47,599 nt of DNA, taken from NCBI RefSeq assembly GCF_016429285.1, contig NZ_JAELUI010000028.1, positions 1 through 47,599 of the forward strand, given 5' to 3'. The position numbers were made by a program, and so were the translations under genes. The notes beneath the pieces were generated by a model. That model did not search any database, was not told the DNA's origin, and saw only the letters and a program-made list of their open reading frames with translations. Source of the DNA: Ralstonia sp. ASV6. GTDB taxonomy: Bacteria > Pseudomonadota > Gammaproteobacteria > Burkholderiales > Burkholderiaceae. How positions within the stretch are numbered: position 1 is the stretch's first letter; the number at the start of each line of letters is the position of its first letter. Positions 1-47,599 of this stretch are shown here, one piece after another.

Positions 1-1761
1 GCACCGGTCACGGTGCACGCAACGGCCAATGCGACGGGCGGGCCGTTCTCGTCGATCGCCATCGTCAGCCCGCCGGCCAGCGGTACGGCCGTGATCAACG
101 GACTGGACATCGTCTACACCCCAGCGCTGACCACCTCGGGCGCGGTCAACTTCACCTACGCGCTGATCAACACGGCGGGCACGTCGGCGCCGATTCCGGT
201 GACGGTCAACGTCAACGGGGTGCCGATTGCGGTGGCGCAGAAGCAGGCTGCCACATCGTCTGGCCAGCCAATGAGCGTGGACCTGACCGAAGGCGCCACG
301 GGTGGGCCGTTCACCGGCGCGACGCTGTTGTCAGTGGTGCCGTCCAACGCGGGCACGGCCAGCATCGTGCAGAAGGCGGTGCAAGCGCCGGCCGGTGTGA
401 AGGCCCCAGCGGCGGCGGCATCGACCTACGTGCTGAACTTCACGCCGTCGACCACGTACAGCGGCCCGGCGGTGCTGACGTACACGCTGTCCAACGCGTA
501 CGCCACGTCCATGCCGGCCACGGTGCAGGTGAGCGTGACGGCGCGCAAGGATCCGTCGGCCGATCCGGATGTGGCGGGCCTCATCAACGCGCAGATCCAG
601 GCGGCACGCCGTTTTGCGACCACGCAGATCGACAACTACAACCGCCGCCTCGAAGCGCTGCACGGCTCCGGCCATGCGCCCTCGGACAACGGCCTGACGG
701 TGGCCCTGCCGGGGATGCGCGCGGCCGATGCGCAGGCGCGCTGCCAGGACGTGGTCGGCATCGCCGCGCGTGACGCCTGCCTGCGCGGTGACGGCCCGGG
801 CCGCTCGCTCACGCGCGGCAAGCGCAATCCCGACGCAACAAAGGATGCCAGCGCAGACAAGTCCAACGCCGACACCGGCCCCGACCTGCCGGGCGCCGAT
901 GCCGCAGGCATCGGTGCGGACAGCACCGACCCGCGCCTCGCGTTCTGGAGCGCCGGCACGCTGGACTTCGGCTTCGCCAACGCTGGCACGCAGCGTTCGG
1001 GCTTTCGCTTCACCACAGGCGGTGTGACCGCAGGTGCGGACTACCGCGTGTCGGATCAGCTCTCGGTGGGCGCGGGCTTCGGTTATGGGCGCGACTCCAC
1101 CGACATCGGCAACGCCGGCACCAAGAGCACGGGTGACAGCTACAGCCTGGCGCTGTACGGCAGCTACCGTCCGCAGCCGTCGCTGTTCGTGGACGGCGTG
1201 GCGGGCTTCGGCACGCTCAGCTTCGACTCGCGCCGCTGGGTGACGGACGCCAGCGACTTCGCCACCGGCAAGCGCAACGGGCGCCAGATGTTCGCGTCGG
1301 TCTCGGCCGGCTACGAGCATCGGGATCGCACGTGGCTGATCTCACCGTACGGCCGCCTGTCGGTGTCGCAATCGACGCTGGACCAGTTCAGCGAATCGGG
1401 GGCCGGCATCAACGCGCTGACGTACTTCGAGCAGACGGTGACAACGGTGTCGGGCACGCTGGGCCTGCGCGCGGAATACGCGCAGAAGACCAAGTGGGGC
1501 ACCTTCCTGCCGTTTGCGCGGGTGGAGTATCAGCACGACTTCAACGGGCAGAGCAACGCTGGCCTGGCGTATGCGGACCTGGCGTCGTCGGGCCCTGCGT
1601 ACTACGTGCCGAGCACGCCGTTTGGGCGGGATCGCGTGCAGATCGGGCTGGGGACGAAGTTCCGCACGGGGCCGCTCACGTTTGGGCTGGACTACAACGT
1701 GATGACGGGCATGGGGGGGCTGCAGCAGGGAGTACGACTGACCTTCAGTGCGCCGTTCTGA
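1..1761 (+). CDS. Autotransporter (type Va secretion), 3' part: Ig-like repeats plus beta-barrel
   Basis: The frame is open from the first base, so the true start lies upstream and only the last 586 codons are seen. The first ~180 residues are Thr/Val/Gly-rich Ig/cadherin-like passenger repeats (each opening with a T-G-G-P-F motif, at about residues 12 and 101). A charged helical linker follows (about 195-300, containing FATTQIDNYNRRLEAL), then a ~270-residue C-terminal domain of alternating amphipathic strands ending in ...VRLTFSAPF with a terminal Phe, as in autotransporter translocators (Pfam Autotransporter family). By family knowledge the barrel inserts in the outer membrane and exports the passenger to the surface. 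What the passenger binds cannot be told. An intrinsic terminator follows 22 bases after the stop. Confidence 0.88.
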   Translation, partial: APVTVHATANATGGPFSSIAIVSPPASGTAVINGLDIVYTPALTTSGAVNFTYALINTAGTSAPIPVTVNVNGVPIAVAQKQAATSSGQPMSVDLTEGATGGPFTGATLLSVVPSNAGTASIVQKAVQAPAGVKAPAAAASTYVLNFTPSTTYSGPAVLTYTLSNAYATSMPATVQVSVTARKDPSADPDVAGLINAQIQAARRFATTQIDNYNRRLEALHGSGHAPSDNGLTVALPGMRAADAQARCQDVVGIAARDACLRGDGPGRSLTRGKRNPDATKDASADKSNADTGPDLPGADAAGIGADSTDPRLAFWSAGTLDFGFANAGTQRSGFRFTTGGVTAGADYRVSDQLSVGAGFGYGRDSTDIGNAGTKSTGDSYSLALYGSYRPQPSLFVDGVAGFGTLSFDSRRWVTDASDFATGKRNGRQMFASVSAGYEHRDRTWLISPYGRLSVSQSTLDQFSESGAGINALTYFEQTVTTVSGTLGLRAEYAQKTKWGTFLPFARVEYQHDFNGQSNAGLAYADLASSGPAYYVPSTPFGRDRVQIGLGTKFRTGPLTFGLDYNVMTGMGGLQQGVRLTFSAPF

Positions 1762-1782
1762 GGCAGCATGTGCTTGGCAAGG

Positions 1783-1806
1783 AACCAGCCTTCGGGCTGG
1801 TTTTTT
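1783..1806 (+). terminator. Intrinsic terminator of the autotransporter gene
   Basis: AACCAGCC, loop TTCG, GGCTGGTT, followed by TTTT. The 8-bp perfect stem with a UUCG tetraloop and U-run directly behind the stop is a textbook rho-independent terminator. Confidence 0.93.
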
Positions 1807-1826
1807 GTTGGGTAATTCCCCCCCAT

Positions 1827-1859
1827 AAAAAAAGCCGTCCAGCGCAAAGCATGGACGGC
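1827..1859 (-). terminator. Intrinsic terminator of the glycine-rich lipoprotein gene
   Basis: Read on the minus strand: GCCGTCCA, 10-base loop, TGGACGGC, then seven U. It sits 18 bases past the minus-strand stop, back to back with the plus-strand terminator at 1783-1806, so the convergent pair is fully insulated. Confidence 0.92.
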
Positions 1860-1877
1860 CCATCGGCACAGACTGAG

Positions 1878-3092
1878 TCAATGATGCGGCGTGCCCCCCA
1901 GCGCACCGCCCACCGACCCCACCGCACCACCCACAACGCCCGTTACCGGGGCCAGCGGCGTGGTCGCACCGGTTGAAGTCAGCGACGAGCCCACGCCGGT
2001 CAGCAGCGAGCCAACCGGTGCCGTCACACCGGCTGCCGGGTTGCTGCCACCCGCCGCAGCGCCACCCAATGCGCTCGTGACCGGAGCCAGCGGGTTGCTG
2101 CCGGTGCCTCCACCGGTGGCGCCGCCCAGGGCGCCGGTCAACGCGCCCAGCGGATTGCTGCCGCCCGTGGCACCGCCCAGCGCGTTGGTGATGGGCGCAA
2201 GCGGGCTGCCTGATGTGCTGCCGCCCGGCGTGGAAACCGCGCCACCCAACGCCGCCACCGTGTTGCCCGTGGCGCTCACCACGCCGCCCAGGTTGGACAC
2301 CACCGGCGCATTCGTGCCCGTGAGCGACGTGCCGACGTTCGCCACGGTACCGCCCACGGTCTGCAGCAGGTTCGTGGCGGGTGCGCCCAGGCCCGTGGCA
2401 TTACCCAGCGTCTGCGTGGTGGTGGTGACTTGCGAGGTGAGTGGCACCACCGTCGAGCTGAGCTGTTGGGTGACCTGCTCCACCGGCCCGGTCGACAGGG
2501 CCGTACCGAGCGTGCCGCCCGCATTGGCCACAGCCTGCCCCACTTGCGAGACAGCGCCACCCACCGGCGTGGTCACCGGCGCGAGCGGCTGCAGCGGGCC
2601 CGTTCCCAGGCTGCTCAACAGACCGCCCGTGGCGTTGACGGTATTGCCGACCTGGGTGACCACGTTGCCTGTGCTGGACACCGTGGTCCCCACCGGGTTC
2701 GGGTTGGTGCCCATGCTGCCCAGGCCGGACTGCACGCCCGTGCCGAGCGCGGAAACGGTGTTGCCGACGTTATCAACCACATTGCCCAACCCAGACGCGC
2801 CCGGCACATTGGAGCCTCCCACCGTCGTACCCAGGCTACTGATGGCACTGCCCGTGGCCGTGAGCACACCGCCGCCCTTGTTGGCAATGTCGCCCGTGGG
2901 CGTGGTCGAGGCCGTGGTGGTGGACCCGCCGGTGCCGCCCGAGTTGCCCGACCCACCGCTGCCGTTGTTGGCGGAGGTGCCGCCACCGCTGGTTCCACTC
3001 ATGTCGCCCGAACCCGAGCTTGCGCAACCGCCCAGTACCAGCAGTCCAGCCAGCGTGGCTGAAACCAGCGCACCGCGATGCATTTTCGCCAT
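1878..3092 (-). CDS. Glycine-rich repetitive lipoprotein (often annotated 'collagen-like')
   Basis: 404 aa from the ATG at 3092, chosen because GGGAGA stands 6 bases before it and the protein then starts with a compact lipoprotein signal (Lys/Arg, hydrophobic stretch, lipobox L-G-G-C, Cys at about residue 23). An upstream in-frame start at 3152 would add 20 residues with no ribosome site. The mature protein is almost only Gly, Ser, Thr, Ala, Val, Pro, Asn and Leu, with degenerate units of the pattern V-G-x-x-V-x-x-x-G, and later units such as PLAPVTxALGGA repeating about every 30 residues. It is not a strict Gly-X-Y collagen repeat despite the usual database label. Probably a surface or periplasmic structural lipoprotein; function unknown. 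A GntR/HutC-type palindrome lies 67 bases upstream of the start. Confidence 0.85.
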   Translation of the reverse strand: MAKMHRGALVSATLAGLLVLGGCASSGSGDMSGTSGGGTSANNGSGGSGNSGGTGGSTTTASTTPTGDIANKGGGVLTATGSAISSLGTTVGGSNVPGASGLGNVVDNVGNTVSALGTGVQSGLGSMGTNPNPVGTTVSSTGNVVTQVGNTVNATGGLLSSLGTGPLQPLAPVTTPVGGAVSQVGQAVANAGGTLGTALSTGPVEQVTQQLSSTVVPLTSQVTTTTQTLGNATGLGAPATNLLQTVGGTVANVGTSLTGTNAPVVSNLGGVVSATGNTVAALGGAVSTPGGSTSGSPLAPITNALGGATGGSNPLGALTGALGGATGGGTGSNPLAPVTSALGGAAAGGSNPAAGVTAPVGSLLTGVGSSLTSTGATTPLAPVTGVVGGAVGSVGGALGGTPHH

Positions 3093-3158
3093 GTCAGTCT
3101 CCCGTTTCAAAAATGCGCTTGATAATGTGCCGATCCACCCTTCCCCATCCATTTTCCA

Positions 3159-3174
3159 AATGGTCTAGACCATT
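3159..3174. promoter_or_regulatory. 16-bp perfect palindrome matching the HutC/GntR (dre/NagR-type) operator
   Basis: AATGGTCTAGACCATT is a perfect palindrome with the core GTnTAnAC that defines operators of HutC-subfamily GntR regulators, and it closely resembles the GlcNAc-regulator (DasR/NagR) box. It lies in the promoter region of the glycine-rich lipoprotein gene. A HutC-family regulator is encoded at 16228-17052 in the same window, but whether that protein binds here is inference. Confidence 0.65.
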
Positions 3175-3368
3175 AACTGCTTATCGGCTTGAAATGAAGT
3201 CTATGAAGGAGATTCGGCCCGATTGCAAACATTTTCAAACACCGGGAATGCCTTGATGGCAGCCAAGCACGCATCGTCGATATTCCGTAGAGCCAAGCAG
3301 GACAAGGGCGCAAACGTTCTCGAATCACGGAAGAGAAACGCGATTATGTTTCGAAAGCTGACTCTAAA

Positions 3369-3385
3369 TTACTCAATATGAGTAA
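3369..3385. promoter_or_regulatory. Inverted repeat TTACTCA-N3-TGAGTAA
   Basis: Perfect 7-bp arms around ATA inside an AT-rich patch, about 280 bases upstream of the lipoprotein start and 70 bases behind the GNAT stop. It has the size and symmetry of a dimeric regulator site; no regulator can be assigned. Confidence 0.35.
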
Positions 3386-3452
3386 TACAGTGACACCACG
3401 CAATGCGGCGCCAAAATCACCGCGTTGCGCGATGATTTGAAAGAAAAACGGA

Positions 3453-4160
3453 CTACACCTCCCGGCGCATCACCTTGGTCAGATAAAACGACCGGCGGAC
3501 CGCAAACCCCAACCGCTCATACAGCGCGATCGCCGTGCGGTTGTGCTCGAACACGTGGAGGACCGGCGTCTGCCCGCGCTGCGCGATGTCGTGCTGCAAA
3601 ACGCGGATCAGTCGGTTGGCAAGGCCCTTGCCGCGGTGGGCATCGTCCACGCAAACGGCGCTGATCTCTACGTAGTCATCCAGCTGCATACGCTCGCCGG
3701 CCATGGCGATCAGCCGGCCGCCTTCGCGAATGCCGATGTACTGGCCGGTCTCCTGCGTGCGGGTGCGGAACGGGCCGGGCTTGGTGCGCTCGGTCAGATC
3801 GAACATGTCGGCCACATCGTCATGCCCCAGGCGGACGATGTCGGTGGTATCGACCTGCCCGCCAGGGTCGCGCACCACGATCATCTGCTGCAGGATGCCC
3901 GCCCGCTCGGCGTCAAACTCCTGCGGAACATCGATGGCCGAAATCGCAAACAGTGAGAGTTGCTCACCCGGTTCCAGCAACCCATGCAGTGCCTGCCATG
4001 CGGCGGGCATCGCGTCAGGGCTGGCAGCGATGGCGGCAAACGGCGTCACGTCGGCACGGTAGCGGCAGGCAAGCGGGCCACCCTGCCGGAAGTGCAGATG
4101 ACCGCTCGCCAGCGATGACCAGATGGGGTTGTCGAGCACGTGCATATCGGGTTGCGTCAT
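3453..4160 (-). CDS. GNAT family N-acetyltransferase
   Basis: 235 aa. The C-terminal half (about 115-235) is a GNAT/FR47-like fold: EISAVCVDDAHRGKGLANRL carries the acetyl-CoA pyrophosphate loop (R/Q-x-x-G-x-G/A) and is followed by HVFEHNRTAIALYERLGF, the usual strand-helix closing motif. The N-terminal ~100 residues are a second, degenerate domain, also common in this subfamily. By family it transfers acetyl from acetyl-CoA to an unknown amine. The ATG at 4160 is 15 bases behind the stop of the TgpA-like gene, with GAGAG ahead of it, so it is probably the last gene of the MoxR/DUF58/TgpA operon. Substrate unknown. Confidence 0.85.
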   Translation of the reverse strand: MTQPDMHVLDNPIWSSLASGHLHFRQGGPLACRYRADVTPFAAIAASPDAMPAAWQALHGLLEPGEQLSLFAISAIDVPQEFDAERAGILQQMIVVRDPGGQVDTTDIVRLGHDDVADMFDLTERTKPGPFRTRTQETGQYIGIREGGRLIAMAGERMQLDDYVEISAVCVDDAHRGKGLANRLIRVLQHDIAQRGQTPVLHVFEHNRTAIALYERLGFAVRRSFYLTKVMRREV

Positions 4161-4175
4161 ACCGGTGTTCTCTCG

Positions 4176-6212
4176 TTATGCAGACACGCGCAGCGCGGCC
4201 ACGTCTTCCTTCCAACGTGCCAGCCGTTGCGCGCGAGCGTGCGCATCACCATCATCGCGGCCATAGCGCAGTGCGATATAACCAGCGGCCACGCGGTGCA
4301 GGGCCTCAGCCGCCTGCGGAAACTGCGTGGCGGCGCGCTCGGCATACGCCATCGGCCCTTCGGTCGGGTTGCGCGGACAGCCATGCCGCGCCAGCTGGCT
4401 GCACACGCGCTGCCATTGCACCTGCACGGGGTCGGGTTTCGGTTTGCGCTGTTGCCATAGCAGCGGCAGCGCCGCCAGCAGGAAGATGGCCGACACGCCC
4501 CACAGCACCGCGCGCGGGTCCGCCGCCTCCAGCCCCAGCCACGCAAAGAGCTGCGCCTGCCGGTTGCGGTCGTAGCCAAGCACCCAGCGGTTCCAGCCGC
4601 TGATCAGGCCGTCGAGCCCCCAGCGCACGCTGCGCAGCCATGCGGGCTCTTCCACGCGGCGCGAGCGGAATTCGCTGGCGGGCACGGCCGCTGCCAGGCC
4701 GCGCTCCACGCGCTGCGGCGCGACAGCGGCGGTCGGGTCCACACGCACCCAGCCGCGCCCAGCCAGCCACACCTCGGCCCAGGCATGCGCATCGGACTGG
4801 CGCACGATGATGTCGCCGCTCACGGCATTCACCTCACCCCCGAGGTAGCCCACCACCACGCGCGCCGGCACGCCCGCCGCCCGCATCAAAAAGACGAAGC
4901 TGCCCGCGTAGTGCTCACAGAAGCCGCGATGCGTACGGAACAGGAAATCGTCAATCTGCTCGCCCTGCAACGGCTCGGGTGCGAGCGTGTAGGCAAACGG
5001 TGCGCTGCCGAACAGCTTGAGCGCAGCAGATACGCGGTCAGCCGGCGGCAGCTCGGCCCATTGTGCGGCCAACGCACGCGCTTGCTGATTACCCGGCGGC
5101 AGTGCCAATGCCGTCTGCAGCGTAGCCGAATCCAACGGCTGTGCATCGTCCGCACGACGACGATCGGGCAAGCGTGAACGCGCGTGGTAACGCATGCGCT
5201 GGTCGATCGGCTGCCGGCTGAGGAACTCTGCGTCAACACTGCGGCCGATGTCGTCACGCGCATCGATCGACAGGCCGCGATCGAGCGCGAACAGCCAGCG
5301 CTGGTGCGTCGTTTCCAGCGTGATGTTGTAGTCGACCACGCCCGGCAACTCTGCAACCGCGTCCGCAGAATTGGGTACGCTCCCGGGCAGGGGCCGCTGC
5401 CGCATCGACGCTGCCGTCCATGCCTGGCCGTCAAAACGCCACAGCACCATGCCGCGCCAGTAGAGCGTATCGAGCGCTGGCGGTTTCCCCGCAAAGTCGG
5501 CGCGAAAGGCCAGGTCATCCGACAGGATCAACTGGCCGATGGAGCCCGGCGCCATGCGATCCGTAATACCGCTGGTGCCGGTTTCAGCAGAGCGCGGCAG
5601 GCTCCACAGCGGATGATCCAGGCGCGGAAACAACAGGAACAGCACGGCCGCGCATGGCAGGCCCATCGCCACCAATCGCCCCAGCACACGCACTGCCGAC
5701 ACCCGCATGCGCGCCTGCGGATGCAACAGCAGCAGCCAGTTGCGCAGCAGCAGTGCCGCCGTTGCCAGCAAGGAAACGGCCATCCAAGGTGGCTGGTCAA
5801 ACAGCGTTTGCGAGAGCAGCAGGAAACAGCACAGCTGCGTCGCCAGAATGCCGTTGCGCACGGTGTGTGATTCCATCAGCTTGAGCACAAGGAACGCGCC
5901 CAGCAATGCCACCGACAGGTCTCGGCCGATATTGCCGCCGGTGCGCAAGGACAGCGCCAGCGTCACGAGCAGCGTCACCACACCTGTGAGGCCCAGCACC
6001 CACTTGCCGGGCAACGGCGCGCGGCGTACCCACAGCAGGGTGCGCCAGAGCAGCAGCACGCCAAATACGGCGCACGTCACGAGCGGCAGTGCGCGCAGCA
6101 ACGGTACGAGCACAACGGCAAGTTGCGCAATCAACCAGCCGTGCTCGCGGTGGGTGAGGGCGCGGGCCGAACCAAACGCCGCAGCCTGCGTGCCGATGGT
6201 GGCGGTGCTCAT
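4176..6212 (-). CDS. TgpA-like membrane transglutaminase (DUF3488 + transglutaminase core)
   Basis: 678 aa. The N-terminal third has several hydrophobic helices (about residues 25-200), then a large periplasmic part with a transglutaminase/papain-like core: Cys432 in HRGFCEHYAGSF, His476 in SDAHAWAEVW and Asp492 in WVRVDPTAAV form the C-H-D triad. One more membrane helix (about 570-590) and a soluble tail follow. Family knowledge: TgpA of Pseudomonas aeruginosa is an essential inner-membrane protein of this architecture; the physiological substrate is not known. Its start overlaps the DUF58 stop by 4 bases (ATGA), meaning translational coupling. MoxR-DUF58-TgpA is a widely conserved trio thought to act together on envelope proteins. 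Confidence 0.93.
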   Translation of the reverse strand: MSTATIGTQAAAFGSARALTHREHGWLIAQLAVVLVPLLRALPLVTCAVFGVLLLWRTLLWVRRAPLPGKWVLGLTGVVTLLVTLALSLRTGGNIGRDLSVALLGAFLVLKLMESHTVRNGILATQLCCFLLLSQTLFDQPPWMAVSLLATAALLLRNWLLLLHPQARMRVSAVRVLGRLVAMGLPCAAVLFLLFPRLDHPLWSLPRSAETGTSGITDRMAPGSIGQLILSDDLAFRADFAGKPPALDTLYWRGMVLWRFDGQAWTAASMRQRPLPGSVPNSADAVAELPGVVDYNITLETTHQRWLFALDRGLSIDARDDIGRSVDAEFLSRQPIDQRMRYHARSRLPDRRRADDAQPLDSATLQTALALPPGNQQARALAAQWAELPPADRVSAALKLFGSAPFAYTLAPEPLQGEQIDDFLFRTHRGFCEHYAGSFVFLMRAAGVPARVVVGYLGGEVNAVSGDIIVRQSDAHAWAEVWLAGRGWVRVDPTAAVAPQRVERGLAAAVPASEFRSRRVEEPAWLRSVRWGLDGLISGWNRWVLGYDRNRQAQLFAWLGLEAADPRAVLWGVSAIFLLAALPLLWQQRKPKPDPVQVQWQRVCSQLARHGCPRNPTEGPMAYAERAATQFPQAAEALHRVAAGYIALRYGRDDGDAHARAQRLARWKEDVAALRVSA

Positions 6213-7294
6213 GCGGCCGCCTCAGGCATTGCCGGCTTGCCCCACAGCGCCAGTGCGCGCAGACACGCATCGCGATGGGCTGATCCACGCGACGGGCCAA
6301 TCGAGATGCCCGGCAAGGTCAGCGTGTATTCGGGTTCGTCACCGGCGGGTGCGTGTTCAGCGGCCAGCACCCAGGCGCACAGGCGCGACAGGCGTTGCTC
6401 CGCATTCATGGATCGCGGCAGTGCATCCCACGCGAGTACGCACTGCGCATGGCGCACCTGCTGGCCGGTGCGGCTCATCCACGTGTCGAGCCGGGCGCTG
6501 TGCTTCCAGGCGATGCTGCGCAGCGGATCACCTGGGCGATAGGCGCGCAATTGGTCGGCAGCCTCTTCGACCTGGCTACGCGCGGCACGCGGGTTGTCTT
6601 CCTCACCCGGGTCGGGCGCAAAGCTGGCAGGCAGCGGCGGCGCGGAAGGCTCGGGTTCGGGATAGACCAGCAGCGTGAGCGGCGCATCGGCATAGCTCCA
6701 TGCGCGAAACAGGCCAAGCGGAAAGCGCGTCGACACCGTCAGACGTGGCAGCTGGAACCAGCCGCGCGGCTGTGCGGCAAACGCCAACGCAGCAACCGTA
6801 GCGTCCTGCGCATCGAGCGCGGCTTCCACCGGTGCGGCCTCACGTGCACTCACATCCAAACCCACACGCGCCCAGGGTGTCACGTTGGCCAACGCCACGC
6901 TCACGTTAAGCGCATGCCCGGCAAACACCGCCTCGCCCGCCGCGCCGCGCACTTCCAGGTCGACAAGGTTGCGGTGCGTCTGCCACATGGCAGAGGCCGC
7001 CACACCGGCCAGCACGAACGTCAGCAGAAAGCCCAGGCTCACGTTGTAGTTGAGCGAGGTGACGAGCATGACCACCAGCAGCAGCGCAAAGCCGGCACCC
7101 GATGCCGTGGGCAGGATGTAGACGTGGTTGCGATCCAGGCGGATGCGGCCTTCGCGGGGCTTGCGCGGCCGTTGCAGAAAACGCTGCACGCGTGCTCGCG
7201 CAAAGCGGACGCCTGGCAACGCCGCCAGGCCCGCACCCAGGATGCGAAACAGCGCGCGCAACGGTGCAAACAACAAAGCGGGGAAACGCGCCAT
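6209..7294 (-). CDS. DUF58 domain membrane protein
   Basis: 361 aa. A basic N-terminus is followed by two close membrane helices (about residues 60-105, around SGAGFALLLVVMLVTSLNYN and FLLTFVLAGVAASA), a beta-rich soluble region, and the DUF58 signature near residues 245-275 (A-D-Q-L-R-A-Y-R-P-G-D-P-L-R-S-I-A-W-K), the conserved YxxGDxxRxIxW element of this family, which precedes a vWA-like fold. It is 12 bases behind the MoxR stop and 4 bases inside the next gene. The family is a predicted partner of MoxR AAA+ ATPases; no catalytic activity is established. Confidence 0.92.
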   Translation of the reverse strand: MARFPALLFAPLRALFRILGAGLAALPGVRFARARVQRFLQRPRKPREGRIRLDRNHVYILPTASGAGFALLLVVMLVTSLNYNVSLGFLLTFVLAGVAASAMWQTHRNLVDLEVRGAAGEAVFAGHALNVSVALANVTPWARVGLDVSAREAAPVEAALDAQDATVAALAFAAQPRGWFQLPRLTVSTRFPLGLFRAWSYADAPLTLLVYPEPEPSAPPLPASFAPDPGEEDNPRAARSQVEEAADQLRAYRPGDPLRSIAWKHSARLDTWMSRTGQQVRHAQCVLAWDALPRSMNAEQRLSRLCAWVLAAEHAPAGDEPEYTLTLPGISIGPSRGSAHRDACLRALALWGKPAMPEAAA

Positions 7295-7306
7295 GGCGCC
7301 GTGCGC

Positions 7307-8287
7307 TTATGGAATGGCGACCGTATCGAGCAGCCGCTGCGCCAGCGCTGTGGCCGACAACGTACCGCCCGTCGGCAGCAACCGGTGCGCGGCCACGGCC
7401 TTGAACACGGCCTGCACATCTTCGGGCAGCACGACATCGCGGCCGTCGATCAGCGCCCACGCGCGGGCCGCCGCCAGCAGCGCCAGACCGGCACGCGGCG
7501 ACAGGCCCATCTGCACCTGCGCATCGGTGCGCGTGGCATTGACCAGCGCAAGCATATAGTCGACCAGCGCGGGGGCCGCGTGCACGGCATCTGCAGCCGC
7601 TTGCAGCGCGACAACCTGCGCGGCGGTCAGCACGGGCTGGATGTCCTGCGGCGCGCCGCCACCCAGGTACAGTGCACGTTCCGAGCTTTGGTCGGGATAC
7701 CCGAGCGAAAGCCGCATCGTAAAGCGGTCCAGTTGCGACTCCGGCAGCGGGTGCGTGCCGATCTGGTTCAACGGGTTCTGCGTGGCAATCACGAAGAAGG
7801 GCTCGGGCAGCGGATACGTGGCGCCATCATGCGTCACCTGCCCCTCGGCCATCGCTTCGAGCAGCGCGCTCTGCGCCTTGGGCGTGGCGCGGTTGATTTC
7901 ATCGGCCAGCACCACCTGCGCGAACAGCGGGCCGGGGTGGAATTCGAACGCGCTCTTTTCTTTCACGTAGATCGACACGCCGATCAGGTCGGTCGGCAGC
8001 AGATCGCTGGTGAACTGCACGCGCTGATATTGCAGCCCGAGCGTGCGGGCCAGCGCGTGCGCAAGCGTGGTCTTGCCCACACCCGGTAGATCTTCCAGCA
8101 GCAGATGCCCGCGTGACAGCAGGCACGCCAGCGCCAGGCGGATCTGCAGCGGTTTGCCGAGCACGATACGGTCGAGCGCGCGTTGCGCCTGCGACAACGC
8201 CGCCGGCAACGAAAGCATTGCGGGCGGCTGTACTGAAGCAACCGGCGTCGAACGAACGGGAGAAAGCGGGACTTGGTTGGGCGTCAT
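7307..8287 (-). CDS. MoxR family AAA+ ATPase
   Basis: 326 aa from ATG 8287. A longer reading to 8479 would run 95 bases into the TetR gene and add a low-complexity leader, so the internal start is preferred although its ribosome site is weak. Walker A is D-L-P-G-V-G-K-T-T (Lys72), Walker B is V-V-L-A-D-E-I-N-R-A, followed by sensor motif V-I-A-T-Q-N-P and the MoxR-typical ETHPLPESQLDRF-like segment (here TH-PLPESQLDRF). Members are chaperone-like ATPases that assemble or mature partner complexes, commonly with DUF58/vWA proteins encoded next door, as here. First gene of the operon continuing to 3453. Confidence 0.94.
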   Translation of the reverse strand: MTPNQVPLSPVRSTPVASVQPPAMLSLPAALSQAQRALDRIVLGKPLQIRLALACLLSRGHLLLEDLPGVGKTTLAHALARTLGLQYQRVQFTSDLLPTDLIGVSIYVKEKSAFEFHPGPLFAQVVLADEINRATPKAQSALLEAMAEGQVTHDGATYPLPEPFFVIATQNPLNQIGTHPLPESQLDRFTMRLSLGYPDQSSERALYLGGGAPQDIQPVLTAAQVVALQAAADAVHAAPALVDYMLALVNATRTDAQVQMGLSPRAGLALLAAARAWALIDGRDVVLPEDVQAVFKAVAAHRLLPTGGTLSATALAQRLLDTVAIP

Positions 8288-8384
8288 CGAATCGGGTGCG
8301 GCCGAGGCAACAATGCCAGCGAGTGTAGCGGCATCGTGCAGCGCCGGCGTACCCTCGTTTTCGATCCGTTCTGCGGTTACAACA

Positions 8385-9044
8385 TCAATCTGGTTTGCGT
8401 GCGGGAACAGCGGCCGGAATGTTGCCATCCAGCAGCACGCGTGCCGTACGCGGCAGGCTCTTGATGAGGCGCGGCGCATCGGTGCCGAAAGTCTGGCTGG
8501 CGGTATAGGCGCCCTCGATCAGGAAGGCAAGGTCATCGGCCAGGGCATCCGGGTCGGTGGCGCCGGCAGCTTCGGCACGATCCCGCAGGCGCGTGAGCAG
8601 CTGCGCCTTGTTGCGCCGGACGAACTGCCGCGCAGAATGCGACGGGTCTGGAAACTCCGCCGCCACATTCACGAAAGGGCAGCCCCGGTAACCCGGGCGC
8701 GAGGCGCGTTCGGATACATCGATAAAGAACTGCAGCAGTTGCGCGCGCGCATCGTCCGGGTGCTTGGCCATGCTCGCGTTGAAATAGCCCCAGAAGTTCT
8801 CGTCGCTGCGCTCCAGGTAAGCGAGGACGAGATCGTCCTTCGACTTGAACTGGCGGTACAGGCTCATCTTGTTGACGCCGGCGCGCTCAACCACCGCCTC
8901 CACACCCACGGCACGCACGCCTTCGTAGTAAAACAACTCGCGCGCGGCTTCCAGCAGGCTGGCGTGCGCATCCTCACCGCTGACGCGGCGGGAGGGCGTT
9001 TTCTCGGCGGTGGAAGAAAGGGCACGGGGCCCGCGTGCTGCCAT
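8385..9044 (-). CDS. TetR/AcrR family repressor of the divergent MFS gene
   Basis: 219 aa from ATG 9044, which has AGGAGT 8 bases upstream; the reading from 9113 would start inside an operator. N-terminal helix-turn-helix about residues 24-70 (ending in ...VVERAGVNKMSLYRQFKSKDDLV); the rest is a helical ligand domain resembling TetR_C proteins of the YcdC/AefR kind. Divergently placed against the MFS gene at 9227, with two 16-bp operator-like repeats between them. Likely represses both genes and is released by a small molecule exported by the carrier; the ligand is unknown. Confidence 0.92.
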   Translation of the reverse strand: MAARGPRALSSTAEKTPSRRVSGEDAHASLLEAARELFYYEGVRAVGVEAVVERAGVNKMSLYRQFKSKDDLVLAYLERSDENFWGYFNASMAKHPDDARAQLLQFFIDVSERASRPGYRGCPFVNVAAEFPDPSHSARQFVRRNKAQLLTRLRDRAEAAGATDPDALADDLAFLIEGAYTASQTFGTDAPRLIKSLPRTARVLLDGNIPAAVPARKPD

Positions 9045-9113
9045 GTGATGACTCCTGCAACCGTGGCGAGCAAACCAACCCCAGCCACGTCGATGACATT
9101 CCAAGCTTGACAT

Positions 9114-9129
9114 GTTACCGAGCGGTACC
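9114..9129. promoter_or_regulatory. Operator 1 of the TetR/MFS pair
   Basis: GTTACCGAGCGGTACC: arms GTTACCG/CGGTA(c)C around two bases, one mismatch. Same motif as the site at 9148-9163, 34 bases away centre to centre, about three helix turns, in the divergent promoter region. Confidence 0.75.
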
Positions 9130-9147
9130 TACCATCGCAAGCACGTT

Positions 9148-9163
9148 GTTACCGGTCGGTAAC
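9148..9163. promoter_or_regulatory. Operator 2 of the TetR/MFS pair
   Basis: GTTACCGGTCGGTAAC: perfect 7-bp arms around a 2-base centre. Matches the TnACCGnnCGGTnA shape common among TetR-family operators. Lies 64 bases before the MFS start. Confidence 0.8.
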
Positions 9164-9226
9164 GAATAGCGCATTGTCGAGCCCACAAGAAACAAGAATC
9201 GAACACAGGAATCGGACGCCCCTCCC

Positions 9227-10534
9227 ATGCAGAGACTTGCCCGCCTCATTGCCCCACGCTTTCACTACAGCTGGATCGCCCTGGCCGTGGTGTTCCTGAT
9301 CCTGCTGTGCGCGGCCGGCACGCGTGCCACGCCCAGCGTGATGATGCTGCCGCTTGAGCACGAGTTCGGCTGGAGCCGCGGCACGATATCGCTGGCCATT
9401 TCGATCGGCATTGCGCTGTATGGGCTGACGGGGCCGTTTGCGGCGGCGTCGATGCAGTACTTTGGTATCCGCCGGACGGTGCTGGTTGCGCTGGCGGTGC
9501 TGGTATCGGGCACGGCGCTCTCGGCAATGATGCGCGAGCCTTGGCAGATGGTGCTGCTGTGGGGCGTGATGGTAGGCGGCGGCACGGGCGTGGCGGCCAT
9601 CACCCTGGGCGCCACGGTGGTCAACCGCTGGTTCACCTCGCACCGTGGGCTGGCCATGGGCATCCTGACGGCCAGTTCGGCCACCGGCCAGCTCGTTTTC
9701 CTGCCGATGATGGCGGCAGTGGTCGAGCGCTACGGCTGGCGCCCGGTGGTGCTGATTGTGGCTGGCGCGCTGACGCTGCTGCTGCCGATCGTTGCGATGC
9801 TGCTGCCGGAGTCGCCCAAGAGCGTGGGCCTGCGCACCTACGGCGAGCCGGCCGACGCGCCGGAGGTTGACCAAGGCCCGCGTGCCAACCCGATCGTGCT
9901 GGCCATGAACACGCTGGTACAGGCAGCACGCAAGCGCGATTTCTGGCTGCTCTTCTTCAGCTTCTTCATCTGCGGCGCCAGCACCAACGGCTATATCGGC
10001 ACGCACTTCATCGCCATGTGCGCGGACCACGGCCTGACCGAGGTCAAGGGCGCAAGCCTACTGGCTGTCATGGGGATCTTCGACCTGGTGGGGACCACGC
10101 TGTCGGGCTGGTTGTCCGACCGCTACAACAGCCGCGTGCTGCTGTTCTGGTACTACGGCCTGCGCGGGCTGTCGCTCATCTATCTGCCGTATGCGTTCGG
10201 CTTCGAGTTCTTCGGCCTGCCAGTGTTTGCGCTCTTCTACGGGCTGGACTGGATTGCCACCGTGCCGCCCACCGTGCGCCTGACCAACGATGTGTTCGGC
10301 AAGGCTGCAGCGCCCATCGTCTTTGGCTGGATCGTTGCGGGGCACCAGTTGGGGGCGGCGTTTGCCACGCTGGGCGCGGGCATGATGCGCTCCACGCTGG
10401 GCAACTACACGCTCGCCTCGATGATCTCGGGCGGGCTGTGTGTCGCGGGTGCCTTCCTGGTGCTGCGCATCCATCGCACGCCCAAGCAAGATGCCGAGCG
10501 TGCGGGTCAGCCGGTTACCGCACAATCGGCGTAA
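9227..10534 (+). CDS. MFS transporter under TetR control
   Basis: 435 aa, about 12 hydrophobic segments. Opens with RFHYSWIALAVVFLILLC and carries the pattern typical of the oxalate/formate- and monocarboxylate-like MFS branch (PSVMMLPLEHEFGWSRGTIS near helix 1-2). The loop 2-3 motif is weak; SGWLSDRYNSRVLLFWYYGLRG in the second half is the matching conserved loop. Probably a proton-driven exporter or importer of a small organic molecule. The stop abuts the modA stop on the other strand with no base between. Paired divergently with TetR 8385-9044, so it is presumably induced by its substrate. Confidence 0.9.
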   Translation: MQRLARLIAPRFHYSWIALAVVFLILLCAAGTRATPSVMMLPLEHEFGWSRGTISLAISIGIALYGLTGPFAAASMQYFGIRRTVLVALAVLVSGTALSAMMREPWQMVLLWGVMVGGGTGVAAITLGATVVNRWFTSHRGLAMGILTASSATGQLVFLPMMAAVVERYGWRPVVLIVAGALTLLLPIVAMLLPESPKSVGLRTYGEPADAPEVDQGPRANPIVLAMNTLVQAARKRDFWLLFFSFFICGASTNGYIGTHFIAMCADHGLTEVKGASLLAVMGIFDLVGTTLSGWLSDRYNSRVLLFWYYGLRGLSLIYLPYAFGFEFFGLPVFALFYGLDWIATVPPTVRLTNDVFGKAAAPIVFGWIVAGHQLGAAFATLGAGMMRSTLGNYTLASMISGGLCVAGAFLVLRIHRTPKQDAERAGQPVTAQSA

Positions 10535-11320
10535 TTACGGCTTCAGGAAGCCGTACTTGGCCAGCACTGCCTGGCCAGCCGGCGACATCACGAAGGCCAC
10601 AAAGTCGGCCGCCTGCTGCGGCTGCTTCGTGCCAGACGTCACGGCAATCGGGTAGGTAAGCGGCACGTTCAGCGGCACGGGGCTCGCCACCTTCACCTTG
10701 TCCGCCGCGATGGCGGCATCAGTGGAAAACACCAGGCCCGCTTCGACCTCACCGCGCGAAACATAGTCCAGGGCCTGGCGCACGTTCTGCGCCAGCACCG
10801 CCTTGGCTTCCACCGGCTCCCACAGCTTGGCGGCTTCCAGCGCACGCTTGGCATAGCGGCCCACCGGCACCGACGCCGGGTTGCCGATCGCCACGCGCTT
10901 CACCTCGGGCTTGGTCAGATCCGTCAGCGCGTGCACGGGCACCGTGCCCGTGGTCGGCACAATCAGCACGAGCTGGTTGGCCACGAAGTCATGGCGCGTT
11001 TCGGTCTTGATGACTTTCTCGTCCACGGCCTTGTTCATTGCTTCCTGATCGGCGGAGGCAAACACGTCGGCGGGGGCGCCCTTGACGATTTGCTGCATCA
11101 GCACGTCCGACGCGCCAAAGTTGAGCACGACCTTGGTGTCGGGATGCTGCGCTTCGTATTGCTGCGCAATCATCTTGAAGGCGTTGGTCAGGCTGGCGGC
11201 AGCCGAGACGACCAGGTCAGCGGCGTGCGCCGGCGCAGCCAGGCCCAGCGACAGCGCAGCAACCAGACCCATGGCGCGCACTTGCGCCCGAAGTGACAAA
11301 CCCTGCGAGAAACATTGCAT
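10535..11320 (-). CDS. modA: Molybdate ABC transporter substrate-binding protein ModA
   Basis: 261 aa with a Sec signal peptide (cleavage after A-P-A-H-A, about residue 33) and the ModA core: L-V-V-S-A-A-A-S-L-T-N-A-F at the mature N-terminus, F-G-A-S-D-V-L-M-Q-Q-I near 70-80, G-A-P-A-D-V-F-A-S-A-D-Q, and the C-terminal YPIAVTSGTKQPQQAADFV. By family it binds molybdate or tungstate in the periplasm. No modB or modC lies next to it: the neighbours are an MFS gene (convergent) and a LysR gene. A ModE-like box stands 30 bases upstream of its start, supporting the assignment and implying repression when molybdate is plentiful. The permease must be elsewhere. Confidence 0.93.
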   Translation of the reverse strand: MQCFSQGLSLRAQVRAMGLVAALSLGLAAPAHAADLVVSAAASLTNAFKMIAQQYEAQHPDTKVVLNFGASDVLMQQIVKGAPADVFASADQEAMNKAVDEKVIKTETRHDFVANQLVLIVPTTGTVPVHALTDLTKPEVKRVAIGNPASVPVGRYAKRALEAAKLWEPVEAKAVLAQNVRQALDYVSRGEVEAGLVFSTDAAIAADKVKVASPVPLNVPLTYPIAVTSGTKQPQQAADFVAFVMSPAGQAVLAKYGFLKP

Positions 11321-11350
11321 GAAAGCCCCGAATGCGCCGTAGAAAGATCA

Positions 11351-11376
11351 GCGTAATATACGATCCGATATAACGC
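11351..11376. promoter_or_regulatory. ModE-like molybdate box upstream of modA
   Basis: GCGTAATAT, 8 bases, ATATAACGC: 9-bp arms with a single mismatch, close to the ModE recognition pattern (CGnTATAT...ATATAnCG). It sits where the modA promoter and transcription start are expected. No modE gene is present in the window. Confidence 0.75.
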
Positions 11377-11429
11377 TCGGTCAACGCACCCGCACGCATC
11401 CCGGGTATCACGCAATGCTCATGGGGGGG

Positions 11430-12302
11430 TCAGGTGCTGCGCGCCGCTTCATCAATGCAATCGGCCAGGCGACTGGCAATCGGCTGGCGGCTATGGCGTG
11501 GGCGCTCGATCAGGCCGATCTCGCGATAGAAGGTGTCATCGCCCAAGCTGATGGCGCGCACGCCGGGTGGCCAGGCGCCTTGCCCGGCAGTCTGCGGGGC
11601 AAGCGCCACGCCCTGCCCGCGCGCCACAAGCAGCGACATGCCTTGCAGTTCGTCGAGCTCAATCACGTCGTGTGCGGTGATGTGCTGGTCGCGCAGGAAC
11701 TGGTCGACGCGGCGGCCACCGAACGAGCGGCGGTCATAGCGGATGAACGGTTGGTGCTCCAGCAAGACGCGCCAGTCGTCGCCGGGCAGGCTGTCGGGCA
11801 CAAGCAGTACGAAAGGCTCAGCCACCAGCGTGCGCCATTCGAGATCGGCAGGCACGGCAAACGGCGGGCGAATCAGCACGGCCAAGTCGATCTCGCCAGC
11901 ATCCACCAACCCGAGCAGATCGAGCGACACGCCTGGCACGATACGCGTGCGGCAATGCGGGAACTCGACGCGAAACTGGGCCACCGCGTCCACCAGGAAC
12001 GACGCCTGCACCGAGGCAATCGCGCCAATGCGCACGAGGCCACGCTGCTCGCTGCCGCTGGCTTGCTCACCAAGCCGGTCGTACAGGGTGACGATGTGCT
12101 CGGCCAGCGCCAGCGCATCACGCCCGGCGGCATTGAGCGTGGCCGAGCGACCGGTACGATCAAACAGCTGAAAACCAAGCGACTCCTCCAGCCGCTGGAT
12201 CTGCGCGCTTACCGCCGATTGCGTGAGGCCGATGCGCTCACCCGCGCCCGCAAAGGTGCCGTGCCGGGCAACGGCAATGAAGGTCTTGAGTTCTCGAAGC
12301 AT
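11430..12302 (-). CDS. LysR family transcriptional regulator
   Basis: 290 aa. N-terminal winged helix about residues 1-60 (LKTFIAVARHGTFAGAGERI, LTQSAVSAQIQRLEESLGFQLF) followed by a periplasmic-binding-protein-like effector domain (from about residue 90, VRIGAIASVQASFL). Same strand and 69 bases downstream of the MHS-type carrier at 12372-13694, so it may regulate that gene; it also lies 110 bases upstream of modA, but the ModE box there argues for separate control. Effector unknown. Confidence 0.92.
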   Translation of the reverse strand: MLRELKTFIAVARHGTFAGAGERIGLTQSAVSAQIQRLEESLGFQLFDRTGRSATLNAAGRDALALAEHIVTLYDRLGEQASGSEQRGLVRIGAIASVQASFLVDAVAQFRVEFPHCRTRIVPGVSLDLLGLVDAGEIDLAVLIRPPFAVPADLEWRTLVAEPFVLLVPDSLPGDDWRVLLEHQPFIRYDRRSFGGRRVDQFLRDQHITAHDVIELDELQGMSLLVARGQGVALAPQTAGQGAWPPGVRAISLGDDTFYREIGLIERPRHSRQPIASRLADCIDEAARST

Positions 12303-12371
12303 TGGGGTCTTTCGGGTCTGCGCAATTCGGCGCTACGGCGATACGAAGCGACCCCAAGCATACTCGCCGCG

Positions 12372-13694
12372 TTACTGCAGCGCCTCCTGCGCCGTCTCAC
12401 GCAAACCCACGAGCGCCATGAGCGCAACCAGCGCTCCGCCCACCAGCAAAAAGCCGGGCATCAGCAGATTGCCGGTCTGGCCGATCAACGCGGTGGCCAC
12501 ATACGGCGTGATGCCGCCGCCCACGATGGCGCCGATGTTGAAGCTGAACGCCATGCCGGTGTAGCGCACGCGGGTGGGAAACTGCTCGGCGTAGGTCGGA
12601 TAGCCGACGGACTGCACGATCGGCAGCGGCAGCGCCACCACCATCATCGCGAGGAAGGCCAGGCCGATGTTGTGTCGATCCATCAGCACCATCATCGGCA
12701 GCACGAGCACCGCGTACCCGATAAACCCTGCCGCCAATACCTTGCGGCGGCCGACGCGGTCGGACAAGGCACCGAATACCGGCATCAGGAACGCCATGCT
12801 GATGCTCACGAACGCGAGAATCCAGTAGACGGTGGTCTTGTCGTACTTCAGATGCGTGGTGAGATAGAGGTTCATGAAGACCAGCCCGACCCAATAGCCG
12901 ACGTTCTGGCCGAAGGCGAGCAGCGTCACGCGCAGCACGCTGCTGCCATGTTCACGCATGACTTCACTCAAGGGGGCCTTGGGTGGTTCGTGATGCGCCT
13001 GGAACTGCTGGAACGAGACGGACTCCTCTACGCGACGGCGCACCATGGACGACACGATCACCATCGGAATCGCCATCAGAAACGGGATGCGCCAACCCCA
13101 GGCCTGCATTTGCTCGGCACCGAGGATGACGCTGGACAGCCCGCACACCGTGGCCGCCAGCGCACCGCCGATGGCCACCCCCACCGGCGTGAACGCACCG
13201 TAAAAGCCACGCTGACCACGCGGGGCGGATTCCGCCACGTACGCCGCCGCGCCCGTCACCTCGCCACCGGCAAAGAAGCCCTGCGCCAGCCGGATCAATA
13301 ACAGCAGCACCGGCGCGATCAGCCCCGCACTGGCCGCCGTGGGCAGCAGCCCCACCAACCCCGTCGCCACGCCCATGCCGATCACGGTCACCAGCAGGAT
13401 CGCGCGGCGGCCCAGCCGATCGCCCAACCTGCCGAGCACGATGCCGCCCACCGGCCGCATCAGGAATGCGCTGCCGAACACAGCCAGGATGGCGAGCAGC
13501 GATGCGGCAGCGTTGTCGCCAGGAAAGAACATTGGGCCGATGGTGCTGGCCAGGTAACCGTAGACGCCAAACTCGTAGTACTCGATGGCAGTGCCGGCAG
13601 CAGCGGCAAGCGCGGCCTTGCGGGCAGTGATCTTGGCGTCGGATACCGCTGGCGCGTCGGCCAACGGCAAAGCAGAAGCGGGGGCGCTGGACAT
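12372..13694 (-). CDS. MFS transporter, metabolite:H+ symporter (MHS) type
   Basis: 440 aa from ATG 13694 (AAGGAAGAG upstream). Twelve predicted helices; the N-terminal motif G-T-A-I-E-Y-Y-E-F-G-V-Y-G-Y and the loop 2-3 motif GRLGDRLGRRAILLVTV, with FGALSDRVGRRKVLA in the second half, place it in the MHS branch that carries organic acids, betaines and aromatic acids. The family usually has E-(W/Y)-(Y/F)-D in the first helix; here it is E-Y-Y-E. Likely inner-membrane uptake; substrate not deducible. Followed by a LysR gene on the same strand. Confidence 0.9.
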   Translation of the reverse strand: MSSAPASALPLADAPAVSDAKITARKAALAAAAGTAIEYYEFGVYGYLASTIGPMFFPGDNAAASLLAILAVFGSAFLMRPVGGIVLGRLGDRLGRRAILLVTVIGMGVATGLVGLLPTAASAGLIAPVLLLLIRLAQGFFAGGEVTGAAAYVAESAPRGQRGFYGAFTPVGVAIGGALAATVCGLSSVILGAEQMQAWGWRIPFLMAIPMVIVSSMVRRRVEESVSFQQFQAHHEPPKAPLSEVMREHGSSVLRVTLLAFGQNVGYWVGLVFMNLYLTTHLKYDKTTVYWILAFVSISMAFLMPVFGALSDRVGRRKVLAAGFIGYAVLVLPMMVLMDRHNIGLAFLAMMVVALPLPIVQSVGYPTYAEQFPTRVRYTGMAFSFNIGAIVGGGITPYVATALIGQTGNLLMPGFLLVGGALVALMALVGLRETAQEALQ

Positions 13695-14039
13695 GGTGTG
13701 GCTCTTCCTTTGGTTTGATGAACACGACATTCCGGCTTCACGCTCTGTTTATTTTCGGCGTGAATACCTTGGAATCCGGTAATGGCAAGAGCTATGCCAG
13801 CGCAATTGATTCTGTTTTTATGGCTTTTAGCGCGACCGCTCTCCTGGGCAACGGTGATGCCCATTTTGCAATCCTGCTGACGGAATCTCGACACGTTTGC
13901 GGTGCATGGCCTGCACCATCCTTGCCGCCCGCGTCACTACGCCATTTGCGGCGTTACCCGGGCGCGACGGAAACGCAAGACGAACGCTCCCACGGGTTGC
14001 CAAAGACAACCCGACTTCGCTCAAAACATGGATAAATCA

Positions 14040-14084
14040 GCCCGTAAATAAAAATCGCCAATTCAACGATCTCTATTTACGGGC
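14040..14084. repeat. 11-bp perfect inverted repeat GCCCGTAAATA / TATTTACGGGC
   Basis: Arms 14040-14050 and 14074-14084 with a 23-base loop. Its right arm overlaps the left arm of a second hairpin (14081-14106), giving mutually exclusive structures in the RNA downstream of the VOC gene. Confidence 0.7.
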
Positions 14085-14106
14085 CGGTCTTTTAAAGCGC
14101 CGGCCC
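14081..14106 (-). terminator. GC-rich hairpin directly behind the VOC gene
   Basis: Arms GGGCCGG (14081-14087) and CCGGCCC (14100-14106) with a 12-base AU-rich loop, 7 bases past the VOC stop. There is no clean U-run, so it may be a weak or factor-assisted terminator or an mRNA 3' stabiliser. Confidence 0.45.
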
Positions 14107-14113
14107 GATCGAT

Positions 14114-14557
14114 TTACTTGGCAAACAGCGATGCCATATTGGCAAACGCCTTCATCTCCATCGCATTGCCCGACGGATCGAGAAAGAACATCGTGGCCTG
14201 CTCGCCCACTTCGCCCTTGAAGCGGATGTGCGGCTCGATGATGAAGTCGATGCCGGCAGCGCGCAGCTTGTCGGCGGCGGCTTCCCACTCGGCCATGGAG
14301 AGCACGACGCCAAAGTGGCGCACCGGCACGTTGTCGCCATCGACGGCACTGGTCTTGCGGTGGCCGATTTCATCCGGCGCGAGGTGAGCAACGATCTGGT
14401 GGCCGTAGAAGTTGAAGTCGACCCAGTCCGGCGAACTCCGCCCCTCGGGGCAGCCGAGCACATCGCCATAGAAGGCGCGCGCCGCAGCAATATCGTGCAC
14501 GGGGAACGCAAGGTGGAACGGGGCAAGCACAGGCCGGACGTCGTTTTGGTCGCTCAT
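14114..14557 (-). CDS. VOC family (glyoxalase/dioxygenase-like) protein
   Basis: 147 aa from ATG 14557; a TTG four codons earlier is possible but less likely. One complete VOC module pair: [25 protein letters not shown] at the start (metal-ligand His and the characteristic AxxFYxxVLG), [12 protein letters not shown] in the middle and [16 protein letters not shown] at the end (Glu ligand). Such proteins bind a divalent metal; many act as glyoxalases, fosfomycin-resistance-like enzymes or dioxygenases. The sequence resembles uncharacterised 'glyoxalase' relatives of about this length; substrate unknown. It appears to be a single-gene unit. Confidence 0.85.
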
Positions 14558-14721
14558 GGGGTAGGGCAATCAATCTTGAATGGTTGGAATCAGGCGGCGC
14601 CGGCACGCGGGAGGGGGGGCCACCCACGCACCAGGCAACGTGGATGAGTCTATGCGCATCCATTCATCCACAAAAGCGATGTTTTTTTGCACTGAGCCCC
14701 ATGAATTTCGATGAATCAGAC

Positions 14722-14746
14722 AAAAAAGAAGCCGCACAACGGCGGC
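14722..14746 (-). terminator. Likely intrinsic terminator downstream of the GNAT gene
   Basis: On the minus strand: GCCGC, 6-base loop, GCGGC, followed by TTCTTTTTT. It stands about 60 bases past the GNAT stop, after a second strong hairpin. Confidence 0.6.
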
Positions 14747-14764
14747 GAAAGAGACACACGGTAG

Positions 14765-14791
14765 GCGTGCCTGCATGGGCAGCAGGCACGC
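14765..14791. repeat. 10-bp perfect inverted repeat behind the GNAT gene
   Basis: GCGTGCCTGC, loop of 7, GCAGGCACGC, 14 bases past the GNAT stop (14805). A very stable hairpin without its own U-run; together with the structure at 14722-14746 it probably closes the transcript. Confidence 0.65.
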
Positions 14792-14804
14792 AAATACGGA
14801 ACAG

Positions 14805-15383
14805 TCAGGCGAAAGCAAATGGCGTGATGGCCGCCTCGACCTGCGCCAGCGGCAGGCGCACAGAGCACACGGTGGCATCGCCCGGCACGGCGGCGACACG
14901 GAAACCGGCATCGCGCGCCAGGCCGATCATGCGGCGGTTGGTGGAAAGCACTTCGCCAAAGACTTCGCGGGCGCCAGATACGCGTGCCGCCCGCACCAGG
15001 GTGGCAAACAGGCGCCGGCCCACGCCCTTGCCCTGCCATGCATCGGCCACCAGCATGGCGAACTCGGCCACACCGTCTTCAATGACGAAGCGGCCATCGG
15101 CGATCAGGTCTTCGCCAGTGCCATCCGCGCGGGCCACGCTCACGACCAGCGCCATGTGATTCACGTAGTCGATTTGCGTGTAGGCGGCGAGCATCTCGTC
15201 GGACAGCCGCCCGCCGCCCACCAGAAAGCGCGCATAGCGCGACTCGGACGACAACCCCTCGACCAGGGCGGCCTCCAATGGGGCGTCTTGCGGCAGAATC
15301 GGGCGCACGGTGGCGATGGAGCCGTCGTGCATGGTCCAGCGGTCGATCCATTCGGCGGGATAACGGTGGATGGTATACAGCAT
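14805..15383 (-). CDS. GNAT family N-acetyltransferase
   Basis: 192 aa; GGAG lies 9 bases before the ATG. The core motif D-A-W-Q-G-K-G-V-G-R-R-L-F (about residues 113-125) is the acetyl-CoA binding loop (Q-x-x-G-x-G), preceded by EFAMLVAD. The N-terminal part (YPAEWIDRWTMHDGSIATVRPILPQD) matches the GNAT domain found at the C-terminus of Pat-type protein acetyltransferases, so protein lysine or small amine acetylation are both possible. Divergent from the HxlR gene with a shared 130-base regulatory region. Confidence 0.88.
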   Translation of the reverse strand: MLYTIHRYPAEWIDRWTMHDGSIATVRPILPQDAPLEAALVEGLSSESRYARFLVGGGRLSDEMLAAYTQIDYVNHMALVVSVARADGTGEDLIADGRFVIEDGVAEFAMLVADAWQGKGVGRRLFATLVRAARVSGAREVFGEVLSTNRRMIGLARDAGFRVAAVPGDATVCSVRLPLAQVEAAITPFAFA

Positions 15384-15473
15384 GGGGATCTCCTCACGCG
15401 ATGGATCGTTTTATGGCTGCCAGCGCGGGATCGCCGCCTGACTTTTTAATTTGAACCTAGATTAGCAGAAACC

Positions 15474-15496
15474 CTGACTTTTGCAAGTAAAGTCAG
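15474..15496. promoter_or_regulatory. Operator-like inverted repeat CTGACTTT-N7-AAAGTCAG
   Basis: Perfect 8-bp arms in the divergent GNAT/hxlR control region. It overlaps the -35 element of the hxlR promoter. A further half-site CTGACTTT lies at 15438-15445. Best guess: the HxlR protein's own operator, which would also touch the divergent GNAT promoter. Confidence 0.7.
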
Positions 15497-15509
15497 AATT
15501 GACTATGAT
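15481..15509 (+). promoter_or_regulatory. Sigma-70 type promoter of the HxlR gene
   Basis: -35 TTGCAA (15481-15486), 17-base spacer, -10 TATGAT (15504-15509). The first base of the ATG (15516) is 7 bases past the -10, so the transcript is expected to begin at or next to the start codon (leaderless). Confidence 0.7.
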
Positions 15510-15515
15510 TTTGGT

Positions 15516-16058
15516 ATGAGAATCCCGGAACCCTTCACCGTCCCTGCGGCGTCCGAGTTGGTGACGTCAATGGAGGAGCCTTGCTCGATCGCGGCGGCGG
15601 TATCGATCGTCGGTGAGAAGTGGACGCTGCTCGTCCTGCGCGAAGCGTTCTCAGGCGTGACGCGATTTGATGAGTTCCTGCGCCGCACGGGGTGCTCGAC
15701 GGCGATCCTGTCGTCACGGCTCAAGGCGCTGGTGGCGTACGGCATCCTGCGCCGCGTGCCCTACCAGGAGCCGGGCGACCGCGTGCGCGATGCGTACCGG
15801 CTCACACGTGCGGGCGTCGATCTGCTGCCCGCCATCGTGGCGCTCATGCAATGGGGCGACCGTTATCTGACGCCCGACGGTGAAGGCCCCATGTTGTTGC
15901 GCGACCGCGAGAGCGGCACGCCGATCCACGTGGCGCTGGTCAACGCGCTGGGCGAACCGGTGGCGCCCAAGAACTCGATGCGCGAGCCAAACCCACGTTA
16001 CAGCCATGGCAAGAATCCGCCGACGGATGACGCCGGCACGCCAACGGTCAACGGGTAA
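15516..16058 (+). CDS. HxlR/MarR-like transcriptional regulator
   Basis: 180 aa. Typical HxlR winged helix: PCSIAAAVSIVGEKWTLLVL (about residues 22-41), then F-x-E/D-F-L-R-R-T-G-C-S-T-A-I-L-S-S-R-L-K-A-L recognition helix and a wing ending Y-R-L-T-R-A-G. A ~60-residue C-terminal tail is longer than in the smallest members. Cys23 and Cys60 could be redox- or ligand-sensitive; that is speculation. The ATG at 15516 has no ribosome-binding site but lies exactly at the predicted transcription start; an alternative ATG at codon 19 (15570) also has none. Likely autoregulated through 15474-15496. Confidence 0.9.
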   Translation: MRIPEPFTVPAASELVTSMEEPCSIAAAVSIVGEKWTLLVLREAFSGVTRFDEFLRRTGCSTAILSSRLKALVAYGILRRVPYQEPGDRVRDAYRLTRAGVDLLPAIVALMQWGDRYLTPDGEGPMLLRDRESGTPIHVALVNALGEPVAPKNSMREPNPRYSHGKNPPTDDAGTPTVNG

Positions 16059-16105
16059 CACACAACTTTACACGTTAGCCGAAACCCCCTATCGTCGCGG
16101 ATGGA

Positions 16106-16119
16106 CGGGCGTACGCCCG
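16106..16119. repeat. 14-bp perfect palindrome CGGGCGTACGCCCG
   Basis: It can fold as a 5-bp GC stem with a GTAC loop followed by GCTTTTGG, i.e. a weak terminator for the HxlR gene, or serve as an operator ahead of the GntR gene at 16228. The sequence does not decide between these. Confidence 0.5.
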
Positions 16120-16154
16120 GCTTTTGGCCGTCTTTTCTAAAGTCATCCCGCACT

Positions 16155-16179
16155 TGGTCGTTCACTCTTCTGACGACCA
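16155..16179. promoter_or_regulatory. Inverted repeat TGGTCGT-N11-ACGACCA before the HutC-type gene
   Basis: Perfect 7-bp arms 18 bases apart centre to centre, 49 bases before the GntR/HutC start. Its outer TGGT...ACCA ends echo the HutC/GntR operator at 3159, although the spacing is longer. Possible autoregulatory site. Confidence 0.45.
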
Positions 16180-16227
16180 CCCTTTCCGATCTCGACCTCG
16201 CCGCACACGCACGGACCCACGACCGCC

Positions 16228-17052
16228 ATGCCCGATGCCGTGGTACCGCTCTACCACCAAATCTACGTTGTCCTGCGCCAGCAGATTCTCGAAGGCAAAT
16301 TCGGGGATGGGCCGATGCCGGGCGAGATCGAACTCGCCCGTCAGTTTGGTGCGTCACGCGTCACGATGCGGCGCGTGTTCGACTATCTGGTCAAGGAAGG
16401 TCTGGTGCGCCGCCACCGCGGCATGGGCACCTTCGTGGTCAAGCCCGATGACCCGCTGATGATGGGCGGCGGGCAGACTCTGCTGCAGAACATCATCGAC
16501 GTGGGCGAGCGCACCTCCGCCGTCGTCGTAGAATTTGAAGACGTGCTGGCGCCGCCCGACGAGGCCAAGTGCCTGGACCTGGCCCCCGGCACGCCGATCA
16601 AGAAGCTCGTGCGCGTGCGCCATCTGGAAGACACGCCCATGGCGCTCATCACCACGTGGCTGCCGCTGGACGTGACCAGCAAGCTCACGCTGGAGCGGCT
16701 CGCGAACCAATCACTGCTGCGGCTGATCGAGGCCTCCGGTGTGCGGATTGATCGCGCATCGCAGGTGGTCTCCGCACGGCTGGCGGACGTGGCGACGGCA
16801 CAGTACCTGGACGTGGCCGTCGGCGCGCCACTGCTCTCGGTACAGCGCATCGTGCGCGAGATGAGCGGGCGCCCGGTGCAGCTGCTGCAGGGCCTGTACC
16901 GGCCCGACCGCTACGAATACCGCATGGAACTCTCGCGCGTGGGCGAAGACCGCGCCCGCCTGTGGATCGACAACGCTGGCCACAACGTGCAAGGCGGCCA
17001 CAGCGAAGACGTGGAAGATGCCTCCCCCGCATCGCCCTCACCCGCCAGCTAG
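16228..17052 (+). CDS. GntR/HutC family transcriptional regulator (UTRA domain)
   Basis: 274 aa. N-terminal GntR winged helix about residues 5-72 (VPLYHQIYVVLRQQI...; MPGEIELARQFGASRVTMRR; GMGTFVV). From about 95 to 240 it has a UTRA effector domain (ending ...LLQGLYRPDRYEYRMELSR), the hallmark of the HutC subfamily, whose members sense sugars-phosphate, urocanate, trehalose-phosphate and similar small molecules. The last ~25 residues are a low-complexity tail. No ribosome-binding site is evident. The downstream MFS gene (133 bases on) is a natural target. The GTCTAGAC box at 3159 is the kind of site this subfamily binds. Confidence 0.92.
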   Translation: MPDAVVPLYHQIYVVLRQQILEGKFGDGPMPGEIELARQFGASRVTMRRVFDYLVKEGLVRRHRGMGTFVVKPDDPLMMGGGQTLLQNIIDVGERTSAVVVEFEDVLAPPDEAKCLDLAPGTPIKKLVRVRHLEDTPMALITTWLPLDVTSKLTLERLANQSLLRLIEASGVRIDRASQVVSARLADVATAQYLDVAVGAPLLSVQRIVREMSGRPVQLLQGLYRPDRYEYRMELSRVGEDRARLWIDNAGHNVQGGHSEDVEDASPASPSPAS

Positions 17053-17184
17053 CGCACCGGATTCCCTGGCCGGAGCTGGCCGACATCACCGGCAACGGGG
17101 TTATTCCGCCGTCAGCAATCTCAAAGGAAAGTTGCTAGGATCGCCGCTTCGCTGCGATGCAGCAACCTTCTCCATGAGGTTCCC

Positions 17185-18405
17185 ATGTCGGCCTCACCCG
17201 CGTCCCCAACGCCCCCCGCTTCCACTGCAACCGCCACCACCCATGGCAACACACAAGGGCTGATCCGCCTGCTCACGGCCGGTGCCGGCATCAGCGTGGC
17301 GTGCATCTACCTGAACCACCCGTTGCTCGGGCTCATCAGCCGTGACCTCGCCATCGCACCGCACGCATTGGGGGTGCTGCCGACACTCACGGCGGCCGGT
17401 TACGCCAGCGGCATCTTCTTCTTCGGACCGCTGGGCGACCGTTACGACCGCCGCCTCGTTATTCTGTGGAAGGCGGTGCTGCTCACGCTCGCGCTCATCG
17501 GCAGCTGCCTCGCGCCCAACCTGCCGCTGCTGGCGGCCTCGGGGTTTGTGATCGGGCTATCGGCCACCATCGCACAGGACTTCGTGCCCAGCGCCGCCGC
17601 CATCAGCACAGACCTGAACCGCAACCGCAACATCGGTACGGTGATGACGGGGCTGCTGATCGGCATCGTCAGCTCGCGCGTGTTCAGCGGCATCGTGGCG
17701 GACCACTTCGGCTGGCGAGCAGCGTTTGGCGTGTCGGCCGTGGCGATCGTCGGGCTGGCGATTGCCGTGCGTGCGTCCCACTTTGGCGTGGCGCCGGCCA
17801 CACGGCAGCCGTACTTCACGCTGCTGCGCTCGCTGGGCACGCTGTTCATGCAGCATCCGCGGCTGCGGGCGTCGGCACTCACGCAGGCATTCATCGGCAT
17901 CGCGTTTTCCGGGTTCTGGTCAACCGTGGCACTGCACCTGACAAGCTCGCTTGGGCTGTCGACCGGGCAGGCCGGTCTGCTGGGGCTGGCGGGCGCCGCG
18001 GGTGCGCTGGGCGCGAGCATTGCCGGGCGCCTGTCCGGCCGCGTGGCGCCGGGCCATATCGTCGTGGGCGGTGCACTGCTGATGGCCGTGACGTTTGCCA
18101 CGATGACGCTGTTTCCGCTGTCGCTCATCGCCATCGTGATCGGCACGCTCCTCTTTGACGTGGGCGTACAGGCCGCGCTGGTGTCGCACCAGACCATCAT
18201 CTATGCGCTTGCGCCGGAAGCGCGCAGCCGTATCAATGCGGTGTTCATGACCTCGCTGTTCATCGGCATGTCGGTGGGCGCCTACGGTGCCAGCCTGGCG
18301 TGGACCAGCGCGCGCTGGTCGGGGCTGATGACGTTCTGCGCGGTAGCGTCATTCGTGGCGTTGGTGCTGCGCGTGGTGTTCAACGCGCGGCAAGGGGCGC
18401 GTTAA
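17185..18405 (+). CDS. MFS transporter
   Basis: 406 aa; GAGGTT stands 8 bases before the ATG. Twelve helices with the loop 2-3 motif G-P-L-G-D-R-Y-D-R-R-L-V-I (about residues 82-94). The layout, with short loops and a PLLGLISRDLAIAPHALGVLPT opening, resembles the drug/solute antiporter branch (YnfM/YgaY-like). The low-complexity Ala/Pro/Thr leader of about 22 residues may be untranslated in vivo if a later start is used, but no better start is visible. Same strand as the HutC regulator upstream, which probably controls it. Substrate unknown. Confidence 0.88.
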   Translation: MSASPASPTPPASTATATTHGNTQGLIRLLTAGAGISVACIYLNHPLLGLISRDLAIAPHALGVLPTLTAAGYASGIFFFGPLGDRYDRRLVILWKAVLLTLALIGSCLAPNLPLLAASGFVIGLSATIAQDFVPSAAAISTDLNRNRNIGTVMTGLLIGIVSSRVFSGIVADHFGWRAAFGVSAVAIVGLAIAVRASHFGVAPATRQPYFTLLRSLGTLFMQHPRLRASALTQAFIGIAFSGFWSTVALHLTSSLGLSTGQAGLLGLAGAAGALGASIAGRLSGRVAPGHIVVGGALLMAVTFATMTLFPLSLIAIVIGTLLFDVGVQAALVSHQTIIYALAPEARSRINAVFMTSLFIGMSVGAYGASLAWTSARWSGLMTFCAVASFVALVLRVVFNARQGAR

Positions 18406-18478
18406 GCCAGACGCCAGACGGGCGTCATGGGCACTGCGCAAGCCATGAGCGTACCCAATTCTGCGTGACCCCAAACCA

Positions 18479-18508
18479 CCGGAAGTGCCCTGTTTCGCGC
18501 ACTTCCGG
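18479..18508 (+). terminator. 10-bp hairpin between two MFS genes
   Basis: CCGGAAGTGC, 10-base loop, GCACTTCCGG: a perfect inverted repeat 73 bases past the MFS stop. It lacks a U-run, so it may end transcription only weakly or act on RNA stability; it separates two same-strand MFS units. Confidence 0.5.
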
Positions 18509-18545
18509 CAACGGGCCATCTCACCCATCGGGGCAATTCCGGGGC

Positions 18546-18573
18546 GCGACAATCCGTCACTTGTCGCTACAAT
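18546..18573 (+). promoter_or_regulatory. Candidate promoter of the KgtP-like gene
   Basis: -10 TACAAT (18568-18573) with GCGACA (18546-18551) 16 bases upstream as a partial -35. It lies 53 bases before the ATG at 18627. Confidence 0.45.
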
Positions 18574-18626
18574 TCTGAGGGCCAGCTTACGCTGCCCAAC
18601 AAGAACACTCACACCGAGACGCACCC

Positions 18627-19931
18627 ATGGACATCACAGCCACCCAGCAAGCCGTCGACCCACATGACACCCGACGCCGCATCTTCGCGATCGTCGGCGC
18701 ATCGTCGGGCAACCTGGTCGAGTGGTTCGACTTTTACGTCTACGCGTTCTGTTCGCTGTACTTCGCGCCGGCGTTCTTCCCCAAAGGGGATCCGACGACG
18801 CAGTTGCTGAACACGGCCGGCGTGTTTGCAGCGGGCTTCCTGATGCGGCCGATTGGCGGCTGGCTGTTTGGCCGCATTGCCGACAGGCACGGCCGGCGCA
18901 CTGCGATGATGATTTCTGTGCTGATGATGTGTGGAGGCTCGCTGCTAATTGCGGTCTTGCCCACTTACGCACAGATCGGAGCACTCGCACCCTTCCTGCT
19001 GCTGGTGGCACGCCTGTTCCAGGGCCTGTCGGTGGGCGGGGAATACGGCACCAGCGCTACCTACATGAGCGAAGTGGCGTTAGCCGGGCGACGCGGCTTT
19101 TTTGCCTCTTTCCAGTATGTGACGCTGATCGGCGGCCAGTTGGGCGCGGTGCTCGTGCTGGTGATCCTGCAGCAGTTTCTGACCAACGCCGAGATGGAAG
19201 CATGGGGCTGGCGTATTCCATTCGTGGTGGGTGCAATGACAGCGCTGATTGCGCTGTACCTGCGCAAGTCGCTGCACGAAACGCAGTCCGACGCATCGCG
19301 CAAGGCCAAGGATGCAGGCACCATCCGTGGCGCGTGGCAGCACAAAGGGGCGTTCCTGCGTGTGATCGGCTTTACCGCTGGCGGCTCGCTGATTTTCTAC
19401 ACGTTCACGACGTACATGCAGAAGTACCTCGTCAACACGGCGCACATGGACAAGAAAACGGCCTCCAACGTGATGACGGTGGCGCTGTTCGTGTACATGG
19501 TGCTGCAACCAGCGTTTGGCGCGCTGTCCGATCGCATCGGCCGCCGCAATTCGATGCTGCTGTTCGGGGCGCTGTCGGTCATCGGCACGGTGCCGCTGAT
19601 GAACGCGCTGGCCACGGTATCGAGCCCGGTCGCAGCCTTCGGCCTGATCACGGTGGCGCTGGCCATCGTCAGCTTCTATACGTCGATCAGTGGCCTGATC
19701 AAGGCGGAGATGTTCCCGCCGGAAGTGCGCGCAATGGGCGTGGGCCTGTCGTATGCGATTGCCAATGCGGTGTTTGGCGGCTCGGCCGAGTATGTGGCGC
19801 TGTGGTTCAAGCAGGCCGGCAGCGAATCAACGTTCTACTGGTACGTGACCGCACTGTGTGCCGTATCGCTGATCGTGACGTACTTCATGCCCTACCCGAG
19901 CAAGGAAGGGTATCTGCGCAACGAGCCGTAA
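18627..19931 (+). CDS. MFS dicarboxylate/alpha-ketoglutarate permease-like (KgtP type)
   Basis: 434 aa. MHS-family signature in helix 1 ([12 protein letters not shown]), loop motif [36 protein letters not shown] in helix 5 and [18 protein letters not shown] in the second half; this combination and the overall length match the alpha-ketoglutarate:H+ symporter KgtP and its near relatives. It would import 2-oxoglutarate or a similar organic acid. Preceded by its own candidate promoter and a hairpin at 18479, so probably monocistronic. A related carrier (e.g. citrate or sugar-acid) is possible. Confidence 0.88.
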
Positions 19932-20021
19932 CCATCGGCTAAAACCTGCGGTACGCCGAGCGGGCGAGGGGTGACTCTGAACGCGGTGGGATGCCGACTC
20001 GGCGCGATCGTCCCTCACCGA

Positions 20022-20058
20022 ATGCACAGCAATCATCAGTTGGGGGATTGCTGTGCAT
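20022..20058 (+). promoter_or_regulatory. 13-bp perfect inverted repeat overlapping the carbonic anhydrase promoter
   Basis: ATGCACAGCAATC (20022-20034), 11-base loop, GATTGCTGTGCAT (20046-20058). The right arm sits in the spacer between a possible -35 TTGGGG (20040-20045) and -10 GATAAT (20063-20068, 17-base spacer). That position suits an operator; as RNA it would be a strong hairpin but has no U-run. Confidence 0.6.
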
Positions 20059-20137
20059 CCGGGATAATGTCGTCCGCGCGGCCCAGCGACAACTCACCTG
20101 TCTCTGCGCCCGGCATTGGAATGAGGAGGACACCACC

Positions 20138-20797
20138 ATGCGCGACATCATCGACGGTTTTCTGCGCTTTCAACGCGACATCTACCCGCAGCGGGTAGAG
20201 CTGTTCAAACAACTTGCGACATCACAAAACCCCAAGGCGCTGTTCGTCACATGCTCGGACAGCCGCGTGGTCCCGGAGCTGCTGACACAGCGTGAGCCGG
20301 GCGAGCTGTTCGTCATCCGCAACGCGGGCAACATCGTCCCGTCATACGGTCCGGAGCCCGGCGGCGTATCAGCCACGGTCGAATACGCGGTGGCCGTGCT
20401 GGGTGTGCAGGACATTGTGATCTGCGGCCACTCGGACTGTGGCGCGATGGGCGCCATCTCGCGTTGCACGTGTCTCGACCACCTGCCGGCCGTGGCCAAC
20501 TGGCTGCGCCATTCAGATTCGGCAAAGGTGATCAACGCGGCGCATGAATTCGATTCGCCCCGCGCTAAGCTCGACGGCCTTGTCCGCGAGAACGTGATTG
20601 CACAACTGGCCAACCTGCGCACCCATCCGTCGGTGGCGTTGGCACTTGAGCAGGGACGAATGAATCTGCACGGCTGGGTGTACGACATCGAAACCGGCAG
20701 CATCGATGCGCTCGACGGGGCAACACGCCGCTTCATACCGCTGGCCGACTCGCCGGCCACTGTTGCGGTCACGTCGCGGAACCTGCGACAGGCATGA
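20138..20797 (+). CDS. Beta-class carbonic anhydrase
   Basis: 219 aa from ATG 20138, chosen for the strong GAGGAGGA 7 bases upstream; an earlier in-frame start at 19991 would add a nonsense-like leader across the inverted repeat. Zinc ligands and dyad are all present: Cys39 and Asp41 with Arg43 in T-C-S-D-S-R, His98 and Cys101 in C-G-H-S-D-C-G-A-M. It interconverts CO2 and bicarbonate in the cytoplasm; length and motifs fit the CynT/Can-like group. It is a single gene between KgtP-like and the lipid island. Bicarbonate supply for carboxylases, or CO2/pH balance, are the likely roles. Confidence 0.95.
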
Positions 20798-20918
20798 TGG
20801 AGCCAGCCGGCGCCGTTTTGTACCGTTTCGTCTGGCACCGCGCTCGCCTCGCGGAGGTCATGCGTAGGAATTGCGTCCGGAAAACAACGCGCCGGCACTC
20901 CCACTTCGGACAGACAAT

Positions 20919-20948
20919 CAGTAAGCTTTGAACGTTGGCCGCTTACTG
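20919..20948. promoter_or_regulatory. Inverted repeat CAGTAAGC / GCTTACTG before the chalcone-isomerase-like gene
   Basis: Perfect 8-bp arms (20919-20926, 20941-20948), 14-base spacer, ending 33 bases before the ATG at 20981. A TTGAAC lies in the spacer. Possible operator; no partner can be named. Confidence 0.35.
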
Positions 20949-20980
20949 CTCGGCCGATCTGTGCGTACGCACCCGGCCAT

Positions 20981-21517
20981 ATGCCTGCCAAACGCCCTCA
21001 CGCCGTACGAACCATCGTTTTCGTTGTGTGTTCCGCCCTGAGTTCTTGGACTTGGGCGGACTGCCGCGATACGCTGGCAGCGGCCCAGCTTTCAGGCAAG
21101 GGAGCGCTGTGCGTCCTCGGATTCTGTTTATACGATGCACAACTGTGGAGCGCCAAAGTCCCGGTCAGCTACGACGCGCCGTTTGCCCTGGAAGTCACGT
21201 ATCGACGCGCCGTTGATCACAGCCGTCTCGTCCAGACGGCGATCGATGAGATCCGGCGGCTGCAGGCGCCCGCACTCTCCGACGAAACACTGGCGCAGTG
21301 GCAGCGGGCAATGGCACCTGCCTTTCCCGATGCCAAATCCGGCGACACGTTGTGCGGCGTCTATCTGCCCGAGCGCGGTGCGCGCTTCTACGCCAACGGG
21401 CAATTGACGACCGAGGTGAATGACCCTGCTTTCGCACGCGCCTTCTTCGACATATGGCTGGCGCCGGGCACCCGAGCGCCTTCGCTGCGGCGTCACCTCC
21501 TGGGCGAATCACGTTGA
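20981..21517 (+). CDS. Chalcone isomerase-like exported protein
   Basis: 178 aa. A Sec signal peptide (basic start, IVFVVCSALSSWTWA, cleavage about residue 26) precedes a chalcone-isomerase-like fold (Pfam chalcone_3 type): G-K-G-A-L-C-V-L-G-F-C-L-Y-D-A-Q-L-W followed by ALEVTYRRAVDHSRLVQTAIDEI and FDIWLAPGTRAPSLRRHLLG at the end. Bacterial members are not flavonoid enzymes; the fold binds fatty acids, and the genes recur beside DUF1365/CFA/flavin-oxidase lipid clusters as here. Plus strand, converging on the lipocalin gene with 11 bases between the stops. No clear ribosome-binding site at the ATG. Confidence 0.82.
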   Translation: MPAKRPHAVRTIVFVVCSALSSWTWADCRDTLAAAQLSGKGALCVLGFCLYDAQLWSAKVPVSYDAPFALEVTYRRAVDHSRLVQTAIDEIRRLQAPALSDETLAQWQRAMAPAFPDAKSGDTLCGVYLPERGARFYANGQLTTEVNDPAFARAFFDIWLAPGTRAPSLRRHLLGESR

Positions 21518-21528
21518 TGCACGCACCG

Positions 21529-22161
21529 CTAGTCGGCATCTCCCGGCGACTGAAAGCCTGGTTGCCCGATCTGGCTGGGGAATTGCGGTACGCGCCGGAA
21601 ACGCGAGGTGTCGTAACCCATGGCTTCGAAGCGGCCGAGTGCGGCGCGATAGTCGGCATCACTCATATCGGGGTCGCGCGAGAACACCCAGCCGAGGCTT
21701 TTGTCCGGATAGCCCAACAGCGTCACGCGGTAATCCGGGTCGACATACAGCGTCAGCTGCGAGACGTAGAGGGGCCAGAACAGGCGCACACGCCACTCGC
21801 CACCACCACTGCCCGCCACGACCGAATCCACAAACTGCATTCGCTTGAGCGGGGCATCGAAACGCTCTGGCCGGTAGACGTAGGCATCGTCGATACGGCC
21901 ATCGGGCCGCAGCGACCATTCGGCGTAGCTGCCGACATTGCCGCGCTCACCAAAGTACGGAATGTTGGCAATGACATACCAGCGCCCCATGTAGCGCGGC
22001 AGATCCACGGGCACCGTCTGCAGCGGCACCGCGGCGCGGGGGTTGGGATTGGGCGGCGGCCCGGAGCACGCGGCACTGGCAGCGACCAGCGCAGCCACCA
22101 CCAGGCAGCGCGCCCAACGTGACGGGGTGAGTGAACTGTGGCCCCTTCCATACGCTCTCAT
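21529..22161 (-). CDS. Lipocalin family (Blc-like) lipoprotein
   Basis: 210 aa from ATG 22161 (AGGAGC 8 bases upstream); a much longer open reading upstream is antisense to DUF2878 and has no signal. A lipoprotein-like signal (VVAALVAASAAC, Cys about residue 33) leads into the lipocalin core: Y-M-G-R-W-Y-V-I-A-N-I-P-Y-F (the G-x-W motif), Y-A-E-W-S-L-R-P-D-G, then L-G-W-V-F-S-R-D-P-D-M-S near the end. By family it binds fatty acids or lysophospholipids in the envelope. Its gene start overlaps that of the divergent DUF2878 gene by 24 bases. Part of the LitR lipid island by position. Confidence 0.9.
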   Translation of the reverse strand: MRAYGRGHSSLTPSRWARCLVVAALVAASAACSGPPPNPNPRAAVPLQTVPVDLPRYMGRWYVIANIPYFGERGNVGSYAEWSLRPDGRIDDAYVYRPERFDAPLKRMQFVDSVVAGSGGGEWRVRLFWPLYVSQLTLYVDPDYRVTLLGYPDKSLGWVFSRDPDMSDADYRAALGRFEAMGYDTSRFRRVPQFPSQIGQPGFQSPGDAD

Positions 22162-22680
22162 CGTACGCTCCTGTATGCAGTGGCCGGGCAAGCCGGCTGG
22201 TTTGTATGCGTGCTGAGCGCCGCGCGCGATGTTGCCTGGATGGGCATAGCCTTCGTCGCGATGCTGCTGGTCTTTCATCTGTGGCAAGCCCGCCGACCCT
22301 CTCAGGAGTTGCGGCTGGTGCTGGGTGTCGTCATGGGTGCGGCGCTGTGGGAGACCGGCCTGATCCGCACCGGGCTGATCGTCTATCCGCATGGCGCCCT
22401 GTGGCCTGGACTGGTGCCGCCGTGGCTGCTCGCGCTGTGGGTGTTGTTCGCGATCCAACTGAATGTCCTCTTCCGCTGGTTGCGCGGTCGGTGGTGGCTG
22501 GCGATGGCGCTGGGGGCGATGGCCGGCCCACTGTCGTTCCGAGCAGGCGCGGCGCTCGGCGCCGCCCATATTCCGGACCCGGCGATGACGATGGGCGTAC
22601 TGGCCGTCGGTTGGGCGCTGTGGATGCCCACGCTGGTGTGGATGGGCGCGCGCCACGACGGCATCGACGCCCTGCCGTAA
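22138..22680 (+). CDS. DUF2878 family membrane protein
   Basis: 180 aa from GTG 22138, supported by GGGGTGA 7 bases upstream; a later GTG at 22180 would clip the first helix. Five or more hydrophobic helices (about residues 12-32, 34-48, 58-75, 85-108, 120-140, 150-168). Matches DUF2878, small integral membrane proteins of unknown function that co-occur with DUF1295, DUF1365 and CFA genes. It is the only gene of the island's core that is inverted: its start overlaps the lipocalin start on the opposite strand and it ends 6 bases before the methyltransferase stop. Confidence 0.8.
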   Translation: MAPSIRSHRTLLYAVAGQAGWFVCVLSAARDVAWMGIAFVAMLLVFHLWQARRPSQELRLVLGVVMGAALWETGLIRTGLIVYPHGALWPGLVPPWLLALWVLFAIQLNVLFRWLRGRWWLAMALGAMAGPLSFRAGAALGAAHIPDPAMTMGVLAVGWALWMPTLVWMGARHDGIDALP

Positions 22681-22686
22681 CTGCCT

Positions 22687-23787
22687 CTAGCGCTTGACGA
22701 ACCGGTAATGCGCCACGCCCCATTCGTTGCCATTGGCATAGCCAAACAACGTCGACACTGCCAGGTAGAACATGCGCCACCGCTGGAACCACACTGCCGC
22801 TTCGCTCGCGCCGTAGGTTTGGGCGAACACCGGCATCAACCGGCTGCGCGCGGCGTCAAGATTGGCCAGCCAATGGTCTGCCGTGCGTGCATAGTGCGTG
22901 CCGCTGACCCACCATTGCCTCGTCACACGCAGATCGTCCTGGAAATGCAACAGCAGCGCCTCCGATGGCATGGTCCCGCCCGTGAAGAAGTACTTCGACA
23001 TCCAGTCGGTCCCGTCCTGCACCTGAAAGTGATATGCCAGCGTGCGGTGCGCAAAGATGTGCACGAACAGCGCCGCATCCGGGCGCATCCACCGCGCAAC
23101 CTTGGCGAGCAACAGGCCGTAGTTCTTCATGTGCTCGAACATCTCGATCGACACGACGCGGTCAAAGCGGCCGCCCGCGGGCATCTCGGCAAACTCGAAA
23201 TCGACAATGTTGCCGGTGTGCACATTCAGGTTGGTCAGGCCGCGCTCGGCGGCGCGCGCTTCGATCCAGCGGCGCTGGCCCTGCGAGTTGGACAGCGCCA
23301 CGATGCGCGCGTTGGGATAGCGCTTGGCCATCCATAGCGAGAGCGAACCCCAGCCGCATCCCAGGTCGAGAATGCACTGACCATCCGCCAGACCGGCCCG
23401 TTCGGCATAGCACTCGAACATTGCCTCTTCGGCCTGGGCGAGCGTTTCGGTTCCGGTCGGGTACAGCGCGCAGGAGTACTTCAATTGAGGCCCGAGATGG
23501 GCCTCAAAAAATGCGGGCGGCAACTCATAGTGCTGGGTATTCGCCGCGTCCGTCTCGATCGCAATGGGGCTGGCGCGCAGCTCGTCGAGCAGCGCATTCA
23601 AGCGCCGCGAGCGCAGTTCGCCGTTGCCAATGCCCTCGTCTTCCAGGCGCTGACGCATGAGGCTGCGCATCCCGCCACGGACAAGTCCATCAGGCAGCCA
23701 ACCGCGCTCGCAGCATTGAATGAGCCAGCCGTCGCGCGGCTGCGCCACCTCCGGAGTGGGCATCGTGGGCGTGGATAGCACCGTCAT
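22687..23787 (-). CDS. CFA synthase-family SAM methyltransferase 2
   Basis: 366 aa from ATG 23787 (GAGGAG 8 bases upstream). SAM-binding motif I is I-L-D-L-G-C-G-W-G-S-L-S. It keeps the residues equivalent to the classical cyclopropane synthase active site as I align them: Cys106 (L-K-Y-S-C-A-L-Y), Glu218 (S-I-E-M-F-E-H), His243 (F-V-H-I-F-A-H) and Tyr299. The overall shape (N-terminal RRLNALLDELRASPIAIETD) is closer to the coclaurine N-methyltransferase-like branch of this family than to E. coli Cfa. It is the last minus-strand gene of the coupled set, 25 bases behind DUF1295. Probably methylates an unsaturated lipid acyl chain; the product is not known. Confidence 0.88.
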   Translation of the reverse strand: MTVLSTPTMPTPEVAQPRDGWLIQCCERGWLPDGLVRGGMRSLMRQRLEDEGIGNGELRSRRLNALLDELRASPIAIETDAANTQHYELPPAFFEAHLGPQLKYSCALYPTGTETLAQAEEAMFECYAERAGLADGQCILDLGCGWGSLSLWMAKRYPNARIVALSNSQGQRRWIEARAAERGLTNLNVHTGNIVDFEFAEMPAGGRFDRVVSIEMFEHMKNYGLLLAKVARWMRPDAALFVHIFAHRTLAYHFQVQDGTDWMSKYFFTGGTMPSEALLLHFQDDLRVTRQWWVSGTHYARTADHWLANLDAARSRLMPVFAQTYGASEAAVWFQRWRMFYLAVSTLFGYANGNEWGVAHYRFVKR

Positions 23788-23812
23788 GTCAGGTCTCCTC
23801 AAACTCTGCAAG

Positions 23813-24589
23813 TCAGTGGCGCGGTGGCCAGGGAATCAGGACGCTCGTCGTGCGAACGTATTCGGCATAGTCGTTGCGCGTGGCTTGCATATGGGCTTCC
23901 AGCATGGGAATACCGGAAACCTTCACGAGCAGCCAAGCCATCACGACCGGTGGAAGCAGCGTGAGCCACGCCCACGGCGCCCCAACCGCGAGCGGCATAT
24001 AGGCCAGCCAGTGCACGCATTCGAAAAAGTAGTTGGGATGCCGCGAATAGCGCCACAGCCCAGTTCGACAGGTCTTGCCGTGGTTGGCCGGATCTGCGAC
24101 AAACCTGCGCAGTTGCTGATCTGACAGCGCCTCTCCGCCCACGGAGACCAGCCACAGCGCGACGGCCACCACCACGGCGATCGCGCTCGGTGTATCAGGC
24201 CGGTAGCTCGGCACCGCAAACGCAATCGACAGAAGCATCGACACCGCTGCCTGCAGCTGAAAGAAGCCAAACATGTTGCGCGATGCCGCCGCGCCCCACT
24301 CCTGGCGCAGTTTTCTGTACCGCGCATCTTCTGGTTTGCCAGCATTGCGGCGCCACAGATGCCAGCCGAGGCGGCACCCCCATACCGCACCGCCCACGCC
24401 GACCAGCACGCGCGCCTGCACCGAACCTGTGCCCAGCCACGCATAGATGAGTGCCACCAGGCCGAGCGAGAACGCCCACACCGGGTCGACCATGCCAGCA
24501 TTCTCGTTGCTCAACTGCCACGCCCACACGGCACTGAACACTGCCACCAGAACCAACAGCGCGACGAGAGCGGCACTCCATACCGACAT
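23813..24589 (-). CDS. DUF1295 / steroid 5-alpha-reductase-like membrane protein
   Basis: 258 aa, seven or so helices. The C-terminal part carries the signature of this group: G-L-W-R-Y-S-R-H-P-N-Y-F-F-E (about residues 180-193), the NADPH-binding region shared with steroid 5-alpha-reductases and isoprenylcysteine methyltransferases. ATG 24589 is preferred (GGGGGTGA just upstream); a GTG at 24595 would overlap the previous stop by 4 bases, so coupling holds either way. By analogy it may reduce or isomerise a double bond in a lipid. Member of the LitR lipid operon. Confidence 0.88.
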   Translation of the reverse strand: MSVWSAALVALLVLVAVFSAVWAWQLSNENAGMVDPVWAFSLGLVALIYAWLGTGSVQARVLVGVGGAVWGCRLGWHLWRRNAGKPEDARYRKLRQEWGAAASRNMFGFFQLQAAVSMLLSIAFAVPSYRPDTPSAIAVVVAVALWLVSVGGEALSDQQLRRFVADPANHGKTCRTGLWRYSRHPNYFFECVHWLAYMPLAVGAPWAWLTLLPPVVMAWLLVKVSGIPMLEAHMQATRNDYAEYVRTTSVLIPWPPRH

Positions 24590-24591
24590 GG

Positions 24592-25791
24592 TCACCCCCG
24601 TTCCAGCAGGAACTGCGACACACCGATGCGCCCCTCGTCAAAGCCGGCTTCGCAATAGGCGAAGTACAGACGCCAGATGCGGATGAAGGACTCATCGAAG
24701 CCGAGCGCGCGCACTGCGTCCAGCTGCGCCTCGAAACGCTGACTCCAGCGGCGCAGCGTCTCTGCGTAATCGGGGCCGAAGTCCAGGCGATCCACCAGTT
24801 GCAGACCGTGTTGCTCGGCCAGGCGCACAAAGCGCTCCCGGCTGGGCAGCATGCCGCCGGGGAAGATGAACTGCTGGATGAAATCCGTGCCGGCGCGATA
24901 GCGCTCGAAGTGCGCCTCATCAATGGTGATGCTCTGAATAAGGGCCCGGCCTCCATGACGCAGACAGCGCACCAGCGTCTTGAAGTAGGTTGACCAGTAA
25001 GCCTCGCCCACCGCCTCAAACATCTCGACGGACGCGATGGCGTCGTACGCGGTCTTCAGGTCACGGTAGTCGCGCAGCTCGACTTGGGCGCGCGGCTCGC
25101 CCGCGAGGCGCTCGGCCGTGTAGCGACGCTGCTCTTCCGACAGCGTGATGCCGTGCACCCGGGCGCCGCGCGCACAGGCCATCTCCATCAGGCCGCCCCA
25201 GCCGCAGCCGATTTCAAGCACGTCCATGCCGGGCCCGAGTTTGAGCAGATCGCACACGCGCCGATACTTGGCAGCCTGCGCATCGGCCAGGCCATCCTGA
25301 AGACGGCCGTTGAACCACGCGGACGAATACGCCATGCCCTCGTCCAGCCAAAGCCGGTAGAAATCGTTACCCAGGTCGTAGTGCAAATGGATGTTGCGCC
25401 GACTGCCTTTGCGACTATTGGGACGCAGCAGATGGCGCAGGCGCAGGACAGAACGCGCCAGCGCATTCCCGAAAATTGCCTGTTCCAGTGTGGCTGCATT
25501 CCTGATGGCCAGGCGCAGCAAGTTCGACAGATGACTTGTCTCGACCCATCCATCGCGATATGCCTCGGCAAAGCCCACATCGCCACTGCGCAGGATGCGC
25601 GCGCAGGCACGCCAGTCGACGATGCGCAGATCCGCAGACAGCGGCGAGGCAGCGTCGCCGATCAGCACCTCCCCATCCGGCGTGATGAGGTGCAGCAGAC
25701 CGTGACGCATGCGGGATGCCAGCGCCACGAACAGGCGGCCACCGGCGGGAACATGTGGCGGTACCCACGCCAAAGAATGTGCGGCAGTCAT
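24592..25791 (-). CDS. CFA synthase-family SAM methyltransferase 1 (altered bicarbonate site)
   Basis: 399 aa from ATG 25791, which overlaps the DUF1365 stop by 4 bases (ATGA). Motif I is V-L-E-I-G-C-G-W-G-G-L; the catalytic Glu (Glu259 in V-E-M-F-E-A-V-G) and Tyr342 (F-G-P-D-Y-A-E-T-L) are kept. The position of the Cys that holds bicarbonate in E. coli Cfa (Y-S-C-A) is Ser157 here (Y-S-S-A), and the His of L-L-H-T-I-G is Gln286 (L-I-Q-S-I-T). So it may transfer methyl without forming a cyclopropane ring, as do fatty-acid methyltransferases of the branched or furan fatty acid type. Soluble, membrane-associated by family. E. coli residues quoted from memory. Confidence 0.9.
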   Translation of the reverse strand: MTAAHSLAWVPPHVPAGGRLFVALASRMRHGLLHLITPDGEVLIGDAASPLSADLRIVDWRACARILRSGDVGFAEAYRDGWVETSHLSNLLRLAIRNAATLEQAIFGNALARSVLRLRHLLRPNSRKGSRRNIHLHYDLGNDFYRLWLDEGMAYSSAWFNGRLQDGLADAQAAKYRRVCDLLKLGPGMDVLEIGCGWGGLMEMACARGARVHGITLSEEQRRYTAERLAGEPRAQVELRDYRDLKTAYDAIASVEMFEAVGEAYWSTYFKTLVRCLRHGGRALIQSITIDEAHFERYRAGTDFIQQFIFPGGMLPSRERFVRLAEQHGLQLVDRLDFGPDYAETLRRWSQRFEAQLDAVRALGFDESFIRIWRLYFAYCEAGFDEGRIGVSQFLLERG

Positions 25792-26558
25792 CGAGGGGGC
25801 TCCAGAGAGGAAGATGGGTTGCGCGGGTGGCTGCCCAGGAAGGGCACCCCCTTCATCCACAGGCGAAGCGCCTGCCAATGAATGCGGCCGATGACCTGCA
25901 ACGCCAGCAACGGCTGCCGCAACAACGCGCGGCGCAGGTGGCTGGCATCGAAGGGCTGCAGGCGCCCGCCAATGGCGGTGTGCAGCAACAGGCCGTCGCA
26001 GTCGTGGTAGTCGATGCGCACCAGCGCCGTTGCAGGGGTCTCGGTAAAGCGGAACTGATAACCGCCCTCAACCGAGCAGAAGGGCGAGACATGGAGCTGC
26101 TTGCGGCACGTCAGCACGGTATCGGTGCCGATGGACCCACCGTCCTGAGCGCAGAGCAGGTAGCGATGGTGCTGCCCGAATGTGTTGTTGACCTCGGCCA
26201 GCACCGCGCGCAACGTGCCGGCCGCGTCGTGGCAATACCAGAACGAGACGGGGTTGAACATCCAGCCGGCAACGCGCGGGAAGGTCTGCAACCAGACCTC
26301 GCCATCGGCAGGCAAGCCAGCCTCGCGCAGCACGCCACGTATCCAAACAAGCAGATCGGTGCCGTCACGCGGGCCGTAGTCACGTGTGCGCAGTGACAAC
26401 GGCCGCAGGCAATCCACACCGAACCACGTGCCCGTCAGCCTGCCCAGCGCCGAGAGCTTCACGCGCACGGCAAATACCGGGTAGACAAAGCGATTGGCCA
26501 CCGGCCGCAGGCGATGGTGCATGACTTGGCCGACGAGAAGTGCTGCGTCGCCGATCAT
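25788..26558 (-). CDS. DUF1365 family protein
   Basis: 256 aa. Conserved DUF1365 elements are all visible: V-M-H-H-R-L-R-P-V-A-N-R-F-V-Y-P-V-F near the start, G-W-M-F-N-P-V-S-F-W-Y-C in the middle, E-V-N-N-T-F-G-Q-H-H-R-Y and K-Q-L-H-V-S-P-F. Function unproven; the family is almost always beside a flavin amine-oxidase-like gene and a CFA-type methyltransferase, as here, and is thought to act in fatty-acid modification. Overlaps both neighbours by 4 bases (ATGA), giving tight translational coupling. Confidence 0.92.
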   Translation of the reverse strand: MIGDAALLVGQVMHHRLRPVANRFVYPVFAVRVKLSALGRLTGTWFGVDCLRPLSLRTRDYGPRDGTDLLVWIRGVLREAGLPADGEVWLQTFPRVAGWMFNPVSFWYCHDAAGTLRAVLAEVNNTFGQHHRYLLCAQDGGSIGTDTVLTCRKQLHVSPFCSVEGGYQFRFTETPATALVRIDYHDCDGLLLHTAIGGRLQPFDASHLRRALLRQPLLALQVIGRIHWQALRLWMKGVPFLGSHPRNPSSSLEPPR

Positions 26559-27850
26559 GGCGTCACCTGTGCCCAGGCCGGTTCGCAGCCGAAGTCAGCC
26601 GCCACGCGCAGGGCCGACTTGAGCCCGTCTTCATGAAACCCGTAGCCCGTCCACGCGCCGGCAAACCAGGTGCCGCTGCGACCTTGGAGTGCTGGCAAGC
26701 GGGCCTGCGCGTCGATGGCCGGCTGATCGAACACCGGGTGCTCATAAGCGAAGCGCTGATACTCCAGCTCCGGCGCCGGCGGGGCTGGCGGATTCAGCGT
26801 CACAACCACGGGTGTTGCCACCGGCAACGGTTGGAGCTGGTTCAGCAGATAGCTGACGCACGGTGCGGCACCCGCTGCCTCCACCCGCGGCGCATCGAGA
26901 TAGTTCCACGCCGACCACACACGGCGCCGACGCGGCAGCAGGCGGGTATCGCGGTGCAGGAACGCGGTGTTGGGCTGGTAGCGGAACGCACCCAGCACAG
27001 CACGCTCGTCGTCGGTTGCATCGTCGAGCAGGCGCAACGTCTGCGGTGCGTGCGTTGCGAGCACCACGGCGTCGTAGCGTTCGGTGCCGGAATCAGTCCG
27101 CACGTCGACATGGCCGAGGGCGCGGCGGATGCCGCGGACCGGCGTGGCGACGCGCACGTCCGCCAGCCGCTGGGCGATTGCCTGCACATAGCTGCGCGCA
27201 CCGCCTCTGACGGTACGCCAGCGTGGCCGGTTGAAGATCTGCAACAAGCCATGATTGAGGCAAAACCGCAGGAACGTTTCTGCCGGAAATGAGAGGATGT
27301 CGCGGCTCGGCGTAGACCAGATTGCCGCTGCCATGGGCAACAGATAGTGGGCACAGAATGGTTCGCCATAGCGGCCGGCAGCCAGCAGCGCGCCAAGGCT
27401 GTGGCGCTCGTTGCGCGCAACCGCCAGGTTGGCATGCGCCTGCCGATTGAAACGCAGAATGTCACCCAACATCGACAGGAACCGCGCCGACACCAGGTTG
27501 CGTGGTTGCGCAAACACCGTGCCCAGGCTGGTACCGGCCCACTCCAGCGCGCCGCCGTCCACCGACACGCTGAACGACATGTCGCTTTCGCAATGCGCCA
27601 CGCCCAGCTCGTCAAACAGGGCAATCAGGTTGGGGTACGTGCGCGCGTTGAACACAAGGAAGCCCGTGTCGACACCGAATACCTGTCCGCTTTCCTCAAT
27701 ATCAACGGTGTTGGTATGGCCGCCCAGCCGGGGAGCTGCCTCAAACAGCGTCACGGCGTGGTGCTTGGCGAGAAAATGCGCCGCTGCCAGCCCGGAAATG
27801 CCCGAGCCGACCACCGCGATGCGTTTTGCTGGGAGCTGGAGAATCTTCAA
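26555..27850 (-). CDS. FAD-dependent amine-oxidase-like lipid oxidoreductase
   Basis: 431 aa with TTG start at 27850 (no ATG lies before the nucleotide motif). The N-terminal Rossmann motif is I-A-V-V-G-S-G-I-S-G-L-A-A-A (Gly15, 17, 20), followed by FEAAPRLGGHTNTVD (the E and GG of FAD-dependent amine oxidases), and a C-terminal W-F-A-G-A-W-T-G-Y-G-F-H-E-D-G that closes the FAD site. This 'NAD/FAD-dependent oxidoreductase' subgroup accompanies CFA-type methyltransferases; related enzymes are implicated in desaturating methylated acyl chains. It is 28 bases behind folE and overlaps DUF1365 by 4. Confidence 0.9.
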   Translation of the reverse strand: MKILQLPAKRIAVVGSGISGLAAAHFLAKHHAVTLFEAAPRLGGHTNTVDIEESGQVFGVDTGFLVFNARTYPNLIALFDELGVAHCESDMSFSVSVDGGALEWAGTSLGTVFAQPRNLVSARFLSMLGDILRFNRQAHANLAVARNERHSLGALLAAGRYGEPFCAHYLLPMAAAIWSTPSRDILSFPAETFLRFCLNHGLLQIFNRPRWRTVRGGARSYVQAIAQRLADVRVATPVRGIRRALGHVDVRTDSGTERYDAVVLATHAPQTLRLLDDATDDERAVLGAFRYQPNTAFLHRDTRLLPRRRRVWSAWNYLDAPRVEAAGAAPCVSYLLNQLQPLPVATPVVVTLNPPAPPAPELEYQRFAYEHPVFDQPAIDAQARLPALQGRSGTWFAGAWTGYGFHEDGLKSALRVAADFGCEPAWAQVTP

Positions 27851-27878
27851 GGCTAGGCCTCTTCAGGTCGTTGGATGC

Positions 27879-28607
27879 TCATCCGCCATTGCGGCCGGGC
27901 AGCAGCGCGAGAAATTCGCGCCGCAGGCTCGGATCTGTCAGGAACACCCCGCGCATCACGCTGCTCACCATGCGCGACTCGTCGTCCTGCGTGCCGCGCC
28001 AGTGCATGCAGTAGTGCTCCGCCTCCAGCACGACCGCCAGACCGTCGGGCGCCATCCGGTCTTCCAGCAAGTCAGCAATCTGTTTGATGGCTTCTTCCTG
28101 GATCTGCGGGCGGCGCATGACCCAGTCGATCAGCCGGGCGTACTTGGACAGCCCGATCAACTGGGAATCCTGACTGGGCATGACGCCAACCCACGCGCGC
28201 CCCATGACCGGACACAGATGGTGCGAGCACGCGCTGCGCACCCGCAGCGGCCCGACCACCATCAGTTCGTTGAGCCGCTCCACATTCGGAAACGCCGTCA
28301 CCTCAGGTGCCGCGACATAGCGCCCCGCAAACACCTCCCGCACGAACATCTTGGCCACGCGGCGGGCGGTTTCGCGGCTGTTGTGGTCTTGTTCCACGTC
28401 GATGACCAGCGCGCGCAGCACGGCCTGCAGGCGCTCTTCCACTTCGACCTGAAGAAGGTCGAGTTCGCCATCGCGCAGGTGGGCGGCGATGTTGTCATTG
28501 GCGTGAAAGCGGTGCCCAGCGCTCATCAACCGTTCCCGAATGCGAACAGAAAGCGGCACGCTGCCAACCGCCCCGGAAAACCCGGGCGGATCCAAAGTTA
28601 GCTTCAT
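27879..28607 (-). CDS. folE: GTP cyclohydrolase I (FolE)
   Basis: 242 aa from ATG 28607, preceded by a perfect GGAGGTAA 5 bases upstream; a reading to 28724 would enter the regulator gene. It converts GTP to 7,8-dihydroneopterin triphosphate. Zinc ligands are Cys127 and His130 in A-C-S-H-H-L-C-P and Cys200 in E-H-Y-C-M; the conserved G-L-S-K-Y-A-R and QDDESRMVSS... segments fit the type IA enzyme, though this copy is longer at its N-terminus than E. coli FolE. Likely a second, stress- or light-induced folE, supplying a pterin to the LitR regulon. Second gene of the operon, 76 bases behind the LitR-like gene. Confidence 0.94.
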   Translation of the reverse strand: MKLTLDPPGFSGAVGSVPLSVRIRERLMSAGHRFHANDNIAAHLRDGELDLLQVEVEERLQAVLRALVIDVEQDHNSRETARRVAKMFVREVFAGRYVAAPEVTAFPNVERLNELMVVGPLRVRSACSHHLCPVMGRAWVGVMPSQDSQLIGLSKYARLIDWVMRRPQIQEEAIKQIADLLEDRMAPDGLAVVLEAEHYCMHWRGTQDDESRMVSSVMRGVFLTDPSLRREFLALLPGRNGG

Positions 28608-28651
28608 TGCAGTTACCTCCGAAAGCGGCGGTGCACTCACCACCCATGCCG

Positions 28652-28671
28652 GCTCAGGAGTGTTCCTGAGC
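28652..28671. promoter_or_regulatory. 8-bp inverted repeat between the litR-like gene and folE
   Basis: GCTCAGGA, 4 bases, TCCTGAGC, perfect arms, 45 bases before the folE start. It may be a regulator site or an mRNA hairpin tuning folE against the regulator. No U-run, so not a plain terminator. Confidence 0.5.
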
Positions 28672-28683
28672 ACATATACGCAA

Positions 28684-29670
28684 CTAACTCGCGGGTGGAT
28701 GCAGCGTCTCGGCGCGGATGGCAAATTCCATTGCGTCTTCGAGCATCAAGCGGGCACGGTTAGCGACGTCACCGAGATGCCGGTGAAGTTGCTCGTCCAA
28801 CGTGGAGCGCACGGCACAGCCGTCGCTGAATCGCTCAAACGCATCCAGTTGCCGGATGAGGTCAACGAGATGGCGCGGACATTCGCAGGCGATCGTCTGC
28901 GATGCGTTGGCAAAGATTTCCAACTGGCGATCGGTAAACCGACGCGCACTGCGCCGCAGGGGTTCGAGCTTTCCGTAGACCGCATCGACACGCACGAGCT
29001 GCGTCAACTCATGCAGGACTTGGTCAAGCTCGCTGTGCGCATTCGGCTCCCGATACAGCCGCACACCAGCCGCCCGCAGCATGTCAGTGGCGCGAACCGT
29101 GCCAAAACTGTAGATCACCCCAACCGCGCTGGTCCCGGCGCCGCGCGCCGCCGCCAGAATGGCTTGCGCTGTCTCGGGTTGCAGAGAGGCGGCTTCGACA
29201 ATCAGGGCGTCGGTGTCCGGTGGCAAATCCAGTCGCCCTTGCCCATCCACTGCAGGCAGTTCGGTGACCGGCTCAATGCCAAGCGACGCGAGCGTGCTCC
29301 TCCTGCGCCGCACGCGCTCTGCCAGCAACGGGCCGCAGACGGCGAGCGAGATCGCCGCGTGGGCTGCAAGCGGCCCCGCCTCCTCGGCCGCCCGCGACGT
29401 TTCGAGCAGTTGCTCAAGCTCGGCGCTGTCGGCGTGGGCGATCGCGCCGATGGCGTGCCCCTGACTCACCAGCGACCGCAAAAGCGTCAGCCGCCTGACG
29501 TCTTCACCGGAATACAGGCGCTGGCCCGACTCCGACTTGGCCGGCGAAATCACGCCATAGCGCTGTTCCCACACCCGCAGCGTGGAGACGGGCATCCTAG
29601 CCATGCGAGCGGCCGCGCCACTTCTGTACCGGGGGGCTGTATTGTCTTCGTGTTGCACATGCGTCTCCAT
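28684..29670 (-). CDS. LitR/CarH-like MerR family regulator
   Basis: 328 aa. N-terminal MerR helix-turn-helix (Y-R-S-G-A-A-A-R-M about residues 15-23; S-T-L-R-V-W-E-Q-R-Y-G-V 29-40; R-L-Y-S-G-E-D-V-R-R 51-60), then a four-helix-like part and a Rossmann-like region (about 105-230) in the place of the cobalamin domain of CarH/LitR. The canonical D-x-H-x-x-G histidine motif is not visible; instead there is Cys262-Glu-Cys264-Pro further on. Fits the proteobacterial LitR classes that lack typical B12 binding and respond to light directly or through a partner. Encoded at the head of the lipid operon and probably autoregulated through the promoter at 29691-29719. Confidence 0.88.
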   Translation of the reverse strand: METHVQHEDNTAPRYRSGAAARMARMPVSTLRVWEQRYGVISPAKSESGQRLYSGEDVRRLTLLRSLVSQGHAIGAIAHADSAELEQLLETSRAAEEAGPLAAHAAISLAVCGPLLAERVRRRRSTLASLGIEPVTELPAVDGQGRLDLPPDTDALIVEAASLQPETAQAILAAARGAGTSAVGVIYSFGTVRATDMLRAAGVRLYREPNAHSELDQVLHELTQLVRVDAVYGKLEPLRRSARRFTDRQLEIFANASQTIACECPRHLVDLIRQLDAFERFSDGCAVRSTLDEQLHRHLGDVANRARLMLEDAMEFAIRAETLHPPAS

Positions 29671-29690
29671 GCAAGCGCTGGTTGACTTAC

Positions 29691-29719
29691 ATGAAACGCT
29701 TCACGTGAAGCAACGTCAA
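29691..29719 (-). promoter_or_regulatory. MerR-style promoter/operator of the litR-like gene
   Basis: On the minus strand: -35 TTGACG (29719-29714), 17-base spacer, -10 TTTCAT (29696-29691). The spacer is filled by GCTTCACGTGAAGC (29698-29711), a perfect 14-bp palindrome. MerR-family regulators bind exactly in this spacer. The start codon follows about 20 bases downstream. Confidence 0.72.
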
Positions 29720-30069
29720 TGAAATGCAGCGGTTTTGACCGCTTTCCGTGTCTTTTGAATCGGAATTGAGTCGCTTATTCGGCAGCAAAACCCGGCGCAT
29801 GTTGATGCAGACCGGCAAGCACCCTGACATCTTGCAAAGTGCACCTTCGCGCATAGCGGCTTGGGTCAGGCGCCTCACGCTCAGCACTGCCCCTTGACCC
29901 CGGTGCCCGAAGACGCACCTCGACACGTCAAGGCCAGCCCGGCAAGGGCGAGTCCACTCCGCCACTAAGGCTCCCCGGCCGGCTCCGGGGTAGAAACCGG
30001 CTCGGCGAATAGCGCGTCAACGCATACTCGCAAGCGTTCTAGCCCCCTCCCTTTTGGCCGAGTTAAATC

Positions 30070-30114
30070 GTTGCCATTGCGTCCGCAACCCGAAATTGCA
30101 GACGCAACGGCAAC
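30070..30114. repeat. 14-bp inverted repeat with one mismatch downstream of the PHB depolymerase
   Basis: GTTGCC-A-TTGCGTC (30070-30083) and GACGCAA-C-GGCAAC (30101-30114), 17-base loop. It lies 140 bases past the depolymerase stop (30254) and could be the transcript's 3' hairpin, but there is no U-run. Confidence 0.55.
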
Positions 30115-30253
30115 CACGGAACATGAACTGACGTCGCTGCACCTGGCGTATCCAGACCGTACTGCGTGGAACCGGCCCCAACTCCGTTCAGCCGCTGCTG
30201 AGCACACTTGGGACCGATCCGTTTGGCAATCGCTAGGCCGTGTCGGCGCTGCC

Positions 30254-31732
30254 TTACGGGCAGTTTCCGATGACGTAGTAGCCGGCTGCCGTCTGCGCAA
30301 GCGTGGTCGTGTAGAACACGTTGTCCAGGCCCATGCTTTGGTTGGAGCCGTTGGCGTAGGCGATGCCACCGCTGTCGTGCGCTCGCCCAGCCTGCACGTG
30401 AGCGTAGTTGCTGGCCGTGGTGGCCGTGCAGGCAAAGCTTGATTGCGTCTTGGCCGACACGGCGGACGACTGTGCGCTTTCACCCGCCGTCGGGTCGATC
30501 TCGGTCACGGTGTAGCTGTAGGAGGTGCCCGCAATCAAGCCCGAGTCGGTATACGTCGTTGAGGTGGATGAACCGACCTTGCTGCCGTTGCGGTAGACGT
30601 TGTAACTGGTCGCGTTGGTCACCGCATTCCACGACAGCGAAACGGTCGTGGTGGTCGTGCCCGTCACCGTCAGGCCCGTGGGCGTGCTGCCCGACTGCAC
30701 CGGCCCGCTGCCTGCGCGCAGGTTGTTCTTCACCCAGTAGTCCATGACAAAGGCCGGGTAGTTGATGTGCGTGGCATCAACGTAGTTGGTGTTGTCGCCA
30801 CCAGTACCGGCCGGCCATGCGTGGGCCATGCCCGAGACCGAGATCTCATGCGTGCGAAGCTTGCCGTTGCTATCGGTATAGGGCGTATTGGTGCCGCCAC
30901 CCGAAATCGAGACCGTCGCCCCCTTCGTAAAGGTGCCACCGTAAATCAGGCGGAAAGCTGCGGTGTCCATCGGGCCATACGCCTGCGCCACGGTGTAGTC
31001 CGACGTCCCCCACACGGCGCCGGCAATCTGCGTATTGAAGCTGCTCGCGTTTGAGCCCGCCCATGCCTTGCAGTTGTTGGCCGCCGTTGTGGCGGTGTAG
31101 CCGGAAGGCACATAGCCGATCTGCGAGGTGGTGGTTCCGGGCGGCGGGCCAGCGTTGATGCCGATGCCCGCAAAAATGTCCGGCGCGATACAGCCCAACA
31201 CCATCGTCATGCCGCCGCCGGAAGACAGGCCGGCTACATACACCTGGTTCGGGTCGATCGCGTATTGCGAGTTGGTGACAAAGCGATTGACCAGATCCAG
31301 CAGCACACCCACGTGCCCGCTCGTGCGGCTGGGCGACGTGTTGGCGTAGTCCCAGCAGTGGTTACTGTAGACGTTGCCAGTGGCATTGGGTGCCAGGATG
31401 ACAGCGCCATATTGCTCGGCAATGGTCTTCCAGTTGAAGCCGGCACCATTGGCGTTATCGATCACGTCGCCGGACGCCGTTTGCAGGCAACCATGCAACA
31501 CCAGCACCAAGGCGCGCTTGCCGTTGGGTGTGGTTGGCTGACTGGCCGGCCAATAGAAGTAGCCCGTCAGGTTGCCGCCGTTGACCGTGTCCGCGGCCCA
31601 GGTTTGTTGGCTGCTCCAGGCTCCCGGGCCGGCGGTGACCGCCGCGTGCGCTGAGAACGTTGCCAGCGCGGTCATCAGCGTGACGACCAGCGCGTAAAGC
31701 CAATGCCATCGATACCCGTATGGATGTTTCAT
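30254..31732 (-). CDS. Extracellular PHB depolymerase (catalytic + fibronectin III + substrate-binding domain)
   Basis: 492 aa from ATG 31732 (AGGAGAG upstream). Sec signal ending A-H-A at residue 30, catalytic domain about 40-340 with the oxyanion L-H-G-C (79-82), lipase box G-L-S-S-G (Ser170) and catalytic His304 in G-M-A-H-A-W. A fibronectin type III linker follows (about 350-430, TGLTVTGTTTTTVSLSWNAV) and a C-terminal ~60-residue polymer-binding domain with Cys435 and Cys491. This is the order of secreted short-chain-length PHA depolymerases. It cleaves denatured poly-3-hydroxybutyrate outside the cell to oligomers; the next gene upstream degrades these oligomers. Confidence 0.95.
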   Translation of the reverse strand: MKHPYGYRWHWLYALVVTLMTALATFSAHAAVTAGPGAWSSQQTWAADTVNGGNLTGYFYWPASQPTTPNGKRALVLVLHGCLQTASGDVIDNANGAGFNWKTIAEQYGAVILAPNATGNVYSNHCWDYANTSPSRTSGHVGVLLDLVNRFVTNSQYAIDPNQVYVAGLSSGGGMTMVLGCIAPDIFAGIGINAGPPPGTTTSQIGYVPSGYTATTAANNCKAWAGSNASSFNTQIAGAVWGTSDYTVAQAYGPMDTAAFRLIYGGTFTKGATVSISGGGTNTPYTDSNGKLRTHEISVSGMAHAWPAGTGGDNTNYVDATHINYPAFVMDYWVKNNLRAGSGPVQSGSTPTGLTVTGTTTTTVSLSWNAVTNATSYNVYRNGSKVGSSTSTTYTDSGLIAGTSYSYTVTEIDPTAGESAQSSAVSAKTQSSFACTATTASNYAHVQAGRAHDSGGIAYANGSNQSMGLDNVFYTTTLAQTAAGYYVIGNCP

Positions 31733-31846
31733 GGTGTCTCTCTCCTGTTGAGGTGGTCTTGCTTTGCTGCCTTCACTGCAACGACAACTAACGCGCGGTG
31801 AGGGCCCCCTCACCACGTCGCTGTGGCGCTCTTTTTATATGACACA

Positions 31847-31860
31847 TGATTCATGTTTCA
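31847..31860. promoter_or_regulatory. 14-mer TGATTCATGTTTCA shared with the tetR promoter
   Basis: Identical to 42366-42379 in front of the TetR gene. Here it lies in the -35/-10 interval of the PHB depolymerase promoter and is part of a short inverted repeat ACATGA-T-TCATGT (31844-31856). Confidence 0.65.
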
Positions 31861-31917
31861 GCGAATGAACGCGCGGGATACGGCATGGATCAGCGATGGA
31901 AAAATCGGTGAAGAAGC

Positions 31918-31950
31918 GCCCTGAGCGCGGGTGTATCAAGCGCTCAGGGC
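31918..31950 (-). terminator. Hairpin behind the 3HB-oligomer hydrolase gene
   Basis: GCCCTGAGCGC, 11-base loop, GCGCTCAGGGC: perfect 11-bp arms 47 bases past the stop. On the minus strand it is followed by a poor U-tract, so termination efficiency is uncertain. Confidence 0.65.
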
Positions 31951-31997
31951 AGCATCAGGGCGGCCTCCGTGATGGAACGCCCTGTGTCGGATCAGAA

Positions 31998-34160
31998 TCA
32001 GTTGGGTACAGACACGGTTGCCACCCCACCCGAGACGCTGACCGAGATGCGGTCGGCCGCTGCCGGCGTATTCGTGAAGTTCGGCACATTGCTGGCGGCA
32101 ATGGCCGGAGCCGAGCCCGCCGTACCGCCACGCGGCGTCGTACGCACCACCTGCGAGGGCGGCAGCGGTGTGCCGTTCTTCAGGTTGGCGTACACCGCAT
32201 CCAGCGCGCGTTGTTCATACAGCACCAGCGGCACGAACAGGGTGTCGTACCCGGGCACGAGGTCGATAAAGCCATCAAAGTGCTGCGCGTTGGTCACTTC
32301 GATGTACGACAGCTTGCTGCCCGTGTCGACCTGCGCGTTGAGCCCCAGATACGGCCGCGCACCATGATTGACCGGCAGCAGCGCATCATTGCGACCCTGC
32401 ACGATCAGGGCTGGCCGGCCACCCAGGTTGCCGGTGCGCAATGTCTGCGAAATACCCAACTGCAGCGCCTGCGAAGCAGCATCTGCGCCGGTCAACAGGT
32501 TGCGCAGGCACAGCGCACCGTCCAGGTTGGCCGCCTGCGTGCCGGAGGAGTCGACCGATTGCTTGCTTTGCGTGGCACCACCCTGCGCAAGGTTGTTGAT
32601 CAACTGAACGCCGGTGGTGGGCGGAACGCCGTTGCCGGTGGCGGCGAGTTGCGCGAGCACCGTGGCGTTGACCGCAGTCGGGTGAAACGTGGCATCAACC
32701 GCGGCAAAACTGAAGTTGCACAGGTTGTCGAACACGCTGGCGCGGGCCAGCGCGTTGCCGAACGTGGTGGCAACCGACGGATCGATTTCGAAATACGCCA
32801 TCGAGGCGTGCACGAGATCGGACTCAGGCTCCCAGCCGTAGGCACGCATCTTCTGCAGCGCTTCGTCTGCTTGCGCGGCTGTGGTGGTGGCCGACAGCAA
32901 GCCATTGGCGTGCAGCGCCGCACAGCGGTTGGCTTGCACGCTGGCCGGCCAGCCTACATTGCCGGCGAAGAACGACTGCGTAGGCGCGCTCGACACGCTG
33001 GTCGACAACGCCGCGCACAGCCGGAATTCGTTGGCATAGCTCACGTAGTCGAACAGCGGCTTGCCGGTTACTGGCAGCGTCACGCCGCCGCGTTGCACCT
33101 GCACATTGGCCGATGCCGGCAGGTTCAGCCCGGGCTCGCCCACGGCCACGCCGTCGATCAGGTTCGTGGTGTCCTGTTCCGCTGCAGCAATGGCCGCGCC
33201 GCCGCCATTGGACACACTGGAGGCGATGACGATGGTGTTGTCGGGGCGCACTGGCAGCGCGCTGCCGGTGAGCGCAGTGGAGCCGCCGAGCTTGTCATTG
33301 ATGGCCCAGAACGCAAACTGCACGGCTTGCAGCGTGAAGCGGCCCCAATCCTTCTCGGGGTTGCGCTGTGAATGTGCGTGCTTGAATGCCAGCCGGTTTG
33401 GCGTCGCGAGGTTGAACGCGGCCAGCCGGGTATCGGCAAGCGGCGCGGCAAACTGCGCCTTGCTGCCGGCGGCCGCGCGCGAGGTGCGCGTGCCATCCTG
33501 TAGCGGCACGGTATCGGTAGCCAGGTCATGCGGGCCGGCACCAGTACCCTTATCCGTATAGGCGACGGCGCATTTGCGCTTAAGCCCCCATTCACCCGTC
33601 GAGATCGCGCCGTAGATGCCACGCGATCCTGACGACGTGGCCGTGATGATGCACGGGTTGGCCGCATCGAAGGCGTCAGGAATCTGCACCAGCAGCACCA
33701 CGTTCTGCTGGCCGGAGCCATCGTCGGAATAGGCAACGTATTCCACGCCCGCCACCATGCCGCTGCCCGACGTGACGTTGCCGCTGGCATCGACATTCGG
33801 GCCGTAGAGCGTGCCATAGCCGCCCTTGGCATTGGTATCGACCAGCGCACGATAGTTGTTGTAGATGGCCAGGCGCCGCAACTCGGTTGCTGTCGGGGCG
33901 GTGGCGTTGGCCACGGTGGGTGCCGTGGCCGATGCCAGCCCCGATGCGCCCAGCCCGGCCGTCAACAGATCGTTACTCACACCGTCGAAATGCGTGACCG
34001 TTACGGTGCCGACAAACGACGGTTTGACGTTGCTCGGTGTGGGGTTGTTGTCATTGCTCCCGCCGCAGCTTGCCAGGCCTATCGCGCCGGACGCGGCCAT
34101 CGCCATCAGCAGTGGGCCGCGCAATCGGCGGCCTCTTTCCTTGCTCTGCATCGTTTTCAT
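31998..34160 (-). CDS. D-(-)-3-hydroxybutyrate oligomer hydrolase
   Basis: 720 aa; GGGAGG lies 5 bases before the ATG. Lipoprotein-like signal with lipobox L-A-S-C (Cys32). It matches the 3HB-oligomer hydrolase family (EC 3.1.1.22) through its length, the N-terminal T-H-F-D-G-V-S-N-D-L-L-T-A-G-L-G, and the serine motif S-V-S-N-G (Ser317); FKHAHSQRNPEKDWGRFTLQ is another family landmark. It hydrolyses 3HB dimers and longer oligomers made by PHB depolymerase to monomers, outside the cytoplasm if the lipid signal is used. It sits 65 bases behind the MaoC gene on the same strand. Confidence 0.94.
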   Translation of the reverse strand: MKTMQSKERGRRLRGPLLMAMAASGAIGLASCGGSNDNNPTPSNVKPSFVGTVTVTHFDGVSNDLLTAGLGASGLASATAPTVANATAPTATELRRLAIYNNYRALVDTNAKGGYGTLYGPNVDASGNVTSGSGMVAGVEYVAYSDDGSGQQNVVLLVQIPDAFDAANPCIITATSSGSRGIYGAISTGEWGLKRKCAVAYTDKGTGAGPHDLATDTVPLQDGTRTSRAAAGSKAQFAAPLADTRLAAFNLATPNRLAFKHAHSQRNPEKDWGRFTLQAVQFAFWAINDKLGGSTALTGSALPVRPDNTIVIASSVSNGGGAAIAAAEQDTTNLIDGVAVGEPGLNLPASANVQVQRGGVTLPVTGKPLFDYVSYANEFRLCAALSTSVSSAPTQSFFAGNVGWPASVQANRCAALHANGLLSATTTAAQADEALQKMRAYGWEPESDLVHASMAYFEIDPSVATTFGNALARASVFDNLCNFSFAAVDATFHPTAVNATVLAQLAATGNGVPPTTGVQLINNLAQGGATQSKQSVDSSGTQAANLDGALCLRNLLTGADAASQALQLGISQTLRTGNLGGRPALIVQGRNDALLPVNHGARPYLGLNAQVDTGSKLSYIEVTNAQHFDGFIDLVPGYDTLFVPLVLYEQRALDAVYANLKNGTPLPPSQVVRTTPRGGTAGSAPAIAASNVPNFTNTPAAADRISVSVSGGVATVSVPN

Positions 34161-34225
34161 CGTGCCTCCCTGTTATTGATGTTTTGTTCAAAGCATCCTT
34201 CTGCAACGAGACAGCTCACGTCGAG

Positions 34226-35134
34226 CTACGCGGCAATTTCAGTAGGTTTGTCTTCAAGATTGCGCACCAGCACCAGCGCCTCGCCTTGCACCACGATTCG
34301 GCCATCGGCGCCATGCACGTCAGCCGCTAGATTGACCAGCTCTTTGTCGGCACGTAGCCGTACGATGCGTACTGACGCGGTAAGCGGTTCGCCAACACGC
34401 GCGGCCGAACACAGGCGCAGCACCTGCTTCATCCAGCCGGTCCCGCGCCCAGGCAAGCGCGTGCCGAGCAAATCGGAAAACATGCCCCCCAGCAACGGCA
34501 GCGGCACCAGCGCGCCGTCGAAGCCGCGCGCGCGTGCAAACGCGGTATCGGTATAGAACGGATTGCCGTCACCAGACAGCGCGGCGTATTCGGCTATGTC
34601 CGCCGTCGTGAAGGCCCGGGTTGTCTGAGCCGACTGCCCAACGCGCAAGCGGTATAACGCGGCATCGCCCGGGGGCTGCACGGCAGCATTGGCAAATATG
34701 AAAGCGCCCTGATCCGTCAGCTCACCAGCGTTTGCATCGAGCAGCACGTGTGCCTGGCCGCTTGCGGTCACCTGTGCGGCAGGGTCGCTGGGCACATCAC
34801 CGGTACGCTCCAGGCAACGGATCTCGGTACCAAGTGCAACTGCACCGGGGCCTGGCGATGGCTGCGGCGTCAGGGCCGCCACCACGCCATCGGCCACGAA
34901 GGTGGGGCGCGGAAACATCAACGTCTGTGTGATAGGCAGCACGGGCTGCGCAAAGCTACGCGTCATCTGCGCGCTCATCAGCGAGAACAGGAACATGCCG
35001 TGCGAAACGGTCGCACCAAAGTGCGTGGTTCTGGCAAACGCGGGGTCGCAATGGATCGGGTTGTCGTCGTGCGAGAGCGCGGCAAAGCGATTGAAGTCCA
35101 ACTGCGTGAGCACGCGCACACTGGATTGCAGCAT
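34226..35134 (-). CDS. MaoC-like double hot-dog dehydratase
   Basis: 302 aa from ATG 35134 (GGAGTG upstream); a longer reading would overlap the ligase gene. Two hot-dog modules. The first (about residues 1-140) has the intact hydratase motif S-H-D-D-N-P-I-H-C-D (Asp/His pair) and F-G-A-T-V-S-H-G-M-F; the second has S-G-D-G-N-P-F-Y-T-D, in which the His is Tyr, so only the first is likely catalytic. By family it is an (R)-specific enoyl-CoA hydratase, which would connect (R)-3-hydroxybutyryl-CoA and crotonyl-CoA. Placed 35 bases behind the ligase. Confidence 0.85.
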   Translation of the reverse strand: MLQSSVRVLTQLDFNRFAALSHDDNPIHCDPAFARTTHFGATVSHGMFLFSLMSAQMTRSFAQPVLPITQTLMFPRPTFVADGVVAALTPQPSPGPGAVALGTEIRCLERTGDVPSDPAAQVTASGQAHVLLDANAGELTDQGAFIFANAAVQPPGDAALYRLRVGQSAQTTRAFTTADIAEYAALSGDGNPFYTDTAFARARGFDGALVPLPLLGGMFSDLLGTRLPGRGTGWMKQVLRLCSAARVGEPLTASVRIVRLRADKELVNLAADVHGADGRIVVQGEALVLVRNLEDKPTEIAA

Positions 35135-35169
35135 GGATGACACTCCGAATTCGTTGAAGGCTCGCAGCC

Positions 35170-36714
35170 TCAGTGCGCCGCGAATTGCGCACGCAGCTTG
35201 TGCTTCTCCACCTTGCCGGAAGGCGTGCGCGGCAGTGCGTCGATAAAGCGCACATGGTGCGGGACCTTGTAGCCTGCCAGTTGCGCCTTGCAATGGGTGA
35301 TGACGCTGTCTGCATCGAGCGCGGCACCAGCGCGTACCACCACCATCGCCACCCCGACTTCGCCCCAACGCGTGTCCGGCGCGCCAATGACCGCGGCCTC
35401 GGCTATCGCAGGAAGCTGGAACAGAACGTTCTCGACTTCAGCGGGGTAGACGTTCTCGCCGCCGGAAATGAACATGTCTTTTGCGCGGTCGACGATGTAG
35501 TAGTCGCCGTCGCTATCGATGTAGGCAATGTCGCCGGAGTGCAGCCAGCCATCGCGGATGGTTGCAGCTGTGGCCTCCGGCATGTTCCAGTAGCCGGGGG
35601 TGATGCCCGGGCCCTTGATCAGCAACTCGCCACGCTCGCCTGGGGCAACATCCTTGCCCAATGGGTCGACCACGCGCGTGAGCATCGAGCCGACAGGCTT
35701 GCCAATGGTGCCGATCTTGCGGCGCGCCGTGGCTTCATCGCAGACAAACACGGTGGGGCCGGTTTCTGTCATGCCAAAGCCGAAGCAGATGGTCACCCCC
35801 TTATCCAGGTATGCCTGCAACAGCGGTTGCGGCACCGGCGAGCCACCCGCGGCCATGCTGCGGACGGTTGAAAAATCCGCCCTCGCAAAACCAGGATGCT
35901 GGCTCAGGAACAGGTACACAGAGGGCACCGCGAAGAACATCGTGATGCCTTCGCCCGAGCGACGATCAAGCTTGTCGAGCGTCACCTGTGCATCGAACTG
36001 CCGCAGGATGTGGACCGTGCCACCAGCGTGCAACACCGGATTGGCGTACAGGTTCAGCCCGCCCGTATGGAAGAACGGCAGCACGTTGAGGAACACGTCG
36101 TCGCGCGTGATCTTGTTGGCGAGCATGGCGTTGACGGCGTTGAAGAACACCATGCCGTAGGTCTGGATCACACCCTTCGGACGGCCCGTGGTGCCTGACG
36201 TGTAAAGCAGGTGCCACACGGCATGTTCGTCACGACACGGCATCTCGATGACGTTGCCGGACGCCGCAGCCAACGCGGTTTCGAACTCGACCCAATCCGC
36301 GGGGGCATCGATGGGCTGCGTACCTGTGAGATACAGCACACGCACGGGCAGCGCGCGCTGCAAGTCTGCGGCCACATCGACAAAGCCGTCGCCTGCCACG
36401 AGCACGTCCGGCGTGCAGTCCTGCAGGATCGGCAGCAACTCCGGCACCGGCAGGCGCCAGTTCAGGCAGACCATCACCATGCCAGCCTTCGCACAGCCGT
36501 ACAGCATTTCGAAATATGCGGCGCTGTTGTGTGCCAGCACGGCCACCCGCGTACCAGGCAGCAGCTTCAGTTGTTGTGTCAGTACCTCGGCAAACCGGCT
36601 CGCCCGTTCGTCGAACTGTCGATAGGTCACACAGCGGCCGGCGTCAACGTCCACCAACGCCACCTTGTCGGGCATGTGCTGGGCGTTCTTGTGCAGCCAA
36701 TCGACGACGATCAT
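35170..36714 (-). CDS. Acyl-CoA synthetase (AMP-forming)
   Basis: 514 aa from ATG 36714 (GGAG about 10 bases upstream, 13 bases behind the permease stop). ANL-family motifs in order: P-loop L-L-Y-T-S-G-T-T-G-R-P-K-G-V, F-G-M-T-E-T-G-P, W-L-H-S-G-D-I-A-Y, R-A-K-D-M-F-I-S-G-G-E-N-V-Y-P and the C-terminal catalytic Lys in T-P-S-G-K-V-E-K. It activates a carboxylic acid to its CoA thioester with ATP. Position between a transporter and a MaoC hydratase suggests it activates the imported acid, possibly 3-hydroxybutyrate or another short hydroxy or branched acid. Confidence 0.92.
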   Translation of the reverse strand: MIVVDWLHKNAQHMPDKVALVDVDAGRCVTYRQFDERASRFAEVLTQQLKLLPGTRVAVLAHNSAAYFEMLYGCAKAGMVMVCLNWRLPVPELLPILQDCTPDVLVAGDGFVDVAADLQRALPVRVLYLTGTQPIDAPADWVEFETALAAASGNVIEMPCRDEHAVWHLLYTSGTTGRPKGVIQTYGMVFFNAVNAMLANKITRDDVFLNVLPFFHTGGLNLYANPVLHAGGTVHILRQFDAQVTLDKLDRRSGEGITMFFAVPSVYLFLSQHPGFARADFSTVRSMAAGGSPVPQPLLQAYLDKGVTICFGFGMTETGPTVFVCDEATARRKIGTIGKPVGSMLTRVVDPLGKDVAPGERGELLIKGPGITPGYWNMPEATAATIRDGWLHSGDIAYIDSDGDYYIVDRAKDMFISGGENVYPAEVENVLFQLPAIAEAAVIGAPDTRWGEVGVAMVVVRAGAALDADSVITHCKAQLAGYKVPHHVRFIDALPRTPSGKVEKHKLRAQFAAH

Positions 36715-36727
36715 ATCGAGGGCTCCG

Positions 36728-37813
36728 TTATGACGTGATCTCGTGTGTATCGTGGCCGCCCGACTGACCACGCAGCCGCCCCACTACGCCCTGTGGAAAG
36801 TAGTACACGCTCAGGATAAACAGCAGCCCCAGCCACAGCAGCCAACGATCCGGATGCAGCAGGTTCGAGAGCAGCGGCACGGCCGCGGTCGCATCGCTGG
36901 CGAGCTTCATCACATCCTGCAGATACGTCTGCGCAAGCAGGAATAGCGTCGTGCCGATGATGGCGCCGTACAGCGTGCCCATCCCTCCGATCACCACGAT
37001 CAGCAGGATGTCGACCATGATCTCGAACGACAACGACGTATCCGGCCCGTTGTAGCGCAGCCAGAGCGCCATCAGCACGCCGGCCAGCGCCGCAAACACG
37101 GCGGAGAGCACAGTCGACACGGTGCGATAGACCACGGTGCGATAGCCGATGGCCTCGGCGCGGAAGTCGTTCTCGCGAATGGCCTGCAGTACGCGCCCGA
37201 ACGGCGAGTTCACCAACCGAAGCAGCATCAGGAACAATACCGCCGCGCATACCAGCACGAAGTAGTACGACAGCAGCTTGCCGTTGAGCGGCACGCCAAA
37301 CCATTCTGTGTCGCCCAACGAGAAGCCCGGTGTGAACACGTCGGGCACCTTGAATGTCAGGCCGTCCTCACCGCCCGTCCAGTCGGAGAGTTGCGAGACC
37401 AGCGTCGCAAACGCCGTGGCCACCGCCAGCGTGATCATGGCAAAGAAGATCGCCCGCACTCGCAGCGAAAACAGCCCGATCACAAAAGCCAGCACCGCCG
37501 ACACCACCACCGCCCCCAGCGCGCCCACCGCCAGCGCACCCCATCCCGGCGCCATGTTGGACATGGCAATCGCCACACCGTAGCCGCCGATGCCGAAGAA
37601 CATCGTGTGTGCGAACGAGACCACACCGGTATAGCCGAGCAGCAAATCGTAGCTCGCAACCAGCACGACAAAAATGCAGATCTTGGCCGCCATATTGAGC
37701 GCGCGCGCGCCAGGAAACACGAACGGTGCGCACAGCAACGCCAGCAGGATGATGGCCAGCAACACGGTCAGCACGCGGCTGCGGGGCAGATCACCAGAAA
37801 GCATTCGGATCAT
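36728..37813 (-). CDS. LIV-type ABC transporter permease (LivM-like)
   Basis: 361 aa, about ten membrane helices; GGAGGGC before the ATG. Family landmarks: L-L-L-G-Y-T-G-V-V-S-F-A-H-T-M-F-F-G-I-G-G-Y near residues 57-78, the coupling-helix region I-R-E-N-D-F-R-A-E-A-I-G-Y-R-T (about 212-226) and V-V-I-G-G-M-G-T-L-Y-G-A. Forms the second half of the membrane pore with the LivH-like protein, 13 bases upstream. Uptake of a branched-chain amino acid or carboxylate; see the binding protein. Confidence 0.94.
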   Translation of the reverse strand: MIRMLSGDLPRSRVLTVLLAIILLALLCAPFVFPGARALNMAAKICIFVVLVASYDLLLGYTGVVSFAHTMFFGIGGYGVAIAMSNMAPGWGALAVGALGAVVVSAVLAFVIGLFSLRVRAIFFAMITLAVATAFATLVSQLSDWTGGEDGLTFKVPDVFTPGFSLGDTEWFGVPLNGKLLSYYFVLVCAAVLFLMLLRLVNSPFGRVLQAIRENDFRAEAIGYRTVVYRTVSTVLSAVFAALAGVLMALWLRYNGPDTSLSFEIMVDILLIVVIGGMGTLYGAIIGTTLFLLAQTYLQDVMKLASDATAAVPLLSNLLHPDRWLLWLGLLFILSVYYFPQGVVGRLRGQSGGHDTHEITS

Positions 37814-37826
37814 GATGCCGCCCTCC

Positions 37827-38906
37827 TCAACGCTTGGCCACCGGATACAGACCCTGCGGCCGCCACAGCAGGATCAGCATCATCAGCAGAATGTTCGAGA
37901 ACAGCGCCACCTTCGGGAACAGGAACCCCGTGTAGTTGGCCATCAACCCCACCAGTACCGCGCCGATGAAGCAGCCGGTGGTTGACCCCAGCCCGCCGAT
38001 GATGATGACGATGAAGATCAGCACATTGACCTGCGCGCCAATCGCCGCCGTGATGTTCTGCTGATACAGCCCCCACAGCACGCCGCCCAGCCCCGCCAGC
38101 GCCGCCCCCACCACAAACACGCCAATGAACAGCCTGCGGATGCGGTAACCGAGCGACTCCACCATCTCGCGGTTTTCCACCCCGGCGCGGATCAGCAGGC
38201 CGATGCGCGTACGGTTGAGCACCAGCAGCATCGCCACAAAGATCACCAGCCCCAGCACCACGGCGATCAGCCGGAACTTTTCGATGGCTGCATCGCCCAG
38301 CAGCACGGCACCACGGAAGGTGGCGGGCGCCTGTAGCGCAATCGTTTCCGGGCCCCAGATGGCCTTGATGAGCTGCTCGGCAACAATCATGCCGCCCATG
38401 GTGATGAGGATCTGCTTGAGATGCTGCCCATACACCGGGCGCACCACCACGCGCTCGAAGAACAGGCCGACCGCGCCAGCAGCCACCATGGCCGCCGCAA
38501 TGGCCAGCGCAAACACGCCCAGGTTGAGCAGCAGGCTGTCTGCTTCTACCCACGCCTGCATGGGCAGCAGCACCGACGCCGCCACATACGCGCCCAGCGC
38601 AATGAACGCGCCGTGTCCGAAGTTGAGTACATCCATCAGACCAAACACGAGCGTCAGGCCCGACGACACCACGAAGATGATCATGCCCATCGCCAGCCCC
38701 GCCACGGTGAGCGTGAGCCACGTCGACGTACTGCCGACCATCGGTAGCGCGGCCAACATGAGCAGTGGCGCAAGCACCAGCGGCATCCAGTCGAGCCTGA
38801 CCTCGGGCAGGTTGGCTGGCGCAGCGGCAGTGCTCGGCAAGGCAGTGGAAGTCGTCATCGGTGTCGGCTCCGCAGAGCGCTGTGGTTCCATGGCAAGGCC
38901 GCTCAT
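37827..38906 (-). CDS. LIV-type ABC transporter permease (LivH-like)
   Basis: 359 aa. A hydrophilic Pro/Ala-rich leader of ~40 residues precedes 8-9 helices; F-G-L-M-D-V-L-N-F-G-H-G-A-F-I-A-L-G-A-Y is the LivH signature, and V-I-I-I-G-G-L-G-S-T-T-G-C-F-I-G-A-V-L the matching C-terminal element. The leader is unusual; a Met at codon 17 is an alternative start. The start at 38906 overlaps the LivF-like stop by 4 bases (ATGA). Confidence 0.93.
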   Translation of the reverse strand: MSGLAMEPQRSAEPTPMTTSTALPSTAAAPANLPEVRLDWMPLVLAPLLMLAALPMVGSTSTWLTLTVAGLAMGMIIFVVSSGLTLVFGLMDVLNFGHGAFIALGAYVAASVLLPMQAWVEADSLLLNLGVFALAIAAAMVAAGAVGLFFERVVVRPVYGQHLKQILITMGGMIVAEQLIKAIWGPETIALQAPATFRGAVLLGDAAIEKFRLIAVVLGLVIFVAMLLVLNRTRIGLLIRAGVENREMVESLGYRIRRLFIGVFVVGAALAGLGGVLWGLYQQNITAAIGAQVNVLIFIVIIIGGLGSTTGCFIGAVLVGLMANYTGFLFPKVALFSNILLMMLILLWRPQGLYPVAKR

Positions 38907-39646
38907 TGATGCGCCGCCAGTGATAGGCCAAGCAGCCGCTGCTGCAACGCCTCGTCTTCAGCCAATGCGGCCATGCGGCCGGCGTGCACGATCTTGCCGT
39001 TATCCATCACGGCCACCGTGTCGCCCACTGACTTCGCCATATGAAAGTTCTGTTCCACCAGCAGAATGGAAACGTCGGTCTGCTTCAATTCTCTGAACAC
39101 GGCAATCATGTTCTGGATGATGGCCGGCGCCAGCCCCTTGGTGGGCTCGTCAACGATCAGCAGCTTGCGCGGTTCGATGATGGCGCGCGCCACCGACAGC
39201 ATCTGCTTCTGCCCACCTGACAGCACGCCCGCGCGCTGGTGCCAGAAAATCTTGAGCGCCGGAAACATACGAAAGACCCAGTCGAGCCGTTGCTCGTCGA
39301 CAGGGCCGCCGCGCGCGGCCAACCGCATGTTCTCGGCAACGGTCAGGTCGGCAAACACGCCCATGTTCTCCGGCACATACGCAATGCCAAGCTGGGCAAT
39401 GGCCGGCGTGTGCCGCTTCGTGATGTCGACACCATCGAATTCAAGCTTGCCCGCGCTGGCCTGCCACAAACCCATGATGGTGCGCAGCGTGGTAGTCTTG
39501 CCCGCGCCGTTACGGCCCAGCAGCATCGTCACACCGCCGCGCGGCACCTCAAGGTCCACGCCATGCAGGATGTGATACGGCCCGATGTGGGTCTGCACGT
39601 CTGCCAGGCGCAGGATGGGCATGCCTTGGGTAACGGCCTCAACCAT
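38903..39646 (-). CDS. LIV-type ABC transporter ATPase (LivF-like)
   Basis: 247 aa from ATG 39646, which overlaps the previous stop by 8 bases. Walker A G-R-N-G-A-G-K-T-T-T, signature L-S-G-G-Q-K-Q-M, Walker B L-L-I-V-D-E-P-T-K-G, and switch His in L-L-V-E-Q-N-F-H-type end. The E-P-T-K-G-L-A-P form and short length mark LivF rather than LivG. Powers import together with the LivG-like subunit. Confidence 0.94.
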   Translation of the reverse strand: MVEAVTQGMPILRLADVQTHIGPYHILHGVDLEVPRGGVTMLLGRNGAGKTTTLRTIMGLWQASAGKLEFDGVDITKRHTPAIAQLGIAYVPENMGVFADLTVAENMRLAARGGPVDEQRLDWVFRMFPALKIFWHQRAGVLSGGQKQMLSVARAIIEPRKLLIVDEPTKGLAPAIIQNMIAVFRELKQTDVSILLVEQNFHMAKSVGDTVAVMDNGKIVHAGRMAALAEDEALQQRLLGLSLAAHQ

Positions 39647-40445
39647 GGGCCACCTCCGGCGCAGCTTCCGCGACCACTTCAGCAGTGCCCAGATACGCCT
39701 GCTGCACGATGGGCGACGCAATTACCTCGGCTGGATCGCCATCGGCCATCAGCGTGCCGTTGTGCAGCACGATGATGCGGTCTGCCAATGAGCGCACCAC
39801 ATCCATCTTGTGTTCCACCAGCAGCACGGTCTTGCTCGTGTCCTGCTTGATCTCATGGATCAGGTCGAGAATCACCGGCACCTCGTCCACGCTCATCCCC
39901 GCAGTCGGCTCATCGAACATGAAGATGCGCGGTTTGAGCGCGAGCAGGATGGCCACCTCCAGCTTGCGTTGATCCCCATGCGACAGCGATGCCACCGGCT
40001 GATTGCGTTTGTCGGTCAATGCCACGCGCTCCAGGCAGGCCAGCGCTTCTTCGCGGATGGCGCGATGGCTGCTCCATACCGAGAAGAGGTCCAGCCCGCG
40101 ATGCTGGTGCGCCTGGACGGCCAACCGAACGTTCTCCAACACCGGCAGGTTCGGGAACAGGCTCGTGAGCTGGAATGCGCGGCCGATACCGCGGCGCGTC
40201 TTGGCCGATACCGGCATGCGCGTCACGTCTTCACCGTTGAGCAGAATCTGCCCCGCCGTGGGCGGCAGCTGACCCGAGATCAGATTGAAGTACGTCGTCT
40301 TGCCCGCGCCATTGGGGCCGACGATGCACGTCAGCTCGCCCGGCCGGAACGCGCAAGACACCGCGTTGACGGCCACATGGCCGCCAAAGCGGATCGTCAG
40401 TCCGCGCGTCTCCAGCGCGGGCGTGGGGTTGGCATGCGCGCGCAT
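39639..40445 (-). CDS. LIV-type ABC transporter ATPase (LivG-like)
   Basis: 268 aa. Walker A G-P-N-G-A-G-K-T-T-Y, the LivG-typical G-I-G-R-A-F-Q-L-T-S-L-F-P-N-L-P-V-L-E-N-V, signature L-S-H-G-D-Q-R-K-L-E (S-H-G-D in place of SGGQ, normal for LivG), Walker B I-F-M-F-D-E-P-T-A-G-M. Its ATG shares one base with the stop of the binding-protein gene (TGATG), so the two are translationally coupled. Confidence 0.94.
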   Translation of the reverse strand: MRAHANPTPALETRGLTIRFGGHVAVNAVSCAFRPGELTCIVGPNGAGKTTYFNLISGQLPPTAGQILLNGEDVTRMPVSAKTRRGIGRAFQLTSLFPNLPVLENVRLAVQAHQHRGLDLFSVWSSHRAIREEALACLERVALTDKRNQPVASLSHGDQRKLEVAILLALKPRIFMFDEPTAGMSVDEVPVILDLIHEIKQDTSKTVLLVEHKMDVVRSLADRIIVLHNGTLMADGDPAEVIASPIVQQAYLGTAEVVAEAAPEVAHG

Positions 40446-41632
40446 CAGCGACGATTGCGGATCGGCACGTTCATCTCTTCGGGCTTGATCTCCCGCACCA
40501 GCTCCGGCACCCCCCAGGCAAACGCCGGGTCCACCTTGATCTTGAAGTGGTACATCGACTGCATGGCCTGGTGGTCCTCCTTGCGGAAGGTCATCTTGCC
40601 CTTGGGCGTATCGAACGACATGCCCTCCATGGTGGAGATCAGCTTTTCGGTGTTGGTGTCACCACCCGTTTTCTTCAGCGCCTCCACCAATGCAATGCCG
40701 GCCGCCATGCCACCCGCCGTAAAGAAGTCGGGCGGCGTCTTGAACTTGGCGTAGTGCGTTGACACCAGCCATTCGTTGATCTTGTTCTTGGGAATGCCGA
40801 AGTAGTAGTACGTTGCACCCTCCATGCCCGGCAGGTTCTTGTAGGCCGTCATGGCGGGCAGGATGTTGCCGCCGCTGGCGATCTCGATGCCATAGCGCTT
40901 CGGGTCCAGGTCGGCAATCTTGAACGGGTTGCCCGCGCCGGCCCAGATGATGAAGATGATCTTTCGGCCCGGCTTGTCCTTGAGTGAATCGAACAAGCGC
41001 TGCGCGCCAGCGGTGAAGTCGGTGGTGTTGGTCGGCAGGTATTCCTCATGCACAACCTTGGCGTTCTTGAGGGCGCCCTTGAAGGCCTTCACGCCATCGC
41101 GGCCGAAGGCGTAATCCTGTGCCAGCGTGGCGATCTGCACGCCCGGCTTGTCCAATGCCACCGCGTTGGCAATCGCATCCTGCGATGAGTTGCGGCCCGT
41201 GCGGAAGATGTAGCGGTTCCACTTGTCGCCGGTGATCGAATCGGCCACTGCCGGCTCCACCAGCAGGATCTTCTTGTACTCTTCCGCCACCGGCAGCATG
41301 GCCAGCGCCGTGCCGGAAGACGTGGGGCCGACGGCAATATCGGCGCGATCGTCACTGTACGCGGCGGCCAACTGGGCCTTGGCTACGTCGGGCTTGCCCT
41401 GGGTGTCTTTCTCGATCACCACCAGCTTGTTGCCGTTCACCGTCATCGTGCCGCCGGTGGCGTACTCCAAGCCCATCATCAACCCGGTCTGTGTCTGTTT
41501 GGCGTAGGCCTCCAGCGCGCCGGTCTTGTCATAGACGTGGGCGATCTTGATGTCTTTGGCCAGTGCGCCAGCCGCTGCCAGCAGGCCAATTGCGAGTGCC
41601 AGTACACGGATGGCCGTGCGGTTGCGTTGCAT
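40445..41632 (-). CDS. LIV-type ABC transporter substrate-binding protein
   Basis: 395 aa; strong AAGGAGA 6 bases before the ATG. Sec signal cleaved after A-G-A-L-A (residue 25), then a type I periplasmic binding fold (Peripla_BP_6): I-K-I-A-H-V-Y-D-K-T-G-A-L-E-A-Y, I-A-V-G-P-T-S-S-G-T-A-L-A, and A-L-A-Q-D-Y-A-F-G-R-D. Such proteins bind branched-chain amino acids, amides, urea or aromatic/short carboxylates; the sequence does not define which. Operon context (CoA ligase, MaoC, oligomer hydrolase) points to a carboxylate, with 3-hydroxybutyrate the attractive guess. Confidence 0.92.
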   Translation of the reverse strand: MQRNRTAIRVLALAIGLLAAAGALAKDIKIAHVYDKTGALEAYAKQTQTGLMMGLEYATGGTMTVNGNKLVVIEKDTQGKPDVAKAQLAAAYSDDRADIAVGPTSSGTALAMLPVAEEYKKILLVEPAVADSITGDKWNRYIFRTGRNSSQDAIANAVALDKPGVQIATLAQDYAFGRDGVKAFKGALKNAKVVHEEYLPTNTTDFTAGAQRLFDSLKDKPGRKIIFIIWAGAGNPFKIADLDPKRYGIEIASGGNILPAMTAYKNLPGMEGATYYYFGIPKNKINEWLVSTHYAKFKTPPDFFTAGGMAAGIALVEALKKTGGDTNTEKLISTMEGMSFDTPKGKMTFRKEDHQAMQSMYHFKIKVDPAFAWGVPELVREIKPEEMNVPIRNRR

Positions 41633-41704
41633 CGTTGTCTCCTTCCTTGAGTGGTTCGGCCCCGCTGCATTCTGGGTGGCGGTGGCCGTTTTTCGTCTAT
41701 GTCG

Positions 41705-42310
41705 TCATCGCGCCACGAGCCCGTGCGTGATCAAGTCGTGCGCGGCCTCGACCACCTTGTCCATCGATGCGGGCTTCTCCCACAACGCGTATTGCATGCC
41801 GAGAAAATTGCTGATGCCGATCAGGCACCAAGCACGGACCTCCGAGTCGCCCGGCGCAAGCTCGCCCTGCGCCACGGCGTCGTCAAGGCGATGCTTGTAC
41901 AGATCGGCAAACACCTGGAAGTAGCCGCGGTAAATGCTCTCATCCACCGAGTACGAATCCAGCACGATGCGGTACAGGTTCTTATGACGAGAGACGAATG
42001 ACAGAAACGCCTTCAGGCCCAGCTGTTCCGCTTCCATCTGTGATGTGGCCGCAGCGACATGCTTGCGCAGGTGCGTGCGCACCAGTTGCAGCATGTGCGC
42101 CACCAGCGCACGAAACACGTCCTCCTTGTCCTTGAAGTACAGGTAGAACGTGCCCATGGCGACGTCGGCCTCCTGCGTGATCTCGGAGATCGATGCCGTG
42201 TAGTAGCCCTTCTCGCCAAACACCTTCTCGGACGCGCGCAGCAACGCCTCGCGCGTCTTTTGACCTCGCGCGGTCTTGGGCTGCGTTACGTCACCTTCTA
42301 CTTGGGACAT
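41705..42310 (-). CDS. TetR family regulator at the head of the transporter/ligase operon
   Basis: 201 aa from ATG 42310 (GAGGTAGGG upstream). Helix-turn-helix about residues 15-62: TREALLRASEKVFGEKGYYT, then I-S-E-I-T-Q-E-A-D-V-A-M-G-T-F-Y-L-Y-F-K-D-K-E-D-V-F. The C-terminal ligand domain is of the type found in acyl-CoA- or fatty-acid-sensing TetR proteins, which I infer from general likeness only. It is 72 bases upstream of the binding-protein gene. The 14-mer at 42366-42379 sits at its predicted transcription start, suggesting autorepression. Confidence 0.92.
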   Translation of the reverse strand: MSQVEGDVTQPKTARGQKTREALLRASEKVFGEKGYYTASISEITQEADVAMGTFYLYFKDKEDVFRALVAHMLQLVRTHLRKHVAAATSQMEAEQLGLKAFLSFVSRHKNLYRIVLDSYSVDESIYRGYFQVFADLYKHRLDDAVAQGELAPGDSEVRAWCLIGISNFLGMQYALWEKPASMDKVVEAAHDLITHGLVAR

Positions 42311-42365
42311 CCCTACCTCGCTGCACGGGCACGGCATCGAAATTGCGCCCGCAAAACATGATGAC

Positions 42366-42379
42366 TGATTCATGTTTCA
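42366..42379. promoter_or_regulatory. 14-mer TGATTCATGTTTCA at the tetR transcription start
   Basis: Directly downstream of the -10 of the promoter below and identical to 31847-31860. Part of TCATG-TTT-CATGA (42370-42382), an inverted repeat. Location at +1 suits a repressor. Confidence 0.7.
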
Positions 42380-42408
42380 TGATATAAACGCCTGAATCCG
42401 GATGTCAA
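42379..42408 (-). promoter_or_regulatory. Promoter of the TetR/transporter operon
   Basis: Minus strand: perfect -35 TTGACA (42408-42403) with -10 TATATC (42386-42381, 16-base spacer) or TATCAT (42384-42379, 18-base spacer). The first base of the TetR start codon is about 70 bases further on. Confidence 0.7.
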
Positions 42409-42466
42409 TAGATGACTTTCCTGTACGCCAACGCCGAACTCCGTCCGTCTTCTCAAGGAACTGCCG

Positions 42467-43351
42467 GTGAATGTTCTGTCTCCGGTGCTCGCTTACGGCA
42501 CCCCGCCTGCCTTCGTAGAACACGCCGCTCGTGCAGGCCTGCCCGGCTGGCGCGAAGCCGGTAGCGGACAGCCGGTGCTACTGCTGCATGGGTGGTCCGT
42601 ATCGGGCGAGGCGTTTGACGGGCAGCGTGCGCTGGCAACGCAGGGCTATCGCGTCATTGCGCCGGACCATGCGGGCCACGGCTTGTCTGCAGCCTTACGG
42701 CCATCTGACGCAACCATTGCCGGGCTTGCGATGGATGTGGCGGCATTGATACGCCATCTTGCACTCGACGAAGTGGTCGTAGTCGGCTGGTCGATGGGAG
42801 CGATGGTTGCGTGGGAGTTGATGCGCAGCCAATCCGATCTGCCCATCGCCATGGTCGGCAGCATCGACATGACACCAAGGCTTATCACCAGCCCGGATTG
42901 GCCACACGGACTACACAGCCGCTATGACATGGCACAGGCCAGGCAGATGACCGCCCGGATCCAGCAACGCTGGGACAGTTTGCTCGCACCTGTGGCCGCA
43001 GGCCTATGGGCGAAAGGAGCACAGCCGAATCCCGAGCAGTCACGCTCCGTGATGCGCATGATGCGCCAGTGTGCGCCGCACACCCTCGCTGCGCTCTGGG
43101 AAGATATGGCCAGACAGGACTTCCGCGCGGTGTTGCAAGCGGCGCGCTGGCCACTGTTCCACGTGTACGGGCAATGCAGTCGCCTCTACGCGTCATCCGT
43201 ATCGCACGCCACACAGGCACTGCATCCCGCAGCGCGGTTGACGACGATTTCCGGTGCGGGCCACGCACCGCACCTGGAACATCCGGATCAGACCAATGCT
43301 GCGCTGCTGCAGATGCTGCGCTCTATCAACGACAAGGCCGCCTCAGCGTAG
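42467..43351 (+). CDS. Alpha/beta-fold hydrolase
   Basis: 294 aa with GTG start at 42467 (AAGGAA 6 bases before it; the nearby ATG is out of frame). Motifs: L-L-L-H-G-W (oxyanion), nucleophile elbow V-G-W-S-M-G-A (Ser in G-W-S-M-G), acid region, and catalytic His in G-A-G-H-A-P-H-L-E-H-P. Overall it resembles BioH-type carboxylesterases; a role as 3HB-dimer or other ester hydrolase would fit the neighbourhood but is a guess. Divergent from the TetR gene with 156 bases between, so it may share that control region and its 14-mer. Confidence 0.87.
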   Translation: MNVLSPVLAYGTPPAFVEHAARAGLPGWREAGSGQPVLLLHGWSVSGEAFDGQRALATQGYRVIAPDHAGHGLSAALRPSDATIAGLAMDVAALIRHLALDEVVVVGWSMGAMVAWELMRSQSDLPIAMVGSIDMTPRLITSPDWPHGLHSRYDMAQARQMTARIQQRWDSLLAPVAAGLWAKGAQPNPEQSRSVMRMMRQCAPHTLAALWEDMARQDFRAVLQAARWPLFHVYGQCSRLYASSVSHATQALHPAARLTTISGAGHAPHLEHPDQTNAALLQMLRSINDKAASA

Positions 43352-43515
43352 TCGATCACGCACCGTGCGGCCAAGTCGCTTGGAGCGAACCCGCACAAGA
43401 GCGGCAGGAAGGTCTCCGCGGGCTGCCGAGGCGTGGTCATAGACCTCTCACGCATTTGCTATATGTTCGAATCGCTCCGTACGAAGCAACGGGAGTCGCC
43501 CGGCGTGCGTCAAGC

Positions 43516-43908
43516 CTAGTCCGGCACCACGGCTGTGACCTCAATCTCGACCTTGGCCTGGTCCTCCACCAGTGCCGATACCTCCACCGCGGTCATGGCA
43601 ATGCTGAAGCTGCCGATCAGCTCGCGGAAAGCCTTGCCGATTTCCGGGTACGCAGCCACGTAAGCCTTCTTGTCGGTCACGTACCAGGTCATGCGCACGA
43701 TGTGCTCGGGCTTGGCGTTGCCCGCAGCAAGCACTTCGACGATGTTCTGCAGCGCCTGGCGTACCTGTCCGGCAAGGTCATCCGTGTGGAACACGCCCTG
43801 CGCATCCCAACCGATCATGCCGGCCACGAAGACCATGCGCCCGCTTGCGGACACGCCATTGGCATAACCTTTCGGACGCGGCCAGCCGGGGGGGAGGAGC
43901 ACTTCCAT
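43516..43908 (-). CDS. Rid family (RidA/YjgF-like) protein
   Basis: 130 aa from ATG 43908 (AAGGAA upstream). Complete YjgF/YER057c/UK114 fold: G-R-M-V-F-V-A-G-M-I-G-W-D, L-A-G-Q-V-R-Q-A-L-Q-N-I, V-R-M-T-W-Y-V-T-D, and V-E-I-E-V-T-A-V at the end. RidA proteins hydrolyse reactive enamines and imines; the arginine that anchors the substrate carboxylate in RidA appears to be Met here (S-I-A-M-T-A-V-E-V), so it belongs to another Rid subgroup. Last gene of the aromatic-CoA operon, 13 bases behind the thioesterase. Confidence 0.9.
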   Translation of the reverse strand: MEVLLPPGWPRPKGYANGVSASGRMVFVAGMIGWDAQGVFHTDDLAGQVRQALQNIVEVLAAGNAKPEHIVRMTWYVTDKKAYVAAYPEIGKAFRELIGSFSIAMTAVEVSALVEDQAKVEIEVTAVVPD

Positions 43909-43921
43909 GATGCGATTCCTT

Positions 43922-44344
43922 CTAGTTCTGTTGTTGAACGCTCGCCTCGATTGCCTGCCGCACATCCGGCGGCACCGCAATGGCGCGATGCGTATTGAGA
44001 TCGGTAAACACCAGTACCTGCTGTGAGCGCACGCGCTGTTCATCGCCCGCCCAGCAATCGAGCGACAGCGACAGCGATTTGCCGCCCAGCCGGTCCAGCT
44101 TCAGCTTGAACTGCACGTCGTCGCCCATGCGGCTGATGGCGCTGAACTCGCAGTGCAGCTTGACGATAGGCAGGCCGACACGGCGCGGACCCAGCATGTT
44201 GGCATACGAGACGCCCAGGCCATCGGTAAACCAGTCTTCGACCAGCCCGTTGAACAGCACGAGGTATTGTGGAAAGTACACGATGCCGGCCGGGTCGCAG
44301 TGGCCAAAGCGGATGCGCGTGCCGCGCTCGAAGTGATACGTCAT
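43922..44344 (-). CDS. Hot-dog acyl-CoA thioesterase (4-hydroxybenzoyl-CoA thioesterase type)
   Basis: 140 aa. The N-terminal F-G-H-C-D-P-A-G-I-V-Y-F-P-Q-Y contains the catalytic Asp of the Pseudomonas-type 4HBT fold and V-Y-F-P-Q-Y identifies the aryl/acyl-CoA branch. It would release CoA from a stalled aromatic acyl-CoA, freeing CoA and the acid. Only 2 bases separate it from the ligase stop, so it is certainly co-transcribed. Typical companion of 2-aminobenzoyl-CoA and benzoyl-CoA pathway genes. Confidence 0.92.
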   Translation of the reverse strand: MTYHFERGTRIRFGHCDPAGIVYFPQYLVLFNGLVEDWFTDGLGVSYANMLGPRRVGLPIVKLHCEFSAISRMGDDVQFKLKLDRLGGKSLSLSLDCWAGDEQRVRSQQVLVFTDLNTHRAIAVPPDVRQAIEASVQQQN

Positions 44345-44346
44345 GG

Positions 44347-45972
44347 CTAATTGCTTAACTTGTCATCCTGGCGCAGTCGGTAGCGCAGCAGCTTGCCGAC
44401 TTCACTGCGCGGCAGCGCCGAGCGGAACTCGATGGCGCGCGGGTACTTGTACGGCGCCACCGTCTGCTTCACAAAATCCTGCAGCGTCTTGACCATCTCC
44501 GGCCCCGGTTCGTGGCCCGGGTGCAGCACCACGAAGGCCTTGACGATCTGGCCGCGCTCCTCGTCCGGCACGCCAATCACACCGCATTCAGCCACGGCCG
44601 GATGCTGCATCAGCGCATCTTCCACTTCCGGCGACGCGATGTTGTAGCCCGACGAGATGATCATGTCGTCGGTACGCGAGTGATAGTGGAAGTAGCCTTC
44701 CTCGTCCATCACGTAGGCGTCACCGGTCAGGTTCCAGCCGTTGCGCACGTAAGCGCGCTGGCGGTCGTCCGCCAGGTAGCGGCAGCCGGTCGGACCTTGC
44801 ACAGCGAGGCGGCCAACCGTGCCCGGCGGCACGGGGTTGCCTGCGTCGTCCACCACGCGCGCGACGTAGCCGGGAACGGCCTTGCCGGTCGCGCCGGGGC
44901 GCACGTCCGCATCAGCGGCGGAAATGAAGATGTGCAGCATTTCCGTCGCGCCAATGCCGTCGATCAGCTCGATGCCGGTGGCCTGCTTCCACAGCGTGCG
45001 CGTCGCCACGGGCAGTGCCTCGCCGGCCGATACGCAACGGCGCAGTGGCGTGGCGCGCAACTCATCCCCACGCGCGGCGATGTTGCGGTACGTGGTGGGC
45101 GCAGTAAACAGCACGGTCGCGCCAAAGGTGCGGATGCCGTCCACCAGATCGTTCGGCGATGCCTTCTCCAGCAGCACTGTCGACGCGCCCACGCTCATCG
45201 GAAACAACAGCAGGCCGCCCAGCCCGAACGTAAAGGCCATCGGCGGGCTGCCGATGAAGATGTCGTCAGCGCGCGGCTGCAACATATGCGGCGGCCAGCA
45301 CGCGCAGATGGCCATGATGTCGCGGTGAAAATGCATCGTAGCCTTCGGCACACCGGTCGTGCCGGAGGTGAATGCAAGCAGGCAGGTGTCGTCCGCAGCC
45401 GTGTCGACGTTGGTGAAGGTGGCCGGCTGGCGCGCCATAGCGGCTTCCAGACCTTCTGACGTGTCATCGTGAAAACAGCGCACCCGGACCGGCTTGGCAG
45501 CCTGCGCCACCGCATCACGCAACGCATCGATCAGTCGCGCATCGCACAACGCAAAGCCGATCTCGCCCTTGCCCAGAATCTGCCCAAGCTCCTTGGCACG
45601 CAGCAGCGGCATGGTCGTCACCGCAATCGCGCCTACCTTCATCACCGCAAACCAGCACGCCGCCAGCATCGGGCTGTTGGGCGAGCGCAGCAGCACGCGG
45701 TTGCCCGGCACCACGCCCATCTCGTGCACCAGCACATTGGCGATGCGGTTGGCGTGCGCCTGCAAATCCGCATACGTCCAGCGGATGCCGCCGGGTGCCT
45801 GAATGCAGAGACGGCCGCCTTCGCCAGCAGCGACACGGTTGTCGAGCAGTTCGGTCGCGCAATTGAGCTGCGCCGGAAACTGCAATGCCGGTAGGTCGAA
45901 GCGATACACCGGTTGCAGCTCCGCCGGCGGCAGTCGGTCACGGGCGAAGGTGTCGATATGGGCGCTGGGCAT
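44347..45972 (-). CDS. Aryl-CoA ligase, probably 2-aminobenzoate (anthranilate)-CoA ligase
   Basis: 541 aa from ATG 45972 (GGAGAG 7 bases upstream). ANL superfamily: P-loop L-A-F-T-S-G-T-T-G-V-P-K, G-I-G-A-T-E-M-L-H-I-F, N-L-T-G-D-A-Y, S-R-T-D-D-M-I-I-S-S-G-Y-N-I and Lys in S-E-V-G-K-L-L-R-Y. The G-A-T-E-M-L-H-I-F and C-terminal form match benzoate-CoA ligase relatives; with thioesterase, acyl-CoA dehydrogenase, enoyl-CoA hydratase and a Rid protein next to it, the set matches clusters that degrade 2-aminobenzoate through a CoA thioester (2-aminobenzoyl-CoA monooxygenase/reductase expected beyond the window). Benzoate or salicylate as substrate cannot be excluded. Confidence 0.9.
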   Translation of the reverse strand: MPSAHIDTFARDRLPPAELQPVYRFDLPALQFPAQLNCATELLDNRVAAGEGGRLCIQAPGGIRWTYADLQAHANRIANVLVHEMGVVPGNRVLLRSPNSPMLAACWFAVMKVGAIAVTTMPLLRAKELGQILGKGEIGFALCDARLIDALRDAVAQAAKPVRVRCFHDDTSEGLEAAMARQPATFTNVDTAADDTCLLAFTSGTTGVPKATMHFHRDIMAICACWPPHMLQPRADDIFIGSPPMAFTFGLGGLLLFPMSVGASTVLLEKASPNDLVDGIRTFGATVLFTAPTTYRNIAARGDELRATPLRRCVSAGEALPVATRTLWKQATGIELIDGIGATEMLHIFISAADADVRPGATGKAVPGYVARVVDDAGNPVPPGTVGRLAVQGPTGCRYLADDRQRAYVRNGWNLTGDAYVMDEEGYFHYHSRTDDMIISSGYNIASPEVEDALMQHPAVAECGVIGVPDEERGQIVKAFVVLHPGHEPGPEMVKTLQDFVKQTVAPYKYPRAIEFRSALPRSEVGKLLRYRLRQDDKLSN

Positions 45973-46004
45973 GGAGAACTCTCCGTCTCTGGCTTGGGGC
46001 GGTA

Positions 46005-47180
46005 TCAGTGCGCTGCAGGTTTGGCCGCGCGCAGCAGTTCGCGCGCGATGATGAGTTGCTGCACTTCGGTCGCACCTTCGTAGATGCGCAGCGCGCGAAT
46101 CTCGCGGTACAGGCGTTCGACCGGCTGCTCGCTCACCACGCCCAGGCCACCCCACATCTGCACGGCGGCGTCAATCACCTGCTGCGCGTTTTCGGTGGCG
46201 GTCATCTTGGCCATCGCAGCTTCGCGCGTGACGTTGCGTCCCTGATCGCGCTGCCATGCGGCGCGATAGCTCAGCAGTGCAGCGCTGTCGATGGCGGTAG
46301 CCATCTGTGCGAGCTTGGCCTGCGTGAGCTGGAAGTCGGCCAGCACGCCGCTGAACATCTTGCGGGTGGTGGCGCGCGTCAGCGCTTCATCGAGTGCGCG
46401 GCGTGCAAAGCCCAGCGCCGCCGCCGCCACCGACGTGCGAAACACGTCCAGCGTGCGCATCGCCACCTTGAAGCCCTCGCCCGCCGCGCCCACGCGCTGG
46501 CTGGCCGGAATGCGGCAGTTGGTAAAGCGCAGGCGTGCAAGCGGGTGCGGCGCAATCACGTCGATACGCTCGGCAATCTCGAAGCCCGGTGTACCGGCCT
46601 CGACGATGAACGCACTGATGCCGCGCGAACCCGGCGCTTCGCCCGTGCGCGCAAACACCACGTAGAAGTCCGCAATGCCGCCGTTGGAGATCCACGTCTT
46701 CTCGCCATCGAGCACGTAGTCGGTGCCGTCTTCGCGCGCGGCGCAGGCCATGGCGGCGACGTCGGAACCGGCGTCGGGTTCGGACAGCGCAAATGCAGCG
46801 ATGGCCTTGCCACGCGCCACCTTCGTCAGATAGCGCTCACGCTGCTCGGGCGTGCCATGCAGCGAGATGGCGCCGGAGCCCAGCCCCTGCATCGCAAAGG
46901 CAAAGTCAGCCAGCCCGGAATGGCGCGCAAGGGTCTCGCGGATCAGGCAGATGGCGCGCGTATCGATGGTTTCGCCTGCCCCGCCGTGCGCCGTGCCGCC
47001 CACGGCGTGGCGCAGCCAGCCGCCTTGGCCGAGCAGCTTCACCAGCGCGCGGCATTCAGCATCCACATCGGGGCCGTGGTCGTGCGGGATGTGCTTCGTG
47101 GCCCAGGCATCCAGCTCAGCTTCAAGCTGGCGGTGCTTGTCGTCAAAAAAGGGCCACTGCAGATAGTCTTTGTCGCTCAT
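46005..47180 (-). CDS. Acyl-CoA dehydrogenase
   Basis: 391 aa from ATG 47180, one base behind the preceding stop (TGACATG). FAD-binding and substrate motifs: [12 protein letters not shown] (about residues 134-145), [31 protein letters not shown] and [10 protein letters not shown] near the end, the last typical of short/branched-chain and cyclic acyl-CoA dehydrogenases. In this operon it would oxidise a cyclic CoA ester formed after ring reduction. Followed by the ligase after 32 bases. Confidence 0.94.
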
Positions 47181-47181
47181 G

Positions 47182-47599
47182 TCAGTTGCCCTCGAATACC
47201 GGTTTTTGCTTGGCGACAAACGCGTGGTACGCACGCGAGAAGTCTTCCGTCAGCATGCAGATGGCCTGCGCCTGGGCCTCGGCCTCAATCGCCTGCTCGA
47301 TCGTCATGGTCCATTCCTGGTGCAGCATCGTCTTGGTGATGCCGTTGGCGAAGGTCGGGCCGGCGGCCAAATCCGCCGCCAGTGCTTGCGCTTGCGCCAG
47401 CACTTCTGCCGGTTCGCACAGGCGATTGAAGAAGCCCCAACGCTCGCCCTCTTCGCCGCTCATCGAGCGACCGGTGTAGAGCAACTCGCTTGCGCGGCCC
47501 TGGCCGATGATGCGCGGCAGGATCGCGCATGCGCCCATGTCGCAGCCCGCCAGGCCGACACGGTTGAAGAGGAACGCCGTCTTGCTGCGCGCGGTGCCC
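47182..47599 (-). CDS. Enoyl-CoA hydratase/isomerase family, 3' part
   Basis: The frame is open through the window end, so the N-terminal half is missing; the last 138 residues are seen. [20 protein letters not shown] fits the crotonase core (the helix after the oxyanion-hole segment), followed by [21 protein letters not shown] and a helical C-terminus. The Cys-Asp-Met-Gly element is that of the second catalytic-loop region. Promoter-proximal to the dehydrogenase with one base between them. Confidence 0.92.

Follow-up and report, generated by a model that had tools for sequence, protein, structure and literature searches.

What does the compact gene island in this Ralstonia DNA make, and what switches it on? 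The island spans positions 20,981 to 29,719 of the 47,599-nucleotide stretch analysed here (hereafter, the window), and its genes point to the remodelling of an acyl chain. Furan fatty acids are membrane lipids thought to quench light-generated singlet oxygen, and the original prediction had listed furan fatty acids and methylated fatty acids as possible products, a proposal supported here by the likeness of the island proteins to published furan fatty acid enzymes.

Gene organization and conservation of the island

The island comprises the following genes and upstream elements.

29756..29772, minus strand: 11-bp direct repeat [AG]AYTCA-N5-[AG]AYTCA, candidate regulator site (13 of 15 litR upstream regions)
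29691..29719, minus strand: conserved promoter-like element TTGACG-N17-TTTCAT upstream of litR (15 of 15 litR upstream regions)
28684..29670, minus strand: LitR-like MerR regulator, class III-like (Pfam MerR_1, 8e-16)
27879..28607, minus strand: folE, divergent GTP cyclohydrolase I (Pfam GTP_cyclohydroI, 3e-44; start picked by GGAGG)
26555..27850, minus strand: UfaD-like FAD-dependent oxidase, predicted acyl desaturase (Pfam Amino_oxidase; identity to Rhodopseudomonas)
25788..26558, minus strand: UfaO-like DUF1365 protein, predicted furan oxygen insertion (Pfam DUF1365, 1e-72)
24592..25791, minus strand: CFA-1, UfaM-like CFA-type methyltransferase (Pfam CMAS, 2e-80; tree)
23813..24595, minus strand: DUF1295 membrane protein, reductase-like fold (Pfam DUF1295, 1e-64, and Steroid_dh, 6.5e-9; structure model)
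22687..23787, minus strand: CFA-2, FufM-like CFA-type methyltransferase (identity to Rhodopseudomonas CFA-2; tree)
22138..22680, plus strand: DUF2878 protein, probably outside the operon (Pfam, 9e-36)
21529..22161, minus strand: lipocalin (Pfam Lipocalin_2, 2e-31)
20981..21517, plus strand: chalcone-isomerase-like protein (Pfam Chalcone_3, 2.5e-12)

A check of open reading frames and Pfam matches confirmed the gene positions and the tight minus-strand packing originally described, but the run from litR to CFA-2 holds seven genes (litR-like, folE, FAD oxidase, DUF1365, CFA-1, DUF1295 and CFA-2) rather than six. Three joints (FAD oxidase/DUF1365, DUF1365/CFA-1 and CFA-1/DUF1295) are 4-base overlaps, and the other three are gaps of ~25 to 76 bases; the folE reading frame extends to 28724, its start being set at 28607 by the GGAGG. 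Among the genes first placed at the end of the run, the lipocalin does lie on the minus strand, whereas the DUF2878 and chalcone-isomerase-like genes are on the plus strand and do not form one unit with it.

An orthologue of CFA-2 is present in 13 of 15 genomes of the same genus (absent from G004 and G007), and the gene order is kept in 14 loci from these 13 genomes with three exceptions: L079 lacks the FAD oxidase and DUF1365 genes, L080 lacks folE, and in L267 CFA-1 is split over two open reading frames. Because of this conservation, the arrangement is more than chance. Among plasmids, the closest matches come from five records of Caballeronia and Burkholderia, 71-74% identical over 5-21% of the island.

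The enzymes resemble those of furan fatty acid synthesis

The monomethyl furan fatty acid 9M5-FuFA has been shown to be made by UfaM, UfaD and UfaO: vaccenoyl chains are methylated by UfaM, UfaD then desaturates the product, and UfaO, a DUF1365 protein, is required for the O2-derived furan oxygen, while FufM (RPA0924) puts a second methyl on the furan ring (PMC7380195, excerpts). Homologues of a CFA-type methylase, the FAD oxidase and the DUF1365 protein are all present together in the island. For comparison, loci were taken from four of the six genomes under genus label g257, which we infer to be Rhodopseudomonas. In all four, the FAD oxidase, DUF1365 and CFA-1 genes lie together and CFA-2 stands elsewhere, directly after DUF1295, a layout that fits RPA2571-2569 (FAD oxidase/DUF1365/CFA-1) and RPA0923-0924 (DUF1295/CFA-2). 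The window FAD oxidase is 44-45% identical to the Rhodopseudomonas gene adjoining DUF1365 and CFA-1, the DUF1365 protein is 37-38% identical to its homologues, and CFA-2 is 44-47% identical to the Rhodopseudomonas CFA-2 genes.

In a tree of 60 sequences, CFA-1 groups with UfaM of Rhodopseudomonas, and CFA-2 joins the CFA-2 genes of that genus, which fit RPA0924 in position, DUF1295 neighbour and divergence. Against the UfaM-like protein that neighbours UfaD in genome G335, the Rhodopseudomonas CFA-2 proteins show 24-26% identity, next to a published 26% for RPA0924 and 38% for RPA3082 against R. sphaeroides UfaM (PMC7380195, excerpts); this comparison is approximate, because the ordinary third CFA gene of genome G549 gives 30% against the same G335 protein, versus 38% for RPA3082. 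At the level of sequence, tree, layout and identities therefore make CFA-1 UfaM-like and CFA-2 FufM-like, and by the same kind of comparison CFA-1, the FAD oxidase and the DUF1365 protein correspond to UfaM, UfaD and UfaO. The combination had been thought to lack an assigned product; a likely one exists, with UfaM, UfaD and UfaO published and CFA-2 grouping with FufM. The broader expectation, several successive changes to an acyl chain (methylation, dehydrogenation and oxygen insertion) encoded next to a LitR-type regulator, is borne out by the likeness to these four enzymes.

Linkage across genomes

To assess the linkage of CFA-2 with the other enzymes, we surveyed 398 genomes sampled evenly from the phylum of the window. 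At a threshold of 1e-30, CFA-2 had a match in 36 of them; 33 (own genome included; at least 44% identity, E at most 1.2e-82) were taken as the CFA-2 clade, and three at 33-34% identity were left out. UfaD was matched in 30 of the 33 clade genomes versus 151 of the 398 overall (Fisher P = 6e-11, or 1e-10 without the own genome, both uncorrected for shared ancestry). The three clade genomes with no UfaD match (G075, G399 and G418) count against reading the island as a furan operon. Across 35 stretches around CFA-2 outside the genus, the FAD oxidase was found in 21 and DUF1295 in 24. Among 80 named CFA-2 loci, all from one query and many cut by contig ends, the FAD oxidase was present in 61, DUF1365 in 60, DUF1295 in 62 and CFA-1 in 36, and none (0/80) held a homologue of the window's LitR, FolE or DUF2878 protein; the lack of LitR and FolE there also counts against the favoured reading.

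The LitR-like regulator and its upstream elements

Class III LitR proteins consist of a MerR domain and a C-terminus in which no domain is recognised (PMC9758184, excerpts). The island protein conforms to this class III LitR/CarH description, having a MerR-type HTH and a C-terminus with neither a B12-binding nor another known domain: Pfam finds MerR alone, and the profile of the protein matches CarH structures in the HTH only. It is 42-43% identical to MerR proteins of Burkholderia and Caballeronia (42% for B. anthina and B. arboris), and its C-terminal CEC-P-x-HL motif is unchanged across the five proteins compared, one of them encoded on a Methylomagnum plasmid stretch where no ufa-type gene is annotated.

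LitR control of the operon is plausible; in P. mendocina, the ufaM operon is induced ~25-33 fold by light, with LitR involved (PMC9758184, excerpts). An alternative, that the operon is governed by an ECF sigma factor or some other stress regulator, with litR-folE as a neighbouring unit, is unlikely. In its favour, the pair standing immediately ahead of these enzymes in both Caballeronia NK8 and B. anthina is ECF sigma/anti-sigma, not LitR, and a Caballeronia SBC1 stretch carries the litR-folE pair without ufa genes, for which reason folE seems to go with litR. The published PplR/LitR operator was not found anywhere in the window, the promoter included, and a sigma-70 consensus scan gave no match for the TTGACG-N17-TTTCAT element, the -10-like TTTCAT being non-consensus. 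Against this alternative, litR heads the run in 14 related loci, that upstream element is kept in every litR region compared, and the joints inside the run are short. The second element, the direct repeat, has a single occurrence in the window and was absent from all 20 shuffled windows, a test that is not independent because these very sequences were the ones in which the repeat was first spotted by eye. CarH is known to bind direct repeats of 11 bp, and the candidate repeat has the same length but different letters.

FolE itself is divergent. It scored below all four matched NCBIfam cut-offs, though it matched Pfam GTP_cyclohydroI, and at its CEHH site, whose residues we take to belong to the active site, Cys and His are kept and Glu is replaced by Ser.

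Photolyase had been reported as missing, which is true of the island but not of the genome, where photolyases lie elsewhere with a second litR. One photolyase gene is on contig C401; on C523, genes for an SDR, a DPRP-type photolyase, a second photolyase and a lipocalin run divergently from a second litR, 43% identical to that of the island. Ten neighbouring stretches were taken from nine sister genomes. In six of these genomes (G003, G005, G008, G010, G011 and G015), the island is flanked at its chalcone-isomerase end by the lipocalin/photolyase/SDR block, and in G006 a litR2/photolyase block is on the island's replicon, within ~10 kb. The flank in G013 (carbonic anhydrase and MFS) is the same as in the window, and two of the ten stretches had no match to any query gene. 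The island and the photorepair genes are thus often together, and apart in this genome.

DUF1295, the unexplained component

DUF1295 is a conserved membrane reductase-like protein with no assigned function and constitutes the unexplained part of the island. Its structure model (pLDDT 96.4) has the steroid 5-alpha/sterol reductase superfamily fold, with sterol and steroid reductases as best matches, and four of six NADPH-contact residues in the alignment are identical (D163, N192, Y193 and E196) and two differ (N159 and R170), a mapping that relies on an inferred 5-residue numbering offset. That DUF1295 is a small-molecule or lipid methyltransferase like ICMT, rather than a reductase, seems rather improbable.

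DUF1295 adjoins CFA-2 in many loci and tracks furan fatty acid genes across Proteobacteria, including genomes without FufM; it stands at the furan loci of G131, G186 and G329, where CFA-2 has no match at 1e-30. In R. palustris, the fufM neighbour RPA0923 was deleted, and in the excerpts of that report its name occurs only in strain and plasmid lists (PMC7380195). The Chlamydomonas genes that singlet oxygen induces in a SAK1-dependent way include one for a DUF1295 protein as well as CFA1, CFA2 and one for a DUF1365 protein (PMC4067076 Table 5, excerpts), so the role of DUF1295 may be general to singlet-oxygen defence. As a long shot, DUF1295 might be an NAD(P)H-dependent enone reductase that reduces the ring-opened dioxoene (unsaturated diketone) left after the furan catches singlet oxygen, thereby ridding the membrane of a reactive product. 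If so, one operon would both build a trap for singlet oxygen and deal with that trap once it is spent, and this pairing would have persisted from bacteria to a green alga.

It could also be that UfaM, UfaD and UfaO make the monomethyl furan only and that CFA-2 and DUF1295 make another lipid, such as a methyl-branched chain by methylation and reduction. The reductase-like fold of DUF1295, its adjacency to CFA-2, the modest identity of CFA-2 to the Rhodopseudomonas gene and 15 of the 80 named loci that hold CFA-2 and UfaD without DUF1295, so that the parts are separable, speak for this division, but it is very doubtful given the presence of UfaD in nearly all CFA-2 clade genomes, the DUF1295 genes at furan loci without a CFA-2 match and the R. 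palustris FufM, which does not methylate 18:1 (PMC7380195, excerpts).

A proposed light-linked pathway

We favour, at a probability of about 0.78, a furan fatty acid operon with both methylation steps, LitR-type light control and DUF1295 as a pathway partner. CFA-1 (UfaM) would act on phospholipids and methylate their cis-vaccenoyl chains, the FAD oxidase (UfaD) would introduce a second double bond, and the DUF1365 protein (UfaO) would supply the O2-derived oxygen and close the furan ring to give 9M5-FuFA, whose ring CFA-2 (FufM) would methylate to yield 9D5-FuFA. These reactions were shown for the Rhodobacter and Rhodopseudomonas homologues (PMC7380195, excerpts) and are predicted for the island. 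DUF1295 would serve as a membrane reductase-like partner, and the lipocalin may carry or repair lipids. The class III-like LitR probably represses the operon in the dark and releases it in the light, perhaps in step with the second LitR/photolyase block elsewhere in the genome. The predicted end product is a dimethyl furan fatty acid, and light or singlet-oxygen stress is probably the condition under which it is made.

The island is real and conserved, is mostly explained by the known furan pathway and is probably light-linked. What looked like a lipid island of unknown product can now be tested as a predicted light-linked operon for dimethyl furan fatty acid, and it singles out DUF1295 as a conserved player in a known pathway with no role yet assigned.

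Comparison with known systems

The regulator resembles, by description, the class III LitR of B. multivorans, which likewise has a MerR HTH and a C-terminus without a known domain (PMC9758184, excerpts). The light regulon of Pseudomonas unites a LitR-type regulator (PplR/PmlR), the ufaM operon, folE and photolyase, but PplR and PmlR are class II LitR proteins with short LOV partners (PMC9758184, excerpts). The B. anthina plasmid NZ_CP071828.1 shares, within ~22 kb, DUF1295, CFA-2, lipocalin, FAD oxidase, DUF1365, CFA-1, chalcone isomerase, GTP cyclohydrolase I, MerR, DUF2878 and photolyase; it differs in the ECF sigma/anti-sigma pair before the enzymes and in its separate MerR gene. The furan pathway of R. 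sphaeroides and R. palustris has the same four enzyme types as the island (PMC7380195, excerpts). R. sphaeroides has its UfaM at a separate place and relies on ChrR and a sigma factor for control (PMC7380195, excerpts), whereas a LitR-like gene heads the run here. Rhodopseudomonas, like the island, has DUF1295 before FufM, but its FufM is at a separate place, whereas the island holds all the enzymes in one run behind the LitR-like gene and folE.

Variation of the island and its enzymes

The island, the predicted furan fatty acid operon of the window, is present twice in the sister genome G006, on two replicons; one copy (L079) is devoid of the genes for the FAD oxidase and the DUF1365 protein, and the other (L080) of folE. 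The DUF1365 protein, UfaO (window 25788-26558), was modelled as a beta-barrel with conserved residues H14, H131 and Y133, the closest structure being the heme-binding nitrobindin, at a Z-score of 8.2 that unrelated proteins also reach. Among the proteins of the clade of CFA-2, the FufM-like methyltransferase, the otherwise conserved NSQHYEVP stretch is gone from two of the three examined in genus g129 (L095 and L096), a sequence change hinting that their function is altered or lost.

In the window FolE (27879-28607), the Glu of the CEHH motif is replaced by Ser, and the protein scores below the cut-off for all four matched NCBIfam models. On a Caballeronia sp. SBC1 plasmid (L281 4834-13723), folE and litR overlap and a gene for photoactive yellow protein lies ~7 kb away, with no furan fatty acid (ufa) genes annotated within this stretch, which suggests that folE may work for a light sensor or photolyase rather than for the lipid enzymes.

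Light-related loci and neighbouring genes

The genome of the window also contains a second litR locus:

L250 (contig C523), 7677-13809: second litR, divergent lipocalin gene, two photolyase genes and an SDR gene

Immediately upstream of the -35-like box preceding the litR of the island, there is an inverted repeat (window 29726-29743). Its stem sequence varies among the sister genomes, in which a comparable GC-rich repeat nevertheless seems to be retained. Further upstream lie two long minus-strand ORFs (window 30254-34160), one resembling the gene for a PHB depolymerase-type esterase, the other that for a 3-hydroxybutyrate oligomer hydrolase.

On the B. anthina plasmid NZ_CP071828.1 (L280), a fasciclin-domain gene (25887-26471) adjoins the photolyase gene. 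The singlet-oxygen genes of Chlamydomonas likewise include a fasciclin-like gene (PMC4067076).
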